Origin: Pseudomonadota bacterium | Lineage (GTDB): Bacteria; Pseudomonadota; Alphaproteobacteria; Rhodospirillales; Magnetospirillaceae | Length of the DNA: 64,000 nucleotides | Direction of reading: 5' to 3' | Assembly: GCA_021847015.1 (NCBI GenBank) | Contig: JAJZVW010000013.1 | Span: 1-64,000, forward strand | Part shown: piece after piece, positions 1 to 64,000 of the stretch | Layout of the letters: each line of letters starts with the position of its first letter | Numbering within the stretch: the first letter of the stretch is position 1 | Program-made: the position numbers and the translations under genes | Notes under the pieces: model-generated | What the model saw: the letters and a program-made list of their open reading frames with translations, nothing else | Told to the model about the DNA's origin: nothing | Database searches by the model: none

Positions 1-60
1 GAGGGATCCTTCACGCGAAAGTGCCGGAAAGATCCCTCGCCATCGGCTCGGGATGACAGC
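1..60. repeat. Dispersed palindromic repeat, copy 1 (cut by window edge)
   Basis: This is the right part of an approximately 85-bp imperfect palindrome. It contains GAGGGATCCTTC, an internal GAAAGATCCCTC and the terminal CTCGGGATGACAG. Together with the flank to about position 88 it is almost the reverse complement of 22038-22125. It lies downstream of proB, which ends at 270. Confidence 0.85.
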
Positions 61-124
61 GAAAAATGCATAATGAGAGCCGCCGGCAGTGGCCGCAGCG
101 GTTCCCATTGTGGGTTTTTTTCAT

Positions 125-209
125 TGTCATCCCGAGCGCAGCCGAGGGATCTTTCAGGCGTTTTCGCGTGACGGATCCCTCCACTCGCTTACGCTCGATC
201 GGGATGACA
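125..209. repeat. Dispersed palindromic repeat, copy 2
   Basis: This is a complete unit running from TGTCATCCCGAG to CGGGATGACA. Inner arms GAGGGATCTTTC and GGATCCCTC could pair into a hairpin. It is flanked on both sides by a second short motif, CATAATGnGAnCCGC, at about 69-83 and 225-239. It lies in the 3' region of proB. Confidence 0.85.
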
Positions 210-269
210 GTGCGAGCGCTGGCGCATAATGGGAACCGCCGGCAGCGGTCGAGGGCGCCGCGAACCATG

Positions 270-1382
270 TCAGCCTTCCATGACCAGATCGTCGCGATGG
301 ATCAACTCGTCGCGGCCCCGATAGCCCAGCACGGCCTCGATCTCCGCCGACCGGCGGCCGAGGATGCAGCGGGATTCCTCGGCGGAATAATTGGCGAGCC
401 CCCGCCCCAGCACACGCCCGCCCGGGGCGCGAATCAGGATGCAATCGCCCTGGTCGAAATCGCCGTCGACGGCGACGACGCCCGCCGGCAGCAGGCTCTT
501 TCCCGCCGCCAGCGCCGTCACCGCGCCCCCATCGACGGTGACCGCCCCGGCCGGCTTCATGGAGCCGAAGATCCACTGCTTGCGGGCGGTGCGCGGCTCG
601 GCCGAGGGCAGGAACCAGGTGCAGCGGGCTCCGTTCTCGATGGCGCCGACGGGATGCAGGGAATTGCCTTTGGCGATGGCCATGCGGCAGCCGGCGGACA
701 GGCAGATCTTCGCCGCCGCCAGCTTGGTCACCATGCCGCCCGAGCCGTAACCGGAGCCGGGATCGCCGGCCATGGCCTCGATCTCCGGGGTCAAGTCCCG
801 CACCTCGGGAAGAAAGGCGGCGTCGGGATTCTTGCGCGGATCGGCGGTGTAGAGGCCGTCGATGTCCGAGAACAGCACCAGGGCGTCGGCGGCGACCATC
901 TGCGCCACCCGCGCGGCCAGACGGTCGTTGTCGCCGAAACGGATTTCGGCGGTGGCGACGGTGTCGTTCTCGTTGATCACCGGCACCGCCCCCAGCTTCA
1001 GCAGGGTGTCGAGCGTGCTGCGGGCGTTGAGGTAGCGGCGACGGTCCTCCGAATCCTCCAAGGTCAGCAGCACCTGGGCGACGGTGATGCCGTGGCGGGC
1101 CAGCGCCTCCTGATAGGCGTGGGCGAGGCGGATCTGCCCCGTCGCGGCCGCCGCCTGCTTTTCCTCAAGCAGCAAGGGCGGCGTCAGGCCGAGGTGGCGG
1201 CGGCCCACCGCCACCGCCCCCGAGGACACCAGCAGCACCTCCTGGCCGCGTTTGCGGCAGCGGGCGACGTCCTCGCACAGGGAGTCCAGCCAGCGCCGAT
1301 GAACCTCGCCGCTGACGTCGTCCACCAGCAGCGACGAGCCCACCTTGACGATGAGCCGCTTGGCGTCGGCGATCGGATTCAC
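270..1382 (-). CDS. proB: Glutamate 5-kinase (proline biosynthesis)
   Basis: ProB phosphorylates the gamma-carboxylate of L-glutamate with ATP, the first committed step of proline synthesis in the cytosol. The 370-residue product opens with the amino-acid-kinase motif IVKVGSSLLVD and carries NENDTV and FGDNDRLAA near residues 135-155, typical of the substrate site. The last ~95 residues form a PUA domain, as in full-length E. coli-type ProB. The start is GTG, preceded by an AGGAAGGG ribosome site. It follows obgE by 15 bases and is probably co-transcribed with it, an arrangement common in alphaproteobacteria. The function is well supported. Confidence 0.96.
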   Translation of the reverse strand: MNPIADAKRLIVKVGSSLLVDDVSGEVHRRWLDSLCEDVARCRKRGQEVLLVSSGAVAVGRRHLGLTPPLLLEEKQAAAATGQIRLAHAYQEALARHGITVAQVLLTLEDSEDRRRYLNARSTLDTLLKLGAVPVINENDTVATAEIRFGDNDRLAARVAQMVAADALVLFSDIDGLYTADPRKNPDAAFLPEVRDLTPEIEAMAGDPGSGYGSGGMVTKLAAAKICLSAGCRMAIAKGNSLHPVGAIENGARCTWFLPSAEPRTARKQWIFGSMKPAGAVTVDGGAVTALAAGKSLLPAGVVAVDGDFDQGDCILIRAPGGRVLGRGLANYSAEESRCILGRRSAEIEAVLGYRGRDELIHRDDLVMEG

Positions 1383-1397
1383 GGGCCTTTCCCTTCC

Positions 1398-2901
<1,504 letters not shown>

Positions 2902-2932
2902 GGTCTTACTCCTTCACTGTCCGCAGCGACGC

Positions 2933-3235
2933 TCAGCCGGCGGCGATATCGGTGATGCGCAGGATGGTGAGGTCCTGGCGATGGCCGTTCTTGCGGCGCG
3001 AATTCTGCCGGCGGCGCTTCTTGAAGATGATGATCTTCGGGCCGCGGGCCTGGGCGACGACGGTCGCGGTGACGGTCGCGCCGGCCACGGTGGGGGCGCC
3101 GACCTTGTCGCCGACCATCAGCACCTGATCGAGGACCACCTGTTCCCCGGCTTCACCGGCCAGCTTCTCGACGCGGATGACGTCGTCCTTGGCCACCTTG
3201 TACTGCTTCCCGCCGGTCTGGATGACTGCGAACAT
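2933..3235 (-). CDS. rplU: 50S ribosomal protein L21
   Basis: L21 binds 23S rRNA in the large ribosomal subunit. The 100-residue protein has the signature [14 protein letters not shown] at the N-terminus and the basic stretch [16 protein letters not shown] near residues 74-89 that contacts rRNA. It is the first gene of rplU-rpmA and is driven by the sigma70 promoter at 3301-3328, about 65 bases upstream of the ATG. Confidence 0.98.
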
Positions 3236-3300
3236 GACGAGCTACCTGAGCAAAAGAATGAATGGCCGCGCCACGGGGGTTCCCGGCGCGAGAGGGCGGA

Positions 3301-3328
3301 ACTATACGCGCCCCCGGACGGGAGTCAA
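3301..3328 (-). promoter_or_regulatory. Sigma70-type promoter for rplU-rpmA
   Basis: Read on the minus strand: TTGACT (-35, 3328-3323), a 16-base spacer, then TATAGT (-10, 3306-3301). Both hexamers match the consensus at five of six positions or better. It lies 65-95 bases upstream of the rplU start, with nothing else to transcribe. Confidence 0.85.
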
Positions 3329-3388
3329 GGCCCTATCGCCCGCCGCCGGGCCTCTGCGGAATCCTGAGACGCCACCGCGAGCGATGGC

Positions 3389-3475
3389 GTCATCCCGAGC
3401 GGAGAGAGAGATCTTTCAGGCACAACCGGCAGCCGCCAGCGGCTGAAGGATCCCTGGCGCTCTGTCGGGATGACA
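3389..3475. repeat. Dispersed palindromic repeat, copy 3
   Basis: GTCATCCCGAGC at the left end, an internal pair GAGATCTTTCAGG / GAAGGATCCCTGG, and CGGGATGACA at the right end. It ends one base before the stop codon of the DUF4139 gene (3477), so it sits at that gene's 3' end. Confidence 0.85.
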
Positions 3476-3476
3476 T

Positions 3477-4874
3477 CTACCCCTTCACCCGCACCCGGTA
3501 TTTCAGCGTCGTCTCACCCTTGGCCGGTATCGTCGTGGTCCAGGACGCGCCGAAGGCGTCGTCGCGATGGTGGGGCTGGCTTTCCTCGAGGACCAGCCAA
3601 TCGGACCCGAAGGTTTCCCGCACCGTCACCGGGACGGCCTTGTCGCCGGCGTTCGTCAGCCGGACCTCGAAGGCGGATTCCGACACGTCGGCGGAGACGT
3701 GCTGGAAATCGGTCTGCGACCGCCGCGCGGCGACGTCGAAGGCCTGGCCCACGGCGATGCGGGCGATGCCGTGGACGGGGGTCGCCGCGAGACGGTCTTC
3801 GCCGAGGAACGTCAGCGCCCCGTCGCGCCCCCGCTGGTAGATGCGCAGCACACCGGCCGGCAGCGGTTTGCCCAGCCCCGAGGCGAGGGCGTTGTCGAGC
3901 TTGAGGATGGCGACGGGGTTCTGCTTCGCCTCGCCGAAGCGCCCGCGCCACGCGTACGACGGCAACGGCTCGAACACGAGTTCCCGCTGGACCTTCACCG
4001 CGCCCGGAGGAATGAGGACCGCCTGGGTGCGTTCGCCGTTGAGCAGGCTGACGGGCTCGGGCAAGACGAACTCGTGATAGGGCCCCACCGCGTCATGGTC
4101 GGGCGGCGGCGGGGCTCCCGGAGCCGCGGCCGCCGGCATCCCCCGCCGCGGCTCCATCGCCAACGTGCGGTTGGGCCGGCCGGCCACGACCGCGACCCTG
4201 GCGTTGGGAAAATCCATGCCGCTGTCATTGGTGAGCGTCGTCCACGCGGACAGCACCAGCCGGTCGCCCGCCGGCGCCAGCTCCCCCACGTAATCCGCCT
4301 GCCACGACAGGCCGCCGGTCATGTAGGACAGCTCCACGTCGCGCCGCCCGGCGGCCTCGCTGCTCACCTGGCCGGTGAATGTCGGCATCGTCCGTAGGCC
4401 CGCGGGAAGGGAATCGTAGACGATGCGATCCGGCTGGCCGGCGACCACCTTGCCGCCGACGTCAAACAGCGGCGTGCCCCGCGCCGCCAGGACCCGGGCC
4501 TGCTCCGCCCGCTCACCGCCGTCGGCGTCGCGCCACAGCACGGTGACGTCCTTTCCCACCGCGCCGGCCAGCAGCCTTTCTCCCGTGGCGCCCTCGACGT
4601 CGAACCCCTGGGTCCGCACGGTGAGATTGGAACCCGACAGGATGCCGGTGGCGGTGCGCGCCCCGCGCGCCACCCCCTCCCAGACCAGAGTGGTGGTCCC
4701 TCTGTCCAGACTCACGGCGCGGCGATCCCGCACCAGCGCGTTGTCGTCCTGGTACAAGGTGAGGGAGAGGCCGGTGCGATCGCCCGGGGAGACGACTTTT
4801 TCGGCCGGACCGGCCCCGAAGGCCGGCGCGCAGAACAGGGCGGCAAGGGCGATAAGCGCGAGGCGCCGGGCCAT
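3477..4874 (-). CDS. DUF4139 domain protein, exported
   Basis: A 465-residue protein with a clear signal peptide (MARRLALIALAALFCAPAFG, cleavage after about residue 20). The rest has the DUF4139-family pattern of beta-rich segments: YDSLPAGLRT, ELSYMTGGLSWQADYV near residue 170, and a C-terminal GSDWLVLEESQPHHRDD. The biochemical role of this family is not established. The product is probably periplasmic or outer-membrane associated. The ATG at 4874 gives a proper signal peptide. A longer frame to 5444 runs through the divergent rmuC gene and was rejected. It appears monocistronic. Confidence 0.85.
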   Translation of the reverse strand: MARRLALIALAALFCAPAFGAGPAEKVVSPGDRTGLSLTLYQDDNALVRDRRAVSLDRGTTTLVWEGVARGARTATGILSGSNLTVRTQGFDVEGATGERLLAGAVGKDVTVLWRDADGGERAEQARVLAARGTPLFDVGGKVVAGQPDRIVYDSLPAGLRTMPTFTGQVSSEAAGRRDVELSYMTGGLSWQADYVGELAPAGDRLVLSAWTTLTNDSGMDFPNARVAVVAGRPNRTLAMEPRRGMPAAAAPGAPPPPDHDAVGPYHEFVLPEPVSLLNGERTQAVLIPPGAVKVQRELVFEPLPSYAWRGRFGEAKQNPVAILKLDNALASGLGKPLPAGVLRIYQRGRDGALTFLGEDRLAATPVHGIARIAVGQAFDVAARRSQTDFQHVSADVSESAFEVRLTNAGDKAVPVTVRETFGSDWLVLEESQPHHRDDAFGASWTTTIPAKGETTLKYRVRVKG

Positions 4875-4953
4875 GGGGGGTTCTCCGAGACTGCTCCGTC
4901 TCTCATTCCTATGGTATGAAAGCGGCGGTTCCGTGGCATCGGAGGGATAGGAG

Positions 4954-6123
4954 TTGGACCCCACCGTGGTGGTTCTCGGGCTGGCGGCGCTGGCGGCGCT
5001 GGCGGCGGCCGTGGCGTTCGCGCTGAAAGCCCAAGGGGCCGGGGCGCGTGCCGAAAGCCGGCAGGAAGGCCTGACGCGCGCGGTGGAAACCGTGGCCCAG
5101 GCCCAGGCCGCCCTGGGTGGCCGGCTGGCCCAATTGGCCGAAACCCAATCGGCATCCCAGGCGGCCCTGGCCGAACGGCTGCAAGCCCAGGAGCGCGCCT
5201 TGGCGAAGGCGGTGGAGGAACGGCTCGCCGACATGGCCCGGCGCATGGAGGAGGGGTTGCAGCAGGCCGCCCACCGCCAGTCGACCACGCTCCACGACCT
5301 GCGCGAGCGCCTGGCGGTCATCGATGCCGCGCAGAAGAACATCACCGAATTGTCGGCCCAGGTGGTGTCGCTCCAGGACGTGCTGTCCAACAAGCAGGCG
5401 CGCGGCGCCTTCGGCGAACTGCAACTGAACGACCTGGTTCGCACCGTTCTGCCGCCGTCCGCCTACGAGTTCCAGGCGCCTCTGGGCGAGGGGCGGCGCG
5501 TCGATTGCCTGCTGAAGCTGCCGAACCCGCCCGGCCCCATCGCCGTGGACGCCAAGTTCCCGCTGGAAAGCTGGCACCAGTTGCGCGAGGCCAAGGACGA
5601 TGCCGAACGGACCGCCGCCGGCCGCGCTTTCGCCGCCGCCGTTCTCAAGCATGTCCGCGACATCGCCGAGCGGTATATCGTGCCGGGCGAGACGGCCGAG
5701 TCGGCGCTGATGTTCCTGCCCTCGGAGGCGGTCTACGCCGAACTCCACGCCGGCTTCCCCGAAGTGATCGAGAAGTCCTTCCGCGCCAAGGTGTGGATCG
5801 TCTCGCCGACCACCCTGATGGCGACGCTGAACACCGTCCGCGCCGTGCTCAAGGATGCCCGCATGCGCGAGCAGGCCGGCCTGATCCAGAAGGAGGTCCG
5901 CCTCCTGCTCGACGACATCGGCCGGCTCGACGACCGGGTCGCGGCGCTGGGGAAGCATTTCGACCAGGCCGTCGAGGACATCCGCCAGATCCGCATCTCC
6001 ACCGAGAAGGTGGTCAAGCGCGGCGACCGCATCGAGGCGGTGCAGTTGGGCGAGGAGCCGCAGATGGTCACCGCCGGGCCCCCGGCGGCCCTGCCGGAAA
6101 AGGAGTTTTCGGTGTCATCCTGA
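4954..6123 (+). CDS. rmuC: DNA recombination protein RmuC
   Basis: RmuC limits inversions at short repeats in E. coli and is thought to act as a nuclease-fold protein on DNA. The 389-residue protein has an N-terminal membrane helix (residues 5-25), a long coiled coil rich in Ala, Gln and Glu (to about 135), then the conserved RmuC core: GAFGELQLNDLVRTVLP, VDAKFPLESW and MFLPSEAVYAEL. The TTG start is supported by GGAGGGATAGGAG immediately upstream. The last codons and the TGA stop lie inside dispersed repeat copy 4, so the C-terminal VSS may be repeat-derived. Confidence 0.93.
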   Translation: MDPTVVVLGLAALAALAAAVAFALKAQGAGARAESRQEGLTRAVETVAQAQAALGGRLAQLAETQSASQAALAERLQAQERALAKAVEERLADMARRMEEGLQQAAHRQSTTLHDLRERLAVIDAAQKNITELSAQVVSLQDVLSNKQARGAFGELQLNDLVRTVLPPSAYEFQAPLGEGRRVDCLLKLPNPPGPIAVDAKFPLESWHQLREAKDDAERTAAGRAFAAAVLKHVRDIAERYIVPGETAESALMFLPSEAVYAELHAGFPEVIEKSFRAKVWIVSPTTLMATLNTVRAVLKDARMREQAGLIQKEVRLLLDDIGRLDDRVAALGKHFDQAVEDIRQIRISTEKVVKRGDRIEAVQLGEEPQMVTAGPPAALPEKEFSVSS

Positions 6124-6196
6124 GCGCCGGCGAAGGATCGTTGGGGCGCGGGAACATCCTGCGCCGAAAGGTCCCTCGGCTACGCTCGGGACGACA
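6113..6196. repeat. Dispersed palindromic repeat, copy 4
   Basis: TGTCATCCTGAGCG at the left, GAAAGGTCCCTCGGC in the right arm, and CTCGGGACGACA at the right end. It overlaps the final 11 bases of rmuC, whose stop codon falls within the repeat terminus. Confidence 0.8.
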
Positions 6197-6205
6197 AAAA
6201 GGGTT

Positions 6206-6286
6206 TGTCGTTCCGAGCGAGCGTAGCGACGAGGAACCTTTCAGCCGCGATGCCTGACGGCCCCTCGCCTTCGGCTCGGGACGACA
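6206..6286. repeat. Dispersed palindromic repeat, copy 5
   Basis: TGTCGTTCCGAGCGAGCG at the left, GAGGAACCTTTCAG in the left arm, and GGCTCGGGACGACA at the right. It lies 9 bases from copy 4, making a tandem pair between rmuC and the convergent asd gene. Confidence 0.8.
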
Positions 6287-6301
6287 ATCGCTTTCACCGC
6301 C

Positions 6302-7321
6302 TCACTTGCCCAGATAGTCGCGCACCAGCACCTCGGCGATCTGCACTGCGTTGAGGGCCGCGCCCTTGCGCAGGTTGTCGGCCACACACCAGAACGCGAG
6401 GCCGTTGGCGATGGTGGGGTCCTTGCGCAGGCGGCTGACATAGACCGCGTCCTCACCCGCGCATTCGGCCGGAGTGGCGTAGCCGCCGGGCTCGTGCTCG
6501 TCGATCACCACCACGCCCGGTGCCTTGCGCAGGGCCTCGCGCGCCGCCTCGACGCTGACGGGGCGCTCGAACTCGACGTTGACCGTCTCCGAATGGCCGA
6601 TGAACACCGGGACGCGGACGCAGGTGGCGTGGACGGCGATGTCCGGGTCGAGGATCTTGCGGGTCTCGACCACCATCTTCCACTCCTCCTTGGTCGAACC
6701 GTCGTCCATGAACGAATCGATCTGGGGAATCACATTGAAGGCGATCGGCTTGGGAAATTTGCTGGGCGGCACCGGCTCGTTGACGTAGATGCCGCGGGTC
6801 TGCTCGAACAATTCGTCCATGGCGTCCTTGCCGGCGCCGGACACCGACTGGTAGGTCGACACCACCACCCGCTTGATCTTGCCCAGCGTATGCAGGGGCT
6901 TCAGCGCCACCATCATCTGGATGGTCGAGCAATTGGGGTTGGCGATGATGCCGCGCTTCTTGTAGCCGGCGATGGCCTGGGGATTGACCTCGGGAACCAC
7001 CAGCGGAACATCCGGCTCCATACGGAAATGGGAGGTGTTGTCGATCACCACGCAGCCGGCGGCGGCGGCGCGGGGACTGTGGACGGCGGACACCTTGGCG
7101 CCGGGCGAGGACAGGGCGATATCCACGCCCTTGAAGTCGAAGTCCGCCAGGTCCTTGACCTTGAGCACGGCGTCGTCGCCGAAGGAGACCTCGCGGCCCA
7201 CCGAGCGTTCGCTCGCCAGGGCGAACACCTCGTCCACGGGGAAATCGCGATCGGCCAGCGTCTGCAACATTTCGCGGCCGACGTTGCCGGTGGCGCCGAT
7301 GACAGCAACCTTGTAACCCAT
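6302..7321 (-). CDS. asd: Aspartate-semialdehyde dehydrogenase
   Basis: Asd reduces aspartyl-4-phosphate with NADPH to aspartate semialdehyde, the branch point to lysine/diaminopimelate, methionine and threonine. The 339-residue protein has the N-terminal nucleotide motif VIGATGNVGREML, the active-site NPNCSTIQM with catalytic Cys near residue 130, and the late HETVNVEF-type region (GHSETVNVEF). The ATG at 7321 is preceded by GGAGGGAAG. It is cytosolic and monocistronic, with a tandem pair of palindromic repeats at its 3' end. Confidence 0.96.
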   Translation of the reverse strand: MGYKVAVIGATGNVGREMLQTLADRDFPVDEVFALASERSVGREVSFGDDAVLKVKDLADFDFKGVDIALSSPGAKVSAVHSPRAAAAGCVVIDNTSHFRMEPDVPLVVPEVNPQAIAGYKKRGIIANPNCSTIQMMVALKPLHTLGKIKRVVVSTYQSVSGAGKDAMDELFEQTRGIYVNEPVPPSKFPKPIAFNVIPQIDSFMDDGSTKEEWKMVVETRKILDPDIAVHATCVRVPVFIGHSETVNVEFERPVSVEAAREALRKAPGVVVIDEHEPGGYATPAECAGEDAVYVSRLRKDPTIANGLAFWCVADNLRKGAALNAVQIAEVLVRDYLGK

Positions 7322-7376
7322 AAGAGCTTCCCTCCGTTCTCCGGCCCTTGGCTTCCCCGGACCTACGGCTCATGCG

Positions 7377-7409
7377 AAAAGGCCCGCGGGTCCGATCCGC
7401 GGGCCTTTT
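7377..7409 (-). terminator. Terminator hairpin between the 34-residue ORF and asd
   Basis: A perfect 13-bp inverted repeat, AAAAGGCCCGCGG / CCGCGGGCCTTTT, with a 7-base loop. On the minus strand it ends in a run of four T. The AAAA/TTTT arms would let it work in both directions. It lies about 30 bases after the stop of the small ORF at 7440-7544. Confidence 0.85.
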
Positions 7410-7439
7410 CGTGATATTGAAACGAAACCGGCCCGCGTC

Positions 7440-7544
7440 TCAGGTGGTGGTCGTGCCGGTTTTCTTGGTGGTGACGGCCGCCGCCGCCGGCAGGGCAGAG
7501 CCCTGGGCGGAAAAGGCGTTCGCGAAGGGCACGCGGCCGATCAT
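7440..7544 (-). CDS. Candidate 34-residue small protein
   Basis: A short reading frame, MIGRVPFANAFSAQG... ending KKTGTTTT, too short for ordinary gene calling. It has an ATG with a near-ideal ribosome site (GGAGG, six-base spacing), and a perfect terminator hairpin begins about 30 bases after its stop. A weak promoter-like pair, TTGAAC-17 bases-TAATGC, lies at 7597-7569. No family is recognised. The protein has an Ala/Pro-rich middle and a Thr/Lys-rich tail and no membrane segment. It could instead be the 3' part of a small RNA or of the upstream chemoreceptor transcript. A 69-residue frame on the same strand runs through the terminator and looks spurious. Confidence 0.45.
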   Translation of the reverse strand: MIGRVPFANAFSAQGSALPAAAAVTTKKTGTTTT

Positions 7545-7614
7545 CACTGTCCTCCATCGGAGGCGCCAGCATTACCTCAAGCCGGCGGAGGGTTCAATAG
7601 GGAAGGGGTCGCTA

Positions 7615-8913
7615 TTACCGGCTGATGACGCGGACGACGAAGGCGTCGATGTCGTCGTTCATGCCGACCGTGCGCTGCGCGAGATCGCCCGCCGCGACGA
7701 GGACCTGGTTGGCGGCGTCGGTCGCGGTGCCCGCGACCTCGGCGACCTGGCCGATGGTGCCGGCGACCGTCTGCACGCTGGCGGCGACCTCCCGGATGGC
7801 GCGGGACATGGCGGCGACCGCGGCGGACTGCTCCTCCGTCGTGCCGGCGATGCCGCTCGAATTCTCGTTGATGTCGCGGATCATGCTGGCGATGGTCCGC
7901 ACCGCGTCGACGGCCTGGCCGGTGGCCTGGCGCATGCCCTCGATCTGGCTGACGATGTCGTCGGTCGCCTTGGCGGTCTGATTGGCGAGGTGCTTGACCT
8001 CGTTGGCGACCACGGCGAACCCCTTGCCCGCCTCGCCCGCGCGTGCCGCCTCGATGGTGGCGTTCAGCGCCAGCAGATTGGTCTGGTTGGCGATCTCGGT
8101 GATCAGGTTGACCACCTCGCCGATACGGTCGGCCGCCTGGGAAAGCTCGTGGATGGCGTCGTCGGTGCGGCCGGCCACGCGCACCGTCTCGCTGGCCATC
8201 TCGGCCGAACGCTTGATGCGCAGCGCCACCTCGCGGATGCCCGCCGACACCTCCTCGGCCGCCTGGGCGACCGATCCCACATGGCCCGACGCATCTTCCG
8301 CCGCGCGCGCCACCGTGGTCGATTGCGAACTGGTCTGGCTGGCGATCGCGCTCATCTGCTGGGCGGTGGCTTCGAGCTCGGTGGCCGTGGCCGCGACCGC
8401 CTGGCTCATGTGCTTGATGGTGTTGCCGACGGCGGTCGCCTCGCTGGCGAACGCCTTGGTCCTCTGTTCCATCCCGGTCAGGGCCTGGTTGATCAGGCTG
8501 GCGTGGTCGGCGAACTCCCCGACCAGGCCCTCCAGCAGGATATGGCGGAAATAGCGGCCCTCCGAGGTCTTGGCCATGGCGGCGTCGGCCTCCTTGGTGA
8601 AGGCCTCGGTCAGGTCGAGCAGGCGGTTGACGGCGCGGTCGAGCCGCCCCAGCAAGCCCTGCTCGCGGATGCCGATCACCCGGACGTCCAGCCGCCCCTG
8701 GGCGGCCTGCGTCAGCACGTCGGTGGTGCGCCGGATGTTGGCCCGCGCCGTGTGGACGAACCACGCCGAGGCGGATGCGCTCGCCACCAGGGCAAGGGCG
8801 AGCGCGGTCCGCAACGCCCCCCCGCCGACGGCTTCCACGATCGCGATCATTACGGCGAGGACGGCCGCCGCGATGGCGGCGACCGTCGCCTTAGAGACTG
8901 AAGACGAACTCAT
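7615..8913 (-). CDS. Methyl-accepting chemotaxis protein without a periplasmic sensor
   Basis: A 432-residue chemoreceptor. Two closely spaced membrane segments (about residues 8-27 and 32-48) are separated by only a few residues, so there is no real periplasmic domain. A HAMP-like linker follows, then the cytoplasmic signalling hairpin with the hallmark tip [34 protein letters not shown], where CheA and CheW bind (quoted in two overlapping parts: [20 protein letters not shown] and [14 protein letters not shown]). The ATG at 8913 lies 23 bases inside the upstream PAS gene, so the two are translationally coupled. Together they probably make a two-polypeptide Aer-like energy or redox sensor. 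Confidence 0.88.
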
Positions 8914-9427
8914 CGTACGGCACCCCAATGGCGGAAAGCTTGTCGAGCAGCGCCTTCGTGCTCGCCTCCATGCCGGCTTTGCGGTCGGCATGGCGATTCT
9001 CGATGGCGAGCAGTTCGCCATAGAGGGCCTTGGCCTTGTCCACCGCGTCCCGGCGCGGAGCGCGGCGGTTGGAATGGTAGCTGACGATGGTGCGCGACGC
9101 GTCGAACGTCGGCGTGACGTGGGCGAACACCCAGTAATGATCGCCGTTCTTGCTGCGGTTCAGCACGTAGGCGAAGATCTCCCGGCCGGCTTCGATCGTG
9201 TCCCAAAGAGCCTTGAAGACGCAGCGCGGCATCTCCGGATGGCGGATGATGCTGTGCGGCTTGCCGAGGATTTCGGCCTCGGTGTACCCCGCCATGCGCA
9301 GGAAGACTTCGTTGGCGTAGATGATCCGACCTTTCGGATCGGTCTTGGAGACGATAATCTCGTCGGCGCCGAACGTCCGCTCGACACCGGTCAGTCTTAT
9401 GTCCGCCGCTGCCATGGGCTCCCCCAA
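8891..9427 (-). CDS. Stand-alone PAS domain protein (Aer-like sensor module)
   Basis: A 178-residue soluble protein with one PAS domain (about residues 20-120): [34 protein letters not shown] and the aromatic strand [17 protein letters not shown]. The HPEMP segment is typical of Aer-type PAS domains that bind FAD. The C-terminal ~55 residues are helical and charged and end [10 protein letters not shown]. The gene overlaps the following chemoreceptor by 23 bases. The likely role is to sense redox state and signal to the adjacent receptor. FAD binding is inferred from family resemblance only. Confidence 0.85.
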
Positions 9428-9656
9428 TCCAACGACCGCATGGGTCTAGCCGCCGCTTGTCCCGTTTCGGGACGCCCCGCGACCGTGTGATTTTCCCCCT
9501 ATATGCGTATGGACGCTACCCCATTCGGGCTGTGCACAACAATACGATTCGGCGCAAAGGGCACGAAATCTGGCGCCTTTCGGTGTCTTGACCAAAAAGT
9601 CATAGAACTTTGGATCGATTTTCCACAGGATTGCCTTCCTTTTTCAACGCACGGCC

Positions 9657-10511
9657 ATGAACTACAGGCACGCTTTCCATGCGGGGAATTTCGCCGACGT
9701 CGTCAAGCACGCCGTCCTCGCGCTCGTCCTCGACCATCTCGCCCGCAAGGCGGCGCCGTTCTTCGTGCTGGACACCCATGCCGGCACCGGACTCTACGAT
9801 CTTGCCGGCCTTCCCGCCGGAAAGACCGGCGAATGGCGCGAGGGAATCGGCCGCATCCTCGCCAAACCGTCGCCGCCCGCCGCCCTGTCCCCCTACCTCG
9901 ATGCGGTTCGCGCCGCGAATCCCGCTGGCGAGCTGCGCTGGTATCCGGGATCGCCGGCGCTGGCCCAGGCGCTGACCCGGCCCCAGGACCGCATCGCCCT
10001 GGTGGAGCTCCACCCCGAGGACGGCGACGATCTCAAACGCCGCTTTTCCCGCGACCGGCGCGTCGGCGTCCACCGCATGGACGGCTACGCCGCCCTCAAG
10101 GGGCTGCTGCCGCCCCCGGAACGGCGCGGCCTGGCGCTGATCGACCCTCCGTTCGAGGTCAGGGACGAGACGGCGCGGCTGTGCAAGGCGCTTGCCCAGG
10201 CGTGCCGGCGCTGGTCCACCGGGATTTATCTGGTGTGGTATCCGATCAAGGCGCGGCCGGCGATCGACCGCCTCCACGCCGATCTCGCCATGCTCGGCCT
10301 GCCGCCGACCCTGGCCGCCGAGGTACTTGTCCGCTCCGACGACGATCCGTCCCGGCTCAACGGGTCGGGGCTGGCGGTGGTCAATCCGCCCTGGACGCTG
10401 GACGCGACGCTGGCCGAGCTTCTGCCGTGGCTGGCCGAGGCGCTCGCCGCGCCCGAAGGCGGGACCGGCGCGGGGCATCGCCTGGAATGGCTGGTCGGCG
10501 AGAACGCCTGA
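9657..10511 (+). CDS. rlmJ: 23S rRNA (adenine-2030-N6)-methyltransferase RlmJ
   Basis: RlmJ methylates N6 of A2030 of 23S rRNA. The 284-residue protein starts MNYRHAFHAGNFADVVKHAV, the family signature, and has the SAM-binding DTHAGTGLYDL and the catalytic motif IDPPFEV near residue 165. Length matches E. coli RlmJ. It stands alone, divergent from the PAS-chemoreceptor pair across a 229-base gap in which I found no convincing regulatory element. It converges on cobC. Confidence 0.95.
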   Translation: MNYRHAFHAGNFADVVKHAVLALVLDHLARKAAPFFVLDTHAGTGLYDLAGLPAGKTGEWREGIGRILAKPSPPAALSPYLDAVRAANPAGELRWYPGSPALAQALTRPQDRIALVELHPEDGDDLKRRFSRDRRVGVHRMDGYAALKGLLPPPERRGLALIDPPFEVRDETARLCKALAQACRRWSTGIYLVWYPIKARPAIDRLHADLAMLGLPPTLAAEVLVRSDDDPSRLNGSGLAVVNPPWTLDATLAELLPWLAEALAAPEGGTGAGHRLEWLVGENA

Positions 10512-10517
10512 CTCCGC

Positions 10518-11123
10518 CTACGCTGCCGTCACGTTGACCCGATCGACGCGCCAGCCATCGTGGGTGGCGTCGATGCGGGTGAGGGACAACGGCAGGACCG
10601 AGAACCGCAGCGCCTGCGCCGCAGGAAGGTCCAGCGCCGCCGCCAGCGCCGCGCGGACGGTGCCGGCATGGGCGATGGCGACGATGTCGCGGCCCGCATG
10701 CTCGCGGCTCAGGCGTGCCACCGCCTCGCCCACCCGTTCCACCATCGCGGCGAAACTCTCCCCGCCGGGAGGGGCGGTTCCGGCGGGATCGCGCCAGAAA
10801 TCGGCCAGGAACGAATCCTTGGCCGCTTCCAGCTCCACCCAGCTCCGGCCCTGCCACGATCCGAAATCCTGCTCGGCGAGATCCGGCTCGATCTGCGGCG
10901 GCGGCAACAGCAGGCCGGCGGCCTCAAGGCCGCCGGCGGTCTGGCGGCAGCGGATCAGGCCGCTTTCGATCAGAACCGCATTGACCGGCAGGATGCGCGC
11001 CAGATAGCGGAAATCCTCCTCGTCCGAGACGTCGCAAGTGACATCCAGGCGTCCGTGGATACGTCCGTGAGGGCACGGCACGGGGGCATGGCGCAACCAC
11101 CACCAGCGGGTCATCGCGCCCAT
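10518..11123 (-). CDS. cobC: Histidine phosphatase, probable alpha-ribazole phosphatase
   Basis: A 201-residue phosphoglycerate-mutase-fold phosphatase. The phosphate-pocket motif is LRHAPV (RH near residue 10) and the second catalytic His is in AIAHAGTVRAAL. Adjacency to cobS and cobT indicates the alpha-ribazole-5'-phosphate phosphatase step in building the lower loop of cobalamin. The ATG overlaps the cobS stop by one base (TGATG), so translation is coupled. The exact substrate is inferred from context, because the fold alone is not specific. Confidence 0.83.
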   Translation of the reverse strand: MGAMTRWWWLRHAPVPCPHGRIHGRLDVTCDVSDEEDFRYLARILPVNAVLIESGLIRCRQTAGGLEAAGLLLPPPQIEPDLAEQDFGSWQGRSWVELEAAKDSFLADFWRDPAGTAPPGGESFAAMVERVGEAVARLSREHAGRDIVAIAHAGTVRAALAAALDLPAAQALRFSVLPLSLTRIDATHDGWRVDRVNVTAA

Positions 11124-11908
11124 CACCAGCCTCCCGCCGCCGCCAGCAGCACGGCCGCTTCGGCAACCTGGGCCACCGCGCCCAGGACGTCGCCCGTATA
11201 CCCGCCCAGCGCCCGGCGCGCCACCCAGCCGGCCGCGGCTGCGGCCAATGCGGCGGCGGCCGCCGCCGCCGCCGCGCCGGTCACGCCAAGGCCGGCGACG
11301 GCCACAACCAGGGCCAGCACCGCCGCCAAAGCCGCGATACCCGCATCGGGCGTTCCGGCGGCGGCTCCCAGGCCGTCGCTGCGCGCCGCGGGAAGAGCCT
11401 GCATGACGGCGGGAATGGCGGCACGGGACAACGCCCCGGCGGCCGCCAGCGCGCCAAGCCCGGCCAGACCTGACGGCGCCGCCGCCAGGGCGGAGGCGCG
11501 CAAGCCGAAGCCGAGCAGCAGGGCGACCACCCCGAACGTGCCGATCCGCGAGTCGCGCATCACCTCCAGCCGCCGCGCGCGGTCCCCGCGCGCGCCCAGC
11601 CCGTCGGCGAAATCGGCCAAGCCGTCCTCGTGCAGCGCCCCCGTGCACACGGTCGCGACCAGCAGCGCCAGCAGAGCGGCGGGCAAAGCCGGCAGCAGCG
11701 CGTGGCCCAGCACGAAGGCCAGCCCGGACACCAGCCCCACCGCCGCGCCGACGATCGGGAAGACCCCCATGGCGCGCGCCAGCCTGCCTTCGCCATAGTC
11801 GGGGTGCGGCACAGGCAGCCGGGTCAGGAAGGAGGAGGCGACATGAAAATCGTCGAGCCATGGGCCCAGACGATCATGGAAGGGGAATGACGGTCGCATG
11901 TCGTTCAT
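11123..11908 (-). CDS. cobS: Adenosylcobinamide-GDP ribazoletransferase
   Basis: CobS (CobV) joins adenosylcobinamide-GDP to alpha-ribazole, the last assembly step of adenosylcobalamin, in the inner membrane. The 261-residue protein has the signature GALHEDGLADFADGLG near residue 90 and MRDSRIGTFG after it, with several hydrophobic Ala/Leu-rich membrane segments and a very Ala-rich C-terminal half. It is the first gene of cobS-cobC, divergent from cobT over a short 75-base gap. No cobalamin riboswitch is visible in so small a space. Confidence 0.94.
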   Translation of the reverse strand: MNDMRPSFPFHDRLGPWLDDFHVASSFLTRLPVPHPDYGEGRLARAMGVFPIVGAAVGLVSGLAFVLGHALLPALPAALLALLVATVCTGALHEDGLADFADGLGARGDRARRLEVMRDSRIGTFGVVALLLGFGLRASALAAAPSGLAGLGALAAAGALSRAAIPAVMQALPAARSDGLGAAAGTPDAGIAALAAVLALVVAVAGLGVTGAAAAAAAAALAAAAAGWVARRALGGYTGDVLGAVAQVAEAAVLLAAAGGW

Positions 11909-11983
11909 GGCGGGTGACGGGACGTTTTCTTTAGGTTATAGGACGCCTGTCTATCGAAACGCAATATATTGGGGAGACTGGCC

Positions 11984-12997
11984 TTGAATGTCTCTATTTC
12001 TAGTCCTGCCGACGTGGAAGCCCTGCTCGCGGACCTTCCCGGACCGGACGTCACGGCGCGGGACGCGTGGGCCGCGCGCGATCCCCAACTGACCAAGCCG
12101 GCGGGATCGCTGGGACGGCTCGAGGAAATCTCCCTTTGGCTGGCCGCCTGGCAGGGCCGCCATCCGCCGATGGTGACACGGCCCAGGGCGCGAATCTTCG
12201 CCGGCAACCACGGGGTCGCGGCGCAGGGCGTTTCCGCCTTCCCCGCCGAAGTCACCGTGCAGATGGTGGCGAATTTCCGCCGCGGCGGCGCGGCGATCAA
12301 TCAATTGTGCCACACCTTCGGCACCGAGCTGGACGTCATCGCGCTGGACCTGGACCGGCCGACCGCCGACTTCACCACGGCGCCGGCCTTGGACGCCAGC
12401 GCGTTCGCGGCGGCCTTCCTGGCCGGCATGGGCGCGGTGCCGGCGGACACCGATCTGCTGGTGCTGGGGGAAATGGGCATCGGCAATACCACGCCGGCCG
12501 CCGCGCTGGCCTGCGCGCTCCACGGCGGCGACGCCGCCGATTGGACCGGGCGGGGCACCGGCGTCGAGGGCGCGGCGCTGGCGCGCAAGACCCAGGTGGT
12601 GGCGGCGGGCGTGGCGCTGCACCGCGACCATCCGCCGCTCGACGTGCTGCGCCGCCTTGGCGGCCGCGAGCTGGTGGCCATCGCCGGGGCGTTGGTGGCG
12701 GCGCGGTTGCGGCGCATTCCGGTGCTGCTGGACGGTTACGTATGCACCGCGGCGGCCGCCCCGCTGGCCGCGGCCAGGCCGGGCGCCCTCGACCACTGCC
12801 TGGTGGCCCACGTCTCCGCCGAGCCCGGGCATCGGCGTCTGGCGGCCAAATTGGGCAAGGAGCCGCTTCTCGATTTCGGCATGCGTCTGGGCGAAGGCTC
12901 GGGCGCGGCGCTGGCCGTCGGCCTGGTGCGCGCCGCCGCGTCCTGCCATGCCGGCATGGCGACCTTCGCGGAAGCGGGGGTCAGCGACCGGGAATGA
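11984..12997 (+). CDS. cobT: Nicotinate-nucleotide-dimethylbenzimidazole phosphoribosyltransferase
   Basis: CobT transfers phosphoribose from nicotinate mononucleotide to dimethylbenzimidazole, giving alpha-ribazole phosphate for CobC and CobS. The family motifs are KPAGSLGRLE, FAGNHGVAAQGVSAFP, GEMGIGNTT and the C-terminal DFGMRLGEGSGAA with the catalytic Glu. The TTG at 11984 is preferred, with GGGGAG seven bases upstream, giving 337 residues. An earlier in-frame TTG at 11969 lacks a ribosome site. It is divergent from cobS-cobC and ends three bases before the convergent methyltransferase gene. Confidence 0.95.
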   Translation: MNVSISSPADVEALLADLPGPDVTARDAWAARDPQLTKPAGSLGRLEEISLWLAAWQGRHPPMVTRPRARIFAGNHGVAAQGVSAFPAEVTVQMVANFRRGGAAINQLCHTFGTELDVIALDLDRPTADFTTAPALDASAFAAAFLAGMGAVPADTDLLVLGEMGIGNTTPAAALACALHGGDAADWTGRGTGVEGAALARKTQVVAAGVALHRDHPPLDVLRRLGGRELVAIAGALVAARLRRIPVLLDGYVCTAAAAPLAAARPGALDHCLVAHVSAEPGHRRLAAKLGKEPLLDFGMRLGEGSGAALAVGLVRAAASCHAGMATFAEAGVSDRE

Positions 12998-13000
12998 CGG

Positions 13001-14320
13001 TCAGCGGCGCAGCACCGCCACCGCTTCCAGGTGGGCCGACCACGGGAACTGGTCGATGGGCGTGACCGAGTCGAGGCGGTAGCCGCCATCCACCAGGATG
13101 CGCAGATCGCGGGCGAGGGTGGCGGGATTGCACGAGACGGCCACGACCGCCGGCGGGCCGGCCGAGGCGAGCTGCTCGGCCTGGGCCACGGCCCCGGCGC
13201 GCGGCGGGTCCAGCACCACCGCCTGGAAACGCCCGAGCTCATGGGACAGCAGCGGCCGGCGGGCCAGGTCGCGCACCTCGGCCGTCACGCCCAGCCCGGC
13301 CTGGCGGGCGGCCGCTTCCAGGGCCCGGACCGACGCGTCCTCCCCCTCCACGGCGTGGACAATGCGGCCCGGCGCCGCCAGCGGCATGGTGAAGCTGCCG
13401 CAGCCCGAATAAAGGTCGGCAACCGTCCGCGCATCGCCGACGGCGTCGGCCACCCGTTCGGCGATGGCCCGTTCTCCGGCCCCGGTCGGTTGCAGGAAGG
13501 CGCCCGGCGGCGGCTCGACGGCGACCCCGGCGAAACGGACCACGGGTGCGTGCCGGCGCGCGACGGGATCGATGACGCCGCTTCCCGGCCGCCGCCATGA
13601 CAGGCGCGCAAGATCGTTTTCGTCCGCGAACGCGGCCAGACGTTCGCGGTCGAAAAGGTCGAGACGGGCTTCGGCCTCGACGAGGACATCGAGGCCGCCC
13701 TCGGTCAGCGTCGCCACCACGTCCCCGCCCCCCTCGGGCACCACGGCCGACAGCATCCGCCGCAACGGCGGCAACAGACCGATCGGCTCCGGCGCCATCA
13801 GCGGGCAGGTTTCGACGTCGATCACGGCATGGCTGGCCCGCGCGTGGAAGCCGAGCAGGGTGTCGTTGCGGCGCCGCATGAAGGCGAAGGCGGCGCGTCT
13901 GCGACTCCCCGGGGCCACCCGCACCAGCGGCTCCACCGGGGCCGCGCCCAGCCCATGACGCGCCAACTGGGTCACCAGCAGCTCGCGCTTCCAGGCCGCA
14001 TAGGCCTGATCGGCCAGATGTTGCAGCGAGCATCCGCCGCAGCGGGCGTAATGGGGACAGAGCGCGGGCACGCGGTCCGGCCCGGGCGCCAGCACCTCGA
14101 TCAGCGCGGCCGCCAAGCCCTCGCCCCGACGGCCTTCGATCCGGGCGAGCACCCGGTCGCCGGCCACGGTGAAGGGCACGAATACAGCCTCGCCCGACAG
14201 GTTCGCCACACCGTCGCCGCGGGCGCCGACCGCCGCGATCTCCAGTTCGACGATGCGCGATGCGGGCGCGGCCCGCTTTGCCTTGCCCCGCTGTGCGTGC
14301 GAACGGGGACGGTCCTTCAT
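13001..14320 (-). CDS. RlmD/TrmA-family RNA (uracil-5-)methyltransferase
   Basis: A 439-residue class I SAM-dependent RNA methyltransferase. It has an N-terminal TRAM-like domain (IAAVGARGDGVANL), the iron-sulfur cluster motif CPHYARCGGCSLQHL with a later Cys in VETCPLM, the SAM motif DLYSGCGSFTMPLA, and the catalytic SCNPATLARDL. This matches 23S rRNA U1939/U747-type methyltransferases of the RumA group. The exact uridine cannot be told from sequence. The ATG at 14320 is preceded by AAGGAG. The longer frame to 14545 has no ribosome site. Confidence 0.9.
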   Translation of the reverse strand: MKDRPRSHAQRGKAKRAAPASRIVELEIAAVGARGDGVANLSGEAVFVPFTVAGDRVLARIEGRRGEGLAAALIEVLAPGPDRVPALCPHYARCGGCSLQHLADQAYAAWKRELLVTQLARHGLGAAPVEPLVRVAPGSRRRAAFAFMRRRNDTLLGFHARASHAVIDVETCPLMAPEPIGLLPPLRRMLSAVVPEGGGDVVATLTEGGLDVLVEAEARLDLFDRERLAAFADENDLARLSWRRPGSGVIDPVARRHAPVVRFAGVAVEPPPGAFLQPTGAGERAIAERVADAVGDARTVADLYSGCGSFTMPLAAPGRIVHAVEGEDASVRALEAAARQAGLGVTAEVRDLARRPLLSHELGRFQAVVLDPPRAGAVAQAEQLASAGPPAVVAVSCNPATLARDLRILVDGGYRLDSVTPIDQFPWSAHLEAVAVLRR

Positions 14321-14539
14321 CGCCTTGCTCCTTGCATCGGAAGACGGCGACAGGATGACCCTACCCGCAGGACCATGGCAAGGCGACATCGCCGTAGGCG
14401 ATGCCGGAAGGCGGATGCGCGCCCCCGGGGAACACAAATCGTTAAATTTCCGTTTCACTTGCCTGGGCCGCGTTGACTCCGTGACTAAAGGTGGAGGACA
14501 AGAGCACTCGCGTCGTATGGAATCCCCAAGGAGTCGTCG

Positions 14540-16423
14540 ATGCACACGTCACCCCATGCGGTCGCCCAGTCCCGGGTGTCGGCGGAAACGCGGAACCACC
14601 GTTTCCCGGGCCGCGAGCATCGGCCGTTTCCTTTGCCCGGAAGGCCATCCGCACGGCCTTCCGACGATCATTGGAACAACATCGTCGCCAAGCTGGACAT
14701 CGCCTTCCAGCCGATCGTCAACATCCATACCGGCGCCAGCTACGGTTACGAAGCGCTCTTGCGCAATCATGTCGAAGCGGGATTCGAATCGATCCAGGAC
14801 TTCTTCGACACATGCCACGCCCTTGGCATCCTGCACGACATCGAAATCGTCCTTCGGGAAAAGGCGATCGCCAAGTTCGCCGCCCTGGGGCACAGCCGGC
14901 AGACGAAGCTGTTCCTCAACATGGACACCCGCAGTCTCGATCCGGCGGGAGACCTGGCCGCGCGGACGCGGACCATGCTCGAACGCTACGGCATCCACGA
15001 GAACGCGCTGGTGTTCGAAATCTCCGAACGGCACCCCTTCATCCAGCCGGCCGAGGCCACTGCGGTCCTCAAACAGTACAAGCGCGCCAACTTCCGCCTC
15101 GCCATCGACGATTTCGGCACCGGGTTCTCGGGCCTGCAACTTCTGTACTTTGCCGAGCCCGACGTTCTCAAGATCGACCGCTTCTTCATTTCCGACATCG
15201 CCAGCGATTCCAAGAAAAAACTGTTCCTGACGCAGATCGTCCATATCGCCCACCTCCTGGGCGTGGTGGTTCTGGCCGAAGGGGTGGAGACCGAGCGGGA
15301 ATATTTCGTCTGCAAGGACATCGGCTGCGATCTGATCCAGGGGTACCTTATCCAGAAGCCGTCCTGCGAGATTTCCGACCTCATGGTCCGCTACGACGCC
15401 ATCGCCGATCTGGCCAAGCGCGAGCGGCGCGTGGCGACCTCGGATCAGAAGCTCATCCGGGACCAGGTCCAGTACGTCCCGCCGATTCCCCTCGACACCG
15501 GCATGGAAAAGGTGTTCGACCGTTTCCGCGCCAATGCCAACCTGACGTTCTTCCCCGTGGTGGACGACGCGGGCGCGCCGATCGGCATCATCCGCGAGAA
15601 GGCCCTCAAGGACTACGCCTACTCGCCGTTCGGCAAGGACTTGATGAGCAACCGGGCCTGCGGGCGGACGCTCAAGGACTTCGTGTCGCGCTGCCCGATG
15701 GCCGACCTCAGCACCAAGGCCGAGACCATCCTGCAAGCCTATTCGGCGGTCGAGGATTCGGAAGGAATCATCATTCTCGACGACATGAAATACGTCGGGT
15801 TTCTCTCCGCCCACTCGCTCCTGCGCGTGATCAACGAGAAAAACCTCGCCACCGCGCGCGACCAGAACCCGCTGACCAGGCTGCCGGGCAATAACCTCAT
15901 CCACGAATATCTTCTCGATGCGCTGACCGCGACCGAGGCCGAAACCGTGCTGGCCTATTTCGATTTCGATAACTTCAAGCCCTTCAACGACCGCTACGGT
16001 TTCCGCCTGGGGGACCGGGCCATCCTGCTGTTCGCCGAACTCCTGTCCAAGGCGGTCCGCCCCGATGCCGGCTTCGCCGGCCACATCGGCGGCGACGATT
16101 TCTTCGCGGGTTTCCGGGGCATGCCGTTCGACGGCGTCGTGACGACCTGCCGCGAGGTGATCGCCGCGTTCCGCCGGGACGTGGAAAGTTTCTACGACGA
16201 CGAGACCCGAAGCCTCGGGTACATGGTCGGCCAGGATCGCACGGGCAACACCGTGCGCTTTCCCCTGATGACCGTGTCCGCCGCTCTGATGCACATGCCC
16301 GCGGGCCGCGACGTCCACACCGTGGACGAGGTCAGCCACCTGATCGCCGAGTTGAAGAAGGAAGCGAAGACGAGCCCGGACCGCCTGAGCGCGGGAAACC
16401 TGTGCGCCTCGCCCGCCCTATAG
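14540..16423 (+). CDS. EAL-CBS-GGDEF c-di-GMP protein
   Basis: A 627-residue soluble protein with three parts in unusual order. The EAL phosphodiesterase domain (about 45-290) has YEALLRN (EAL at 71-73), FEISERH, DDFGTGFSG, KIDRFF and AEGVE, so the catalytic set looks complete. A CBS-pair region follows (about 315-445). The C-terminal GGDEF domain has GGDDF at 517-521 instead of GG(D/E)EF. The CBS pair may bind an adenine nucleotide and set the balance of c-di-GMP hydrolysis and synthesis, which is inference. AAGGAG lies six bases before the ATG. Its stop is back to back with that of the convergent TPR gene. Confidence 0.9.
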   Translation: MHTSPHAVAQSRVSAETRNHRFPGREHRPFPLPGRPSARPSDDHWNNIVAKLDIAFQPIVNIHTGASYGYEALLRNHVEAGFESIQDFFDTCHALGILHDIEIVLREKAIAKFAALGHSRQTKLFLNMDTRSLDPAGDLAARTRTMLERYGIHENALVFEISERHPFIQPAEATAVLKQYKRANFRLAIDDFGTGFSGLQLLYFAEPDVLKIDRFFISDIASDSKKKLFLTQIVHIAHLLGVVVLAEGVETEREYFVCKDIGCDLIQGYLIQKPSCEISDLMVRYDAIADLAKRERRVATSDQKLIRDQVQYVPPIPLDTGMEKVFDRFRANANLTFFPVVDDAGAPIGIIREKALKDYAYSPFGKDLMSNRACGRTLKDFVSRCPMADLSTKAETILQAYSAVEDSEGIIILDDMKYVGFLSAHSLLRVINEKNLATARDQNPLTRLPGNNLIHEYLLDALTATEAETVLAYFDFDNFKPFNDRYGFRLGDRAILLFAELLSKAVRPDAGFAGHIGGDDFFAGFRGMPFDGVVTTCREVIAAFRRDVESFYDDETRSLGYMVGQDRTGNTVRFPLMTVSAALMHMPAGRDVHTVDEVSHLIAELKKEAKTSPDRLSAGNLCASPAL

Positions 16424-18058
16424 CGCGGGCTTGACCGCCAGCGCCACCAGGCCCGGCACCTCGGCCCCCGCTTCCCGCCGGGTCGCGGCGTTTTCGATCA
16501 GGGGCATGGTGAAGCCGGCCCGCTGCGCCGCCGTCCGCACATAACCGGGGGAATGGGCGTAGCGGCTCTTGGCGCCCAGGCGGAAGGTGCCGTCCCGCGC
16601 CTCCAGCGCCTCGGTGGTGAAGACGAACGCGCCGCCCGGCTTCAAAGCCAGCCAAGCGGCCCCCATCACCGGGTCCAGGTCGCCGAAATAGACCAGCACG
16701 TCCGCCGCCGCCACCAAGTCGTAACGTTCGGGCCGGGCCGAGAGGGTTTCGACCAGCTCGCCCACCGCGAGATCGTCGTAGACCCCGCGTCCGGCGGCCT
16801 TGGCGACCATGGCCGGCGACAGGTCCGCCCCCTCCAGGCGGCGGGCAAGAGGACGCAGCACCGCAGCCGCCAGGCCGGTGCCGCAGCCGGCATCCAGCAC
16901 GTCGAGCCCCGACAGCTTTCCCCCCCGGAGCGGCGCGAACCCCCGGGCCAGCGCATCGGCGATCAGCGCGGGTCCGCGGTAGTCCAGCGTGTTTACCAGG
17001 GCATCGTCGAAGGTATCGGCATAATCGTCGAAAAGCTGCCGCACATAGGATTCCGGGGCCTTGTCGGGGGTCTCGGCAGCGCCGACCAAGGCCAGCCCCA
17101 GCCGGGCCCCATGGCGGTCCTCGGGATCGCGCTCCAGGCATGCGGTGTAATAAAGGGTGGCCTTTTCCTTGCGCCCCAGCGCGCGATAGGCCTCGGCGGC
17201 GCACCAATAGGCGTGCGCCAGGGAGGGCGCGGCCGCCACCGCGCGCTCGAACGCGGCGGCCGCGCCTTCGGCATGCCCCTCGGCCTGCCGTACCAGGCCC
17301 AGTTCCAGCCAGGCCTCGGCGCAGCGGGGCGCGGTGCGGCTGGCCCGTTCGGCTTCCGCCCGCGCTTCCCCCAGGCGGCCCGCGGCTCTCAAGGCCGCCG
17401 CCAGGTTGGCGCGGACCCCCCCGCGATCGGGATTCATGTCCACCACGGCACTCAGGACGGTGACCGCCTGTTCCGAGCGGCCGAGCTTGTGGAGGCAGAC
17501 GCCGAAATTGTTGAGAGCGGCCGGCCAGTCCGGGCGCAACTCCAGGGCCTGGTGCAGATGCCCCAGCGCCTCGGCGGGTTTGCCGGAGTCCAGCAAGGCG
17601 GCGCCCAGGGTCATTTGCGCTTCCGCATGGCGGGGAGCGATCGCCACGGCGTGGCGGCAATGGGCGATCCCCTCCTCGGTCTTTCCCAGCCGCAGCAACA
17701 GGGCGCCCAGCCGGGAATGGGCCTGCGCATGGCCGGGATCGCGCGCCAGCGCGTGCCGGTAGTGCAGGATGGCCTCGTTGGCCTCGCCGGCCTGCTCCAG
17801 GGCCTGGGCCATGGCGAAATGGAGCGCCGGCTGATCGGGAGTGATGGCCACGGCGCGGGCGAGGTGCCCGACGGCGCGGCGGGCCTGTCCCTCGTCGATC
17901 GCCACAAGGCCGAGAAGATAATGGGCTCCGCCGAATTCGGGATGGGTTTCGGCCAGACGCAGGGCCAAACGGCGCGCGGCGGCCAATTTGCCCTCCTGGT
18001 AGGCCTTCATGGCTTCGGTGAAAGCCTGGCCCACGGTCATGGTTCGCGCTGGCGGCAT
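16418..18058 (-). CDS. TPR-repeat protein fused to a SAM-dependent methyltransferase
   Basis: A 546-residue protein. The first ~330 residues are about nine TPR units (for example HYLLGLVAIDEGQARRAVGH, ALNNFGVCLHKLGRSEQAV). The C-terminal ~180 residues are a class I methyltransferase with motif I VLDAGCGTG at 387-395 and KPGGAFVFTTEALE later. The segment YVRQLFDDYADTFDDALVN just before the methyltransferase is typical of TPR-methyltransferases whose targets are unknown. The ATG at 18058 has GGAG upstream. A longer frame runs into the palindromic element at 18118-18392 and is rejected. No partner gene in this neighbourhood suggests a substrate. Confidence 0.85.
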   Translation of the reverse strand: MPPARTMTVGQAFTEAMKAYQEGKLAAARRLALRLAETHPEFGGAHYLLGLVAIDEGQARRAVGHLARAVAITPDQPALHFAMAQALEQAGEANEAILHYRHALARDPGHAQAHSRLGALLLRLGKTEEGIAHCRHAVAIAPRHAEAQMTLGAALLDSGKPAEALGHLHQALELRPDWPAALNNFGVCLHKLGRSEQAVTVLSAVVDMNPDRGGVRANLAAALRAAGRLGEARAEAERASRTAPRCAEAWLELGLVRQAEGHAEGAAAAFERAVAAAPSLAHAYWCAAEAYRALGRKEKATLYYTACLERDPEDRHGARLGLALVGAAETPDKAPESYVRQLFDDYADTFDDALVNTLDYRGPALIADALARGFAPLRGGKLSGLDVLDAGCGTGLAAAVLRPLARRLEGADLSPAMVAKAAGRGVYDDLAVGELVETLSARPERYDLVAAADVLVYFGDLDPVMGAAWLALKPGGAFVFTTEALEARDGTFRLGAKSRYAHSPGYVRTAAQRAGFTMPLIENAATRREAGAEVPGLVALAVKPAL

Positions 18059-18117
18059 CCCGGCTCCGTTGGTTACGGCCCCTTCCAATTCACGGCCTCG
18101 TCCATAGCTCAATAACT

Positions 18118-18392
18118 CTAGCCTGGATTTCTCACATGGGTACCGATTTGATCGCGTTTCGGGGAGACGGAGTGCCAAACCACGGCCCGCGGGCAAGGCT
18201 CGCCGCCTTGGCAAGGGCCGTGGCGCCGGCAGCCGTTCCGTCGAAACGCGACCCCAGAGGGGCGGGACAAATTTGGCCACACGGTGCGTTACCCGGCTTG
18301 GCCGATGGCCCGCATCGGCCTGCGCCGGCTGCCTGCCGTGTGGCCAAATTTGTCTCCGTCAAATCGGTGCCCATGTGAGAAATCCAGGCTAG
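18118..18392. mobile_element. 275-bp transposase-less palindromic element (MITE-like)
   Basis: Its ends are 34-bp inverted repeats (18118-18151 and 18359-18392) with one mismatch, beginning CTAGCCTGGATTTCTCACAT. Between them lie two further hairpins. The first has a stem TCGCGTTTCG (18152-18161 with 18242-18251) and nested arms CCACGGCCC/GGGCCGTGG. The second has a perfect 19-bp stem (18266-18284 with 18336-18354) plus an inner arm GGCCGATG/CATCGGCC. The folded strand would be a three-stem cloverleaf. No coding frame of note is inside. CTAG at both ends could be a target duplication or simply part of the inverted repeat. It fills the 372-base gap between the TPR gene and the HPF-like gene. 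Confidence 0.8.
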
Positions 18393-18430
18393 TGCCTCAC
18401 GATCCGCCGCGACAACGAGGGAAGGCGCCG

Positions 18431-18997
18431 ATGGACGTTCCTCTGGAAATCCGCTTCCACGACATCGAGCCCTCACAGGCGCTGGAGGCCGCCATCCGCG
18501 AACGGGTGGACAGGCTCAACCGGATGTATCCCAGGCTGACCAGCTGCCGCGTTGCCGTCGAGGCGCCCCACCGACAGCACCGGAAAGGCAACATCTTCGC
18601 GATCCATATCGAACTGGGCGTCCCCGGCGGCAAGCTGGCGGTCACCCGCGAGCCGCACCATGTCCGGGAAAAATACGCCACTCCCGATATCTATAAAACC
18701 TTGCGGGACGCGTTCGACGCCGCCGAGCGGCGGGTGCTCGAATACAAGCGGCAGGTCAAGGGCGAGGTCAAAGCCCACGAGGATTTCTTCCATGGCGAGG
18801 TGGCGGCCGTAAACCCCACCCGCGACCACGGATTCATCACCACCAACACCGGAACGCAACTCTATTTCCACCGCAACGCGCTGATGGAATGCGCGCTGGA
18901 AGACCTGAGCCCCGGCACCGCCGTCCACTATGTGGAAACGGTCGGCGACACCGGCCCCATCGCGGCCAAGGTGTGGCGGGTCGAGACCCGCGCGTGA
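18431..18997 (+). CDS. HPF/RaiA-like ribosome-associated protein with cold-shock domain
   Basis: A 188-residue fusion. Residues 1-115 resemble the ribosome hibernation/sigma54-modulation fold (PLEIRFHDIEPSQALEAAIR, YKTLRDAFDAAERRVLEYKR). Residues 122-188 form a cold-shock-like OB domain (GEVAAVNPTRDHGFITTNTG, then LYFHRNAL). The N-part should bind the 30S decoding region in resting cells. The C-part differs from long-form HPF, whose tail dimerises 70S ribosomes, so RNA binding by the cold-shock domain may replace that function (inference). GAGGGA lies ahead of the ATG. The MITE-like element ends only 38 bases upstream, so it may influence the promoter. Confidence 0.87.
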   Translation: MDVPLEIRFHDIEPSQALEAAIRERVDRLNRMYPRLTSCRVAVEAPHRQHRKGNIFAIHIELGVPGGKLAVTREPHHVREKYATPDIYKTLRDAFDAAERRVLEYKRQVKGEVKAHEDFFHGEVAAVNPTRDHGFITTNTGTQLYFHRNALMECALEDLSPGTAVHYVETVGDTGPIAAKVWRVETRA

Positions 18998-19033
18998 TGA
19001 AAGGGGCGCGCAGCCGCGCGCCCATCCTTCAAT

Positions 19034-20467
19034 CTAAACCGCCGTCCCGCCCACGGTCAGACCGTCGAGGCGGAGCGTCGGCTGGCCGACGCCGACGGGC
19101 ACGCCCTGGCCGTCCTTGCCGCAGGTGCCGATGCCGGGATCGAGGGTGAGGTCGTTGCCGATCATGGACACGCGGGTGAGCGCGTCGGGACCGTTCCCGA
19201 TCAGCGTGGCGCCCTTCACCGCCGGCCCGATCTTGCCGTCCTCGATCAGATACGCCTCCGAGGCGGAGAAGACGAACTTGCCCGAGGTGATGTCCACCTG
19301 GCCGCCGCCGAAATTGACGGCGTACAGCCCGTTCTTGACCGAGCGCAGGATTTCCTCGGGCTCGTGCGCGCCGGCCAGCATGAAGGTGTTGGTCATGCGC
19401 GGCAGCGGCGGGTGGGCATAGGATTGGCGCCGGCCGTTGCCGGTGGCCGCCACGCCCATCAGCCGGGCGTTGAGGCGGTCCTGGAGGTAGCCGACCAGGA
19501 TGCCGTCCTCGATGAGCACGGTGCGCCGCGACGGCGTCCCCTCGTCGTCGATGGAGATGGAGCCGCGGCGGTCCGGCAGCGAACCGTCGTCGACCACGGT
19601 GACGCCGGGCGCCGCCACCCGCTGGCCGATGCGGTTGGAGAAGGCGGAGGTGCCCTTGCGATTGAAATCCCCCTCCAGGCCGTGGCCGACGGCTTCGTGG
19701 AGCATGACGCCCGGCCAGCCGGGACCCAGCACCACCGCCATCTCGCCGGCCGGCGCCGGCACCGAATCCAAATTGACGGACGCCTGGCGCAACGCCTCGT
19801 CGGCGCAGCGATGCCAGTCAGCCGTGCCGATCACCCCGTCATAGGTGACGCGGCCACCGATGCCGTGGCTGCCCGTCTCCATGCGGTCGCCGTGTCCCAG
19901 GACCACCGAAACGTTGAGCCGGACCAGCGGCCGGATGTCGGCGGCATGGGTGCCGTCGGCGCGCATGATGAAGACGGCCTGCCAGGACCCGCCCAGGGAC
20001 GCCGTGACCTGCCGCACCCGCGGGTCGCGGCCGCGCACATAGGCGTCGATCTCTTCCAGGAGCTTTACCTTCTCCTCGAAGGCGACCAGCGTCAGGGGGT
20101 TGAGATCCGTATAGAGCACGCGGTTGGTGCCGGCCGGGCCGGACGCCATGGTGCCGGCGCGGCGGCTGCGGACCGCCTTGACGGTCGCGCCGGCGCGGCG
20201 GATGGCCTCTTCGCTCAGTTCCGAGCCGTGGGCGAACCCTTGCGCTTCGCCCGCCACCGCCCGCAGCCCGAACCCTTGGGCCGTGTCGAAGCTGGCGCTC
20301 TTGATCTGGCGGTCGTCCATCAGCACGCTTTCGGACTGCCGGTATTCCAGGAAGAGTTCGCCGTCGTCCGCCCCGGCCAGGGAATCGGCGACGATGTCCT
20401 GCACGCCGTCGGGATCGAGGCCGGCGCGGACGAAGAACAGCTCGCGGGCATGGGCGTCGTGCGGCAT
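19034..20467 (-). CDS. tldD: Metalloprotease TldD
   Basis: TldD pairs with TldE/PmbA to form a heterodimeric zinc protease that processes unstructured peptides such as microcins and the CcdA antitoxin. The 477-residue protein carries the active-site motif HEAVGHGLEGD, a HExxxH-type zinc site, at about residue 258, and the C-terminal GNGPDALTRVSMIGNDLTLDPG. The ATG at 20467 has AAGGAG at proper spacing. A longer frame to 21478 overlaps the divergent DUF3422 gene and is spurious. tldE is not in this window. Confidence 0.95.
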   Translation of the reverse strand: MPHDAHARELFFVRAGLDPDGVQDIVADSLAGADDGELFLEYRQSESVLMDDRQIKSASFDTAQGFGLRAVAGEAQGFAHGSELSEEAIRRAGATVKAVRSRRAGTMASGPAGTNRVLYTDLNPLTLVAFEEKVKLLEEIDAYVRGRDPRVRQVTASLGGSWQAVFIMRADGTHAADIRPLVRLNVSVVLGHGDRMETGSHGIGGRVTYDGVIGTADWHRCADEALRQASVNLDSVPAPAGEMAVVLGPGWPGVMLHEAVGHGLEGDFNRKGTSAFSNRIGQRVAAPGVTVVDDGSLPDRRGSISIDDEGTPSRRTVLIEDGILVGYLQDRLNARLMGVAATGNGRRQSYAHPPLPRMTNTFMLAGAHEPEEILRSVKNGLYAVNFGGGQVDITSGKFVFSASEAYLIEDGKIGPAVKGATLIGNGPDALTRVSMIGNDLTLDPGIGTCGKDGQGVPVGVGQPTLRLDGLTVGGTAV

Positions 20468-20572
20468 GGGAACTCCTTGGACGGCGGCTTGGCCGGAACG
20501 GTTGGCAGGGTTGGCCGGGCAGTGTACACCAGCCGGTGAGGATTGGCTCGCTTTCGAGGGGAGATATAGGCA

Positions 20573-21889
20573 ATGGCCGAGGGTATGCCAGGGCGGGCCG
20601 CTATGGTTCCCTTGAACGAACATCCTCTGCGCAGGATGCTTGCCGGCGAAGTGCACGCCCGGCCCTATGAGGTGCTGGGGGCGCCGGTGCGGATGTCGCA
20701 CCTGGCGGTCATCCACCGCGAAGGCGGGGATTCCGAGGCCGAGCGCACCCATCTGGCCCAATTGCTCGGTCAGCACGGCGCCGAGCCGCCGGGCGAGGGA
20801 ACGAATTATTTCAGCCGCGATCTGGGCGCGCTCCGCCTGCGGTTCGAGAGGCACGCCGAGTTTTCGACCTACACGTTCTTCCGTTTCGACGATTTCGACC
20901 ATCCCTTCTTCGGCACGGCGCTGGAGCTTGTGCCGCAGGCCTGGCTGCACCACTTGCCCGGCGACGTCGTCACCGCCGTCCACCTTGCGGTGGAACGCAC
21001 CGAGCGCCCGGCCGACGCGATCGCCCCCCTGTTCGACGGCAATCCCATGGTGGGCAGCGAAATGGCGGGCGGCGCGGCGCAGATCTGGACGGATTTCCGG
21101 CTGCACGCCGATGGATTCGGACGCATCCTGGTGCGCGACGTCACCCTGACCGGCGGCCAGACCGGCCGCCTGGCCCAGCGGCTGCTGGAGATCGAAACCT
21201 ACCGGCTGATGGCGCTGCTGGCGTTTCCTCTGGCCCGCCAGTCCAACGGCGAGGTCGCCCGGATCGAAAGGGACATCGCCGGCATCATCGCCGAGCTTGC
21301 CGATCCGGCGGTGTGCCAGAACGACCGCGCCCTCCTCGACCGGCTGACCGGCATGGCCGCCGAGGCGGAGCGCCTGGACGCCACCACCGCCTTCCGGCTT
21401 TCGGCCGCCCGCGCGTACCACGCCATCGTCCAGCAGCGCATCGCCGAATTGCGCGAGGAGCGCATCACCGGCCTGCAAACCGTCTCCGAGTTCATGGACC
21501 GCCGCCTGGCGCCGGCGATGAAGACCTGCGAAACCGCCACCGACCGCCAGCGCATGCTGGCCGGCCGCATCTCGCGCACGAGCGGCCTGTTGCGCACCCG
21601 GGTCGATATCGCGCTGGAGGAAAAGAACGGCGACCTCCTCAAATCCATGAACCGGCGGGCCAAGCTCCAGCTCCGCCTCCAGGAAACGGTCGAGGGGCTG
21701 TCAGTGGTGGCGATCAGCTACTACCTGCTGGGCCTGGTCTCTTACGCCGCCAAGGGTCTGAAGGCTGTCGGCGCGCCGGTCAGCCCCGACCTCGCCGCCA
21801 TCGTCGGCCTGCCCATCATCCTCGGCGCCGTCACCCTGGCCCTGCGCCGGCTGCGCCGCGCCCTGGGCCAAGGACACCGCGAGGAATAG
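20573..21889 (+). CDS. DUF3422 family membrane-anchored protein
   Basis: A 438-residue protein of a family common in proteobacteria with no known function. The N-terminus has the characteristic HPLRRMLAGEVHARPYE, then a mixed alpha/beta domain, a long helical region (residues 230-350, likely coiled coil), and two predicted membrane helices near the C-terminus (about 375-395 and 400-420). The shape recalls CorA-like or UPF membrane proteins, but no metal-binding motif is seen. It is divergent from tldD. The palindromic-repeat region follows its stop. Confidence 0.87.
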   Translation: MAEGMPGRAAMVPLNEHPLRRMLAGEVHARPYEVLGAPVRMSHLAVIHREGGDSEAERTHLAQLLGQHGAEPPGEGTNYFSRDLGALRLRFERHAEFSTYTFFRFDDFDHPFFGTALELVPQAWLHHLPGDVVTAVHLAVERTERPADAIAPLFDGNPMVGSEMAGGAAQIWTDFRLHADGFGRILVRDVTLTGGQTGRLAQRLLEIETYRLMALLAFPLARQSNGEVARIERDIAGIIAELADPAVCQNDRALLDRLTGMAAEAERLDATTAFRLSAARAYHAIVQQRIAELREERITGLQTVSEFMDRRLAPAMKTCETATDRQRMLAGRISRTSGLLRTRVDIALEEKNGDLLKSMNRRAKLQLRLQETVEGLSVVAISYYLLGLVSYAAKGLKAVGAPVSPDLAAIVGLPIILGAVTLALRRLRRALGQGHREE

Positions 21890-21922
21890 ACGGCGGTTCT
21901 CATCGTGCGCGCTGGCTCATGG

Positions 21923-22007
21923 TGTCATTCCGACCGAGCGTGAGCGAGCGGAGGGATCCCTACACGCGACGATGCCGGAAAGATCCCTCTCTTCGCTCGG
22001 GATGACG
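21923..22007. repeat. Dispersed palindromic repeat, copy 6
   Basis: TGTCATTCCGACCGAGCG at the left, GAGGGATCCC and GAAAGATCCCTC as inner arms, and GCTCGGGATGACG at the right. It lies directly downstream of the DUF3422 gene. Confidence 0.85.
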
Positions 22008-22067
22008 ATGAAAAAACCCGCGAAGAGAGCCGCTGGATGCCAGCGGTTCTCATTATGCATTTTTCGC

Positions 22068-22151
22068 TGTCATCCCGAGCCGACGGCGAGGGATCTTTCC
22101 GGCACTTTCGCGTGAAAGATCCCTCGGTCGCTCCGCCCCCTCGGGATGACA
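22068..22151. repeat. Dispersed palindromic repeat, copy 7
   Basis: TGTCATCCCGAGCC at the left, GAGGGATCTTTC and GAAAGATCCCTC as inner arms, and CTCGGGATGACA at the right. With its left flank from 22038 it is nearly the reverse complement of window positions 1-88 (only a few differences). Confidence 0.88.
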
Positions 22152-22366
22152 TAACCAGCGGGCGCACATAATGAGAACCGCTGGCTGGATGCGGTCTTGC
22201 GCGATTTCCGATCCATGATATCATGTGGTGCCCCCAAGGTACGCCATCTCAGATCCGGGGTGGCGGCATCCGCAACACGTGATCCCGATGGCCGGGTTCC
22301 GGCCAATGAGGCCCTGGATTCAGGGACGGAGGAGTCTTTGCGTTTTCGCTTCGCCGGCCCGCGCCC

Positions 22367-24370
22367 ATGCTGATCGGGGCCTTGGGGACATTGCTGGTTC
22401 TCGCCTTTTTGGGGGCCGTTCTCGGCCGCGATAAGCGGACCCCGGCGCTCGTCCATGCCGGTTGCCTGGTCGCCAGCCTCGCGCTTCTGGCCAGCGGATT
22501 GGGTCATTTAGGCCAGCCCACCGATGCGGCCACCACCATGGTGCTGCCCATCGGCCTGCCGTGGACCCAGGCGCATGTGCGCGTCGACAACCTGGCGGCC
22601 CTGTTCATGGTGATCGTCAATCTGTCGGCGGCGGCGGCCAGCGGTTTCGGCATCGCTTACGCCGGCCATCTGCCGGAACCGCGCCGGGTCACCCCGTTCT
22701 TTCCCCTGTTCCTGTTCGGCATGAATGCGGTGCTGATCGCCGACGACGCCTTCACCTTCCTGGTGTCCTGGGAATTCATGTCGCTGGCCTCGTGGGCGCT
22801 GGTGCTGTCGGACCATACCCGCGCCGAGAGCCGCCGCGCCGCGCTGGTCTACCTGACGATGGCGGCGTTCGGCACCTTCAGCCTGCTGACCTGCTTCGGG
22901 GTCATGGCCGGCCCGGGCGGCGACTACACCTTCGCCGCCATGCGCGCCCATTCGCTGGGGCCGGTGGCGGGCTCCCTGGCCGTCCTGCTGGCCCTTCTCG
23001 GCGCCGGCTCCAAGGCCGGCCTGGTTCCCCTGCACGCCTGGCTGCCCCTGGCCCATCCCGCCGCGCCCAGCCACGTCTCGGCGCTGATGTCGGGGGTGAT
23101 GACCAAGGTCGCCCTTTACGCCCTGATCCGCATCCTCATGGACCTGCGCGGCGACGTCGGCTGGGAATGGGGCGCGGTGATGATGGTGGTGGGCGGGATA
23201 ACGGCCGTGCTCGGCGTGCTCTATGCCGTTCTCCAGGACGACATCAAGACCCTGCTCGCCTATTCGACCGTCGAGAACGTCGGCGTCGTCGTCATCGGCC
23301 TGGGCCTGGCCATCGCCTTCAAGGCCGACGGCAAGACCACGCTGGCGGCCCTGGCCCTGGTCGCCGGACTTTACCACGCCATCAACCACTCGGTGTTCAA
23401 GAGCCTGCTGTTCCTGGGCTCGGGCGCCGTGATGACCGCCACCGGCCAGCGTTCCCTGGGCGTCCTGGGCGGGCTGCTCAACCGCATGCCCTGGACGGGC
23501 GCGGTGATGCTGGTGGGGTCGGCCGCCATTTCGGCGCTGCCGCCGCTCAACGGCTTCGTGTCGGAATGGCTGATCTTCCGCGCGCTGTTCAAGGGCCCGA
23601 CCTTGTCGCACTGGGCGATGAAATTCGGCGTGCCGGTGGTCGGCGCGCTGCTGGCTCTGGCGGCCGCCCTGGCGGCGGCGGGGTTCGTGCGCGCCTTCGG
23701 CGTGGCCTTCCTGGGCCGGCCGCGCTCGGCCGAGGCCGCCGCGGCCCGCGAGGTGCCGGCGCCGATGACGGCGGCGATGGCCGTCCTCGCCGTCCTGTGC
23801 GTGGTGCTGGGCGCCATCCCGGTGACGGTGACCAAGGCCCTCGACGGGGTGATCGAGCCTTTGACGGGCGTCCGTTTCTCGGTCTCGGCCAACTTGGGCT
23901 GGCCGTGGCTGTCGCCGGTCAGTTCGGATTGGGGATCGTATTCCGGCACCGTCCTGGTGCTGGTCGGCCTGTCGCTCTTCACCTTCACCATCGCCCTGGT
24001 CCACCGCCTGGGCACCCGGGCGCTGCGCCGCGCCGATGCCTGGGATTGCGGCCATCGCGAATCCCTTCCGGACGCGCAATACAGCGGCCAGAGCTTCGCC
24101 CAGCCGCTGCGGCGCGTGTTCGCCGCCACCATCTTCCGCGCCCGCGAGCGCGTGCAGATGCCCGAGCCCGGCGATTGCGGCCCGGCGACCCACGAGGTGT
24201 CGCTGGTCGACCCGGTGTGGCAGGGCCTTTACGCCTCCATCGGCCGGCTGGTCGATTACATCGCCGACCGGGTCAACCATCTGCAATTCCTCACCGTGCG
24301 CCGATACCTGCTGATGATGTTCGGCACGCTGGTGTTCCTTCTCCTGGTGGTGGCGATTCGGCAGCAATGA
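22367..24370 (+). CDS. hyfB: Hydrogenase-4 subunit B-like proton-pumping subunit
   Basis: A 667-residue polytopic membrane protein of the complex I NuoL/Mrp antiporter family. The ion-channel Glu is in FLVSWEFMSLASW (about residue 137), and the Lys-bearing GAGSKAGLVPLHAWLPLAHP lies near 220-240, followed by SHVSALMSGVMTKVALY. The C-terminal extension (DCGHRESLPDAQYSGQSFAQ onwards) matches the HyfB/HycC type. It is the first gene of a six-gene set and overlaps hyfC by four bases (ATGA). It should couple redox chemistry in the peripheral subunits to ion movement. Confidence 0.93.
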   Translation: MLIGALGTLLVLAFLGAVLGRDKRTPALVHAGCLVASLALLASGLGHLGQPTDAATTMVLPIGLPWTQAHVRVDNLAALFMVIVNLSAAAASGFGIAYAGHLPEPRRVTPFFPLFLFGMNAVLIADDAFTFLVSWEFMSLASWALVLSDHTRAESRRAALVYLTMAAFGTFSLLTCFGVMAGPGGDYTFAAMRAHSLGPVAGSLAVLLALLGAGSKAGLVPLHAWLPLAHPAAPSHVSALMSGVMTKVALYALIRILMDLRGDVGWEWGAVMMVVGGITAVLGVLYAVLQDDIKTLLAYSTVENVGVVVIGLGLAIAFKADGKTTLAALALVAGLYHAINHSVFKSLLFLGSGAVMTATGQRSLGVLGGLLNRMPWTGAVMLVGSAAISALPPLNGFVSEWLIFRALFKGPTLSHWAMKFGVPVVGALLALAAALAAAGFVRAFGVAFLGRPRSAEAAAAREVPAPMTAAMAVLAVLCVVLGAIPVTVTKALDGVIEPLTGVRFSVSANLGWPWLSPVSSDWGSYSGTVLVLVGLSLFTFTIALVHRLGTRALRRADAWDCGHRESLPDAQYSGQSFAQPLRRVFAATIFRARERVQMPEPGDCGPATHEVSLVDPVWQGLYASIGRLVDYIADRVNHLQFLTVRRYLLMMFGTLVFLLLVVAIRQQ

Positions 24371-25314
24371 CGGCGATCCTCTTGCAATTCGCGCACATTC
24401 TGCTGGTGGTGGCCCTGGCGCCGCTGGTGACCGGCTGGGTCCGGCTGGTCAAGGCGCGCTTGAACGGGCGGTGCGGACCGTCGCCGTTCCAGCCCTACCG
24501 CGACCTGTACCGCCTGCTCCAGAAGGAGGCGGTCATCGCCCATTCGGCGTCGTGGATCTTCCGCGCCGCCCCCTACGTCACCTTTGCGGCGGTGTGGCTG
24601 GCCGCCTGCATCGTGCCGACCTTCACCACCGACCTGCTGCTCGCCCCCGCCGCCGACCTGATCGCCCTGGTGGCGCTGCTGGGGCTGGCGCGGTTCTGGA
24701 CCGCGCTGGCCGGAATGGACGTGGGCACCGCCTTCGGCGGGCTGGGGTCGTCCCGCGAAATGCTGATCGCCAGCCTGGCCGAGCCGGCCATGCTGATGGT
24801 GACCTTCTCGCTGTCGCTGCTGTCGGGCTCGACCTCGGCCGCGCATATCGCCGCCTTCGTGCTGTCGGGTGGCATCGGGCTGTCGGTTTCGCTGGGGTTG
24901 GCGCTCGCCGCCATGGTCATGGTGGCCATCGCCGAGAACGGCCGCATCCCCATCGACAATCCCGCCACCCACCTGGAACTGACCATGGTCCACGAGGCCA
25001 TGGTGCTGGAATATTCCGGCCGCCACCTCGCCATGATCGAGGCTGCGGGAATGGTGCGCCTGACCCTGTTCATGGCCCTGATCGGCTGCCTATTCATGCC
25101 CTGGGGCATGGCCCGGCCGGGGGCGGACCTGGCGGAGATCGCCATCGGGCTCGGCGCCTTCCTGGGCAAGACCTTCGCGCTCGGCACCGTGCTGGCCCTG
25201 TTCGAGACCTCCATCGCCAAGATGCGGGTGTTCCGCTACGCGGACTTCCTGGGCGGGGCGCTGCTGCTGGCGCTGCTCGCGACCATCTTCCACTATGTCT
25301 CGGAGGCCGTGTAG
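24367..25314 (+). CDS. hyfC: Hydrogenase-4 subunit C-like membrane subunit (NuoH type)
   Basis: A 315-residue membrane protein of the respiratory complex I subunit 1 family, the piece that anchors the peripheral arm to the membrane. It has QPYRDLYRLLQKEAV near residue 40, the Glu-rich loop IAENGRIPIDNPATHLELTM and VHEAMVLEYSGRHLAM, as in HyfC/HycD. There are about eight hydrophobic segments. It starts within the hyfB stop (ATGA) and abuts the GTG of hyfE directly, so translation is coupled on both sides. Confidence 0.92.
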   Translation: MTAILLQFAHILLVVALAPLVTGWVRLVKARLNGRCGPSPFQPYRDLYRLLQKEAVIAHSASWIFRAAPYVTFAAVWLAACIVPTFTTDLLLAPAADLIALVALLGLARFWTALAGMDVGTAFGGLGSSREMLIASLAEPAMLMVTFSLSLLSGSTSAAHIAAFVLSGGIGLSVSLGLALAAMVMVAIAENGRIPIDNPATHLELTMVHEAMVLEYSGRHLAMIEAAGMVRLTLFMALIGCLFMPWGMARPGADLAEIAIGLGAFLGKTFALGTVLALFETSIAKMRVFRYADFLGGALLLALLATIFHYVSEAV

Positions 25315-25980
25315 GTGTTCGCGCACCTCTCCTACGACGTCGCCCACCTGATCGGCGCCACGGTGCTGATGGCCGGCTTCGGGCTGCTCTACCAGCGCCG
25401 GCTCCAGGCGGTGCTGAACACCTTCGCCTTCCAGGCGCTCGCCCTCGCCGCCGCCGCCGGCTGGCAGGCCCATGTGCAGAACGCCCCCCATCTGTGGGCC
25501 ACCGCCGGCATCGCCCTGGTGTTCAAGGCGCTGCTGGTGCCATTCGCCCTACACTGGCTGGTGGAGCGGCTGGGAATCCACCGCACCGTCGAGACGGCGC
25601 TCTCGATCGGCTGGACCATGATCGTCGGCGTCGCCCTGGTGGCGCTGTCGATCATGCTGGTGCTCCCCGTGACCGCCGGGGCCGCCGCGCTCACCCGCGA
25701 GAGCCTGGCGCTCGCCATGAGCGTCGTCCTGCTCGGCCTGCTGATGATGATCACCCGCCACAACGCCGTGACCCAGGTGGTGGGGTTCATGGCCCTTGAG
25801 AACGGCCTCATCCTCGCCGCGGTATCGGCCAAGGGCATGCCGCTGGTGGTGGAGATTTCGATCGCGTTCTCGGTGCTGGTGGCGATGATCCTGTTCGGCA
25901 TCTTCTTCTTCCGCATCCGCGAGCGGTTCGACAGCCTCGACGTCCAGTACCTCGAAACCTTCCGCGGGGACCGCCAATGA
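25315..25980 (+). CDS. hyfE: Hydrogenase-4 subunit E-like membrane protein (NuoK type)
   Basis: A 221-residue membrane protein with about seven hydrophobic helices. The segment RHNAVTQVVGFMALENGLIL near residue 145 carries the conserved Glu of the MnhC/NuoK/HyfE group, and the tail FFFRIRERFDSLDVQYLETFRGD is typical of HyfE. The start is GTG, directly after the hyfC stop. Its own stop overlaps the hyfF start by four bases (ATGA). It presumably contributes to the ion pathway. Confidence 0.9.
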   Translation: MFAHLSYDVAHLIGATVLMAGFGLLYQRRLQAVLNTFAFQALALAAAAGWQAHVQNAPHLWATAGIALVFKALLVPFALHWLVERLGIHRTVETALSIGWTMIVGVALVALSIMLVLPVTAGAAALTRESLALAMSVVLLGLLMMITRHNAVTQVVGFMALENGLILAAVSAKGMPLVVEISIAFSVLVAMILFGIFFFRIRERFDSLDVQYLETFRGDRQ

Positions 25981-27464
25981 TCTCCTACGTGGCGGCCCTG
26001 TCGCACACCGCCAATCCCCTGCTCTGGATTCTCGGCAGCCCCCTGGCCGGGGCGGCGCTGCTGGCGCTCCTGCCCCGCTGGCGGGCGGCGGCGATCGTCA
26101 ACGTGGTGGTGTCGGGTGTCACGCTGGCGGCCGCCCTGACGCTGTTCCAGCACCGCCCGGCGCCGACGCGCCTGTTGTTCATCGACGATTTCAACATCTA
26201 CCTGGTGGCGCTGACCGCCTTCGTCGGGTTCACCACCAGCGTCTTCTCGGCCGCCTACATCGCCCGCGAAACGGCGGCCCGGCGGCTGCGGCCGGTGCAT
26301 CTGCGCTTCTACCACTCGATGTACCAGGCCTTCCTGTTCACCATGCTGCTGGCGCTCTCGGCCAACAACACCGGGGTGATGTGGGTGGCCGTCGAGGCGG
26401 CGACGCTCACCACCGTGCTGATGGTCAGCCTGTACCGCACCCGCGAGGCCATCGAGGCGGCCTGGAAGTACTTCATCCTGTGCTCGGTGGGCATCGGTCT
26501 GGCGCTGTTCGGCACCATCCTGGTCTACCTCGCCGCCGAGCCGGTCATGGGCGACGGCGCCGACGCCATGGCCTGGACCCTGCTGATCGGCCGCGCCGCC
26601 GCCTTCCAGCCCGACCTGCTCAACCTCGCCTTCGTGTTCGTGCTGGTGGGATACGGCACCAAGGTGGGCCTGGCGCCGCTGCATGCGTGGCTTCCCGACG
26701 CCCACGCCGAGGGCCCGACGCCGATCTCCGCGGTGCTGTCGGGCCTGCTGCTGAACGTGGCCCTTTACGCGCTGCTGCGCTTCAAGATGCTGATCGCCGC
26801 CAACGGGCACACCCTGGCGCCGGGGCCGCTGATGGTGATGATGGGGCTGTCCAGCCTGTTCCTCGCCGGGTTCATGCTGTACCGGCGCGGCGACATCAAG
26901 CGCCTGTTCGCCTATTCGTCCATCGAGCACATGGGCGTCATCACCTTCACCTTCGGCATGGGCGGAGCCGTCGCCAACTTCGCCGGACTGATGCACATGA
27001 CCATGCATTCGCTGACCAAGTCGGCGATCTTCTTCGCCGTGGGCATCATCTCGCAGAATGCCGGGACCAAGCGCATCGCCGACATCCGCGGCCTGACCGT
27101 CAGCCACCCCTTCCTCGGCTGGACCTTCCTGCTGGCGGTGCTGGCCATCGCCGGCCTGCCGCCCATGGGCGTGTTCATGAGCGAATTCCTGGTGGTCAGC
27201 TCCACCTTCGCCCGCCAGCCGCTGCTGGCGCTGCCGCTGGCGCTGGGGCTGCTGCTGGCGTTCGGGGCGCTGGTCAGCCGGGTCCAGGGCATGGCGTTCG
27301 GCACCCCGCTGGCCGCCGCCGGCCATGGCAGGCCGTCGCCCATGGCCAACGCGATGGCCTACGCGCCGCTTTCCGCCCACATGGTTCTGGTGGTGGTAGC
27401 CGGCCTCTACCTGCCGCCGGTGCTGGTGTCCTGGTTCCAGACCGTCGCCAAATTGCTGGGGTAG
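25977..27464 (+). CDS. hyfF: Hydrogenase-4 subunit F-like antiporter subunit
   Basis: A 495-residue polytopic NuoN/NuoM-type subunit. VAVEAATLTTVLMVSLY holds the channel Glu (about 140), and GYGTKVGLAPLHAWLPDAHAEG and PTPISAVLSGLLLNVALY form the family signature. SSIEHMGVITFTFG and LMHMTMHSLTKSAIFFAVG follow. With HyfB this gives the complex two antiporter-like modules. No third one (HyfD) is present. It is followed after three bases by the large-subunit gene. Confidence 0.93.
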   Translation: MISYVAALSHTANPLLWILGSPLAGAALLALLPRWRAAAIVNVVVSGVTLAAALTLFQHRPAPTRLLFIDDFNIYLVALTAFVGFTTSVFSAAYIARETAARRLRPVHLRFYHSMYQAFLFTMLLALSANNTGVMWVAVEAATLTTVLMVSLYRTREAIEAAWKYFILCSVGIGLALFGTILVYLAAEPVMGDGADAMAWTLLIGRAAAFQPDLLNLAFVFVLVGYGTKVGLAPLHAWLPDAHAEGPTPISAVLSGLLLNVALYALLRFKMLIAANGHTLAPGPLMVMMGLSSLFLAGFMLYRRGDIKRLFAYSSIEHMGVITFTFGMGGAVANFAGLMHMTMHSLTKSAIFFAVGIISQNAGTKRIADIRGLTVSHPFLGWTFLLAVLAIAGLPPMGVFMSEFLVVSSTFARQPLLALPLALGLLLAFGALVSRVQGMAFGTPLAAAGHGRPSPMANAMAYAPLSAHMVLVVVAGLYLPPVLVSWFQTVAKLLG

Positions 27465-27467
27465 GCC

Positions 27468-28988
27468 ATGTGGGGCAACATCACGCTGCTGGAGTTCCTG
27501 TCCCTGGGCCGCGAGGTGCCGGCCTCCCGGCCCTGGCCCCGCTTCGTGCTCGACGGCAAGAGCTGGCGCCAGCTAGTGGAGCGCATGGACGCCGCCGAAT
27601 GGGTGCTGCTGGCCGAGTGGGGCGAACCGGACGAGGTTCACGCCGCCCTTCGCGACGAGGAGACCGGCGACATCGCCATCGCCAGCCGGTCCAGCCCCGA
27701 TCGCCGGTTCTTCGCCATCGGCCAAGTGCGCCCCGGCGCGGTGCGGATGGAACGCGCCATCCGCGACCTGTGGGGCCTGGCCCCCGAAGGCTTGGAGGAC
27801 CAGCGTCCGTGGCTGGACCACGGCCGCTGGGGCAGCCGCCATCCGCTGGCGTCATCCCCCGCACCGGCCGCGGCCGAACCCTACCGCTACAAGTTCCTCG
27901 CCGCCGAGGGCGACCAGTTGCACCAGATTCCGGTCGGCCCCGTCCACGCCGGCATCATCGAGCCCGGCCATTTCCGCTTCCACGCCCAAGGAGAGACGGT
28001 GGTGCGGCTGGAGGAACGGCTGGGCTACGTCCACAAGGGCATCGTCGCCGCCATGACGGGCAAGCCGGTCGCCGATGCCGCCCGCATCGCCGCCCGCATT
28101 TCCGGGGATTCGACCGTGGCCTATTCCCTGGCGTTCGCCCGCGCTGTCGAGGCGGCGCTCGGCTGCGAGGCGCCGCCCCGCGCCCATTGGCTGCGCGCCC
28201 TGATGGCCGAGATCGAGCGCATCGCCAACCATCTGTTCGACATCGGCGCCATTTGCAACGACGCCGCCTTCGCCATCATGCTGTCGCACATGGGCGTGCT
28301 GCGCGAACGCCTCCTCAAGGCCACCGAGTCCCTGTTCGGCCACCGCTTCGCCATGGACCGGATCGTTCCCGGCGGCGTCGCGGTGGACATCGACGAGGCG
28401 GGCGTCGAAGCCCTGCGGCACGTGATGCGGGACGTCGGCAAGGGGTTCAAGAAGGCCACCGCGCTCTACCACGAGACCCCGTCCCTGCTGGACCGCACCA
28501 ACGGCACCGGCATCGTCCACGGCGCTCTGGCGCACCGGTTCGGGGCCGGCGGCTTCGTGGGGCGGGCATCCAGCCGGGGACACGACGCGCGCCGGGTCCC
28601 GGGCTATGCCCCTTACTACACCCTCGACTTCATGGTGCCGGTCCGCGCCGAAGGCGACGTCAACGCCCGCATCGAAGTCCGCATCGAGGAGGTGCGCGCC
28701 AGCCTGGGGCTGATCGAGCAGATCCTGGCCCGCCTGCCGGACGGACCCGTCCGCATGGCATTGCCGTCGGGCGCGGGGGAAGGGATCGCGCTGGTGGAGG
28801 GTTTCCGCGGCGAGGTGATCGTATGGGTGCGGGTGTCCGAAGCGGGCACGGTCACCCAGGTCCACGCCCACGACCCCTCGTGGTTCCAATGGCCGCTGCT
28901 GGAAGCGGCCATCGAAGGCAACATCGTCGCCGACTTCCCGCTGTGCAACAAGTCCTTCAACTGTTCCTATTCGGGGCACGACCTGTGA
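27468..28988 (+). CDS. hyfG: Hydrogenase-like large subunit lacking nickel ligands (HyfG/NuoCD type)
   Basis: A 506-residue fusion: a short NuoC-like N-terminus (to about 125), then the NuoD/[NiFe] large-subunit fold (LEERLGYVHKG, MAEIERIANHLFDIGAI). In true group 4 hydrogenases the first nickel site reads RxCGxCxxxH. Here it is RISGDSTVAY (residues 210-219), with Ser at 212 and 215 and Tyr for His. The C-terminal pair is also altered: Cys 493 and Cys 499 in LCNKSFNCSYSG are five residues apart, not the DPCxxC spacing. No [NiFe] centre can form in the known way. This matches Ehr (energy-converting hydrogenase-related) large subunits. The redox substrate is unknown. Confidence 0.9.
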   Translation: MWGNITLLEFLSLGREVPASRPWPRFVLDGKSWRQLVERMDAAEWVLLAEWGEPDEVHAALRDEETGDIAIASRSSPDRRFFAIGQVRPGAVRMERAIRDLWGLAPEGLEDQRPWLDHGRWGSRHPLASSPAPAAAEPYRYKFLAAEGDQLHQIPVGPVHAGIIEPGHFRFHAQGETVVRLEERLGYVHKGIVAAMTGKPVADAARIAARISGDSTVAYSLAFARAVEAALGCEAPPRAHWLRALMAEIERIANHLFDIGAICNDAAFAIMLSHMGVLRERLLKATESLFGHRFAMDRIVPGGVAVDIDEAGVEALRHVMRDVGKGFKKATALYHETPSLLDRTNGTGIVHGALAHRFGAGGFVGRASSRGHDARRVPGYAPYYTLDFMVPVRAEGDVNARIEVRIEEVRASLGLIEQILARLPDGPVRMALPSGAGEGIALVEGFRGEVIVWVRVSEAGTVTQVHAHDPSWFQWPLLEAAIEGNIVADFPLCNKSFNCSYSGHDL

Positions 28989-29000
28989 TGATTCGTTCGT

Positions 29001-29185
29001 TGTCTTCCCGAGCGCACCGACATTCCGAATGTGTCGGTGCACAATTCGTTGATTTTGTGGGCCGATTCACCCGGCAAAAGGTTCAAGCCTTTGAACTTGT
29101 TGCCGGGATCGGACCACTAGCCGGCGGCGAGGGATCCTTCACGCGGGAACGCCCGAAGAATCCCTCGGCTACGCTCGGGATGACA
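29001..29185. repeat. Dispersed palindromic repeat, copy 8, split by a ~105-base hairpin insert
   Basis: The left end TGTCTTCCCGAGCG (29001-29014) and the right part CCGGCGGCGAGGGATCC...CTCGGGATGACA (about 29120-29185) form one repeat unit. Between them lie about 105 unrelated bases with two hairpins: GCACCGACA/TGTCGGTGC at 29014-29040, and CCGGCAA...TTGCCGG enclosing AAGGTTCAA/TTTGAACTT at 29071-29106. The insert is less GC-rich than its surroundings. Confidence 0.65.
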
Positions 29186-29196
29186 GGAAAAAGGTT

Positions 29197-29285
29197 TGTC
29201 GTTCCGAGCGAGCGCCAGCGGCGAGGAACCTTTCAGCCGCGGCGCCTGAAAGGTCCCTCGGTCGCTCCGCTCCCTCGGCATGACA
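29197..29285. repeat. Dispersed palindromic repeat, copy 9
   Basis: TGTCGTTCCGAGCGAGCG at the left, GAGGAACCTTTCAG and TGAAAGGTCCCTCG as inner arms, and CCCTCGGCATGACA at the right. It closes 22 bases before the hyfI start. With copy 8 it fills the 319-base gap between hyfG and hyfI. I see no gene in that gap. Confidence 0.85.
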
Positions 29286-29307
29286 CCGCCAGCGCGGGCA
29301 TACGCCG

Positions 29308-29844
29308 ATGATTCCGCCCATCGCCCACATCCTGTTCCGCAACCTCGTCCGGGGTCCCGCCACCATCAGGGGGACGCTCCCGCCGGACCCCGACGGCGTC
29401 GCCGAACTGGCCCAGGCGGTGGGGAGCGAAGCGCGGGCGCGGCTGGGCCGCTCGCTGTCCATCCGCGCGGTCGACGCCGGATCGTGCAACGGCTGCGAAT
29501 TGGAGCTGCACGCCGTCAACAACCCCGTCTACGACCTCGAACGCTTCGGCATCCGCTTCGTCGCGTCGCCCCGGCATGCCGACGTGCTGCTGGTGACCGG
29601 CCCGGTAACCCGCAACATGGAAGAGGCGCTGACGCGCACCTACGATGCCGCGCCCTCGCCGAAATGGGTGGTGGCCCTGGGCGATTGCGCCCGCGACGGC
29701 GGCTGCTTCGCCGGCACCTACGCCGTGGCGAGCGGCGTCCACAACGTGGTGCCGGTGGACCTGCACATCCCCGGCTGCCCGCCGGCTCCCAAGCAGATCC
29801 TGACCGGCCTGCTGGCGCTGCTGCAAACGGTCGCCAAGCGTTAG
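29308..29844 (+). CDS. hyfI: Hydrogenase-4 subunit I/NuoB-like iron-sulfur subunit
   Basis: A 178-residue small subunit that would carry the [4Fe-4S] cluster next to the large-subunit active site. The four ligands are present: Cys 60 and Cys 63 (DAGSCNGCELELHAV), Cys 127 (LGDCARDGGC) and Cys 157 (IPGCPPAPKQIL). So the iron-sulfur site is intact although the partner's nickel site is not. Its ribosome site is weak, and 319 bases of repeats separate it from hyfG, so it may need read-through or its own promoter. No HyfH/NuoI ferredoxin-like gene follows. It overlaps the convergent gene by four bases. Confidence 0.92.
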   Translation: MIPPIAHILFRNLVRGPATIRGTLPPDPDGVAELAQAVGSEARARLGRSLSIRAVDAGSCNGCELELHAVNNPVYDLERFGIRFVASPRHADVLLVTGPVTRNMEEALTRTYDAAPSPKWVVALGDCARDGGCFAGTYAVASGVHNVVPVDLHIPGCPPAPKQILTGLLALLQTVAKR

Positions 29845-30431
29845 ATCGCGCGGCCCTTCCAGGGAATCAGCGCCGGCACGCGGCGGCGGTAGCCGCGATA
29901 GGCATCGCCGTAAAGGCGCACCAGCTTGCGTTCCTCGAACGCGGTGCCGATGGCCAGGTACAGACTGCCCAATACCGCCGTCGCCAGGCCCAGCGGATTG
30001 ATCGCCGCACCCCACAGGATCAGGTAGCCCCCGGCGTAAAGCGGATGGCGAACAAAGCGGTGCGGACCGTCGAGGCGCAGGGATTCGTCCTCGGGCGCCT
30101 CGCGTTCGCGCAACTGGGTGGTCCCCGCGAGCCGGCCGAGATCGTAGTAGCGGGCCGAACCCAGCAGCACGGCCCAGCCGGCGAGGTTCACCGCCAGCAT
30201 CGCCGCGCGCACGCCCGACGGCAGGGAAAAGGCCGGGAAGCGACCGAGCATCGCCACCCCCACCGCCGCCAACGCGCCGAAGGAACCCAAGGCGAACAGA
30301 TTGTATGCAATCCGGTACCGGCGCCCGAACGCAGGGATCAGACGCGCCTTCACCGGTGCGGACGCCAGGCCGGAATGGCCGAGGCCGAACAGAACCCACG
30401 CCAGCGCGTAGACGAGAAGGCCGGTGGTCAT
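29841..30431 (-). CDS. Isoprenylcysteine methyltransferase-like (ICMT/PEMT/NnrU fold) membrane protein
   Basis: A 196-residue protein with about five membrane helices. The C-terminal motif DGPHRFVRHPLYAGGYLILWG, followed by EERKLVRLYGDAYRGYRRRV, is the SAM-binding signature of the ICMT/phospholipid-methyltransferase fold (first part residues about 118-138). The substrate is unknown. Bacterial members methylate lipids or prenyl groups, or have no known role. The ATG at 30431 has GGGGAGAG upstream. A longer frame to 30530 runs through repeat copy 10 and is rejected. Confidence 0.85.
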   Translation of the reverse strand: MTTGLLVYALAWVLFGLGHSGLASAPVKARLIPAFGRRYRIAYNLFALGSFGALAAVGVAMLGRFPAFSLPSGVRAAMLAVNLAGWAVLLGSARYYDLGRLAGTTQLREREAPEDESLRLDGPHRFVRHPLYAGGYLILWGAAINPLGLATAVLGSLYLAIGTAFEERKLVRLYGDAYRGYRRRVPALIPWKGRAI

Positions 30432-30445
30432 TTCTCTCCCCGCCC

Positions 30446-30529
30446 TGTCACCCCGAGCTGACGCGAGGGGTCTTTCGGGCAGGATATGCTTGAAAGATTC
30501 CTCACTCGCTACGCTCCCTCGGAATGACA
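30446..30529. repeat. Dispersed palindromic repeat, copy 10
   Basis: TGTCACCCCGAGCTGACGCG at the left, GAGGGGTCTTTCGG and TGAAAGATTCCTC as inner arms, and CCCTCGGAATGACA at the right. It ends two bases before the tgt stop codon (30532). Confidence 0.85.
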
Positions 30530-30531
30530 TC

Positions 30532-31659
30532 CTACAAAGGGTCGATATCCCCCAGCGCTTCCGCCGCCAGGGCGGCCTCGGCGAACCGGGCCGTCCGTCC
30601 CTCGGCGATGGCGGCGCGCAGGCCGCGCATGATGTCCTGGTAATATTGGATGTTGTGCCAGGTCAGCAGCATCGGCCCGAGAATTTCCTCGGACCGAACG
30701 AGATGATGGAGATAGGCGCGGGAGTAGTTTCGGCAGGCCGGGCAAGAGCAGGCTTCGTCGAGCGGGCGCGGATCGTCCTGATGGCGGGCGTTGCGGATGT
30801 TGACCGTGCCCCGGCGGGTGAAGGCCTGGGCGGTGCGCCCCGAGCGGGTCGGCATCACGCAATCGAACATGTCGATGCCCCGCAAGACCGCGCCGACGAT
30901 GTCGGACGGGCGCCCCACACCCATCAGGTACCGCGGCCGGTCGGCGGGCAGAAGCGGCGTGGTGGCGTCGAGGACGGCGAACATCGCCTCCTGTCCCTCG
31001 CCCACCGCCAGCCCGCCCACCGCGTAACCGTCGAAGCCGGTGGCGACCAGCGCCGCCACCGATTCCGCCCTGAGGTCGGGATAGATCCCCCCCTGGACGA
31101 TGCCGAACAGGGCGTAGCCCTCGCGCTCGGCGAAGGCGTCGCGCGAGCGCCGCGCCCAGCGCATGGACAGGCGCATGGACTGGGCCGCCTGCTCGGGCGT
31201 GGCCGGAAAGGGCGTGCATTCGTCGAAGGCCATGGTGATGTCGGCATCCAGCAGGCGCTGGATGTCCATCGACCGCTCCGGCGTCAGCTCGTGGCGCGAG
31301 CCGTCGATATGGGACTGGAAGGTCACGCCCTGCTCGGTGATCTTGCGCAGCTTCGCCAGGCTCATCACCTGGAAGCCCCCCGAATCCGTCAGGATCGGCC
31401 CCGGCCAGTTCATGAATTCGTGCAGTCCGCCCAGACGCGCGACCCGCTCGGCCCCCGGGCGCAGCATCAGGTGATAGGTGTTGCCAAGCAATACCTGCGC
31501 CCCCGTGGCCGCCACCGATTCCGGCATCATGGCCTTGACCGTGGCGGCGGTCCCCACCGGCATGAAGGCGGGGGTGTCGACGGGTCCATGGGCCGTATGC
31601 ACCCGGCCCAGGCGGGCGGCGCCGTCGGTGGCGAACAGGTCGAAGCGGAAGCCGGTCAC
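30532..31659 (-). CDS. tgt: tRNA-guanine transglycosylase
   Basis: Tgt swaps guanine-34 for preQ1 in Asp, Asn, His and Tyr tRNAs, which leads to queuosine. The 375-residue protein has the substrate-binding [18 protein letters not shown] near residue 90, the nucleophile in [10 protein letters not shown] and [19 protein letters not shown], and the zinc site CSCPAC with a downstream His. The start is GTG with GAGG upstream. Its first bases overlap the queA stop by four (GTGA), giving the usual queA-tgt coupling. Confidence 0.96.
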
Positions 31660-32693
31660 GGAAGGTCCTCGCGGTGGAGCAGGCAGGCATCGCCATAGGA
31701 ATAGAAACGGTAACCGGCCGCCATGGCGTGGGCATAGGCCCCTTTCATCCGCTCCAGCCCGGAAAAGGCCGACACCAGCATGAACAGGGTCGAGCGCGGC
31801 AGGTGGAAATTGGTCATCAGCGCGTCCACCGCCCGGAACCGGTAGCCGGGAGTGATGAAGATGTCGGTGGCGCCATCGAACGGGGCGAGAGTGCCGTCGG
31901 GACCGGCGGCGCTTTCCAAGAGCCGCAGGGAGGTGGTGCCCACCGCCACCACCCGCCCGCCGGCGGCGCGGGCGGCGTTGATGGCCTCGGCCGCCTGGAC
32001 GGTAATGGTGCCCCGCTCCCGGTGCATGCGGTGGTCGCGGGTATCCTCGGCCTTGACCGGCAGGAACGTGCCCGCGCCCACGTGCAGGGTAAGCATGGCC
32101 CGCCGCACGCCGGCCGCATCCAGGGCCGCCAGCAGCTCGGGCGTGAAATGCAGTCCGGCGGTGGGCGCGGCCACCGCCCCCTTCTCGCGGGCGAACACCG
32201 TCTGATAATCGGTGCGGTCGGATTCGTCGGCCTTGCCCTGGCGGATGTAGGGCGGCAGCGGCAGGTTTCCTTCGGCCTCGATGGCGGCCATGAGATCGTC
32301 GCCGCAACGCTCGAAGGCGAGCAGCACTTCGCCCGCCTCGCCCTTTTCCACCACCGTGGCGGCCAAGGCCGGCCCGAAATCGACGGTATCGCCAAGGCGC
32401 AATTTCTTGGCCGGCCGGGCGAACGCCTTCCAGCGGTCCGCGCCGACCCGCTCGTGCAAAGTCACCTCGACTCCGGCCTCTCCCCGCCGCCCGGCCAGCC
32501 GGGCGGGAATGACACGGGTGTCGTTGAACACCAGGACGTCGCCGGCCCCGAGCAGGCGCGGCAGGTCGCGGATTCCGAGATCGTCCAGGATGTCGCCGTG
32601 GACATGCAGCAGCCGCGCCGCATCCCGGGGATGGACGGGGCGCTCGGCGATCAGGTCCCTCGGCAGATCGAAGTCGAACAAATCCACGCGCAT
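31656..32693 (-). CDS. queA: S-adenosylmethionine:tRNA ribosyltransferase-isomerase
   Basis: QueA transfers and isomerises the ribosyl moiety of SAM onto preQ1-tRNA, giving epoxyqueuosine. The 345-residue protein begins [19 protein letters not shown] and has [38 protein letters not shown] and [16 protein letters not shown], all family hallmarks. The ATG at 32693 gives the family length. It is the upstream gene of queA-tgt. The AT-richer region with direct repeats at 32843-32861 lies beyond its 5' end. Confidence 0.96.
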
Positions 32694-32842
32694 GGCGTCC
32701 GCCGTGTCGCAGGATTTCCCGGCGACGTCAACCCCTCGACCGGCATCGCGTTTCGGCGATCGCGGCTTGCCTGCGCGCACACCCCCTGAGCCCGCACGCC
32801 GCCGGAGAAGGCGTGGAGGGAGCCGCAACGAAGGCCGCCAAT

Positions 32843-32861
32843 GTCACAATTCGTCACAATT
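32843..32861. promoter_or_regulatory. Tandem direct repeat GTCACAATT x2, possible operator
   Basis: Two copies of GTCACAATT lie at 32843-32851 and 32853-32861, a ten-base (one helical turn) period. They sit in an AT-rich stretch between queA and the DnaA-like gene, about 85 bases before the latter's likely ATG. Such spacing is typical of protein-binding repeats. The protein is unknown. Confidence 0.45.
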
Positions 32862-32945
32862 TGATTCAACTTGCAGCTAGCATGGCGCGCATAAGCCTTG
32901 CAGACTTCGCCTGTGCTTATTGCCATTTCCAATGGATGCTCCGTC

Positions 32946-33320
32946 ATGCAGGCTGCCACACTCGATTTCCACCCGTCCAGCCGCAGATCCCCGGGCGACA
33001 TAGCCTTGGCCACCGTCCTTGCCACGGTCGCCGCCGATTTCGGGCTCTCTCAGGAGGAAATGATGGCCCCCACGCGCGGGCACGCCATCTGGAAGCCGCG
33101 CATGGCCGCGATGTACTACGCGCGGTTGCTCACCGATTGCTCGCTGCCCGAGCTTGGCCGCGCCTTCGGGGGCCGCAACCACACCACGGTCCTGCGCGCC
33201 TTCCGCCGCTGCCGGGAACTGATGGACAAGGATCCCGCCTGGGCGGACCGCATGGACGCGCTGCTGGTCAGACTGATCGGAAAGATCGTCGGCGGGGCCG
33301 GCGGTTCGCACAGAATGTGA
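32946..33320 (+). CDS. Stand-alone DnaA domain IV (DNA-binding) protein
   Basis: A 124-residue protein consisting essentially of the DnaA C-terminal DNA-binding domain: VAADFGLSQEEM, then RMAAMYYARLLTDCSLPELG and FGGRNHTTVLRAFRR (residues about 70-105), which matches the DnaA-box recognition helix and the GGRDHTTV signature with Asp to Asn. No AAA+ ATPase part exists. Possible roles are a DnaA-box binding competitor of DnaA or a transcription factor. The ATG at 32946 is favoured but lacks a strong ribosome site. A TTG at 32898 would add 16 residues. The gene stands alone, upstream of a response regulator. Confidence 0.85.
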   Translation: MQAATLDFHPSSRRSPGDIALATVLATVAADFGLSQEEMMAPTRGHAIWKPRMAAMYYARLLTDCSLPELGRAFGGRNHTTVLRAFRRCRELMDKDPAWADRMDALLVRLIGKIVGGAGGSHRM

Positions 33321-33408
33321 GCGGCCAACTCTGAGCATTTGACGAAGGCCACGTCCCTGGGGCTTCCTAATCGGCCAAGGGCGTTTCGAGGCTGAGGGAA
33401 ATCCGGGG

Positions 33409-34116
33409 ATGGTATCCGTCGCAGTCGTCGAGGACGAATCCTCGCTGCGGGCCGACTTGGTCGAGTATCTGGGGGCTTGCGGCCATCGCGCCATCGGTTG
33501 CGAGGATGCGCGGGCGCTTGACCAGGCGCTGTCGGTGCGCTCCGTCGATATCATCATCCTGGACGTCAACCTGCCGGGCGAGAACGGATTCGCCGTTGCC
33601 AGCCGGCTGCGCGAACACTCGGCCGTCGGCATCATCATGCTGACCGCGCGGGGTATGAACATCGACCGCGTCGTGGGCCTGGAGGTCGGGGCCGATGTCT
33701 ACATGATCAAGCCGGTGGAGCTTCGCGAGATCGAGGCGCAGGTTCGGGCCTTGGCCCGGCGGCTGGAGGGCCGCGTCTCCGAAGCCGCGCCGGCCCCCGC
33801 AGCCCATACCGCCAAATCGTGGGTCTACGACCAGCTCGCCTGGACCCTGCTGTCCCCCGCGGGCGCGCCCTTGAAACTGACGGCCCACGAAAGGATTCTG
33901 GTGTCGCTGCTGGTGTCGCGCCCCGGCGAGCCTGTATCGCGCGCCGACATCTTCCGGGCTCTGGGAAAAAGCAACTGGGACCCGGCCGACCGCTCGGTGG
34001 ATTCCATGGTCCGCCGACTGCGTGCCAAGGGGATCGAGCTGACCGGTTCCGAGCTGCCCGTCGAGGCCGTGCATGGCACCGGCTATGTCTTCACCGCTCC
34101 GGTCTCGGTACGCTGA
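33409..34116 (+). CDS. OmpR-family response regulator
   Basis: A 235-residue protein. The receiver domain (1-115) has acidic residues E8/D9, phospho-acceptor Asp 52 (IIILDVNLPGENG), Thr in MLTARG and Lys 101 (MIKPVEL). The C-terminal winged helix (about 140-230) has DPADRSVDSMVRRLRAK and GTGYVF. It is expected to bind DNA when phosphorylated. Its stop overlaps the start of the next gene by one base (TGATG), so the two are made together and the next protein is the likely phosphodonor. Confidence 0.92.
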   Translation: MVSVAVVEDESSLRADLVEYLGACGHRAIGCEDARALDQALSVRSVDIIILDVNLPGENGFAVASRLREHSAVGIIMLTARGMNIDRVVGLEVGADVYMIKPVELREIEAQVRALARRLEGRVSEAAPAPAAHTAKSWVYDQLAWTLLSPAGAPLKLTAHERILVSLLVSRPGEPVSRADIFRALGKSNWDPADRSVDSMVRRLRAKGIELTGSELPVEAVHGTGYVFTAPVSVR

Positions 34117-35396
34117 TGGGAGACAAGGTGAAGCTGAGGCTGCGGCAGCGCCCGGCCACCCCGGGGATGCCGGCCGCTCCCTGGCGGGTGCTGGTCGCCG
34201 ACGACGACGAGCAGGTCCACCAGATGACCCGCCTGCTGCTGCGCGACTTTTCGTTCGAGGGCCGGCCGTTCGAACCCGTAAGCGCGCGGTCCGCGGCGGA
34301 GGCGGCCGACGTCCTGCGCACCCACCCGGACATTCCCGTGGCGCTGATCGACGTGGTGATGGAATCCCCCGATGCCGGCTTGCGGCTGGTCCGGCGCATC
34401 CGCGACGAACTTGGCAACGGCCGGCTGCGCATCATCCTGCGGACCGGCCAGCCGGGGGAAGCGCCCGAACGCGACGTGGTGCTCGGCTACGACGTCAACG
34501 ATTACAAGAACAAGACCGAGCTGACGGCCCAGAAGCTGTTCACCGCGCTGGTGGGCGCCGTCCGGGCCTGGAACGACATCGTCCGCGCCTCCACGCTGGC
34601 CGAGGAGCTCGCCGGCCTCAACGCCTCGCTGGAACGGAAGGTCGCGGAACGGACCGAAGCGCTGGCCCGCGCCAAGGAGGCCGCCGAAGTGGCGCTGGCC
34701 CGCGAGACCACGGCCAAACGGCAGTTGCGCCAGTTCCTGTCGATGATGTCCCACGAATTCCGCACCCCGCTGGCGGTGATCGATTCGGCGGCCCAGATGC
34801 TGCTGTTGCGCGCGGCCGAGACCCTGCGGCCCCGCCTGGACGCCATCCGCGGCGGAGTCCAGCGGCTGATCGGCCTTATCGACACCTGCCTTGCCGACGA
34901 GCAATTGGACTCGGGCCAGATCATCCTCCAGGAACAGGCCTTCGACCTCAAACCTCTATTGGAGGGGGTCATCGCGCAGCACCGCAACGCCGCCCCGGAA
35001 CGGACCATCCGCGTCGAATGCGCCGCCCTGCCCGGGGCCTGGGGCGATCCCGGCCTGCTGACCCTGGTTTTCAACAACCTGATCTCGAACGCCCTCAAAT
35101 ACTCCGGCGATGCGTCGCCCGTCGACATCGGCGCCGAGGATGAGGGCGGCGCCATCCGCGTCACCGTCCGCGACCAGGGCATCGGCATCCCCGAAGACGA
35201 TCTCCCGCGCGTCTTCGAGCGCTTCCACCGCGCGGGCAACGCCGCCGGCGTGCCGGGATCGGGCATCGGCCTGCATATGGCGCGGCAGATCGTCGATCTG
35301 CACGGCGGCAGCCTCGCCGTGGCCAGCCGAGTGGGCTCCGGCTCCACCTTCACCGTCCGTTTGCGCGCGGCGCCGATACCCGGCTCGAAGGGATGA
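34116..35396 (+). CDS. Receiver-histidine kinase hybrid, soluble
   Basis: A 426-residue protein with an N-terminal receiver (about 22-150; VLVADDDEQVHQM, phospho-acceptor Asp 79 in ALIDVVMESPDAG, TGQPGEAPE). A coiled coil follows (160-200; SLERKVAERTEALARAKEAA), then HisKA with His 213 (SMMSHEFRTPLAVID) and HATPase (NNLISNALKYSG, DQGIGIPEDDLPRVF, GSGIGLHMARQIVDLHGG). There is no membrane segment or input domain other than the receiver, so it must be controlled by phosphorylation from elsewhere. It is coupled to the preceding response regulator and upstream of siaB-siaC. Confidence 0.9.
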   Translation: MGDKVKLRLRQRPATPGMPAAPWRVLVADDDEQVHQMTRLLLRDFSFEGRPFEPVSARSAAEAADVLRTHPDIPVALIDVVMESPDAGLRLVRRIRDELGNGRLRIILRTGQPGEAPERDVVLGYDVNDYKNKTELTAQKLFTALVGAVRAWNDIVRASTLAEELAGLNASLERKVAERTEALARAKEAAEVALARETTAKRQLRQFLSMMSHEFRTPLAVIDSAAQMLLLRAAETLRPRLDAIRGGVQRLIGLIDTCLADEQLDSGQIILQEQAFDLKPLLEGVIAQHRNAAPERTIRVECAALPGAWGDPGLLTLVFNNLISNALKYSGDASPVDIGAEDEGGAIRVTVRDQGIGIPEDDLPRVFERFHRAGNAAGVPGSGIGLHMARQIVDLHGGSLAVASRVGSGSTFTVRLRAAPIPGSKG

Positions 35397-35538
35397 GTGG
35401 CCGTGGAGCCGGAATGGCAAGGGCATTGCGCGCCCCGCCGTCCCGTTGTCGGAGAGGAAGGATTGCGCCCCTAGGGTGATCGACGATACCATGCACCTCC
35501 AATGGCGATATTCGAGTGGACGCTCCGAGAGAAGTCTG

Positions 35539-36090
35539 ATGCTCGCCCAGTATTACCGGTCTTTTAAAAGCGCTCTCGACGAGAAGGGCATCGTCTTCTC
35601 GTTTTCGGGATATATGTCCGAGGGAATCCTGTATTCCCTGGGCGAAGCGCTCCGCCAGAAGATGGCGATCGAGGACGCCGACGTCGGCACCATCAAGAAA
35701 GTGTTTTCGGTTTTCATCGAGCAGGCCCAGAACATCATCCGATACTCCGCCGACAAGGTGCAGGGCAATGTGGGCCAGGACGTGGAACTCTCGTCCGGCA
35801 TGGTGTCGATCGGCCACCGGGACGGGAAATTCTTCATCGTTTGCGCCAACGTCATGCGGGAGAAGGACGTGCCGCGGTTGCGGCAGCGGCTGGAGCGGCT
35901 GCGGGGCATGGACCGGGACGCCATCAAGGCCTATTACAAAGAGCAGTTGCGCGAGGCCCCGGACGACGACAGCCTGGGCGCCACCATCGGGCTGATCGAA
36001 ATCGCGCGACGCGCCAGCGAGCCCATCGAATTCGATTTCGATCCCATCGACGGCGAACGGTCATTTTTCTGCCTCAGAGTGTCCATTTGA
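35539..36090 (+). CDS. siaB: SiaB-family protein kinase
   Basis: A 183-residue protein of the SiaB type. In Pseudomonas aeruginosa SiaB is a GHKL-fold kinase that phosphorylates SiaC on Thr. Matching features are the start MLAQYYRSF, FSFSGYMSEGILYSLGEALR, and VFIEQAQNIIRYSAD, which contains the ATP-binding N-box-like Gln-Asn near residue 72. The tail SFFCLRVSI is typical. The ATG at 35539 has GAGAGAAG upstream. An in-frame ATG at 35491 lacks a ribosome site. The siaC gene starts eight bases after its stop. Confidence 0.85.
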   Translation: MLAQYYRSFKSALDEKGIVFSFSGYMSEGILYSLGEALRQKMAIEDADVGTIKKVFSVFIEQAQNIIRYSADKVQGNVGQDVELSSGMVSIGHRDGKFFIVCANVMREKDVPRLRQRLERLRGMDRDAIKAYYKEQLREAPDDDSLGATIGLIEIARRASEPIEFDFDPIDGERSFFCLRVSI

Positions 36091-36098
36091 GGGTTTCC

Positions 36099-36491
36099 AT
36101 GGAACGTCTGCACATCGCCGCGACCGAGCGCTCCCCCGAAGTCGCTTTCGATTTCGACGAGGGTGTCTTCGCGCTTCGGGGCGAGTCCTATCCCGAAGAC
36201 GCGTCGCGCGTATTCGGCCCCGTCTTCAGCGCGTTGAGCGCTTTTCTGGCGGATCGGCCGAAGCGGGCGCTGCGTTTCGACATCGAGCTCATCTATTTCA
36301 ACAGTTCGAGCGCCAAGGCACTGATGAACATGCTCCAGATGCTCGACAAGGCCGCCGCCGCGGGAGTGGATTTGGCGGTCAACTGGCGCTTCGCCCCCGA
36401 CGACGAGACCATGCGGGAATTCGGCGAGGATTTTTCCGAAGACCTCGAACACGTGACCTTCAATCTGGTCACGGTCGAGCCGGCGGGGTAG
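36099..36491 (+). CDS. siaC: SiaC-family regulatory phosphoprotein
   Basis: A 130-residue protein of the SiaC (DUF1987) family. In Pseudomonas unphosphorylated SiaC binds and activates the diguanylate cyclase SiaD, and SiaB and SiaA add and remove a phosphate on a Thr in the conserved loop. The loop here reads IYFNSSSAKAL (residues 65-75). It has three Ser (69-71) and no Thr, so phosphorylation would have to be on Ser. Adjacent to siaB and followed by a histidine kinase after five bases. Confidence 0.85.
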   Translation: MERLHIAATERSPEVAFDFDEGVFALRGESYPEDASRVFGPVFSALSAFLADRPKRALRFDIELIYFNSSSAKALMNMLQMLDKAAAAGVDLAVNWRFAPDDETMREFGEDFSEDLEHVTFNLVTVEPAG

Positions 36492-36496
36492 CCGGC

Positions 36497-37543
36497 TTGG
36501 GGGGGCACGATCCCGCCGGCTTCAATCTTTTCGACTCCGAAGAGCGCGCCCTCGCCGACGCCGAGGCCCTGCTCGCCAGCCTCCCGGACACCTCCGGGGA
36601 TACGGGGGCGCGGGTGGCCGCCCTGGTGGCCGCCTACCGCCGCAATGTGCGGGAGCAACGCCGGCTGGTGAGGGTGAGCGACCGGCAGCAAGCGCAGCTC
36701 GCGGCCCTCAACCAGGAACTGGCCCGCCGCGGCGCCGAGGCCGAGGATGCCCTGGCACGGCTGCGGCAAGCGCAGGAAATCCTGGTGCAGTCGGAAAAAC
36801 TCGCCTCGCTCGGGGCATTGGTCGCCGGCATCGCCCACGAGATCAACACACCCGTCGGCATCGCCCTGTCCTGCGCCTCGCACCTCGCCGATGCCACGGG
36901 GCGCATCCGCGCGCTTGTCGCAGCCGACGACGTCGGACTCGACGATTTCGAGCGCTACATGGACGCCGCCACCGACACCGCCACCCTGATCCTCGCGAAT
37001 TGCGAGCGCGCGGCGACGCTGATCGGCAGTTTCAAACAGGTGGCGGTGGACCGGGCCAGCTCCGGACGGCGCCGATTCGACCTGGCCACCGCCATCGGCG
37101 AAACCCTGGCCAGCCTCGGCCCCAATCTGAAGCAGGCGGGACACCGGGTGACGGTCGATTGCCCGGCGGGAATCGAAATCGATTCCTACCCCGGAGCCCT
37201 CTCCCAAGTGCTCACCAATCTGGTCATGAATTCGCTCATCCACGCCTACGACGACGGCGCCGCGGGCACCATCGCCTTGACGGTCGCGCCGCCCGAAGGC
37301 GGGTTCATGCGCCTTGTCTACCGCGACGACGGCAAGGGGATCGCCGCGGAGAACAAAGGCCGGATCTTCGATCCGTTCTTCACCACCCGGCGCGGCGCGG
37401 GAGGCAGCGGTCTCGGCCTGCACGTGGCCTACAACCTCGTCACCGGAACCCTTCGCGGCAGCCTGGCGGTCGCCAGCGAAGAAGGCAAGGGAACCGCGTT
37501 CTCCGTCGTCTTCCCCGTCGCCGTGCCCGAACAGGCGGATTAG
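36497..37543 (+). CDS. Sensor histidine kinase, soluble
   Basis: A 348-residue kinase. The N-terminal ~100 residues are helical and probably coiled coil (RRNVREQRRLVRVSDRQQAQ). HisKA has His 114 (VAGIAHEINTPVGIALS). HATPase has VLTNLVMNSLIHAYDDG, DDGKGIAAENKGRIFDPFFT and GGSGLGLHVAYNLV. It has no membrane helix and no recognised sensor domain. The TTG start follows siaC closely. Its place between siaC and siaA suggests it couples the Sia switch to two-component signalling, perhaps through the receiver proteins at 33.4-35.4 kb. It overlaps the convergent siaA by four bases. Confidence 0.9.
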   Translation: MGGHDPAGFNLFDSEERALADAEALLASLPDTSGDTGARVAALVAAYRRNVREQRRLVRVSDRQQAQLAALNQELARRGAEAEDALARLRQAQEILVQSEKLASLGALVAGIAHEINTPVGIALSCASHLADATGRIRALVAADDVGLDDFERYMDAATDTATLILANCERAATLIGSFKQVAVDRASSGRRRFDLATAIGETLASLGPNLKQAGHRVTVDCPAGIEIDSYPGALSQVLTNLVMNSLIHAYDDGAAGTIALTVAPPEGGFMRLVYRDDGKGIAAENKGRIFDPFFTTRRGAGGSGLGLHVAYNLVTGTLRGSLAVASEEGKGTAFSVVFPVAVPEQAD

Positions 37544-39177
37544 CCCGGCCGGAAGGCGAGGAAGGTCATGTCGTCGCGGCGGGGCTCCGCCTTGCGCCAA
37601 GCATCCAGCCGCTCGAACAGGAAGGCCTTCTGGGCTTCGAGCGGATGATCGGCGACCTCGGCCAATATGCTCTCGACGCGGCGGCGCCCCAGCAGGCGCC
37701 GATGGGGTCCGCCGACCTGATCGGCCACCCCGTCGGTGAACAGGTAGAAGGAATCGCCCGCCCCGTAGGGGACCCGGTGAAGGGTGAAACGGCAATCCTC
37801 CGGGCTTTCCACATAGCCGAGGCTCATCCGGTCGCCCGGCACCGTGCGGAATTCCGCACCCGAGCGCACCAGCAGCGGCAGGTTGGCGCCGGCGAAGCCG
37901 ACGGTGCGGGTCTCGGGATCGATGACGCAGATACCGGCATCCAGGCCGTCGTTGGAAACGGCGCCGTCGCGGTCCTGGCGCAACGCCGACTTCACGAGCC
38001 GGTTGAGATGCGCCAGGATTTCGGCGGGATCGTCATATGCGTGGTGATGGAGAATGCGCCCCAATGCCGAGGCCACCACGGCGGTCATGAAAGCGCCGGG
38101 AACCCCATGGCCGGTGCAATCGACCACCACCACCACGCCCTTGCCGCCGAACCGGCCCGCCCAGTAATAGTCGCCGCCGACGATGCCCAGGGGATGCCAC
38201 CCCACCGTGCATTCCCCGACGACTCCCGACAGTGCGTCGGCGTCCGGCAGGAGCGCCGTCTGTATCCGGCTGGCATAGCGGATGCCGTCGTTGATGAACC
38301 CGTTGGCCTTTTCCAATTCGCCGTTGACGAGGTTGAGCTGGGCCAGCGCGCTCTCGACGCCTTCCTTTTCGCGCGCAAGCTCGGCGGTGCGCTGCTTGAC
38401 GCGGATTTCCAGATCCCGCGCCAGGGCGGCCAGCGCGCCTTCCGCCTGGTCGCGGCCGTCCAGCCCCTCCTGGAACCCTGCGAGCATGCGGTTGATGGTG
38501 CGGGCCAGCAGTCCCAGCTCGTCCCGATCGTGACGCTTCGGCACCGCGATGGGGAAGGCTCCGGGCCGGGCCGGATCGACCGTGGCGATGGCGGCGGTGA
38601 TCCTGAGCAGGGGTTTGGTGATGAGCAGGTAGAAGACCCCCACCACCAGCACGCACAGAAGCACGGCCCGCGCCGCGCCGCTGACCACGGTGGCGAGGAG
38701 GCGGGCAAGGAAGCGGTTCAGCAGCTCGGCGGGGTCCAGGCTCATCGCCAGGGTGCCGACGGAAGAGGATGCGCCATCCGGCCCGACGGTTTCGAGGGCG
38801 AGCTGCGCGTGGGCGATGTCGCCGAACAGCGCGTTGGCCAGCCGAGGAAACGGCGTCGAGGCGCCCGGCCGCGCCGCCCGCCCCAGCACGCCGCCGAAAT
38901 TGTCGGTCAGCACCACTTCGGCCACGGCCGGCTCGTTGGCAAGCCCGCGCACCACCTCGCCGGCCAAATCGTTCGAGAGCTGGTAGGCCGCCTCGACCGC
39001 CGTTCCCCGCACCAGCGCCATGTTCGCGGCGGCGCTCGCGCGGTTGCGCTCGTGCTGCGCCCGGTAATCCGTCAACAGATCCCAGCCGCTGGCGAGAATG
39101 CCGAGCAACGCCGCGATCGCCAGGGTGACGATCGCCTGCTTCACCGACAGACGATCGAAGGGGCGGACATCGACCAT
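37540..39177 (-). CDS. siaA: SiaA-like membrane PP2C phosphatase (HAMP-SpoIIE)
   Basis: A 545-residue protein with two membrane helices (about 12-35 and 165-190) flanking a periplasmic sensor of about 130 residues, a HAMP segment (TKPLLRITAAIATVD), a coiled coil, and a PP2C/SpoIIE phosphatase domain (310-545). The metal-binding Asp residues lie in GGDYYWAGRFGGKGVVVVVD, followed by CTGHGVPGAFMT and then LFTDGVADQ. In the Sia pathway this phosphatase dephosphorylates SiaC. The ATG at 39177 has GAGAGG upstream. It is encoded opposite to the other sia genes. Confidence 0.87.
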   Translation of the reverse strand: MVDVRPFDRLSVKQAIVTLAIAALLGILASGWDLLTDYRAQHERNRASAAANMALVRGTAVEAAYQLSNDLAGEVVRGLANEPAVAEVVLTDNFGGVLGRAARPGASTPFPRLANALFGDIAHAQLALETVGPDGASSSVGTLAMSLDPAELLNRFLARLLATVVSGAARAVLLCVLVVGVFYLLITKPLLRITAAIATVDPARPGAFPIAVPKRHDRDELGLLARTINRMLAGFQEGLDGRDQAEGALAALARDLEIRVKQRTAELAREKEGVESALAQLNLVNGELEKANGFINDGIRYASRIQTALLPDADALSGVVGECTVGWHPLGIVGGDYYWAGRFGGKGVVVVVDCTGHGVPGAFMTAVVASALGRILHHHAYDDPAEILAHLNRLVKSALRQDRDGAVSNDGLDAGICVIDPETRTVGFAGANLPLLVRSGAEFRTVPGDRMSLGYVESPEDCRFTLHRVPYGAGDSFYLFTDGVADQVGGPHRRLLGRRRVESILAEVADHPLEAQKAFLFERLDAWRKAEPRRDDMTFLAFRPG

Positions 39178-39410
39178 GCCTCTCACGGACGGTGGTACTG
39201 GGGCGTTGCGGGAATCGTGCACGGGCTTCGGGTCCAGGGCGGCGACGGGCAGTAATCATCGCATGAAACCGGCGGGTGCCCAAGGGGGCGCGCCCGCCGT
39301 CAGATGCCGTGCCGGCACGTCGCCGCCGCCCAAAAGATCCAAGGGTTGAACAATCCTTCGGCGCGCGCTACGCCTATCCCTTGCGGGGACCCGCGGGGAG
39401 GCCGGGTGAG

Positions 39411-41162
39411 ATGAGCGGCACGGACGACAACATCATCGACTTCGCTCACGAGCGGCGTCGGCGCGGACCGCGCTTCAACGGCGGACTGATGCAGGTCCTG
39501 GAAGTGTCGCGGGACTTGGTATGCCTGTGCCGCGACAGCGTCATCATGGCCATCAACGGCGCCGGCGTGCGCCTGTTGGGGGCGGGCTCCAGCGAAGCGT
39601 TGCGCGGGCGGCGCCTGGCCGAATTCATCCTTCCCGAATACGGCCATGTCCTCGACATGTTCCTATCGGGCCGGACGAGCGAGGACCAGCCGGTGGCCAC
39701 CCGGCTTTTGGGCATGGACCAGACCATCAGGGATGTCGAGCTTCAGGTCTTCCGCGCGCGGGAAATCGCGCCGGACGCCACCGTCGTCGTCGGCCGGATC
39801 GTGTCCCGCGCCTTGCCCGGCGAGGGGGACGCGCAGGCGGTCGACTATGCGCCGCCGCCGTTTTTCATCCTCGCCGACCGGGCCATGAACCTCGTCTGCC
39901 ACGTGATCGACGGAACCGTCCGCTACCTGAACGCGGCGGGCGCGGCCATCCTGGGGGTCGCGGGCGCCGGCACCCTGGTGGGGCACCCCCTCGCCGCCCT
40001 GTTCCATCCCGACCAGGCCCGCCGCATCGCCCCCGGCGGCCTCGCCGCCCTGACGCAGGAGGGACGCGAGGTGCCTATGCGGCTGATGCGCCGGGACGGG
40101 GATACCGTCAACGCCCTGGTCAGGTTCAGCCGCGTGCCGTCCCGTCACCGCATGGAGGTGATGATCGAGGCCCGAGACCTCGGAGCCGACGGCGAGGCCC
40201 TTACGGCTCTGCTCCAGCAGGCGGAAACCTTGGAAATGCGAGTCGTGCAGCGCACCCGCGAGCTTGCCGAGCAGCGCGCGCTGGCGGAGGAGCGCAAACT
40301 GGCCGCCGACGCGGCGCGGCGCTTCGCCGAGGACCTCATCGACACGATGCCCTCGCCGATCTGGTACAAGGACGCCCGCGGCCGATTCGAAACCACCAAC
40401 CGGGCCTTCCGCGAGATGTTCGGCGACGATCCCGCCCGCATGGCCGAACGCATGCCGGACGAAGACGCCGCCACGGACGCGACGCTGCTGTCCGGGGACG
40501 GCGCGCCGACGGTCTTCGAGGCATCCCTATCCGCCCCCGATGGCGGACGGCGCGAAGTGCAGGTCAGCAAGAGCGCCTATCTCGACACGGAGGGAAGACC
40601 CGTGGGGGTGATCGGGATGATCGCCGACATCACCGAACGGAAGGCGATGGAACGGGAACTGCTCCGGCTCGCCACCACCGACCCGCTCACCGGCGCGCTG
40701 AACCGCCGCCAGTTGCTGGCCATGGCGGAAAGCGAGCTCGCCCGCGCCGTCCGCCACGAGAAGCTCCTGTCGGTCATCATGTGCGACATCGACCACTTCA
40801 AGCGGATCAACGACGCCTGCGGCCATGCCATCGGCGACGAAGCCCTCAAGGCGGCGGCGGCGGCGTGCCGCCTGGCCCTGCGCGACCACGACGTGTTCGG
40901 CCGGCTGGGCGGCGAGGAATTCGCGATCCTGCTCCCCGAAACCGGCCTGCAAGGAGCCGTGGAGGTGGCCGAACGCCTGCGCGCCAGACTCGCCGGCCTT
41001 TGCCTGTCCCCGCCCGGGCACCCGCCGCTGGGCTTGACGGCCAGCTTCGGCGTCGCCAGCCGCGGCTCCGCGGACGATGACGTCAACGCTCTGCTGGGCC
41101 GCGCCGACGCGGCGCTCTACCGCGCCAAAGCCGCCGGACGGGATCGGGTCGAGCGGGAATGA
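39411..41162 (+). CDS. PAS-containing diguanylate cyclase
   Basis: A 583-residue soluble protein with PAS-like domains at about 30-130, 165-265 and 328-425 (DTMPSPIWYKDARGRFETTN), a coiled coil at about 275-325, and a GGDEF domain at 430-583. The active site GGEEF is at 500-504, with the inhibitory I-site RDHD five residues before it, so synthesis of c-di-GMP with product feedback is expected. It takes the place of SiaD in this locus. Direct activation by SiaC is inference, since SiaD itself has no such PAS array. GGTGAG precedes the ATG. Confidence 0.9.
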   Translation: MSGTDDNIIDFAHERRRRGPRFNGGLMQVLEVSRDLVCLCRDSVIMAINGAGVRLLGAGSSEALRGRRLAEFILPEYGHVLDMFLSGRTSEDQPVATRLLGMDQTIRDVELQVFRAREIAPDATVVVGRIVSRALPGEGDAQAVDYAPPPFFILADRAMNLVCHVIDGTVRYLNAAGAAILGVAGAGTLVGHPLAALFHPDQARRIAPGGLAALTQEGREVPMRLMRRDGDTVNALVRFSRVPSRHRMEVMIEARDLGADGEALTALLQQAETLEMRVVQRTRELAEQRALAEERKLAADAARRFAEDLIDTMPSPIWYKDARGRFETTNRAFREMFGDDPARMAERMPDEDAATDATLLSGDGAPTVFEASLSAPDGGRREVQVSKSAYLDTEGRPVGVIGMIADITERKAMERELLRLATTDPLTGALNRRQLLAMAESELARAVRHEKLLSVIMCDIDHFKRINDACGHAIGDEALKAAAAACRLALRDHDVFGRLGGEEFAILLPETGLQGAVEVAERLRARLAGLCLSPPGHPPLGLTASFGVASRGSADDDVNALLGRADAALYRAKAAGRDRVERE

Positions 41163-41236
41163 GGCGCCATTCCGCTCCTTAGGAAACCCTGACCGGGGCT
41201 GGATCGTTCGTCATCCAGGAGCCCGGCGAGGACTTC

Positions 41237-43114
41237 ATGGCGAACGATGGGACCACCCCGGCGGAACGCGGGGGGCTGCCGGGGCTGACCCTGGCGGCCG
41301 TCGGCGTCGTTTACGGCGACATTGGCACCAGCCCCCTTTACACCCTCCACGCCGCCTTCCAGCCGGCCGGGGGACTCTCCCCCGGGACGGACGCCGTGCT
41401 GGGCGTTCTGTCGCTGGTGGTGTGGTCGCTGATCGTCGTCGTCTCGCTCAAGTACGTGACCCTGGTGATGCGTGCCGACAACAAGGGCGAGGGCGGCGTA
41501 CTCGCGCTGTCGGCGCTGGCGCAGCGCAGTGAAAGGCGCCCCCGTTACGCCATGGTGGCATTGTCCATCGCGGGCGCTGCCCTGTTCTACGGCGACGGGG
41601 TCATCACGCCGGCCATCTCGGTCCTGTCGGCGGCCGAAGGGCTGCACGTCGTCACCCCGCTTTTCGACCGGCTGGTGATACCGTTGTCGCTGGCCATCCT
41701 GGCCGCCCTGTTCGTCGTTCAGCATTTCGGCACGGGACGGGTGGGCCGTTGGTTCGGCCCGATCATGGTGGTGTGGTTCCTGGTGGCCGGCGGCCTGGGA
41801 CTCGCCTCGATCATCCGCACGCCCGACGTCCTGCGCGCCCTGTCGCCGCTCCCGGCGGTGGCGTTCTTTCAAACCCACCACTGGCAAGCCTTCCTCGCCC
41901 TGGGGGCGGTGGTGCTGGCGGTGACCGGCTGCGAGGCCCTCTACGCCGACATGGGGCATTTCGGCCGCACGCCCATCCGCATCGCCTGGTTCGGGCTGGT
42001 CCTGCCGGCGCTCGCCTTGAACTATTTCGGTCAGGGGGCGCTGCTGTTGCGCCAGCCCGCCGCCATCAACCCCTTCTTCATGCTCGCACCCCGGTGGGCG
42101 CTGCTGCCGATGGTGGCCTTGGCCACGCTCGCCACGGTGATCGCGTCCCAAGCGGTGATCTCCGGGGCTTTCTCGATCAGCCGGCAAGCCACCCAACTGG
42201 GCTTCCTGCCGCGCATGCGCGTCCTGCACACCTCGGCCACCGAAACCGGCCAAGTCTACATTCCCCGCGTCAACTGGCTGCTGATGGCGGCGGTGGTCGG
42301 GCTGGTCACGGGTTTCCGCACATCCTCCCACATGGCCGCCGCCTACGGGGTGGCCGCCACCGGCACCATGGCCGTCACCGTCGTGCTGGCCCACCATGTG
42401 GCCCGGCGGACATGGGGATGGACGATGCCGGCGGCCGCGGCGGTCTTCGCCCCCCTGATGCTGGCCGACGCCGCCTTCTTCGGAGCGAACATCCTGAAGA
42501 TCGGCTCCGGCGGCTGGTTCCCGATTCTGTTGGCGGCGGGGATTTATTTCATGATCTCGACGTGGCGCCGGGGCCGCTCGGCGCTGATGAACCGCCTGTA
42601 CGCCAGGACCATGCCCCTGGACCGCTTCGTCGCCTGGGTGCGCGGCGACAGTATCCGCCGCGTGCCGGGAACGGCCGCCTTCCTGTCGGGACGGCCCGAC
42701 GTCGCGCCCCGGTCGCTGATGCAGAACATCGAGCACAACCATGTGCTCCACCGGCGCAATCTGATCGTGACGGTCGAGACCGAGGACCGCCCCCACGTCT
42801 CCGAACACTACCGCCACGACGTCCGCGATTGGGGCGAGGGCGTCTCCTCGGTGCTGCTGCGCTACGGCTTCATGGACCGCACGGACGTCCTCGGAGCGCT
42901 GGTCGAATGCGGCCTGCTGACCCGGGACGCGGCGATGATGGAGACGTCCTTCTTCCTGTCCCGGGTGACGCCGGTGCCCTCGGACGAGCCCGACCTGCCG
43001 CCGTGGCGGGAAGGGCTGTTCGTGTTTCTCTCCCACGAAGCGGTGTCGGCCACGGAGTTCCTGGGCCTGCCTCCGGGCCGCGTGATCGAACTCGGCGCGC
43101 AGGTGAAGATTTGA
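41237..43114 (+). CDS. kup: Low-affinity potassium uptake protein Kup
   Basis: Kup is a K+/H+ symporter of the inner membrane. The 625-residue protein begins with the family signature VGVVYGDIGTSPLYTLHAAF and has MRADNKGEGGVLALSALAQ, ALFYGDGVITPAISVLSAAEG and SQAVISGAFSISRQA. About twelve membrane helices fill residues 15-445, followed by a soluble C-terminal tail of about 175 residues. GAGGA precedes the ATG. It is monocistronic and converges on the Rieske gene. Confidence 0.95.
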   Translation: MANDGTTPAERGGLPGLTLAAVGVVYGDIGTSPLYTLHAAFQPAGGLSPGTDAVLGVLSLVVWSLIVVVSLKYVTLVMRADNKGEGGVLALSALAQRSERRPRYAMVALSIAGAALFYGDGVITPAISVLSAAEGLHVVTPLFDRLVIPLSLAILAALFVVQHFGTGRVGRWFGPIMVVWFLVAGGLGLASIIRTPDVLRALSPLPAVAFFQTHHWQAFLALGAVVLAVTGCEALYADMGHFGRTPIRIAWFGLVLPALALNYFGQGALLLRQPAAINPFFMLAPRWALLPMVALATLATVIASQAVISGAFSISRQATQLGFLPRMRVLHTSATETGQVYIPRVNWLLMAAVVGLVTGFRTSSHMAAAYGVAATGTMAVTVVLAHHVARRTWGWTMPAAAAVFAPLMLADAAFFGANILKIGSGGWFPILLAAGIYFMISTWRRGRSALMNRLYARTMPLDRFVAWVRGDSIRRVPGTAAFLSGRPDVAPRSLMQNIEHNHVLHRRNLIVTVETEDRPHVSEHYRHDVRDWGEGVSSVLLRYGFMDRTDVLGALVECGLLTRDAAMMETSFFLSRVTPVPSDEPDLPPWREGLFVFLSHEAVSATEFLGLPPGRVIELGAQVKI

Positions 43115-43123
43115 CCCTCCCGC

Positions 43124-43714
43124 TCACATGCTCCGACTGGCGGCCTTGGGGCCCCCTTTCGCACCGATCCGCAAGGTGTGGACATCGACGAACTGGTAAT
43201 GGGGCACGTACAGGTTCAACGGCGCCGGCCCTCTGCGGATGCGGGCCGAGGTGTCGTAGACGGAACCGTGGCAGGGGCAGAACCAGCCGCCCCATTCGCC
43301 GCGCGGATCGGTGGGCTTCTGCCCCAGCGGAATGCAGCCGAGATGGGTGCAGATGCCGATGACCACCAGCCATTCGGGCGTCACCACCCGTTCCGCATCC
43401 GTCTGGGGATCGCGCAGGTCGGCGACCTTGATGTCCTCGGCCTCCTGGATTTCCTTGGGCGTGCGCCGCGCCACGAACACCGGCCGGCCGCGCCACCGGA
43501 CGGTGATGCGCTGGCCGACCGTCATCGGCGCGAGATCGACGTCGGTGGTCGATGTCGCCAGCACGTCGGCCGACGGATTCATGAAGTCGATGAACGGCCA
43601 GCAGGCCAAGGCCGCGCCCAGCCCGGCCGTGGCGACGGTGGCGTAGACCAGGAAATCGCGGCGGGTCGCCTCGGCGGAAGCGTCCTTGGACGCCTGGGGC
43701 GCGGATTCGGGCAT
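43124..43714 (-). CDS. petA: Ubiquinol-cytochrome c reductase iron-sulfur (Rieske) subunit
   Basis: A 196-residue Rieske protein. The N-terminal membrane anchor (about 22-42) is preceded by a twin-arginine motif (TRRDFLVYA), consistent with Tat insertion. [2Fe-2S] ligands are Cys 122/His 124 in CTHLGC and Cys 146/His 149 in CPCHGS, with Cys 127 and Cys 148 for the disulfide. It would pass electrons from quinol to cytochrome c1 in the bc1 complex. petB and petC do not adjoin it: its downstream neighbour is kup on the other strand, and it has its own start region. The ATG at 43714 sets the family length. Confidence 0.93.
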   Translation of the reverse strand: MPESAPQASKDASAEATRRDFLVYATVATAGLGAALACWPFIDFMNPSADVLATSTTDVDLAPMTVGQRITVRWRGRPVFVARRTPKEIQEAEDIKVADLRDPQTDAERVVTPEWLVVIGICTHLGCIPLGQKPTDPRGEWGGWFCPCHGSVYDTSARIRRGPAPLNLYVPHYQFVDVHTLRIGAKGGPKAASRSM

Positions 43715-43910
43715 GATGGACGACCTCGCGTGGCTGGATGCCTTGCGGGACAAGTGGGAAACCGGCCGCGCCGCCGCTCCCTGTGCCAACGGGGGTCCGC
43801 CAAAAACCCCGGCCTTCCCTTTCGATCCGATGCGCCCCCAATCCGATGGCCTAGAGCCCGAGGCGGCCACGCCCTTGTGCCTTACCTCTTTTGTCTGTAG
43901 GCTCCCCGTC

Positions 43911-44441
43911 ATGAGGAGCATTGCCGTCCGGATTGCCGTCGTGTCCGTCGCGACCCTGCTGATCGCCGGGTGCAATCGGACCAACCTTCCCCCCGTGCAG
44001 AGCGATTCCCAGGTTCCCAACGCCCAGTTGGTCACCGACATTCCCATTCCGTCCGACGCGACCATGGATAACCAGAGGTCGCTGATCCTGTCCGATCGCG
44101 ACCACTGGACCGGCCGGGTGGTGATGCGGTTCTGGCAGGGCGCGGCGGAGCTGACGGCCTTCTACCAGAGCCAGATGCCGGCGTTCGGCTGGGAACCGGT
44201 GATGAGCGTGACGTCGGACGTCAGCGTCCTCAGTTACGTCCGCAGCGACCGCGCGGCGACCGTCCAGATCGAGAAGTCGTTCCTGGGCCTGAGCACCACC
44301 GTCTCGGTGACGGTGGCCCCCCGCCAGGCGGGCAGTGCCGCGGCCGGATGGGGCAACGGCAGCGGCACCGCCGACGCCGCCACCGCTCCCGCGGCGGCAT
44401 CCCGTCCGCAGGTGCAGACGGACGCGCCGTCCCGGCCATGA
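43911..44441 (+). CDS. Predicted lipoprotein, function unknown
   Basis: A 176-residue protein with a lipoprotein signal ending in the lipobox LIAGC (Cys at residue 19), so it should be lipid-anchored. The middle contains VMRFWQGAAELTAFYQSQMP and SYVRSDRAATVQIEK, a pattern seen in small envelope proteins of unknown role. The C-terminal ~35 residues are low-complexity Ala/Gly/Pro/Ser. The ATG at 43911 is placed by the signal peptide. It is divergent from the Rieske gene and upstream of hsp20 with a 187-base gap. Confidence 0.78.
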   Translation: MRSIAVRIAVVSVATLLIAGCNRTNLPPVQSDSQVPNAQLVTDIPIPSDATMDNQRSLILSDRDHWTGRVVMRFWQGAAELTAFYQSQMPAFGWEPVMSVTSDVSVLSYVRSDRAATVQIEKSFLGLSTTVSVTVAPRQAGSAAAGWGNGSGTADAATAPAAASRPQVQTDAPSRP

Positions 44442-44483
44442 CGGATCGGCGGGGACGGGCGGAACGCGCCTGCCCCGCATCAT

Positions 44484-44511
44484 CTTGACGAAATGGCGTT
44501 TCCCCCCAAAT
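44484..44511 (+). promoter_or_regulatory. Possible sigma32 (RpoH) promoter for hsp20
   Basis: CTTGACG (-35) at 44484-44490, a 13-base spacer, and CCCCAAAT (-10) at 44504-44511, close to the heat-shock sigma consensus CTTGAAA and CCCCATnT. It lies 118 bases before the hsp20 start, in the right orientation. Confidence 0.55.
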
Positions 44512-44628
44512 AGTGAACGAAGGATCGACGCGTGCGCGGCCGTAACCGCGGCGCGAGACCCGAAACCGGGTGCCGATGTCCGGGCCCATGTCCGTTTCTC
44601 GCTCGCGACCGAGGAGGACGACGTAAAG

Positions 44629-45114
44629 ATGACCCGCCTGTCCGTATTCAACAGCCCGCTGCTGCTCGGCTTCGACCATTTCGAGCGCATTCTCGACCGG
44701 GTCGCGAAGACCTCGGCCGAGGGCTATCCCCCTTACAACATCGAGCAGATCGGCGACAACGGCCTGCGGATAACCCTGGCCGTGGCCGGATTTTCCATGG
44801 ACGACCTGTCGGTCGGCCTGGAGGACAACCAGCTCGTCATCCGCGGCCGGCAGGGCGAGGAGGACGGAACCCGGGTGTTCCTGCATCGGGGCATCGCCGC
44901 CCGCCAGTTCCAGCGCGGTTTCGTACTCGCGGAGGGAATCGAGGTGAAGGGCGCGGCATTGGACAACGGTCTGCTCCACATCGACCTCGTCCGCCAGGTG
45001 CCCGAACCGCGGGTCCGGTCCATCCCCATCCAGGGCAAGGCCGCCGCCGGCGCGTCACCCGACGCCATCGCGGTCGCCGAAAGCCGCAGCCCGTCCCGCG
45101 GACGCGGCCAATGA
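44629..45114 (+). CDS. Small heat-shock protein, Hsp20/IbpA type
   Basis: A 161-residue alpha-crystallin chaperone that holds unfolded proteins. The start MTRLSVFNSPLLLGFDHFER is typical of the IbpA-like class. The alpha-crystallin domain covers about 35-130 (YNIEQIGDNGLRITLAVAGF, GLEDNQLVIRGRQ, FQRGFVLAEGIEV). An IxI-like tail, RSIPI, is present at about 131-135, followed by a variable end. It is followed after 14 bases by a DUF1150 gene, a pairing conserved in alphaproteobacteria. A heat-shock promoter is proposed at 44484-44511. Confidence 0.93.
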   Translation: MTRLSVFNSPLLLGFDHFERILDRVAKTSAEGYPPYNIEQIGDNGLRITLAVAGFSMDDLSVGLEDNQLVIRGRQGEEDGTRVFLHRGIAARQFQRGFVLAEGIEVKGAALDNGLLHIDLVRQVPEPRVRSIPIQGKAAAGASPDAIAVAESRSPSRGRGQ

Positions 45115-45128
45115 AGGAGGGCGGAAAA

Positions 45129-45356
45129 ATGAACAGCAGTCCGAACGGGATGCCGGCGATGCGCGACATGTCGACCACCGATTTCGCCGCCTGGGGCGTG
45201 CCCGACGTGGCCTTCGTCAAGCGCGTGATGGTCGACGATTCCGAAGGGTGGTCCATCCATGCCGCCGACGGCACCCAGATGGGCTTGGCGCCCACCCGCG
45301 ACGTCGCCTTCGCGGCGATCCGCCAGCACGATCTCGAACCGGTGAGCGTGCACTGA
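45129..45356 (+). CDS. DUF1150 family small protein
   Basis: A 75-residue protein with the family core DFAAWGVPDVAFVKRV and WSIHAADGTQMGLA. Its function is unknown, but it lies directly behind hsp20 in many alphaproteobacteria, suggesting a role in heat stress or proteostasis. GGAGGGCGG precedes the ATG. A rho-independent terminator begins 26 bases after the stop, closing the hsp20-DUF1150 operon. Confidence 0.9.
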   Translation: MNSSPNGMPAMRDMSTTDFAAWGVPDVAFVKRVMVDDSEGWSIHAADGTQMGLAPTRDVAFAAIRQHDLEPVSVH

Positions 45357-45382
45357 TCCCTCTCGCTCCGGCCCGCAAACGG

Positions 45383-45416
45383 AACGGCGGCCCTGCGGCC
45401 GCCGTTTTCCGTTTTT
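45383..45416 (+). terminator. Rho-independent terminator after hsp20-DUF1150
   Basis: A perfect 10-bp stem AACGGCGGCC / GGCCGCCGTT with loop CTGC, followed by TTCCGTTTTT. It is 26 bases after the DUF1150 stop. Confidence 0.93.
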
Positions 45417-45528
45417 GCGGCCTTTCGGCAATCGCATGACGGCGCCGGCCGGCCGATCATGCGGCGCCGGTTGCCCTTGACGCCGGAACCGTCTAGCTTT
45501 TCTGCCGAAGAACGCGGGAGGGATCGGG

Positions 45529-46548
45529 ATGGACCGGCGGCTGGTAACGGTGTTCGGCGGATCGGGCTTCATCGGCCGGCATCTGGTGCGCCGCCTTGCG
45601 GCCGAGGGCTGGGTGATACGGGTGGCGGTACGCGATCCCGTCGCCGCCGAGTTCCTGCGGCCCATGGGCGATGTCGGCCAGATCGTGCCGGTCCGCGCCG
45701 ACATCACCGACGAGGCCGTGGTCCAGGCCGCCGTCCACGGCGCCGAGGCGGTCGTCAACCTGGTCGGAATCCTCCATGCGCGCGGGCGCCAGAGCTTCGA
45801 GCGCATCCACCATCGCGGCGCGGCGACCATCGCCGCGGCGGCCAAGGCCGCCGGGGTACACCGCCTGGTCCACGTGTCGGCGCTGGGCGCCGACCGGGCA
45901 TCGGCCTCCGCCTATGCCCGGTCGAAGGCGGCCGGCGAGGACGCGGTGATGGCGGCCTTTCCGGGCGCCACCATCCTGCGGCCCAGCGTGGTGTTCGGAC
46001 CCGAGGACGATTTCTTCAATCGGTTCGCCCGCCTGGCGGCACTGTCGCCGGTACTGCCGGTCTACACGGACGGCGCCTTCCATCCGCGCCTGGAGCACGG
46101 CGGGCTTGGCATCGACCTGTTCGGCACGGGCGGGCCGGTCTTCCAGCCGGTGTGGGTGGGCGACGTGGCGTCGGCCATCGTCAAGGCCATCGACGATCCC
46201 GCCTGCGCCGGCCGCATCTTCGAGCTTGGCGGGCCGCGGCGCTACTCGCTCAAGGAGATCTTCGAGCTGATCCTGCGCGACACGGGCCGGCACAACCTGC
46301 TCGTGCCCATGCCGTTCTGGGTGGCCGCGATGCAGGCCGCGCTCCTGCAATTCCTGCCCAAACCGCCGCTGACGCCCGATCAGGTGCGGCTGCTCCGGAT
46401 CGACAACGTCGTCCGCGGCGGCAAACCCGGGCTGGCGGATCTGGGTATCGCCCCCACCGCCGCCGAGGCCATCCTGCCAACCTATCTCGGCCGCTATCGC
46501 AAGAAGGGGGAGCGTGCCCGGACGGGGCAGCCGGGAATCGGTGCCTGA
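45529..46548 (+). CDS. NAD(P)-binding epimerase-fold protein, complex I NDUFA9 type
   Basis: A 339-residue atypical short-chain dehydrogenase. The Rossmann motif is TVFGGSGFIGRHLVRRLAAE at residues 7-26, with NLVGILHARGRQSFE and the active-site-like SAYARSKAAGEDAV further on. The pattern matches the NDUFA9-type accessory subunit of complex I, which binds NADPH but is not catalytic. Complex I genes are not next to it. It could alternatively be a free oxidoreductase. GGGAGG precedes the ATG. It is probably monocistronic. Confidence 0.87.
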   Translation: MDRRLVTVFGGSGFIGRHLVRRLAAEGWVIRVAVRDPVAAEFLRPMGDVGQIVPVRADITDEAVVQAAVHGAEAVVNLVGILHARGRQSFERIHHRGAATIAAAAKAAGVHRLVHVSALGADRASASAYARSKAAGEDAVMAAFPGATILRPSVVFGPEDDFFNRFARLAALSPVLPVYTDGAFHPRLEHGGLGIDLFGTGGPVFQPVWVGDVASAIVKAIDDPACAGRIFELGGPRRYSLKEIFELILRDTGRHNLLVPMPFWVAAMQAALLQFLPKPPLTPDQVRLLRIDNVVRGGKPGLADLGIAPTAAEAILPTYLGRYRKKGERARTGQPGIGA

Positions 46549-46647
46549 CACCCCCATTGGTACAGGGGGGGGCGGCCTGCGCGCCCTTTCCAATGCCCCT
46601 TCCCGTCCTAAATGACAGAGGACGTTCAACCACGTTGCGGTCGCGCG

Positions 46648-47241
46648 ATGTCCCGCCTTGGCGCCCTCACCCTGGTGCTGCTGCTGGCCGCCTGCGGCCC
46701 CACGCCGTTCACGGCCGACGTCACCCGCTTCACCACACTTCCCGCGACGGACGGAGCCCGCAGCTTCACGATCCTGCCCGACCCGGCGCAGAAGGGAAGC
46801 CTGGAATTCCAGCAATACGCCAATCTGGTGGCCGAGCAGTTGGCCTTGCGCGGCTGGCGGCCGGTCCCGGCCAGCGCCGATGCCCAAGCGGTGGTGTTCA
46901 TCCACTGGGGTGTGGGTGCCCCACGAACGGTGGCGTGGGAGAGTCCGGCGGCGATGTGGACCGGCTGGGGACCGTGGTACGGAGGGGGAATCTACCAGCC
47001 GTTCCCCTATTACCAGACCGAGGTGACGACCACGTGGCCGCAATGGCTGTCGCTGGAAATCCTCGACGGCCCTACTTGGCGGGCCGGGACGCGCATGACC
47101 CTGTTCGAAGGCAAGGCGGTCACCGAGAGCGGGCGCCCCATGATCAATCCCAACCTGCCTTACCTCGTCCGGGCCATTTTCTCCGGCTTCCCCGGGATAA
47201 GCGGCCACACGGTGAAAGTGGAGATCCCCCCGTCGCAGTGA
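46648..47241 (+). CDS. DUF4136 lipoprotein
   Basis: A 197-residue protein with a lipobox LLAAC (Cys at residue 16), so it should be an anchored lipoprotein. The rest matches DUF4136: FTTLPATDGARSFTILP, AVVFIHWGVG and a Trp/Tyr/Gly-rich middle (WTGWGPWYGGG). The function of the family is unknown. The ATG at 46648 gives a good signal peptide. An in-frame ATG at 46612 would bury it. It converges on the cytochrome gene, six bases away. Confidence 0.85.
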   Translation: MSRLGALTLVLLLAACGPTPFTADVTRFTTLPATDGARSFTILPDPAQKGSLEFQQYANLVAEQLALRGWRPVPASADAQAVVFIHWGVGAPRTVAWESPAAMWTGWGPWYGGGIYQPFPYYQTEVTTTWPQWLSLEILDGPTWRAGTRMTLFEGKAVTESGRPMINPNLPYLVRAIFSGFPGISGHTVKVEIPPSQ

Positions 47242-47247
47242 CGACGC

Positions 47248-47589
47248 TTATTGCGGGGGCTGCCGCGGACCGAGGGTGGCGATATAGGCGGCGACGTCGT
47301 CGATTTCCCGCCCGGACAGCGTGAACCCCCGCATCGGCTTGGCATGGGGTTTGGCGAGAAAGGCCCTGAGCTGATCGGGCGTGCGCCGCTGCGCGATCGA
47401 CACGAAGCTGGGCGCGGCGTCGGTACCGGCCCCGGAGGGGGCGACGACATGGCAGCCGGCGCACCAGCGCGCGGCGATGTCGGCACCGGCTTCGGCAGAA
47501 GGCGGCACCGCACCGGCCGGCTGGGCGGCAAGCCAAATGCCCATGCCAAGGGTACTCACCGCGCCCGCCATCGCCACCAGACCGCGCAT
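47248..47589 (-). CDS. Small class I c-type cytochrome
   Basis: A 113-residue periplasmic cytochrome. A signal peptide (about 1-27, ending PAGAV) is followed by one haem c site, CAGCH (Cys 43, Cys 46, His 47), with Met 86 (KPMRGF) the likely distal ligand. A closing helix, DDVAAYIATLG, is typical. It may carry electrons to or from a membrane complex. The partner is unknown. AAGGA lies 11 bases before the ATG at 47589. A longer frame to 47820 crosses the intergenic space without a ribosome site. Confidence 0.88.
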   Translation of the reverse strand: MRGLVAMAGAVSTLGMGIWLAAQPAGAVPPSAEAGADIAARWCAGCHVVAPSGAGTDAAPSFVSIAQRRTPDQLRAFLAKPHAKPMRGFTLSGREIDDVAAYIATLGPRQPPQ

Positions 47590-47665
47590 GCCGCCATATC
47601 CTTTCGGGGAAGAAACCGCCGCAAAATATCGGGAAACGAACCGGGAGGAAAATGGCTTTTTTGGG

Positions 47666-48022
47666 TCATGTGGCGCAAGAGGACGTTGAAAGACCGCGCC
47701 GGTCGGACAGCAGCGGCTTATCGGCGTCACCGAAACAACGGCGGACCTCGTGATCGAGCAGGGCCACGCCGAGAGCGACGGTGCGTGCCCCCTCGCAGAC
47801 GCGAAAGGCGGCGACCGCAAGCGCCTCCAATCCCGCGGCGACGGTATCGGCGTCGCCGGCCAATACCGCGTCCCGCAGGCTGGGCAGGTCGGCCAGCAGC
47901 GCCATCCCGGCGGCGGCCCGCTGAAGCCGCGCCGCCGCCAGTTCCATCTCGGCCAGACGGCGGCGCATGGGCTCCGGGACGGTCCGCCGTCCGATCGCCG
48001 CCTCGCTCCTGAGGGTGCTCAT
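47666..48022 (-). CDS. Unrecognised helical protein
   Basis: A 118-residue protein from the ATG at 48022, which has GGAGG five bases upstream. Ala/Leu/Arg-rich heptad-like segments (RRRLAEMELAAARLQRAAAG and LGVALLDHEVRRCFGDADK) suggest a mostly helical soluble protein. No family is recognised. The codon pattern resembles its neighbours, so it is probably real but short of proof. It lies between the cytochrome gene and mutL on the same strand. Confidence 0.5.
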   Translation of the reverse strand: MSTLRSEAAIGRRTVPEPMRRRLAEMELAAARLQRAAAGMALLADLPSLRDAVLAGDADTVAAGLEALAVAAFRVCEGARTVALGVALLDHEVRRCFGDADKPLLSDRRGLSTSSCAT

Positions 48023-48139
48023 CACCGCCTCCACCATCGCCCCCCGAGACGTGGGAAGCGTCCGGACCCCTTGTCCATTCGACGGGCGCACGGGTAGCCC
48101 GAGGTGGGCGGACTAGGGCGATCGGCATAGGCGGGACGA

Positions 48140-49957
48140 TCAGCGGCGCCCGAACAGCCGTTCGAAGTCGGCCAGGGCCAGGCGGACGTGCGTCGGGCGG
48201 CCGTGATTGCACTGCCCCGACAGCGGCGTGGCCTCCATTTGGCGCAAGAGGGCGTTCATCTCGGCAATCGACAGGCGCCGCCCCGCGCGAACCGACCCAT
48301 GGCAGGCCATGGTGGCGCAGACCGACGCCAGCCGTTCCCCAAGGACGGTGGCGGTACCCCACTCCGCCAACTCGTCGGCGAGATCGCGCACCAGCCCTTG
48401 GGCGTCGCAATCGCCCAGCAAGGCCGGCACGGCACGCACCACCACCGCGCCGGGACCGAACGGCTCGACGGCAAGCCCAAGGGCCGCCAGTTCCCCGGCC
48501 CGTTCCGCCACCCTGGCCGCGCCGGCCTCGCCGAGATCCACGACCTCGGGCAGCAGCAGGGTTTGGGACGCCACACCGCCGTCCGCCAGGGCGGCCTTCA
48601 TCCGCTCGTACACCAGCCGCTCGTGGGCGGCGTGCTGATCGACGATCACCACGCCGTCCGGGGTTTCGGCGACGATGTAGGTCTCGTGGAGCTGGGCCCG
48701 CGCGGCACCCAGCGGATGATCGGCGTCGGCCGCTTCGGGCGGCGCGGCGTCGGCGGGAGCGGAGGGCGGCAGGTCGAAGCCGGGCAGCGGTTCCGACAGC
48801 CCCGGCCCCGGCGCCGGAAACGGCGCCTGCGCCCGCGCCGCCAGGCCGAGGGCCGAGGGTGACGCGTACCGGGACGTACCGGACGCCAACGGACCCGGAG
48901 CGGACCCGCGCCCCAATGGCCCGGACGCGACGATTGCGCCGGGGCTGGCGGCGCGGTGCCCGGCCCCGGCCAGGGCGTGGCGGATGGCGCCGACGATCAG
49001 ACCCCGCACGAGGCCACCGTCGCGGAAACGCACCTCCGCCTTGGCGGGGTGGACGTTGACGTCCACAGCGTCGGGCGGCACGTCCAGGAACAGAGCCACC
49101 ACCGGATGGCGGTCGTGGGCGAGCACGTCCCGATAGCCGGCGCGCACCGCCCCCAGCACCAGGCGGTCCCGCACCGGCCGATTGTTGACGAACAGATACT
49201 GGGCCGCCGCCGTGCCGCGGTTGAAGGTCGGCAGGCCGATCCAGCCGCCCAGCCGGATACCGTCGCGCTCGGCGGCGAGCGGCAGGGCATTGGCTTCGAA
49301 ATCGCGGCCGATGACCGCTCCCAGCCGCGCCAGCCGGGCGGCGCCCGCCTCGCCGTTCTGCGCCGCAAGGCGGAGCACCGAACGGCTGCCGTCGGCCAGG
49401 GAAAACGCCACCGCCGGATGGGCCATGGCCAACCGCTCGATCACGTCGATGGCCACCGACAGCTCGGCCCGCGGAGTCTTCAGGAATTTCAGCCGCGCCG
49501 GGGTGGCGTAGAACAGATCCCGCACCTCGATGCGGGTGCCGAAGGGGTGGGCGGCGGGCACGGGCTCGCTTTTGGCGCCGCCCTCGACGCTCAGGCTCCA
49601 GGCGCCGTCCCGGCCCCTGGGCCGCGACGTGACGGCAAGCCGCGCCACCGAGCCGATGGAGGGCAAGGCCTCGCCCCGGAACCCCAAATGGCGGATATGG
49701 ACGAGATCGTCGCCGTCCAGCTTCGAGGTGGCGTGGCGCTCCACCGCCAGGGACAATTCCTCGGGGGCCATGCCGCTTCCGTCGTCGGCGACGGCGATCA
49801 GCGCCTGTCCGCCCTCCACCAGCACGACGTCGACGCGGCCGGCCCCGGCATCGAGGGCGTTCTCCACCAGTTCCTTGACCACCGACGCCGGCCGTTCGAC
49901 CACTTCGCCGGCGGCGATCTGGTTGACCAGGTTGGGGGGCAAAAGGCGGATCGGCAT
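48140..49957 (-). CDS. mutL: DNA mismatch repair protein MutL
   Basis: MutL relays mismatch recognition by MutS. The 605-residue protein has the GHKL ATPase motifs [26 protein letters not shown] and [10 protein letters not shown] near the N-terminus. The C-terminal endonuclease motif [12 protein letters not shown] is at residues 440-451, with QCNHGRP near 583-589. Like most bacteria lacking MutH it should nick DNA itself. The middle linker is Pro/Ala-rich. It lies 22 bases downstream of pgi. Confidence 0.96.
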
Positions 49958-49979
49958 GGCGCGCCCTTGAGACGAGCCG

Positions 49980-51623
49980 TCAGCCGGCCCGCATCTCCTT
50001 GATGGCCGCGATCAGGCCGTTGGTCGAGGAATCGTGTGTGCCGACCGGCCCCGGCGCGCTCAATTCCGGCAGAATCGCTTTGGCCAGCTGCTTGCCCAAT
50101 TCGACGCCCCACTGGTCGAAGCTGTTGACGTCCCAGATCACCCCCTGGACGAACACCTTGTGCTCGTAAAGGGCGATCAGCATCCCCAGCGTGCGGGGAT
50201 CGAGACGGCGGTAGAGCAGGGTGTTGGACGGGCGGTTGCCGGAAAACACCCGGTGCGGCATCTGGCGGGCGATTTCGTCCGGCCCCATGCCGGCCTTGGC
50301 CAATTCGTCGCGAACCTCGTCGGCGGTCTTGCCGCGCATCAGCGCCTCGGCCTGGGCCAGCACGTTGGACAGCAGCATCGTATGGTGACCGCCGATGGGA
50401 TTGTGGCTCTCGGCGGCGGCGAGGAAATCGCAGGGGATCAGCTTGGTCCCCTGGTGGATGAGCTGATAGAAGGCGTGCTGGCCGTTGGTTCCCGCCTCGC
50501 CGAACACGATCGGCCCGGTCTGCCAGGCCACCGGGCTGCCGTCGCGGGCCACGCCCTTGCCGTTGGATTCCATGTCCAATTGCTGGAGATAGGCCGGCAG
50601 CCGGTGCAGGTGCTGGTCGTAGGGCAGCACGGCATAGGCCTGGCTGCCGAGGAAATTGTTGTACCAGATTCCGAGCAGGCCCAGCACCACCGGCATGTTG
50701 CGCTCCAGCGGCGCGGTGCGGAAGTGTTCGTCCATGGCATGGGCGCCGTCGAGCAGCTCCTCGAACCGCTCGAAGCCGATGGCCACGGCGATGGACAGCC
50801 CGATGGCCGACCACAGGGAATAGCGCCCGCCCACCCAGTCCCAGAATTCGAACATGTTGGCGGTGTCGATGCCGAAGGCCGCCACCGCCGGCGCGTTGGT
50901 GGACAGGGCGACGAAATGCCGCGCCACCGCCGCCGCGCCGAGGCGCCCCACCAGCCAGGCCCGCGCGGTGGTGGCGTTGGCGATGGTCTCCTGGGTGGTG
51001 AAGGTCTTGGAGGCGACGATGAACAGCGTCGTCTCGGGGTCGCAGAGCTTGAGCGTTTCGGCGATGTGAGTGCCGTCGACGTTGGAGACGAAGCGGACGT
51101 TGAGGCCCGGCTTGGCGTAAGGCTTGAGCCCCTCGGTGACCATCGCCGGGCCGAGGTCGGAGCCGCCGATGCCGATGTTGACGACGTCGCGGACCGGCTT
51201 GCCGGTCGCCCCCGTCCACGCCCCCGACCGCACCTTTTCGGAAAAGTCCCGCATCTTCGCCAGCACGGCCTCGACGTCCGGCATCACGTCCCGCCCATCG
51301 ACCAGGATGGGGCGGTCGGCGCGGTTGCGGAGCGCCACGTGAAGAACGGCGCGGTGTTCGGTGGCATTGACCTCGGCGCCCGCGAACATGCGCTCGCGCC
51401 AGGCTTCGACCCCGGCCTCGCGGGCGAGATCGGCCAGCAGGCCCATGGTCTGGTGCAGGACGCGGTTCTTCGAGTAGTCGAGAAGAAGGTCTCCCACCGT
51501 CAGGGAAAACGCCCGGAAGCGGCCGGGATCGCGGGCGAACAGATCGCGCATGTGCTCGTTTTCGATCGCCCGCGCATGCGCCTCCAGCGCATGCCATGCC
51601 GGCAATTGGGTCGGATGAACCAC
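49980..51623 (-). CDS. pgi: Glucose-6-phosphate isomerase
   Basis: Pgi interconverts glucose-6-phosphate and fructose-6-phosphate. The 547-residue protein has the two family signatures [15 protein letters not shown] and [13 protein letters not shown], plus [14 protein letters not shown] for phosphate binding and the catalytic ESNGKGV region. The start is GTG with GGAGAGG upstream. Full length matches the E. coli enzyme. It precedes mutL on the same strand, and the nickel/cobalt transporter gene diverges from it. Confidence 0.97.
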
Positions 51624-51782
51624 GAAGCCTCTCCACTCGGTTGGACCGCGGCGATCCTAACAGACCCCCGGCCGACCGGCCATCCCCCGGCGGGGTTCGC
51701 GCAATTCCGGATGCCGGCCGGCGCCGGAATGAGTATGCTGACCCGGGCGTACGCCCGACACCGATGCGGAGGACTACCGGCG

Positions 51783-52802
51783 ATGCTGTCCGCCATCTTC
51801 GATGACGCCGCCGGCAGCCCCAAGCGCAAGGTGATAGGTGTCGGCGCCGGCCTGGCGGGCGCCAATCTGCTGGCCTGGGCCTGGGCGCTGATCGCCTTCC
51901 ACGACCGCCCGCTGTTGCTGGGCCCGGCAATGCTCGCCTACGGCTTCGGCCTGCGCCACGCGGTCGATGCCGACCACATCGCCGCCATCGACAACGTCAC
52001 CCGCAAATTGATGGCGGAGGGAAAGCGCCCGGTCTCGGTCGGGCTGTTCTTCTCCCTCGGCCATTCCACGGTGGTGTTCGCCCTCTCGGCGCTGGTGGCG
52101 GCCACCACCAGCGCGCTGGAAGGCCGGTTCGGCGCCTTCAAGGCGGTGGGCGGGCTGATCGGCACGGGCGTGTCGGTAATCTTCCTGTTCGCCATCGCCG
52201 CCGCCAACGCCACCATCCTGGCTGCCACCTGGCGCAGCCTGCGCGCGGCGCGGCGCGGCGACGCGGTGGCGGAGGCCGACGCCCCGCTGGCCGGGGGCCT
52301 GCTGGGCCGGCTGTTCGCCCGTCTGTTCCGGCTGGTCCGGCGGAGCGGACACATGTACCCGCTCGGGCTTCTGTTCGGCCTGGGATTCGACACGGCGACC
52401 GAGATCGGCCTGCTCGGCACCGCGGCGCTGGGGGCGTCGAGCGGGCTGTCGCCGTGGACGATCCTGGTCTTCCCCGCCCTGTTCTCGGCCGGCATGGCGC
52501 TTGTGGACACCGCCGACGGCATCCTCATGCTGGGCGCCTACGGCTGGGCCTGCGTCGATCCATCCCGCAAGCTCGCCTACAATCTCGGCATCACCGCCGT
52601 GTCGGTGCTGGTGGCGGTGGCGGTGGGCGGCGTCGAGGCGCTCGGCCTGCTCGCCGGCCGGTTCGGCCTGGACGGGGGCTTCTGGCGGGCGATCGGAACG
52701 GTGAATGGCGAGCTGGGCACTGTCGGCTACGCCATCGTCGCCCTGTTCGCCCTCGCCTGGCTGGCGTCGCTGGCGCTGTTCCGGTTCGGCCGCAAGGCCT
52801 GA
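51783..52802 (+). CDS. NiCoT nickel/cobalt transporter (HoxN/NixA family)
   Basis: A 339-residue membrane permease with about eight helices. The signature HAVDADHIAAIDNVTRK (HxxxxDH in helix II), FFSLGHSTVVF, LGFDTATEIGLL and ALVDTADGIL define the family that imports Ni2+ or Co2+. Substrate preference cannot be read from sequence. Cobalt for the cobalamin genes or nickel for an enzyme are both possible. I see no riboswitch in the 159-base upstream region. GGAGGA precedes the ATG by about 10 bases. Confidence 0.93.
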   Translation: MLSAIFDDAAGSPKRKVIGVGAGLAGANLLAWAWALIAFHDRPLLLGPAMLAYGFGLRHAVDADHIAAIDNVTRKLMAEGKRPVSVGLFFSLGHSTVVFALSALVAATTSALEGRFGAFKAVGGLIGTGVSVIFLFAIAAANATILAATWRSLRAARRGDAVAEADAPLAGGLLGRLFARLFRLVRRSGHMYPLGLLFGLGFDTATEIGLLGTAALGASSGLSPWTILVFPALFSAGMALVDTADGILMLGAYGWACVDPSRKLAYNLGITAVSVLVAVAVGGVEALGLLAGRFGLDGGFWRAIGTVNGELGTVGYAIVALFALAWLASLALFRFGRKA

Positions 52803-52805
52803 CCC

Positions 52806-53399
52806 TCAGAACGTCCGCCGCGCCCGGACGGCGGCGCTGATGGTGCCGTCGTCGAGATGGTCCAATTCGCCGCCCACCGGCACCCCATGGGCCAGCCCGG
52901 ACACGCGGACGCCGCAATCGGCGAGGCGGTCGGCGATGTAATGGGCGGTGGTCTGCCCCTCGACGGTGGCGGGGGTGGCGAGGATCACCTCCCCCACCCC
53001 GGGATCGCGGGCGCGGTCCAGCAGCCGGCCGACGCCCAGTTCCTCGGGCCCCACGCCGTCCAGGGCCGACAGCAGCCCGCCCAGCACGTGATAGCGGCCG
53101 CGGAAGCTGCCCGACCGTTCCATGGCCCACAGCGAGGCCACGTCCTCGACCACGCAGATCGCCGCCTCCTCGCGCCCCGGGTCGGCGCAGATCGCGCAAG
53201 GATCGACGGAATCGAAATTGCCGCAGATCGCGCAGGTCTTGACCTTGTCGGCGGCGTCGGCGATGGCCTGCGCCAGGGGCGCCATCAGGGTGTCGCGCTT
53301 CTCGATCAGGCGCAAGGCGGCGCGCCGCGCCGAGCGCGGGCCCAGGCCCGGCAGCCGCGCCAGAAGGTGGATGAGGCGGTCGATCTCGGGTCCGGTCAT
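52806..53399 (-). CDS. recR: Recombination mediator RecR
   Basis: RecR works with RecF/RecO to load RecA on gapped DNA. The 197-residue protein has the helix-hairpin-helix [16 protein letters not shown], the zinc finger [16 protein letters not shown] near 55-70, and the Toprim domain ([16 protein letters not shown] onwards; [15 protein letters not shown] at the end). It normally forms dnaX-ebfC-recR. Here 174 bases with a palindromic repeat separate it from ebfC. Confidence 0.96.
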
Positions 53400-53431
53400 C
53401 GTCCTCTCAGAACGGCGAATGCGCTGTCGAC

Positions 53432-53551
53432 GTCATCCCGACCGAGCGCAAGCGAGCGGAGGGATCCTTCACCCGGCGGCGGCACCCGATAGGAACCGTG
53501 GCGCAGAACACGCCTTGCGTGAAAGATCCTTCGCTGGCGCTCAGGATGACG
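53432..53551. repeat. Dispersed palindromic repeat, copy 11 (longer variant)
   Basis: GTCATCCCGACCGAGCG at the left, GAGGGATCCTTC and GAAAGATCCTTCGC as inner arms, and GCTCAGGATGACG at the right. At 120 bases it is about 35 longer than other copies, with an extended loop. It sits inside the otherwise conserved dnaX-ebfC-recR gene set. Confidence 0.8.
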
Positions 53552-53573
53552 ACGGAAACACCCATGGCGAAAC

Positions 53574-53897
53574 TCAGAACGGCATCTTGAACCCGGCGGG
53601 CAGGTTGAGCCCGCCGGTCAGCTTGGACATCTCCTCCTGCATGGAGGCTTCGACCTTGGCCTTGGCGTCGTTGAAGGCGGCGAGCAGCAGATCCTCCAGC
53701 ACCTCGACGTCCTCGGGATCGACCAGCGACTTGTCGATCTTGACCTTCTTCATCTCGAACTTGCCGTTGATGGTGACCTGCACCATGCCGCCGGCCGACG
53801 CGCCGGACACGTCCATCTCGGCCAGACGGGCCTGCATCTCGCCCATCTTGGCCTGCATCTGCTGGGCCTGCTTCATCAGGTTGCCAAGATTCTTCAT
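53574..53897 (-). CDS. ebfC: YbaB/EbfC family nucleoid-associated protein
   Basis: A 107-residue DNA-binding dimer that coats the nucleoid. MKNLGNLMKQAQQMQAKMGE at the N-terminus, MVQVTINGKFEMKKVKID in the middle and LLLAAFNDAKAKVEASMQEE are family hallmarks. The start overlaps the dnaX stop by four bases (ATGA). Downstream, palindromic repeat copy 11 separates it from recR. Confidence 0.96.
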   Translation of the reverse strand: MKNLGNLMKQAQQMQAKMGEMQARLAEMDVSGASAGGMVQVTINGKFEMKKVKIDKSLVDPEDVEVLEDLLLAAFNDAKAKVEASMQEEMSKLTGGLNLPAGFKMPF

Positions 53898-55717
53898 GGT
53901 TCCTCTTCTCCGGGCATGAGGTCGGTGTCGGTGAAGGCGGCCGCGCCGTCATCGGGTCCGTCGCCGGCCACGTCCCGCACGGCTTCGATTCCCGCGCCGG
54001 GAAAGGCGGCCAGCACCGCCCGCACCAGCGGGTGGTTGGCGGCGTCCTCGCGTCGGCGGTTTTCGGCCGCCGCCTCCTCCTCGGCCAGGGTCGGCCGGGC
54101 GGGATCGACGGTGTTCACCACCACGGTCCATCGGCGGCCGGTCCATTCGTCCAGCAAACGCGCGAGCTTGGCGGGCAGGTCGTGGTGCCGGCCCGAATCG
54201 GCGAGCCGCAACTCGATGCGGCCGGCCGCGAACCGGACCAGACGGACGTCGCGCTTGAGCGCGGTGGCAAGAATGCCCTCGCGCTTCTCGGCGCACAGGG
54301 CCACCACCTCGGCGAACCCGGCGGGCATCGGCGGCAACGCCGCCGGCGCCGCCATCGCTTCTGGCGCGGGCGCCAGCTTCAGCGCCGCCGTAGGTCCCCC
54401 CGCGCCCGGCGGCGTCGCCGCCAGACCGTTTGAAGCGGGCGCCTGCGCGCCCGATGGCGATTCGGCCACCCGCTGGGCGGCGGTCGGCGCCAGGCTTCCG
54501 GTGCCGCCGCCGGACAGGCCTGCGCCGGGACCCAGCCCGCGCGGCGCGGGCGGCTGGGAGCGGAGCTGTTCGACGGCCTCGGCCGGGGTGGGAAGGTCGG
54601 CGGCGTAGGCCAGGCGTACCACCGCCATTTCCGCCGCCTGCAACGGGTTGGATGCCGAGCGCGTTTCCGCCAGGCCCTTGAGCAGCATCTGCCAGGCGCG
54701 GCTCAACTGGGCCATGGACAGGGCGGCGGCCAGTTGCGCGCCCTTGACCCGCTCGGTCTCGGAGGCGGTGGCGGAATCGGCGGCGTCGGGCGTGACCTTG
54801 AGGCGGGTGAGCCAGTGGGTCAGCTCCAGCATGTCCTGCAACACCACCGCCGGGTCGGCGCCCAGCGCGTATTGCTCGCCCATCTGGTCCAAGGCCGGGG
54901 CGATGGCCCCTTTCATCACCGCCTCGAACAGGTCGAACACCCGCGCACGGTCGGCCAGGCCCAGCATGTCGCGCACCTGGGCCTCGGTGACCAGCCCGGC
55001 GCCGTGGCTGATGGCCTGGTCCAGAAGCGACAGGCCGTCGCGCACCGAGCCGTCGGCGGCCCGCGCGACCAGGCGCAGCGCCCCCGGCTCGATGGTGGCC
55101 TGCTCCTTCCCGGCGATGGCGGCGAAATGCCCGGCCAGCACCTCCATGTCCACCCGCCGCAAGTCGAAGCGCTGGCAGCGGGACAGCACGGTCACCGGGA
55201 TTTTGCGGATCTCGGTGGTGGCGAAGATGAACTTCACGTGCTCGGGCGGTTCCTCCAGCGTCTTCAGCAGCGCGTTGAACGCCGCCGTGGACAGCATGTG
55301 GACCTCGTCGATGATGTAGACCTTGAAGCGGGCGCTGGCGGGCCGGTAGCGCACGCCCTCGATGATCTCGCGGATGTCGTTGACGCCGGTGCGGCTGGCG
55401 GCGTCCATTTCCAGGATGTCCACATGCCGGTCCTCGGCGATGGCCCGGCAATGCTCGCAGATTCCGCAAGGGTCGATGGTGGGCCCGCCGGTGCCGTCGG
55501 CGCCGACGCAGTTGAGCGCGCGGGCGATGATGCGGGCGGTGGTGGTCTTGCCCACCCCGCGCACCCCGGTCAGCACGAAGGCGTGCGCCAGCCGTCCGGA
55601 CTGGATGGCGTTGGTCAGCGTGCGCACCATCGCCTCCTGCCCGATCAGGCCGGCGAAATCGGTGGGCCGGTACTTGCGGGCGAGGACGCGGTACGGAGCG
55701 GGGGCGCTTTCGGTCAT
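53894..55717 (-). CDS. dnaX: DNA polymerase III subunits gamma and tau
   Basis: DnaX is the clamp-loader motor. The 607-residue product has MTESAPAPYRVLARKYRP, Walker A GVRGVGKTTTARI, the zinc module CGICEHCRAI, DEVHMLS and the sensor FIFATTEIRKIP. The region past about residue 370 is Pro/Ala/Gly-rich, followed by a tau-type C-terminal domain. I did not find a slippery frameshift run, so whether a short gamma is made is unclear. The ATG is at 55717. It overlaps ebfC by four bases. Confidence 0.96.
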   Translation of the reverse strand: MTESAPAPYRVLARKYRPTDFAGLIGQEAMVRTLTNAIQSGRLAHAFVLTGVRGVGKTTTARIIARALNCVGADGTGGPTIDPCGICEHCRAIAEDRHVDILEMDAASRTGVNDIREIIEGVRYRPASARFKVYIIDEVHMLSTAAFNALLKTLEEPPEHVKFIFATTEIRKIPVTVLSRCQRFDLRRVDMEVLAGHFAAIAGKEQATIEPGALRLVARAADGSVRDGLSLLDQAISHGAGLVTEAQVRDMLGLADRARVFDLFEAVMKGAIAPALDQMGEQYALGADPAVVLQDMLELTHWLTRLKVTPDAADSATASETERVKGAQLAAALSMAQLSRAWQMLLKGLAETRSASNPLQAAEMAVVRLAYAADLPTPAEAVEQLRSQPPAPRGLGPGAGLSGGGTGSLAPTAAQRVAESPSGAQAPASNGLAATPPGAGGPTAALKLAPAPEAMAAPAALPPMPAGFAEVVALCAEKREGILATALKRDVRLVRFAAGRIELRLADSGRHHDLPAKLARLLDEWTGRRWTVVVNTVDPARPTLAEEEAAAENRRREDAANHPLVRAVLAAFPGAGIEAVRDVAGDGPDDGAAAFTDTDLMPGEEEP

Positions 55718-55782
55718 GGGTGGCAGGATATCGCGGCGGCGGGACCGTGGAAAGCGCGCACCGGTAGCGAAATCGCCGCGGC

Positions 55783-58350
55783 TCAGGCGACCGGATTGCG
55801 GGGACGGGCCGTCCCCAGATGCAGGGCGCGCCCCTCGGCCAGAAGCTCGACCATCTTGCGGGCGGCAAGCGGCCGGCTGAAGAAATACCCCTGCATCTGG
55901 TCGCAGCCGAGCGCGCGCAGGAATTCGAGATGGGAGCGATGCTCGACGCCCTCGGCCAGCACCACCAGCTTCAGCGCCCGCGCCATGGCGATGATGGCCT
56001 CGACGATGGCCGCGTCGTTGGGGTCGGAGGTGATGTCCATGACGAAACTGCGGTCGATCTTCAGCTTCTGGATGGGAAAACGCTTCAACACGCTGAGCGA
56101 GGAATAGCCGGTGCCGAAATCGTCGATGGCGCAGGCGATGCCCATTTCGTTGACGCGCTTGACCACCTGGATGGCGTTGTCGGGATCGCGCATGGCCGAA
56201 CTCTCGGTGAGTTCGATCTCCAGGTAGCGGGGAGCGAGCCCGGTTTTGGTGAGCGCCGTCTCCAGCGCGCCGATCAGGCGCCGGGGATACTGGAACTGCC
56301 GGCCGGAGACGTTGACCGCCACCGGAATGGGAGGCAGGCCGCGGTCCTGCCATTCCTTGTTCTGCCGGCAGCTCTCCAGCAGCATGACGTCGCAAATGGC
56401 ATCGATGAGGTTTGATTCCTCGGCGAGGGGAATGAACTCCCCGGGCGCCACCATGCCCATGTCGGGGCTGTTCCAGCGCACCAGGGCCTCCATCCCCACC
56501 ACCGCCCCGGTGCGGAGATCCACCTGCGGCTGGAAATAGGGGATGAGTTCGCCGTTGTCCACGGCACGCCGCAGCTTGGCCTGGAAATTGAGCGTCCTGG
56601 CCGCCTTCGAGCTCATCTCCTTGGAAAAGATCTTCAGCGATCCCGGCTCCTGCGCCTTCGCCCGCTGAAGGGCGGCATCGGCGTTGCGGATAAGGATTTC
56701 GGCGTCCTCGCCGTCGCGGGGATAGATGGCGGCGCCGCCGCTGGCGGAAATGTCGAACTGCTCGCCCGCCACCGTCACCGTGGCCTGGGCCAGTTCGTGC
56801 AACCGCTCCATCACCTCCTGCAAATGGCGGCGGGCGGCGATGCCGGTGACGAGGACCAGGAAGCGGTCGCCCGAGGTGCGGGCCATGACGTCGCCCCGCC
56901 CCAGCCCCGCCTGGAGAACGTCGGCGACGGCCCGCAGGACCTGGTCGCCCACCGAATGGCCCATGGTGGCGTTGATGACGCCGAAACGGTCGATGCCCAG
57001 GGAGAGGATGCCGAGCAGGCTGTGTCCCCGCCGCGCCGAATCGCGGGCGTCCGCGAAGCGTTCCAGGAAAGCGGCGCGGTTGGGCAGCCGCGTCAGCGGA
57101 TCGTAATAGGCCAGGAATGACAGCCGCTGCTCGGCGAGCTTGCGATCGGTGACGTCGAGGAGCATGCCGTCCCAGACGATGTCCCCGGAATCCCTGAGCG
57201 ACGGGCGCGACTGCCCCCGCAGCCAGCGGCGGCCGCCGCCGATGCCGGCGACGGCCATTTCCTCCTCCAGCGGCTCCATGGTCCGGGCCGAATGTCCGAG
57301 GGAGGCCAGGAAGCGCTGGCGTTCATCCAGGGAGAGGACGCGCATGAACAATTGCGGGTCGGCGATCAGCTCTTCGGGCTCGACTCCCAGCACATCCCGG
57401 CAGCCTTCGCTGACAAAGGTGTATTCCAGCCGGCCGTTGGCCCGCAGCACGCGCTGGAATACCATGCCGGGGAGATTGGCGGCGATGGCGCGCAGACGCT
57501 CCTCGGTTTCCCGCAGCGCCGCCTGGGTCTGCCGGCGCTGCGTGACGTCGCGGCCGATGGCGACGAACTGGCGCTGCCCCTCCAGCCGCACCTCCTCGGT
57601 CGACAGTTCCAGAGGGAAGGTGGTGCCGTCGTTGCGCAAGCCGACCAGTTCGCGCGCGCCGCCGCCGACGATGCCGCCATCCTCCCCGTCGGCCTTCAGC
57701 AGAGGCAACCAGCGCTGATCCTCGGGGAGGAGAACGCCGAACGGCCGCCCCGCCAGTTCTCCCGGCTCGTACCCGAACAGCCGCCCGGCGGCGGCGTTGG
57801 CGGAATCGATGACGCCCCGCGCGTCGAGGAGGAAGATGGCGTCGGCCGCGTGCTCCATCAGCATGTCGAGGCGGAATTCGGCGCGGCGCGCGTCGGTGAT
57901 GTCGGTCAGCACGCCATCCCAGACGATCGTGCCGCCGCCGCCCCGCCGGGGACGGGACGCGCCCCGGAACCACCGCACCTCGCCGGCGGCGGTGACCATC
58001 CGGAACTCCTCCCGGCACATGTCCAGGGTGCTGGCGGAGCGCCGGATCGCCTCGATGTGGCGCTCGCAATCGGCCCGGTGGACCGCGGCGAGGCAGCCGT
58101 CGGCATCCGCCGCCATGGCCGCCGGGTCGACGCCCAGCAGGTCGCGCACCGCCTCGTTGAACCGGGAATAGGTGATCGTCCCGTCGGGCGCCATCTCGCG
58201 GCGGAAGGCGATGCCGGGCAGGACCGAGGCGAGCCCCTCGAGATGCGCCTGGGCTTCGGCGGTCAAACCGCCGGGATCGCCGGGGGACGCGTCCTTCGTG
58301 CCGTCAGCGGCCGGGCGGTTTTCGCCGATGGCACCGTAATCCTTGCTCAC
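55783..58350 (-). CDS. PAS-GGDEF-EAL c-di-GMP phosphodiesterase
   Basis: An 855-residue soluble protein with three PAS domains (about 35-155, 160-275 and 283-405), a GGDEF domain (410-575) and an EAL domain (585-840). The GGDEF site is SGDRF at 493-497, so cyclase activity is very unlikely. The EAL site looks complete (MEALVRW with EAL at 621-623, EIELTES, DDFGTGYSS, KIDRSF, AEGVE). It should hydrolyse c-di-GMP under PAS control. The GGDEF relic may still bind GTP as a regulator. Confidence 0.92.
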   Translation of the reverse strand: MSKDYGAIGENRPAADGTKDASPGDPGGLTAEAQAHLEGLASVLPGIAFRREMAPDGTITYSRFNEAVRDLLGVDPAAMAADADGCLAAVHRADCERHIEAIRRSASTLDMCREEFRMVTAAGEVRWFRGASRPRRGGGGTIVWDGVLTDITDARRAEFRLDMLMEHAADAIFLLDARGVIDSANAAAGRLFGYEPGELAGRPFGVLLPEDQRWLPLLKADGEDGGIVGGGARELVGLRNDGTTFPLELSTEEVRLEGQRQFVAIGRDVTQRRQTQAALRETEERLRAIAANLPGMVFQRVLRANGRLEYTFVSEGCRDVLGVEPEELIADPQLFMRVLSLDERQRFLASLGHSARTMEPLEEEMAVAGIGGGRRWLRGQSRPSLRDSGDIVWDGMLLDVTDRKLAEQRLSFLAYYDPLTRLPNRAAFLERFADARDSARRGHSLLGILSLGIDRFGVINATMGHSVGDQVLRAVADVLQAGLGRGDVMARTSGDRFLVLVTGIAARRHLQEVMERLHELAQATVTVAGEQFDISASGGAAIYPRDGEDAEILIRNADAALQRAKAQEPGSLKIFSKEMSSKAARTLNFQAKLRRAVDNGELIPYFQPQVDLRTGAVVGMEALVRWNSPDMGMVAPGEFIPLAEESNLIDAICDVMLLESCRQNKEWQDRGLPPIPVAVNVSGRQFQYPRRLIGALETALTKTGLAPRYLEIELTESSAMRDPDNAIQVVKRVNEMGIACAIDDFGTGYSSLSVLKRFPIQKLKIDRSFVMDITSDPNDAAIVEAIIAMARALKLVVLAEGVEHRSHLEFLRALGCDQMQGYFFSRPLAARKMVELLAEGRALHLGTARPRNPVA

Positions 58351-58456
58351 TCATCACTCCCGGCCAGCAGACGGGGGCAAACACCGCAGCCGATGGTAAG
58401 AGGCCGCGTGACTCAAGGCAACGGCGTACAACCTCGGGATAGGGTTGCCGCGGGGC

Positions 58457-59404
<948 letters not shown>

Positions 59405-59570
59405 CCGCGCACCATCCCCTTGGAAACCCCATATCATCGTTCATATGCCCGAACGCGCCCAACCGCAAGGCCACCATTTGCCGCCCGGTTTTTTGTTGCG
59501 ATGCGGCGCACGTTCCGCCCACAGTGCCGGTGGGCTGTACCACCGTACGGCGACGCCGAAGGAGACCGCC

Positions 59571-59894
59571 ATGTTCATCGCCATGAACCGATTCCGTATC
59601 GCCCACGGCCGGGAAGAGGAGTTCGAGCGCATCTGGGCGGAGCGCCGGACCAACCTCCCCGAGGTCCCGGGCTTCCGCGCCTTCCACCTGCTGCGCGGCC
59701 CGTCGGCCGAGGACCACACCCTGTTCGCCTCGCACACGATCTGGGAATCGCGCGCCCATTTCGAGGACTGGACCCGCTCGGACGCCTTCCGCCGCGCCCA
59801 CAGCGGCGCCGGCCCCTCGGCCGGCCTGTACCTGGGGCCGCCGCAATTCGAGGGGTTCGAGGTGGTGCAGGAAATAACCGCCGGGGAAAGGTAA
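59571..59894 (+). CDS. Antibiotic biosynthesis monooxygenase (ABM) fold protein
   Basis: A 107-residue dimeric alpha+beta-barrel protein. MFIAMNRFRIAHGREEEFER and VPGFRAFHLLRGP, then ASHTIWESRAHFEDWTRSDA, fit the haem-degrading monooxygenase/ABM group (HmoA, IsdG). Haem degradation is possible but not proven, because the fold also covers unrelated enzymes. AAGGAG lies six bases before the ATG. It is divergent from the epimerase and converges on mazF. Confidence 0.85.
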   Translation: MFIAMNRFRIAHGREEEFERIWAERRTNLPEVPGFRAFHLLRGPSAEDHTLFASHTIWESRAHFEDWTRSDAFRRAHSGAGPSAGLYLGPPQFEGFEVVQEITAGER

Positions 59895-59905
59895 GCGGGC
59901 GCCGG

Positions 59906-60253
59906 TCAGTTGGCTGGGCGGCCCAGTTCGGTGGACAGGCGCCGGGCGACCTCGACCCTGTCGGCCGCCGCCAGGCTGCCGATGCGCTCGGCGTCCCGCG
60001 CCTCGATGGTGGCGATCTTGGCGGTGCGCACGACGGATGGCGCGGGCAGACCGGCCGCCGCAAGATCCGACACCTCGACATCGCCCGGCCAGCCGCGGTT
60101 CTCGGCGCTGGTGATCATCAGCACCCACAGCAGGCCATGGGCCTCCTGGATGCCATTGGCGGCGACCACCAGGGCCGGCCGCCGCTGCCGCACCGGCCGG
60201 TCGGTGTAGGGAAACGGAACCTTGACCACGTCCCAGGCGTCAAAGGCCGCCAT
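59906..60253 (-). CDS. MazF/PemK-type toxin endoribonuclease
   Basis: A 115-residue protein of the MazF/PemK fold that cleaves RNA at short sequence motifs. VVKVPFPYTDRPVRQRRPAL holds the conserved Pro/Tyr and Arg residues, and MITSAEN and PSVVRTAKIATIEARD the Ser/Thr and Arg of the active site. Its start overlaps the stop of the upstream antitoxin gene by 14 bases, the normal order antitoxin-toxin. Cleavage specificity is unknown. Confidence 0.9.
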   Translation of the reverse strand: MAAFDAWDVVKVPFPYTDRPVRQRRPALVVAANGIQEAHGLLWVLMITSAENRGWPGDVEVSDLAAAGLPAPSVVRTAKIATIEARDAERIGSLAAADRVEVARRLSTELGRPAN

Positions 60254-60455
60254 AGGCCCGCCGATCCGCTTCGCTGTTCCACTCGCCGAAGGTGGCGAAG
60301 GGATCCTCCACCGTTTCGGGCGCGACGCGGGTCAACACCACCCGCTCGCCCTCGATGGCGTAGGCAATCTCGTCGCCTTCCTTAAGCCGCAACGCGGCGC
60401 GCACCGGCTGCGGAATCGTCGTCTGCGCCTTGCTGGTCAGCTTGCTGGTGATCAA
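60240..60455 (-). CDS. MazE/AbrB-type antitoxin
   Basis: A 71-residue swapped-hairpin AbrB-fold protein: SKLTSKAQTTIPQPVRAAL at the N-terminus binds DNA, GDEIAYAIEGERVVL follows, and the acidic C-terminal tail (FGEWNSEADRRAYGGL) would block MazF. The TTG start is supported by GGAGGAGG five bases upstream. No suitable ATG exists. Two palindromes upstream (60471-60487 and 60498-60516) are probable operators for autorepression. Confidence 0.87.
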   Translation of the reverse strand: MITSKLTSKAQTTIPQPVRAALRLKEGDEIAYAIEGERVVLTRVAPETVEDPFATFGEWNSEADRRAYGGL

Positions 60456-60470
60456 ACCGCCCTCCTCCGC

Positions 60471-60516
60471 GAAAGGAAATTCCTTTCGTCGGACCAAGGT
60501 AAGGGATTTCCTTACC
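60471..60516 (-). promoter_or_regulatory. Twin palindromic operators upstream of mazE
   Basis: The first is a perfect palindrome with 8-bp arms, GAAAGGAA-A-TTCCTTTC (60471-60487). The second has 7-bp arms, GGTAAGG-GATTT-CCTTACC (60498-60516). The centres are about 28 bases apart. They share AAGG/CCTT half-sites, as expected for cooperative MazE-MazF repression. Confidence 0.75.
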
Positions 60517-60552
60517 GGCTTCAAGGGCCTCGACCCGGATGGGCTCCGCCAC

Positions 60553-60879
60553 CTATGAGGGCTTGGGCGGCAACAGCTCATCGACAGCAACCCCGAGGGC
60601 GTTCGCCAATCGGCGATAGGCCGCCACGGAGCCGGGCTTCTTGCGCCCCTCGATCTCGACCAGGTAGCTGCGCCCCACACCGGCTTTGTCGGCGAGGGCC
60701 TGGGGCGAAAGACCGCGCTGCTCGCGCCATATCCGCACCGGGTGCTCGCCGGCCATCAGGCGCATGACCAACTCGACGGACAAGTGGTCGGCGCGCGCCG
60801 CTTCCTTGCCGATCTCCTTCTCGCGGGCCTCGGCGGTCCGCAGCGCCACGACGTCCTCGGCGTCCTCGATGGCCTCCAT
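60553..60879 (-). CDS. XRE-family HTH protein, orphan antitoxin-like
   Basis: A 108-residue protein. The N-terminal half (1-45) is helical, with an AGEHPVRIWREQ junction typical of antitoxins paired with RelE/ParE toxins. The HTH covers about 50-100 (RGLSPQALADKAGVGRSYLV, then EIEGRKKPGSVAAYRRLANA). The gene lies eight bases downstream of gyrB and just before mazEF. A RelE-type toxin would be expected beside it and is not there. It may be an orphan regulator or the remnant of a second toxin-antitoxin pair. Confidence 0.85.
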   Translation of the reverse strand: MEAIEDAEDVVALRTAEAREKEIGKEAARADHLSVELVMRLMAGEHPVRIWREQRGLSPQALADKAGVGRSYLVEIEGRKKPGSVAAYRRLANALGVAVDELLPPKPS

Positions 60880-60887
60880 GAAGCCCC

Positions 60888-64000
<3,113 letters not shown>

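Follow-up and report, generated by a model that had tools for sequence, protein, structure and literature searches.

A Hyq-type operon without nickel ligands in a Magnetospirillaceae genome and its relation to hydrogenase-4, Ehr complexes and complex I

The Hyq 'endo-hydrogenase' of Azorhizobium caulinodans, encoded by hyqRBCEFGI, was described between 2009 and 2012 (PMC2650096, PMC2930871, PMC3357923), and in 2012 its authors pointed out that HyqG lacks both CxxC motifs (PMC3357923). The available text of these papers reports that both uptake and evolution of H2 depend on Hyq in vivo, and contains neither a purified complex nor a cell-free assay (PMC3357923, PMC2930871). When hyq is deleted, diazotrophic cultures lose more H2, hyq hup double mutants give nodules that leak H2, and a nifK hup strain that retains hyq evolves much H2 under microaerobic conditions; H2 recycling persists after deletion of the hup/hyp operon (PMC3357923, PMC2930871). 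NifA/sigma-54 control and membership of the nif regulon have been reported for this operon (PMC2650096, PMC2930871, PMC3357923). In the literature found, operon-dependent H2 activity is confined to A. caulinodans, although a later paper may exist (PMC3357923, PMC2930871).

The energy-converting hydrogenase-related (Ehr) complexes, as far as the accessible parts of the sources describe them, combine a group 4-like large subunit that has no Ni/Fe ligands with antiporter-like subunits (PMC6349859, PMC10284858). A preliminary description of the locus considered here used the Ehr name and implied that nothing was known of the function of such a complex; the published H2 phenotypes of A. caulinodans Hyq speak against the latter (PMC3357923, PMC2650096, PMC2930871).

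Gene content and order of the operon

The locus lies in a stretch of 64,000 nucleotides, referred to here as the window. Six co-oriented genes on the forward strand, in the order B-C-E-F-G-I, occupy positions 22367-29844, and both profiles and coordinates agree with their earlier assignment as hyfB-, C-, E-, F-, G- and I-like. The first, hyqB (22367-24370), is a hyfB-like gene for an antiporter-type proton-pump subunit (NF005086, 823 bits, over the cut-off), and is followed by the hyfC-like hyqC (24367-25314), which encodes a membrane anchor of the NuoH/HycD type (PF00146). The hyfE-like hyqE (25315-25980) has a GTG start and encodes a membrane subunit that matches NF008556 at 88.7 bits, below the cut-off of 136; no PDB sequence matched it up to E 1. 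Another antiporter-type proton-pump subunit is encoded by the hyfF-like hyqF (25977-27464; NF005043, 808 bits, over the cut-off). The large subunit gene hyqG (27468-28988) joins, by NuoC/D-type profiles and alignments, a NuoC-like N-terminus to a NuoD/hydrogenase-like domain without nickel ligands, and the gene for the NuoB-type small subunit, hyqI (29308-29844; PF01058), provides four cysteines, with a CxxC of the hydrogenase type, for one predicted [4Fe-4S] site.

Between hyqG and hyqI is a spacer of 319 bp (28989-29307), in which BLAST identifies a dispersed intergenic repeat. Spacers longer than 90 bp separate these two genes in five other loci among those measured. Within the window the repeat has further matches at approximately 117-181, 6125-6267, 22084-22166 and 30488-30529.

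The B-C-E-F-G-I order recurs, contig cuts aside, across a set of 59 loci, a recurrence far beyond chance. The exceptions are L085 and L087, where hyqI is on the other strand; at L058 hyqI was not found despite some 4 kb of remaining sequence. Outside the class, the same arrangement is present in 20 loci looked at out of 30, and all 20 are without HyfH. Within the operon of the window there are no genes for HyfA, HyfD or HyfH and none of the NuoE/F/G/I type, in line with what had been stated earlier for HyfH/NuoI and HyfD.

The HyqG pocket and the pump and cluster subunits

When HyqG is aligned jointly with E. coli HycE, the nickel cysteines C241 and C244 of the latter, and its H248, correspond to S212, S215 and Y219 of HyqG. 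These residues are part of RISGDSTVAY (residues 210-219, codons at 28095-28124 of the forward strand), which takes the place of the N-terminal CxxC in HycE RVCGICGFAH, and the alignment bears out the change of Cys to Ser and of His to Tyr that had been noted before. At the C-terminal end of HyqG, residues 493-506 (CNKSFNCSYSGHDL; codons at 28944-28985, same strand) replace the second CxxC, HycE C531 and C534 corresponding to S500 and G503. The cysteines of the window HyqG are at 233, 263, 493 and 499; as had been suspected, C493 and C499 are at positions other than those of the HycE nickel cysteines, and they are no stand-ins for them. In group 4 large subunits such as HycE and HyfG, a C-terminal extension after the second CxxC is removed by a protease. 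HyqG stops at SYSGHDL, while HyfG continues for about 32 residues, and neither of the features expected of a group 4 [NiFe] hydrogenase, the two CxxC motifs and the C-terminal extension, is found in it.

The preliminary description had called this site dead. Judging from the alignment of 59 HyqG sequences, two of which are second copies in their own genomes, it is rebuilt and strongly conserved rather than dead, because RxSGD, NKSFN and Glu165 are nearly invariant; S212 and D214 are each present in 59/59. Proton-handling residues of the hydrogenase type (Glu165, Arg447, His255 and Glu408) are retained, and the canopy Asp is replaced by Asn498. His38 and Tyr87 (Nqo4 numbering), which are quinone ligands in complex I, correspond to Ile164 (59/59) and Gly213 (58/59). 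Divergent motifs occur among the HyqG sequences read in 20 of the 30 genomes from outside the class, with RVAGDS at L235, RSCGDS at L243 and a divergent sequence at L227.

The best solved match of HyqG is HycE (PDB 7z0s, 282 bits), followed by MbhL (187), Aquifex NuoCD (166) and Thermus Nqo4 (162), and HycE is also the best fold match of the HyqG model (TM-score 0.84 by query length). The AlphaFold model has a mean pLDDT of 82.9; the value falls below 50 at 143-189 and 483-506, precisely at the pocket.

HyqB and HyqF, the pump subunits, retain their charged residues. HyqB E136, K216, K247, K345 and E400 are found in all 54 aligned sequences (of 56 before length and stop filters), and HyqF E140, K229 and E403 in 58/58 (of 59 before filtering); the TM8 Lys of NuoM is replaced by Asn260 in the same 58 and likewise in E. 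coli HyfF. HyqC, whose best solved match is HycD (131 bits), has D197, E139, E190, E204 and E210 in all 56 aligned sequences (56 of 58 kept), with A200 and H202 at the positions of HycD E199 and E201. The small-subunit cysteines 60, 63, 127 and 157, reported earlier as kept, are present in 51, 51, 51 and 50 of 51 HyqI sequences (51 of 53 kept), in a hydrogenase-type CxxC motif as opposed to the adjacent CC pair of complex I.

Distribution, regulation and candidate functions

The distribution of hyqG, its co-occurrence with nifD and hypD and the survey of NifA/sigma-54 promoters are new here. hyqG was found in 32 of 387 sampled Alphaproteobacteria (about 8%) and, elsewhere in the phylum, in 30 sampled genomes; the phylum scan gave 47 positives among 299 genomes. 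The class accounts for 17 of these positives, and 11 of the 17 lie outside the 62-genome set. Azospirillum, Bradyrhizobium, Rhizobium leguminosarum and Rhodopseudomonas, which are among the hyq-positive genera given in the available text of the Hyq papers (PMC2650096, PMC2930871, PMC3357923), were recovered as hyq-positive among at least 80 named loci; as these were retrieved with patterns that lie within the protein itself, conservation there is biased. Database records of Hyq proteins carry labels such as 'nickel-dependent hydrogenase'.

With kinship ignored, nifD is present in 8 of 32 hyq-positive genomes against 7 of 355 hyq-negative ones (odds ratio 16.6, p 4e-6 by Fisher's test); for hypD the figures are 11 of 32 and 15 of 355, respectively (odds ratio 11.9). 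Among 41 relatives, nifD is present in 17/23 hyq-positive and 4/18 hyq-negative genomes. This enrichment agrees with a connection to N2 fixation or to H2 among some of the holders. hypD is absent from 21 of 32 hyq-positive genomes in the class and from 16 of 30 others, and 37 of the 62 have neither nifD nor hypD, counts that rest on drafts at least 90% complete and on nifD as the only nitrogenase marker (vnf and anf were outside the search), and that include, among the 21 class genomes with neither gene, the doubtful G011 (900 kb). The genome of the window has hypD and a weak match of the group 1-like type (C58, 24 bits).

No TGT-N10-ACA or sigma-54-like site with up to two mismatches is present at 21200-22366, upstream of hyqB in the window, and NifA control of this locus is rejected on that ground. 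A NifA/sigma-54 promoter was found in none of 53 hyq upstream regions, compared with 10 of 12 nifH upstream regions; such control is a regulatory trait of one species, A. caulinodans, and does not define the family. The small HTH regulator hyqR lies directly upstream at 17 of the 59 loci and is not there in the window. Because 37 of 62 genomes have neither nifD nor hypD and NifA promoters are found at 0/53 loci, the Hyq complex is very unlikely to be a [NiFe] hydrogenase, and it cannot serve in general to recycle the H2 of nitrogenase.

We tentatively favour, with somewhat less than even confidence in the full mechanism, a nickel-free redox-driven proton pump of six subunits. A soluble carrier of low potential, ferredoxin or flavodoxin, would deliver or take up the electrons, docking on HyqI itself at the site that HyfH/NuoI occupies in relatives. 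The rebuilt pocket bounded by HyqI, HyqG and HyqC would host the other half-reaction, with a quinone as the likeliest partner, and the reaction would be coupled to proton movement. The complex may also operate in reverse, spending the proton-motive force to obtain low-potential electrons, and the H2 effects in A. caulinodans would be indirect. Counted in favour of this pump are the recurrent gene order, the conserved site, pump residues and four cluster cysteines, the 37 genomes with neither nifD nor hypD, the results of the partner searches given below, and the presence of complex I NuoD alongside Hyq in 30/30 genomes outside the class, two of which show no more than sub-threshold NuoD fragments. 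Against it, quinone binding of the known type is not supported by the alignments, because His38 and Tyr87 are replaced by Ile164 and Gly213 and the canopy Asp by Asn; the putative nature of the carrier, the nif/hyp enrichment, the published H2 phenotypes and the low model confidence at the pocket also count against it.

An unlikely, if conceivable, alternative is that Hyq is not self-contained and that a dedicated electron-input partner, for example an oxidoreductase without similarity to HyfH, is encoded elsewhere. Formate dehydrogenase has been proposed as partner for other Ehr complexes, in the portion of the source available (PMC6349859), and the surface capped by HycF in formate hydrogenlyase would be lost on HyqI. 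However, the surroundings of the operon show no recurrent gene of this sort: in three sets of loci (59, at least 80 and 20), which share some members and are in part truncated at contig ends, no gene but an HTH regulator widely recurs, and formate dehydrogenase genes are absent from the recurrent neighbours. Nor does the genome of the window hold an additional HyfH relative. The genome-wide search that had been proposed for a HyfH/NuoI-type partner returned a single match, of the NuoI type and about 6 kb from the genome's nuoD, and such a partner is rejected; the same search recovered a true HyfH beside HycE (68% identical) in another genome, G020. Clustering of the neighbours otherwise gave unrelated families, several of them antisense or spurious frames.

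It is decidedly unlikely that Hyq reduces a small soluble substrate, such as a disulfide or polysulfide, at the proximal cluster and pumps ions, like archaeal MBS. The available text on MBS describes a complex I relative that also has neither quinone ligands nor a full Ni site (PMC7684303), and Hyq has a polar, conserved pocket. The catalytic cluster of MBS is, however, bound by three cysteines in a motif three residues shorter, whereas HyqI has the full CxxC and four cysteines, which disfavours MBS-like catalysis at a three-Cys cluster; the proton Glu lost in MBS is kept in Hyq as E165, and MBS has a ferredoxin-input subunit, MbsN, for which Hyq has no counterpart (PMC7684303).

We consider it improbable that Hyq represents a fourth kind of hydrogenase, one without nickel, whose rebuilt pocket beside the HyqI cluster would activate H2 or reduce protons. 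Such an enzyme would be compatible with the holders that have neither nif nor hyp, and the proton-donor Glu is kept; yet HyqG offers no metal-ligand set, C263, C493 and C499, kept in 56, 57 and 56 of the 59 sequences, being missing in many of the 20 members read outside the class. To our knowledge, no H2 chemistry is known for a site of this kind. The hyq, hup and nifK phenotypes of A. caulinodans favour this hydrogenase, but in the available accounts the hyq deletion took out hyqR too, and the H2 evolved by the nifK hup strain is not tied to hyq by mutation (PMC3357923, PMC2930871). These genetics point towards a nickel-free H2:quinone oxidoreductase working in the RxSGD/NKSFN pocket, beside the single [4Fe-4S] cluster, with proton pumping and without Hyp maturation or any known hydrogenase metal site (PMC3357923, PMC2930871), a still slimmer prospect. 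Operon-dependent H2 activity, which the preliminary description had named as evidence against its reading, is thus on record in vivo for A. caulinodans and, in the text available, neither for other species nor for a purified complex (PMC3357923).

A [NiFe] hydrogenase that uses alternative ligands (Cys263/493/499, Ser or His) is barely credible: the three cysteines hardly vary across the 59 loci and hypD is present in the genome of the window, but nickel on these residues is rejected by their loss outside the class, and the lack of both hypD and nifD in most holders and of an extension for a maturation protease argues in the same direction. That the site is dead and the operon decaying has next to no probability, for although all four metal ligands are gone and the repeat-bearing spacer parts hyqG from hyqI, the frames are open, long spacers occur at other loci too, and the new motif, pump residues and cluster cysteines are strictly conserved across the phylum.

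A proton pump that has kept its machinery and gained a new conserved active site would show the complex I fold changing substrate, and the published H2 activity, if real, would be H2 chemistry without nickel. The choice can be tested in holders without nitrogenase and hypD, and at the invariant residues R210, S212, D214, E165, K495 and N498.

Comparison with known systems

With complex I (NuoB/C/D/H/L/M), Hyq shares its fold, pump subunits and cluster position; it differs in having no NADH/NuoI input subunits and no His38/Tyr87 quinone ligands, and in its CxxC motif. E. coli hydrogenase-4/formate hydrogenlyase (HyfBCEFGI; HycE in PDB 7z0s) is the closest solved relative of HyqG, HyqC and HyqI. 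Unlike it, Hyq lacks the Ni ligands, the C-terminal extension, HyfA, HyfD and HyfH, and has Asn498 for the canopy Asp, whereas the TM7 Lys kept in HyqB is lost in HycC. From MBS sulfane reductase of Pyrococcus furiosus, as described in the accessible text, Hyq differs further in that two of the four Ni cysteines are kept in the former and none in the latter (PMC7684303).

The Ehr label given earlier fits, HyqG being a group 4-like large subunit without a nickel site or Ni/Fe ligands, accompanied by antiporter-like subunits and by no electron-input subunit. Ehr of Nitrospira and of lineages near Cyanobacteria, known to us by description, likewise have a group 4-like large subunit without CxxC (PMC10284858, PMC6349859) and subunits resembling Mrp antiporters (PMC6349859); some are paired with formate dehydrogenase genes (PMC10284858, PMC6349859), a type of gene absent from the recurrent neighbours of hyq.

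Hyq of A. caulinodans, also known by description, differs from the locus in the window in that the latter lacks both a hyqR-like gene immediately upstream and a NifA/sigma-54 site close to hyqB, and has a 319-bp spacer before hyqI. The two share the set of six structural genes and their order, a HyqG (about 504 residues in A. caulinodans) with a NuoC-like N-terminus and both CxxC motifs missing, three HyqG cysteines (258, 491 and 497 there; 263, 493 and 499 here) and four cysteines in HyqI. That the operon belongs to the Hyq/Ehr type is almost certain, and Hyq is the closer published name for it.

Identity and layout of the hyq operon

Judged by its gene set, gene order, absent CxxC motifs and cysteines, the complex encoded at 22367-29844 (+) is Hyq, as described in PMC2650096, PMC2930871 and PMC3357923, and thus of the Ehr type as PMC6349859 and PMC10284858 word that term. 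Gene calling and profiles delineate six same-strand genes, mostly overlapping or almost so, with HyfB-, HyfC-, HyfE-, HyfF-, HyfG- and HyfI-like products. The last, hyqI, is separated from hyqG by a 319-bp spacer (28989-29307) holding one of several diverged copies of a dispersed, palindrome-rich intergenic repeat, further copies of which lie at 1-243, 6125-6267, 21923-22166 and 30447-30529. In two loci from one genus (L085 and L087), hyqI is found on the opposite strand upstream of hyqB, still adjoining the operon. There is no HyfH-type electron-input gene within the operon, and the sole match to HyfH in the source genome is NuoI-type; as a positive control, the same search recovered a true HyfH in genome G020, where its neighbour shares 68% identity with HycE.

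Distribution and the link to N2 fixation

At E <=1e-70, hyqG is present in 32/387 genomes of an evenly drawn alphaproteobacterial sample, and it occurs in 47/299 genomes of a phylum sample, 30 of these lying outside the class. Among the matches listed, named relatives come from Magnetospirillum sp. UT-4 (75%), Telmatospirillum, Azospirillum, Mesorhizobium, Bradyrhizobium and Rhizobium johnstonii 3841, which suggests that the window probably derives from a member of the Rhodospirillales. Public plasmid records (H4, H18 and H22) label HyqG 'nickel-dependent hydrogenase large subunit' or 'hydrogenase expression protein HypE', though it lacks nickel ligands. Twenty of the 30 loci outside the class were inspected; the order B-C-E-F-G-I is kept, although contig ends remove one hyqI and truncate one hyqB, and the RxSGD and NKSFN core is kept too, with three partial exceptions. 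Neighbour clustering found that HTH regulators alone recur widely beside hyq. In six of the 20 (L229, L236, L237, L240, L241 and L242) the upstream regulator is a different one, an HTH protein whose C-terminal region is longer.

The source genome carries hypD and two full-length nifD genes above the family cut-off. One (C23:3998-5398) has a NifA site and sigma-54 promoter upstream of nifH, while no such pair lies in the stretch of C27 scanned around the other (C27:16653-18077). nifD is commoner with hyq both within the class (8/32 hyq+ against 7/355 hyq- genomes) and among relatives (17/23 against 4/18), so N2 fixation partly accompanies hyq. It cannot, however, be the general reason for hyq, because nifD and hypD are both missing from 37/62 holders, including G011, whose absences are doubtful because it is listed at only 900 kb (completeness 100), against 6.2 Mb for G020 of the same genus. 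In the class, 8 of the 32 holders have nifD, 11 hypD and 21 neither; outside it the figures are 5, 14 and 16 of 30. NifA sites paired with sigma-54 promoters precede 10/12 nifH genes within ~900 nt, but 0/53 hyq operons, a set to which nifD+ genomes contribute 23. As background, both strands of the hyq loci (933,556 bases) contain two such pairs.

The HyqG pocket

When 59 HyqG sequences are aligned jointly with HycE, HyfG, NuoCD and others, the four nickel Cys positions correspond to Ser212, Ser215, Ser500 and Gly503, and HyqG ends where the C-terminal extension of HyfG continues. Arg210, Ser212, Asp214, Glu165, Ser496, Asn498, Gly503 and Asp505 are kept in 59/59 and Lys495 in 58; position 215 is Ser in 52, and position 219 is occupied by Tyr in 44 and by His in 12. 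Asn498 takes the place of the canopy Asp, which according to PMC9474812 is strictly conserved across hydrogenases and complex I, and Ile164 and Gly213 take the places of His38 and Tyr87, the quinone ligands of complex I. With nickel Cys, canopy Asp and quinone ligands all replaced, the pocket has hydrogenase-like proton residues but is predicted to hold no metal, and it differs in type from that of complex I. The absent nickel motifs and three conserved Cys had been noted in 2012 (PMC3357923). The wider sample shows that these Cys are not universal; at least one of C263, C493 and C499 is substituted in most of the 20 loci inspected outside the class.

Proposed function and known relatives

Gene content, residues and distribution are read directly from the sequence; carrier, substrate, direction and pumping we infer. 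On the best-supported reading, Hyq may be a nickel-free, redox-driven proton pump, in which a soluble carrier would dock on HyqI, a proton-coupled reaction would take place in the rebuilt pocket and the redox reaction, without nickel, would drive pumping. Quinone would be the likeliest partner, since the holders tested for complex I also have one (30/30 genomes outside the class and the source genome). The proposal is nevertheless tentative, falling somewhat short of probable, because the known quinone ligands are absent. The Hyq-linked H2 effects reported in PMC3357923 and PMC2930871 were seen in vivo, with a deletion that also removes the regulator gene hyqR and no cell-free assay; they are either indirect or the sign of a nickel-free hydrogenase, an identity that appears quite improbable for Hyq.

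HyqI retains the four cluster Cys of hydrogenase type, and HyqB and HyqF retain the pump's charged residues, HyqF sharing with E. coli HyfF an Asn at the TM8 Lys position. HyqC retains most E-channel acids, whereas two loop Glu of HycD are A200 and H202, with a three-residue insertion close by.

Two NuoD-like proteins, L205 (G003:C9:204156-205256) and L206 (G034:C3:337321-338388), have RICVPEPD at the first nickel motif and lack the second, and are possibly another nickel-free relative. In two relatives, L198 (G005:C45) and L199 (G004:C59) encode a second nickel-free HycE-like large subunit (open frames of 711 and 743 aa), with RVSGVGS at the first nickel motif and ASFGLT(I/V)AGCDR at the second; a weak HyfH-like match lies beside it in G004. 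A 34-protein tree resolves Hyq as a single clade (support 100/99), with this second group (98/97) as its sister, and the two unite with HycE/HyfG (96/94), apart from NuoD. The nearest relative of HyqG in both sequence and fold is not NuoD but HycE of the E. coli formate hydrogenlyase.
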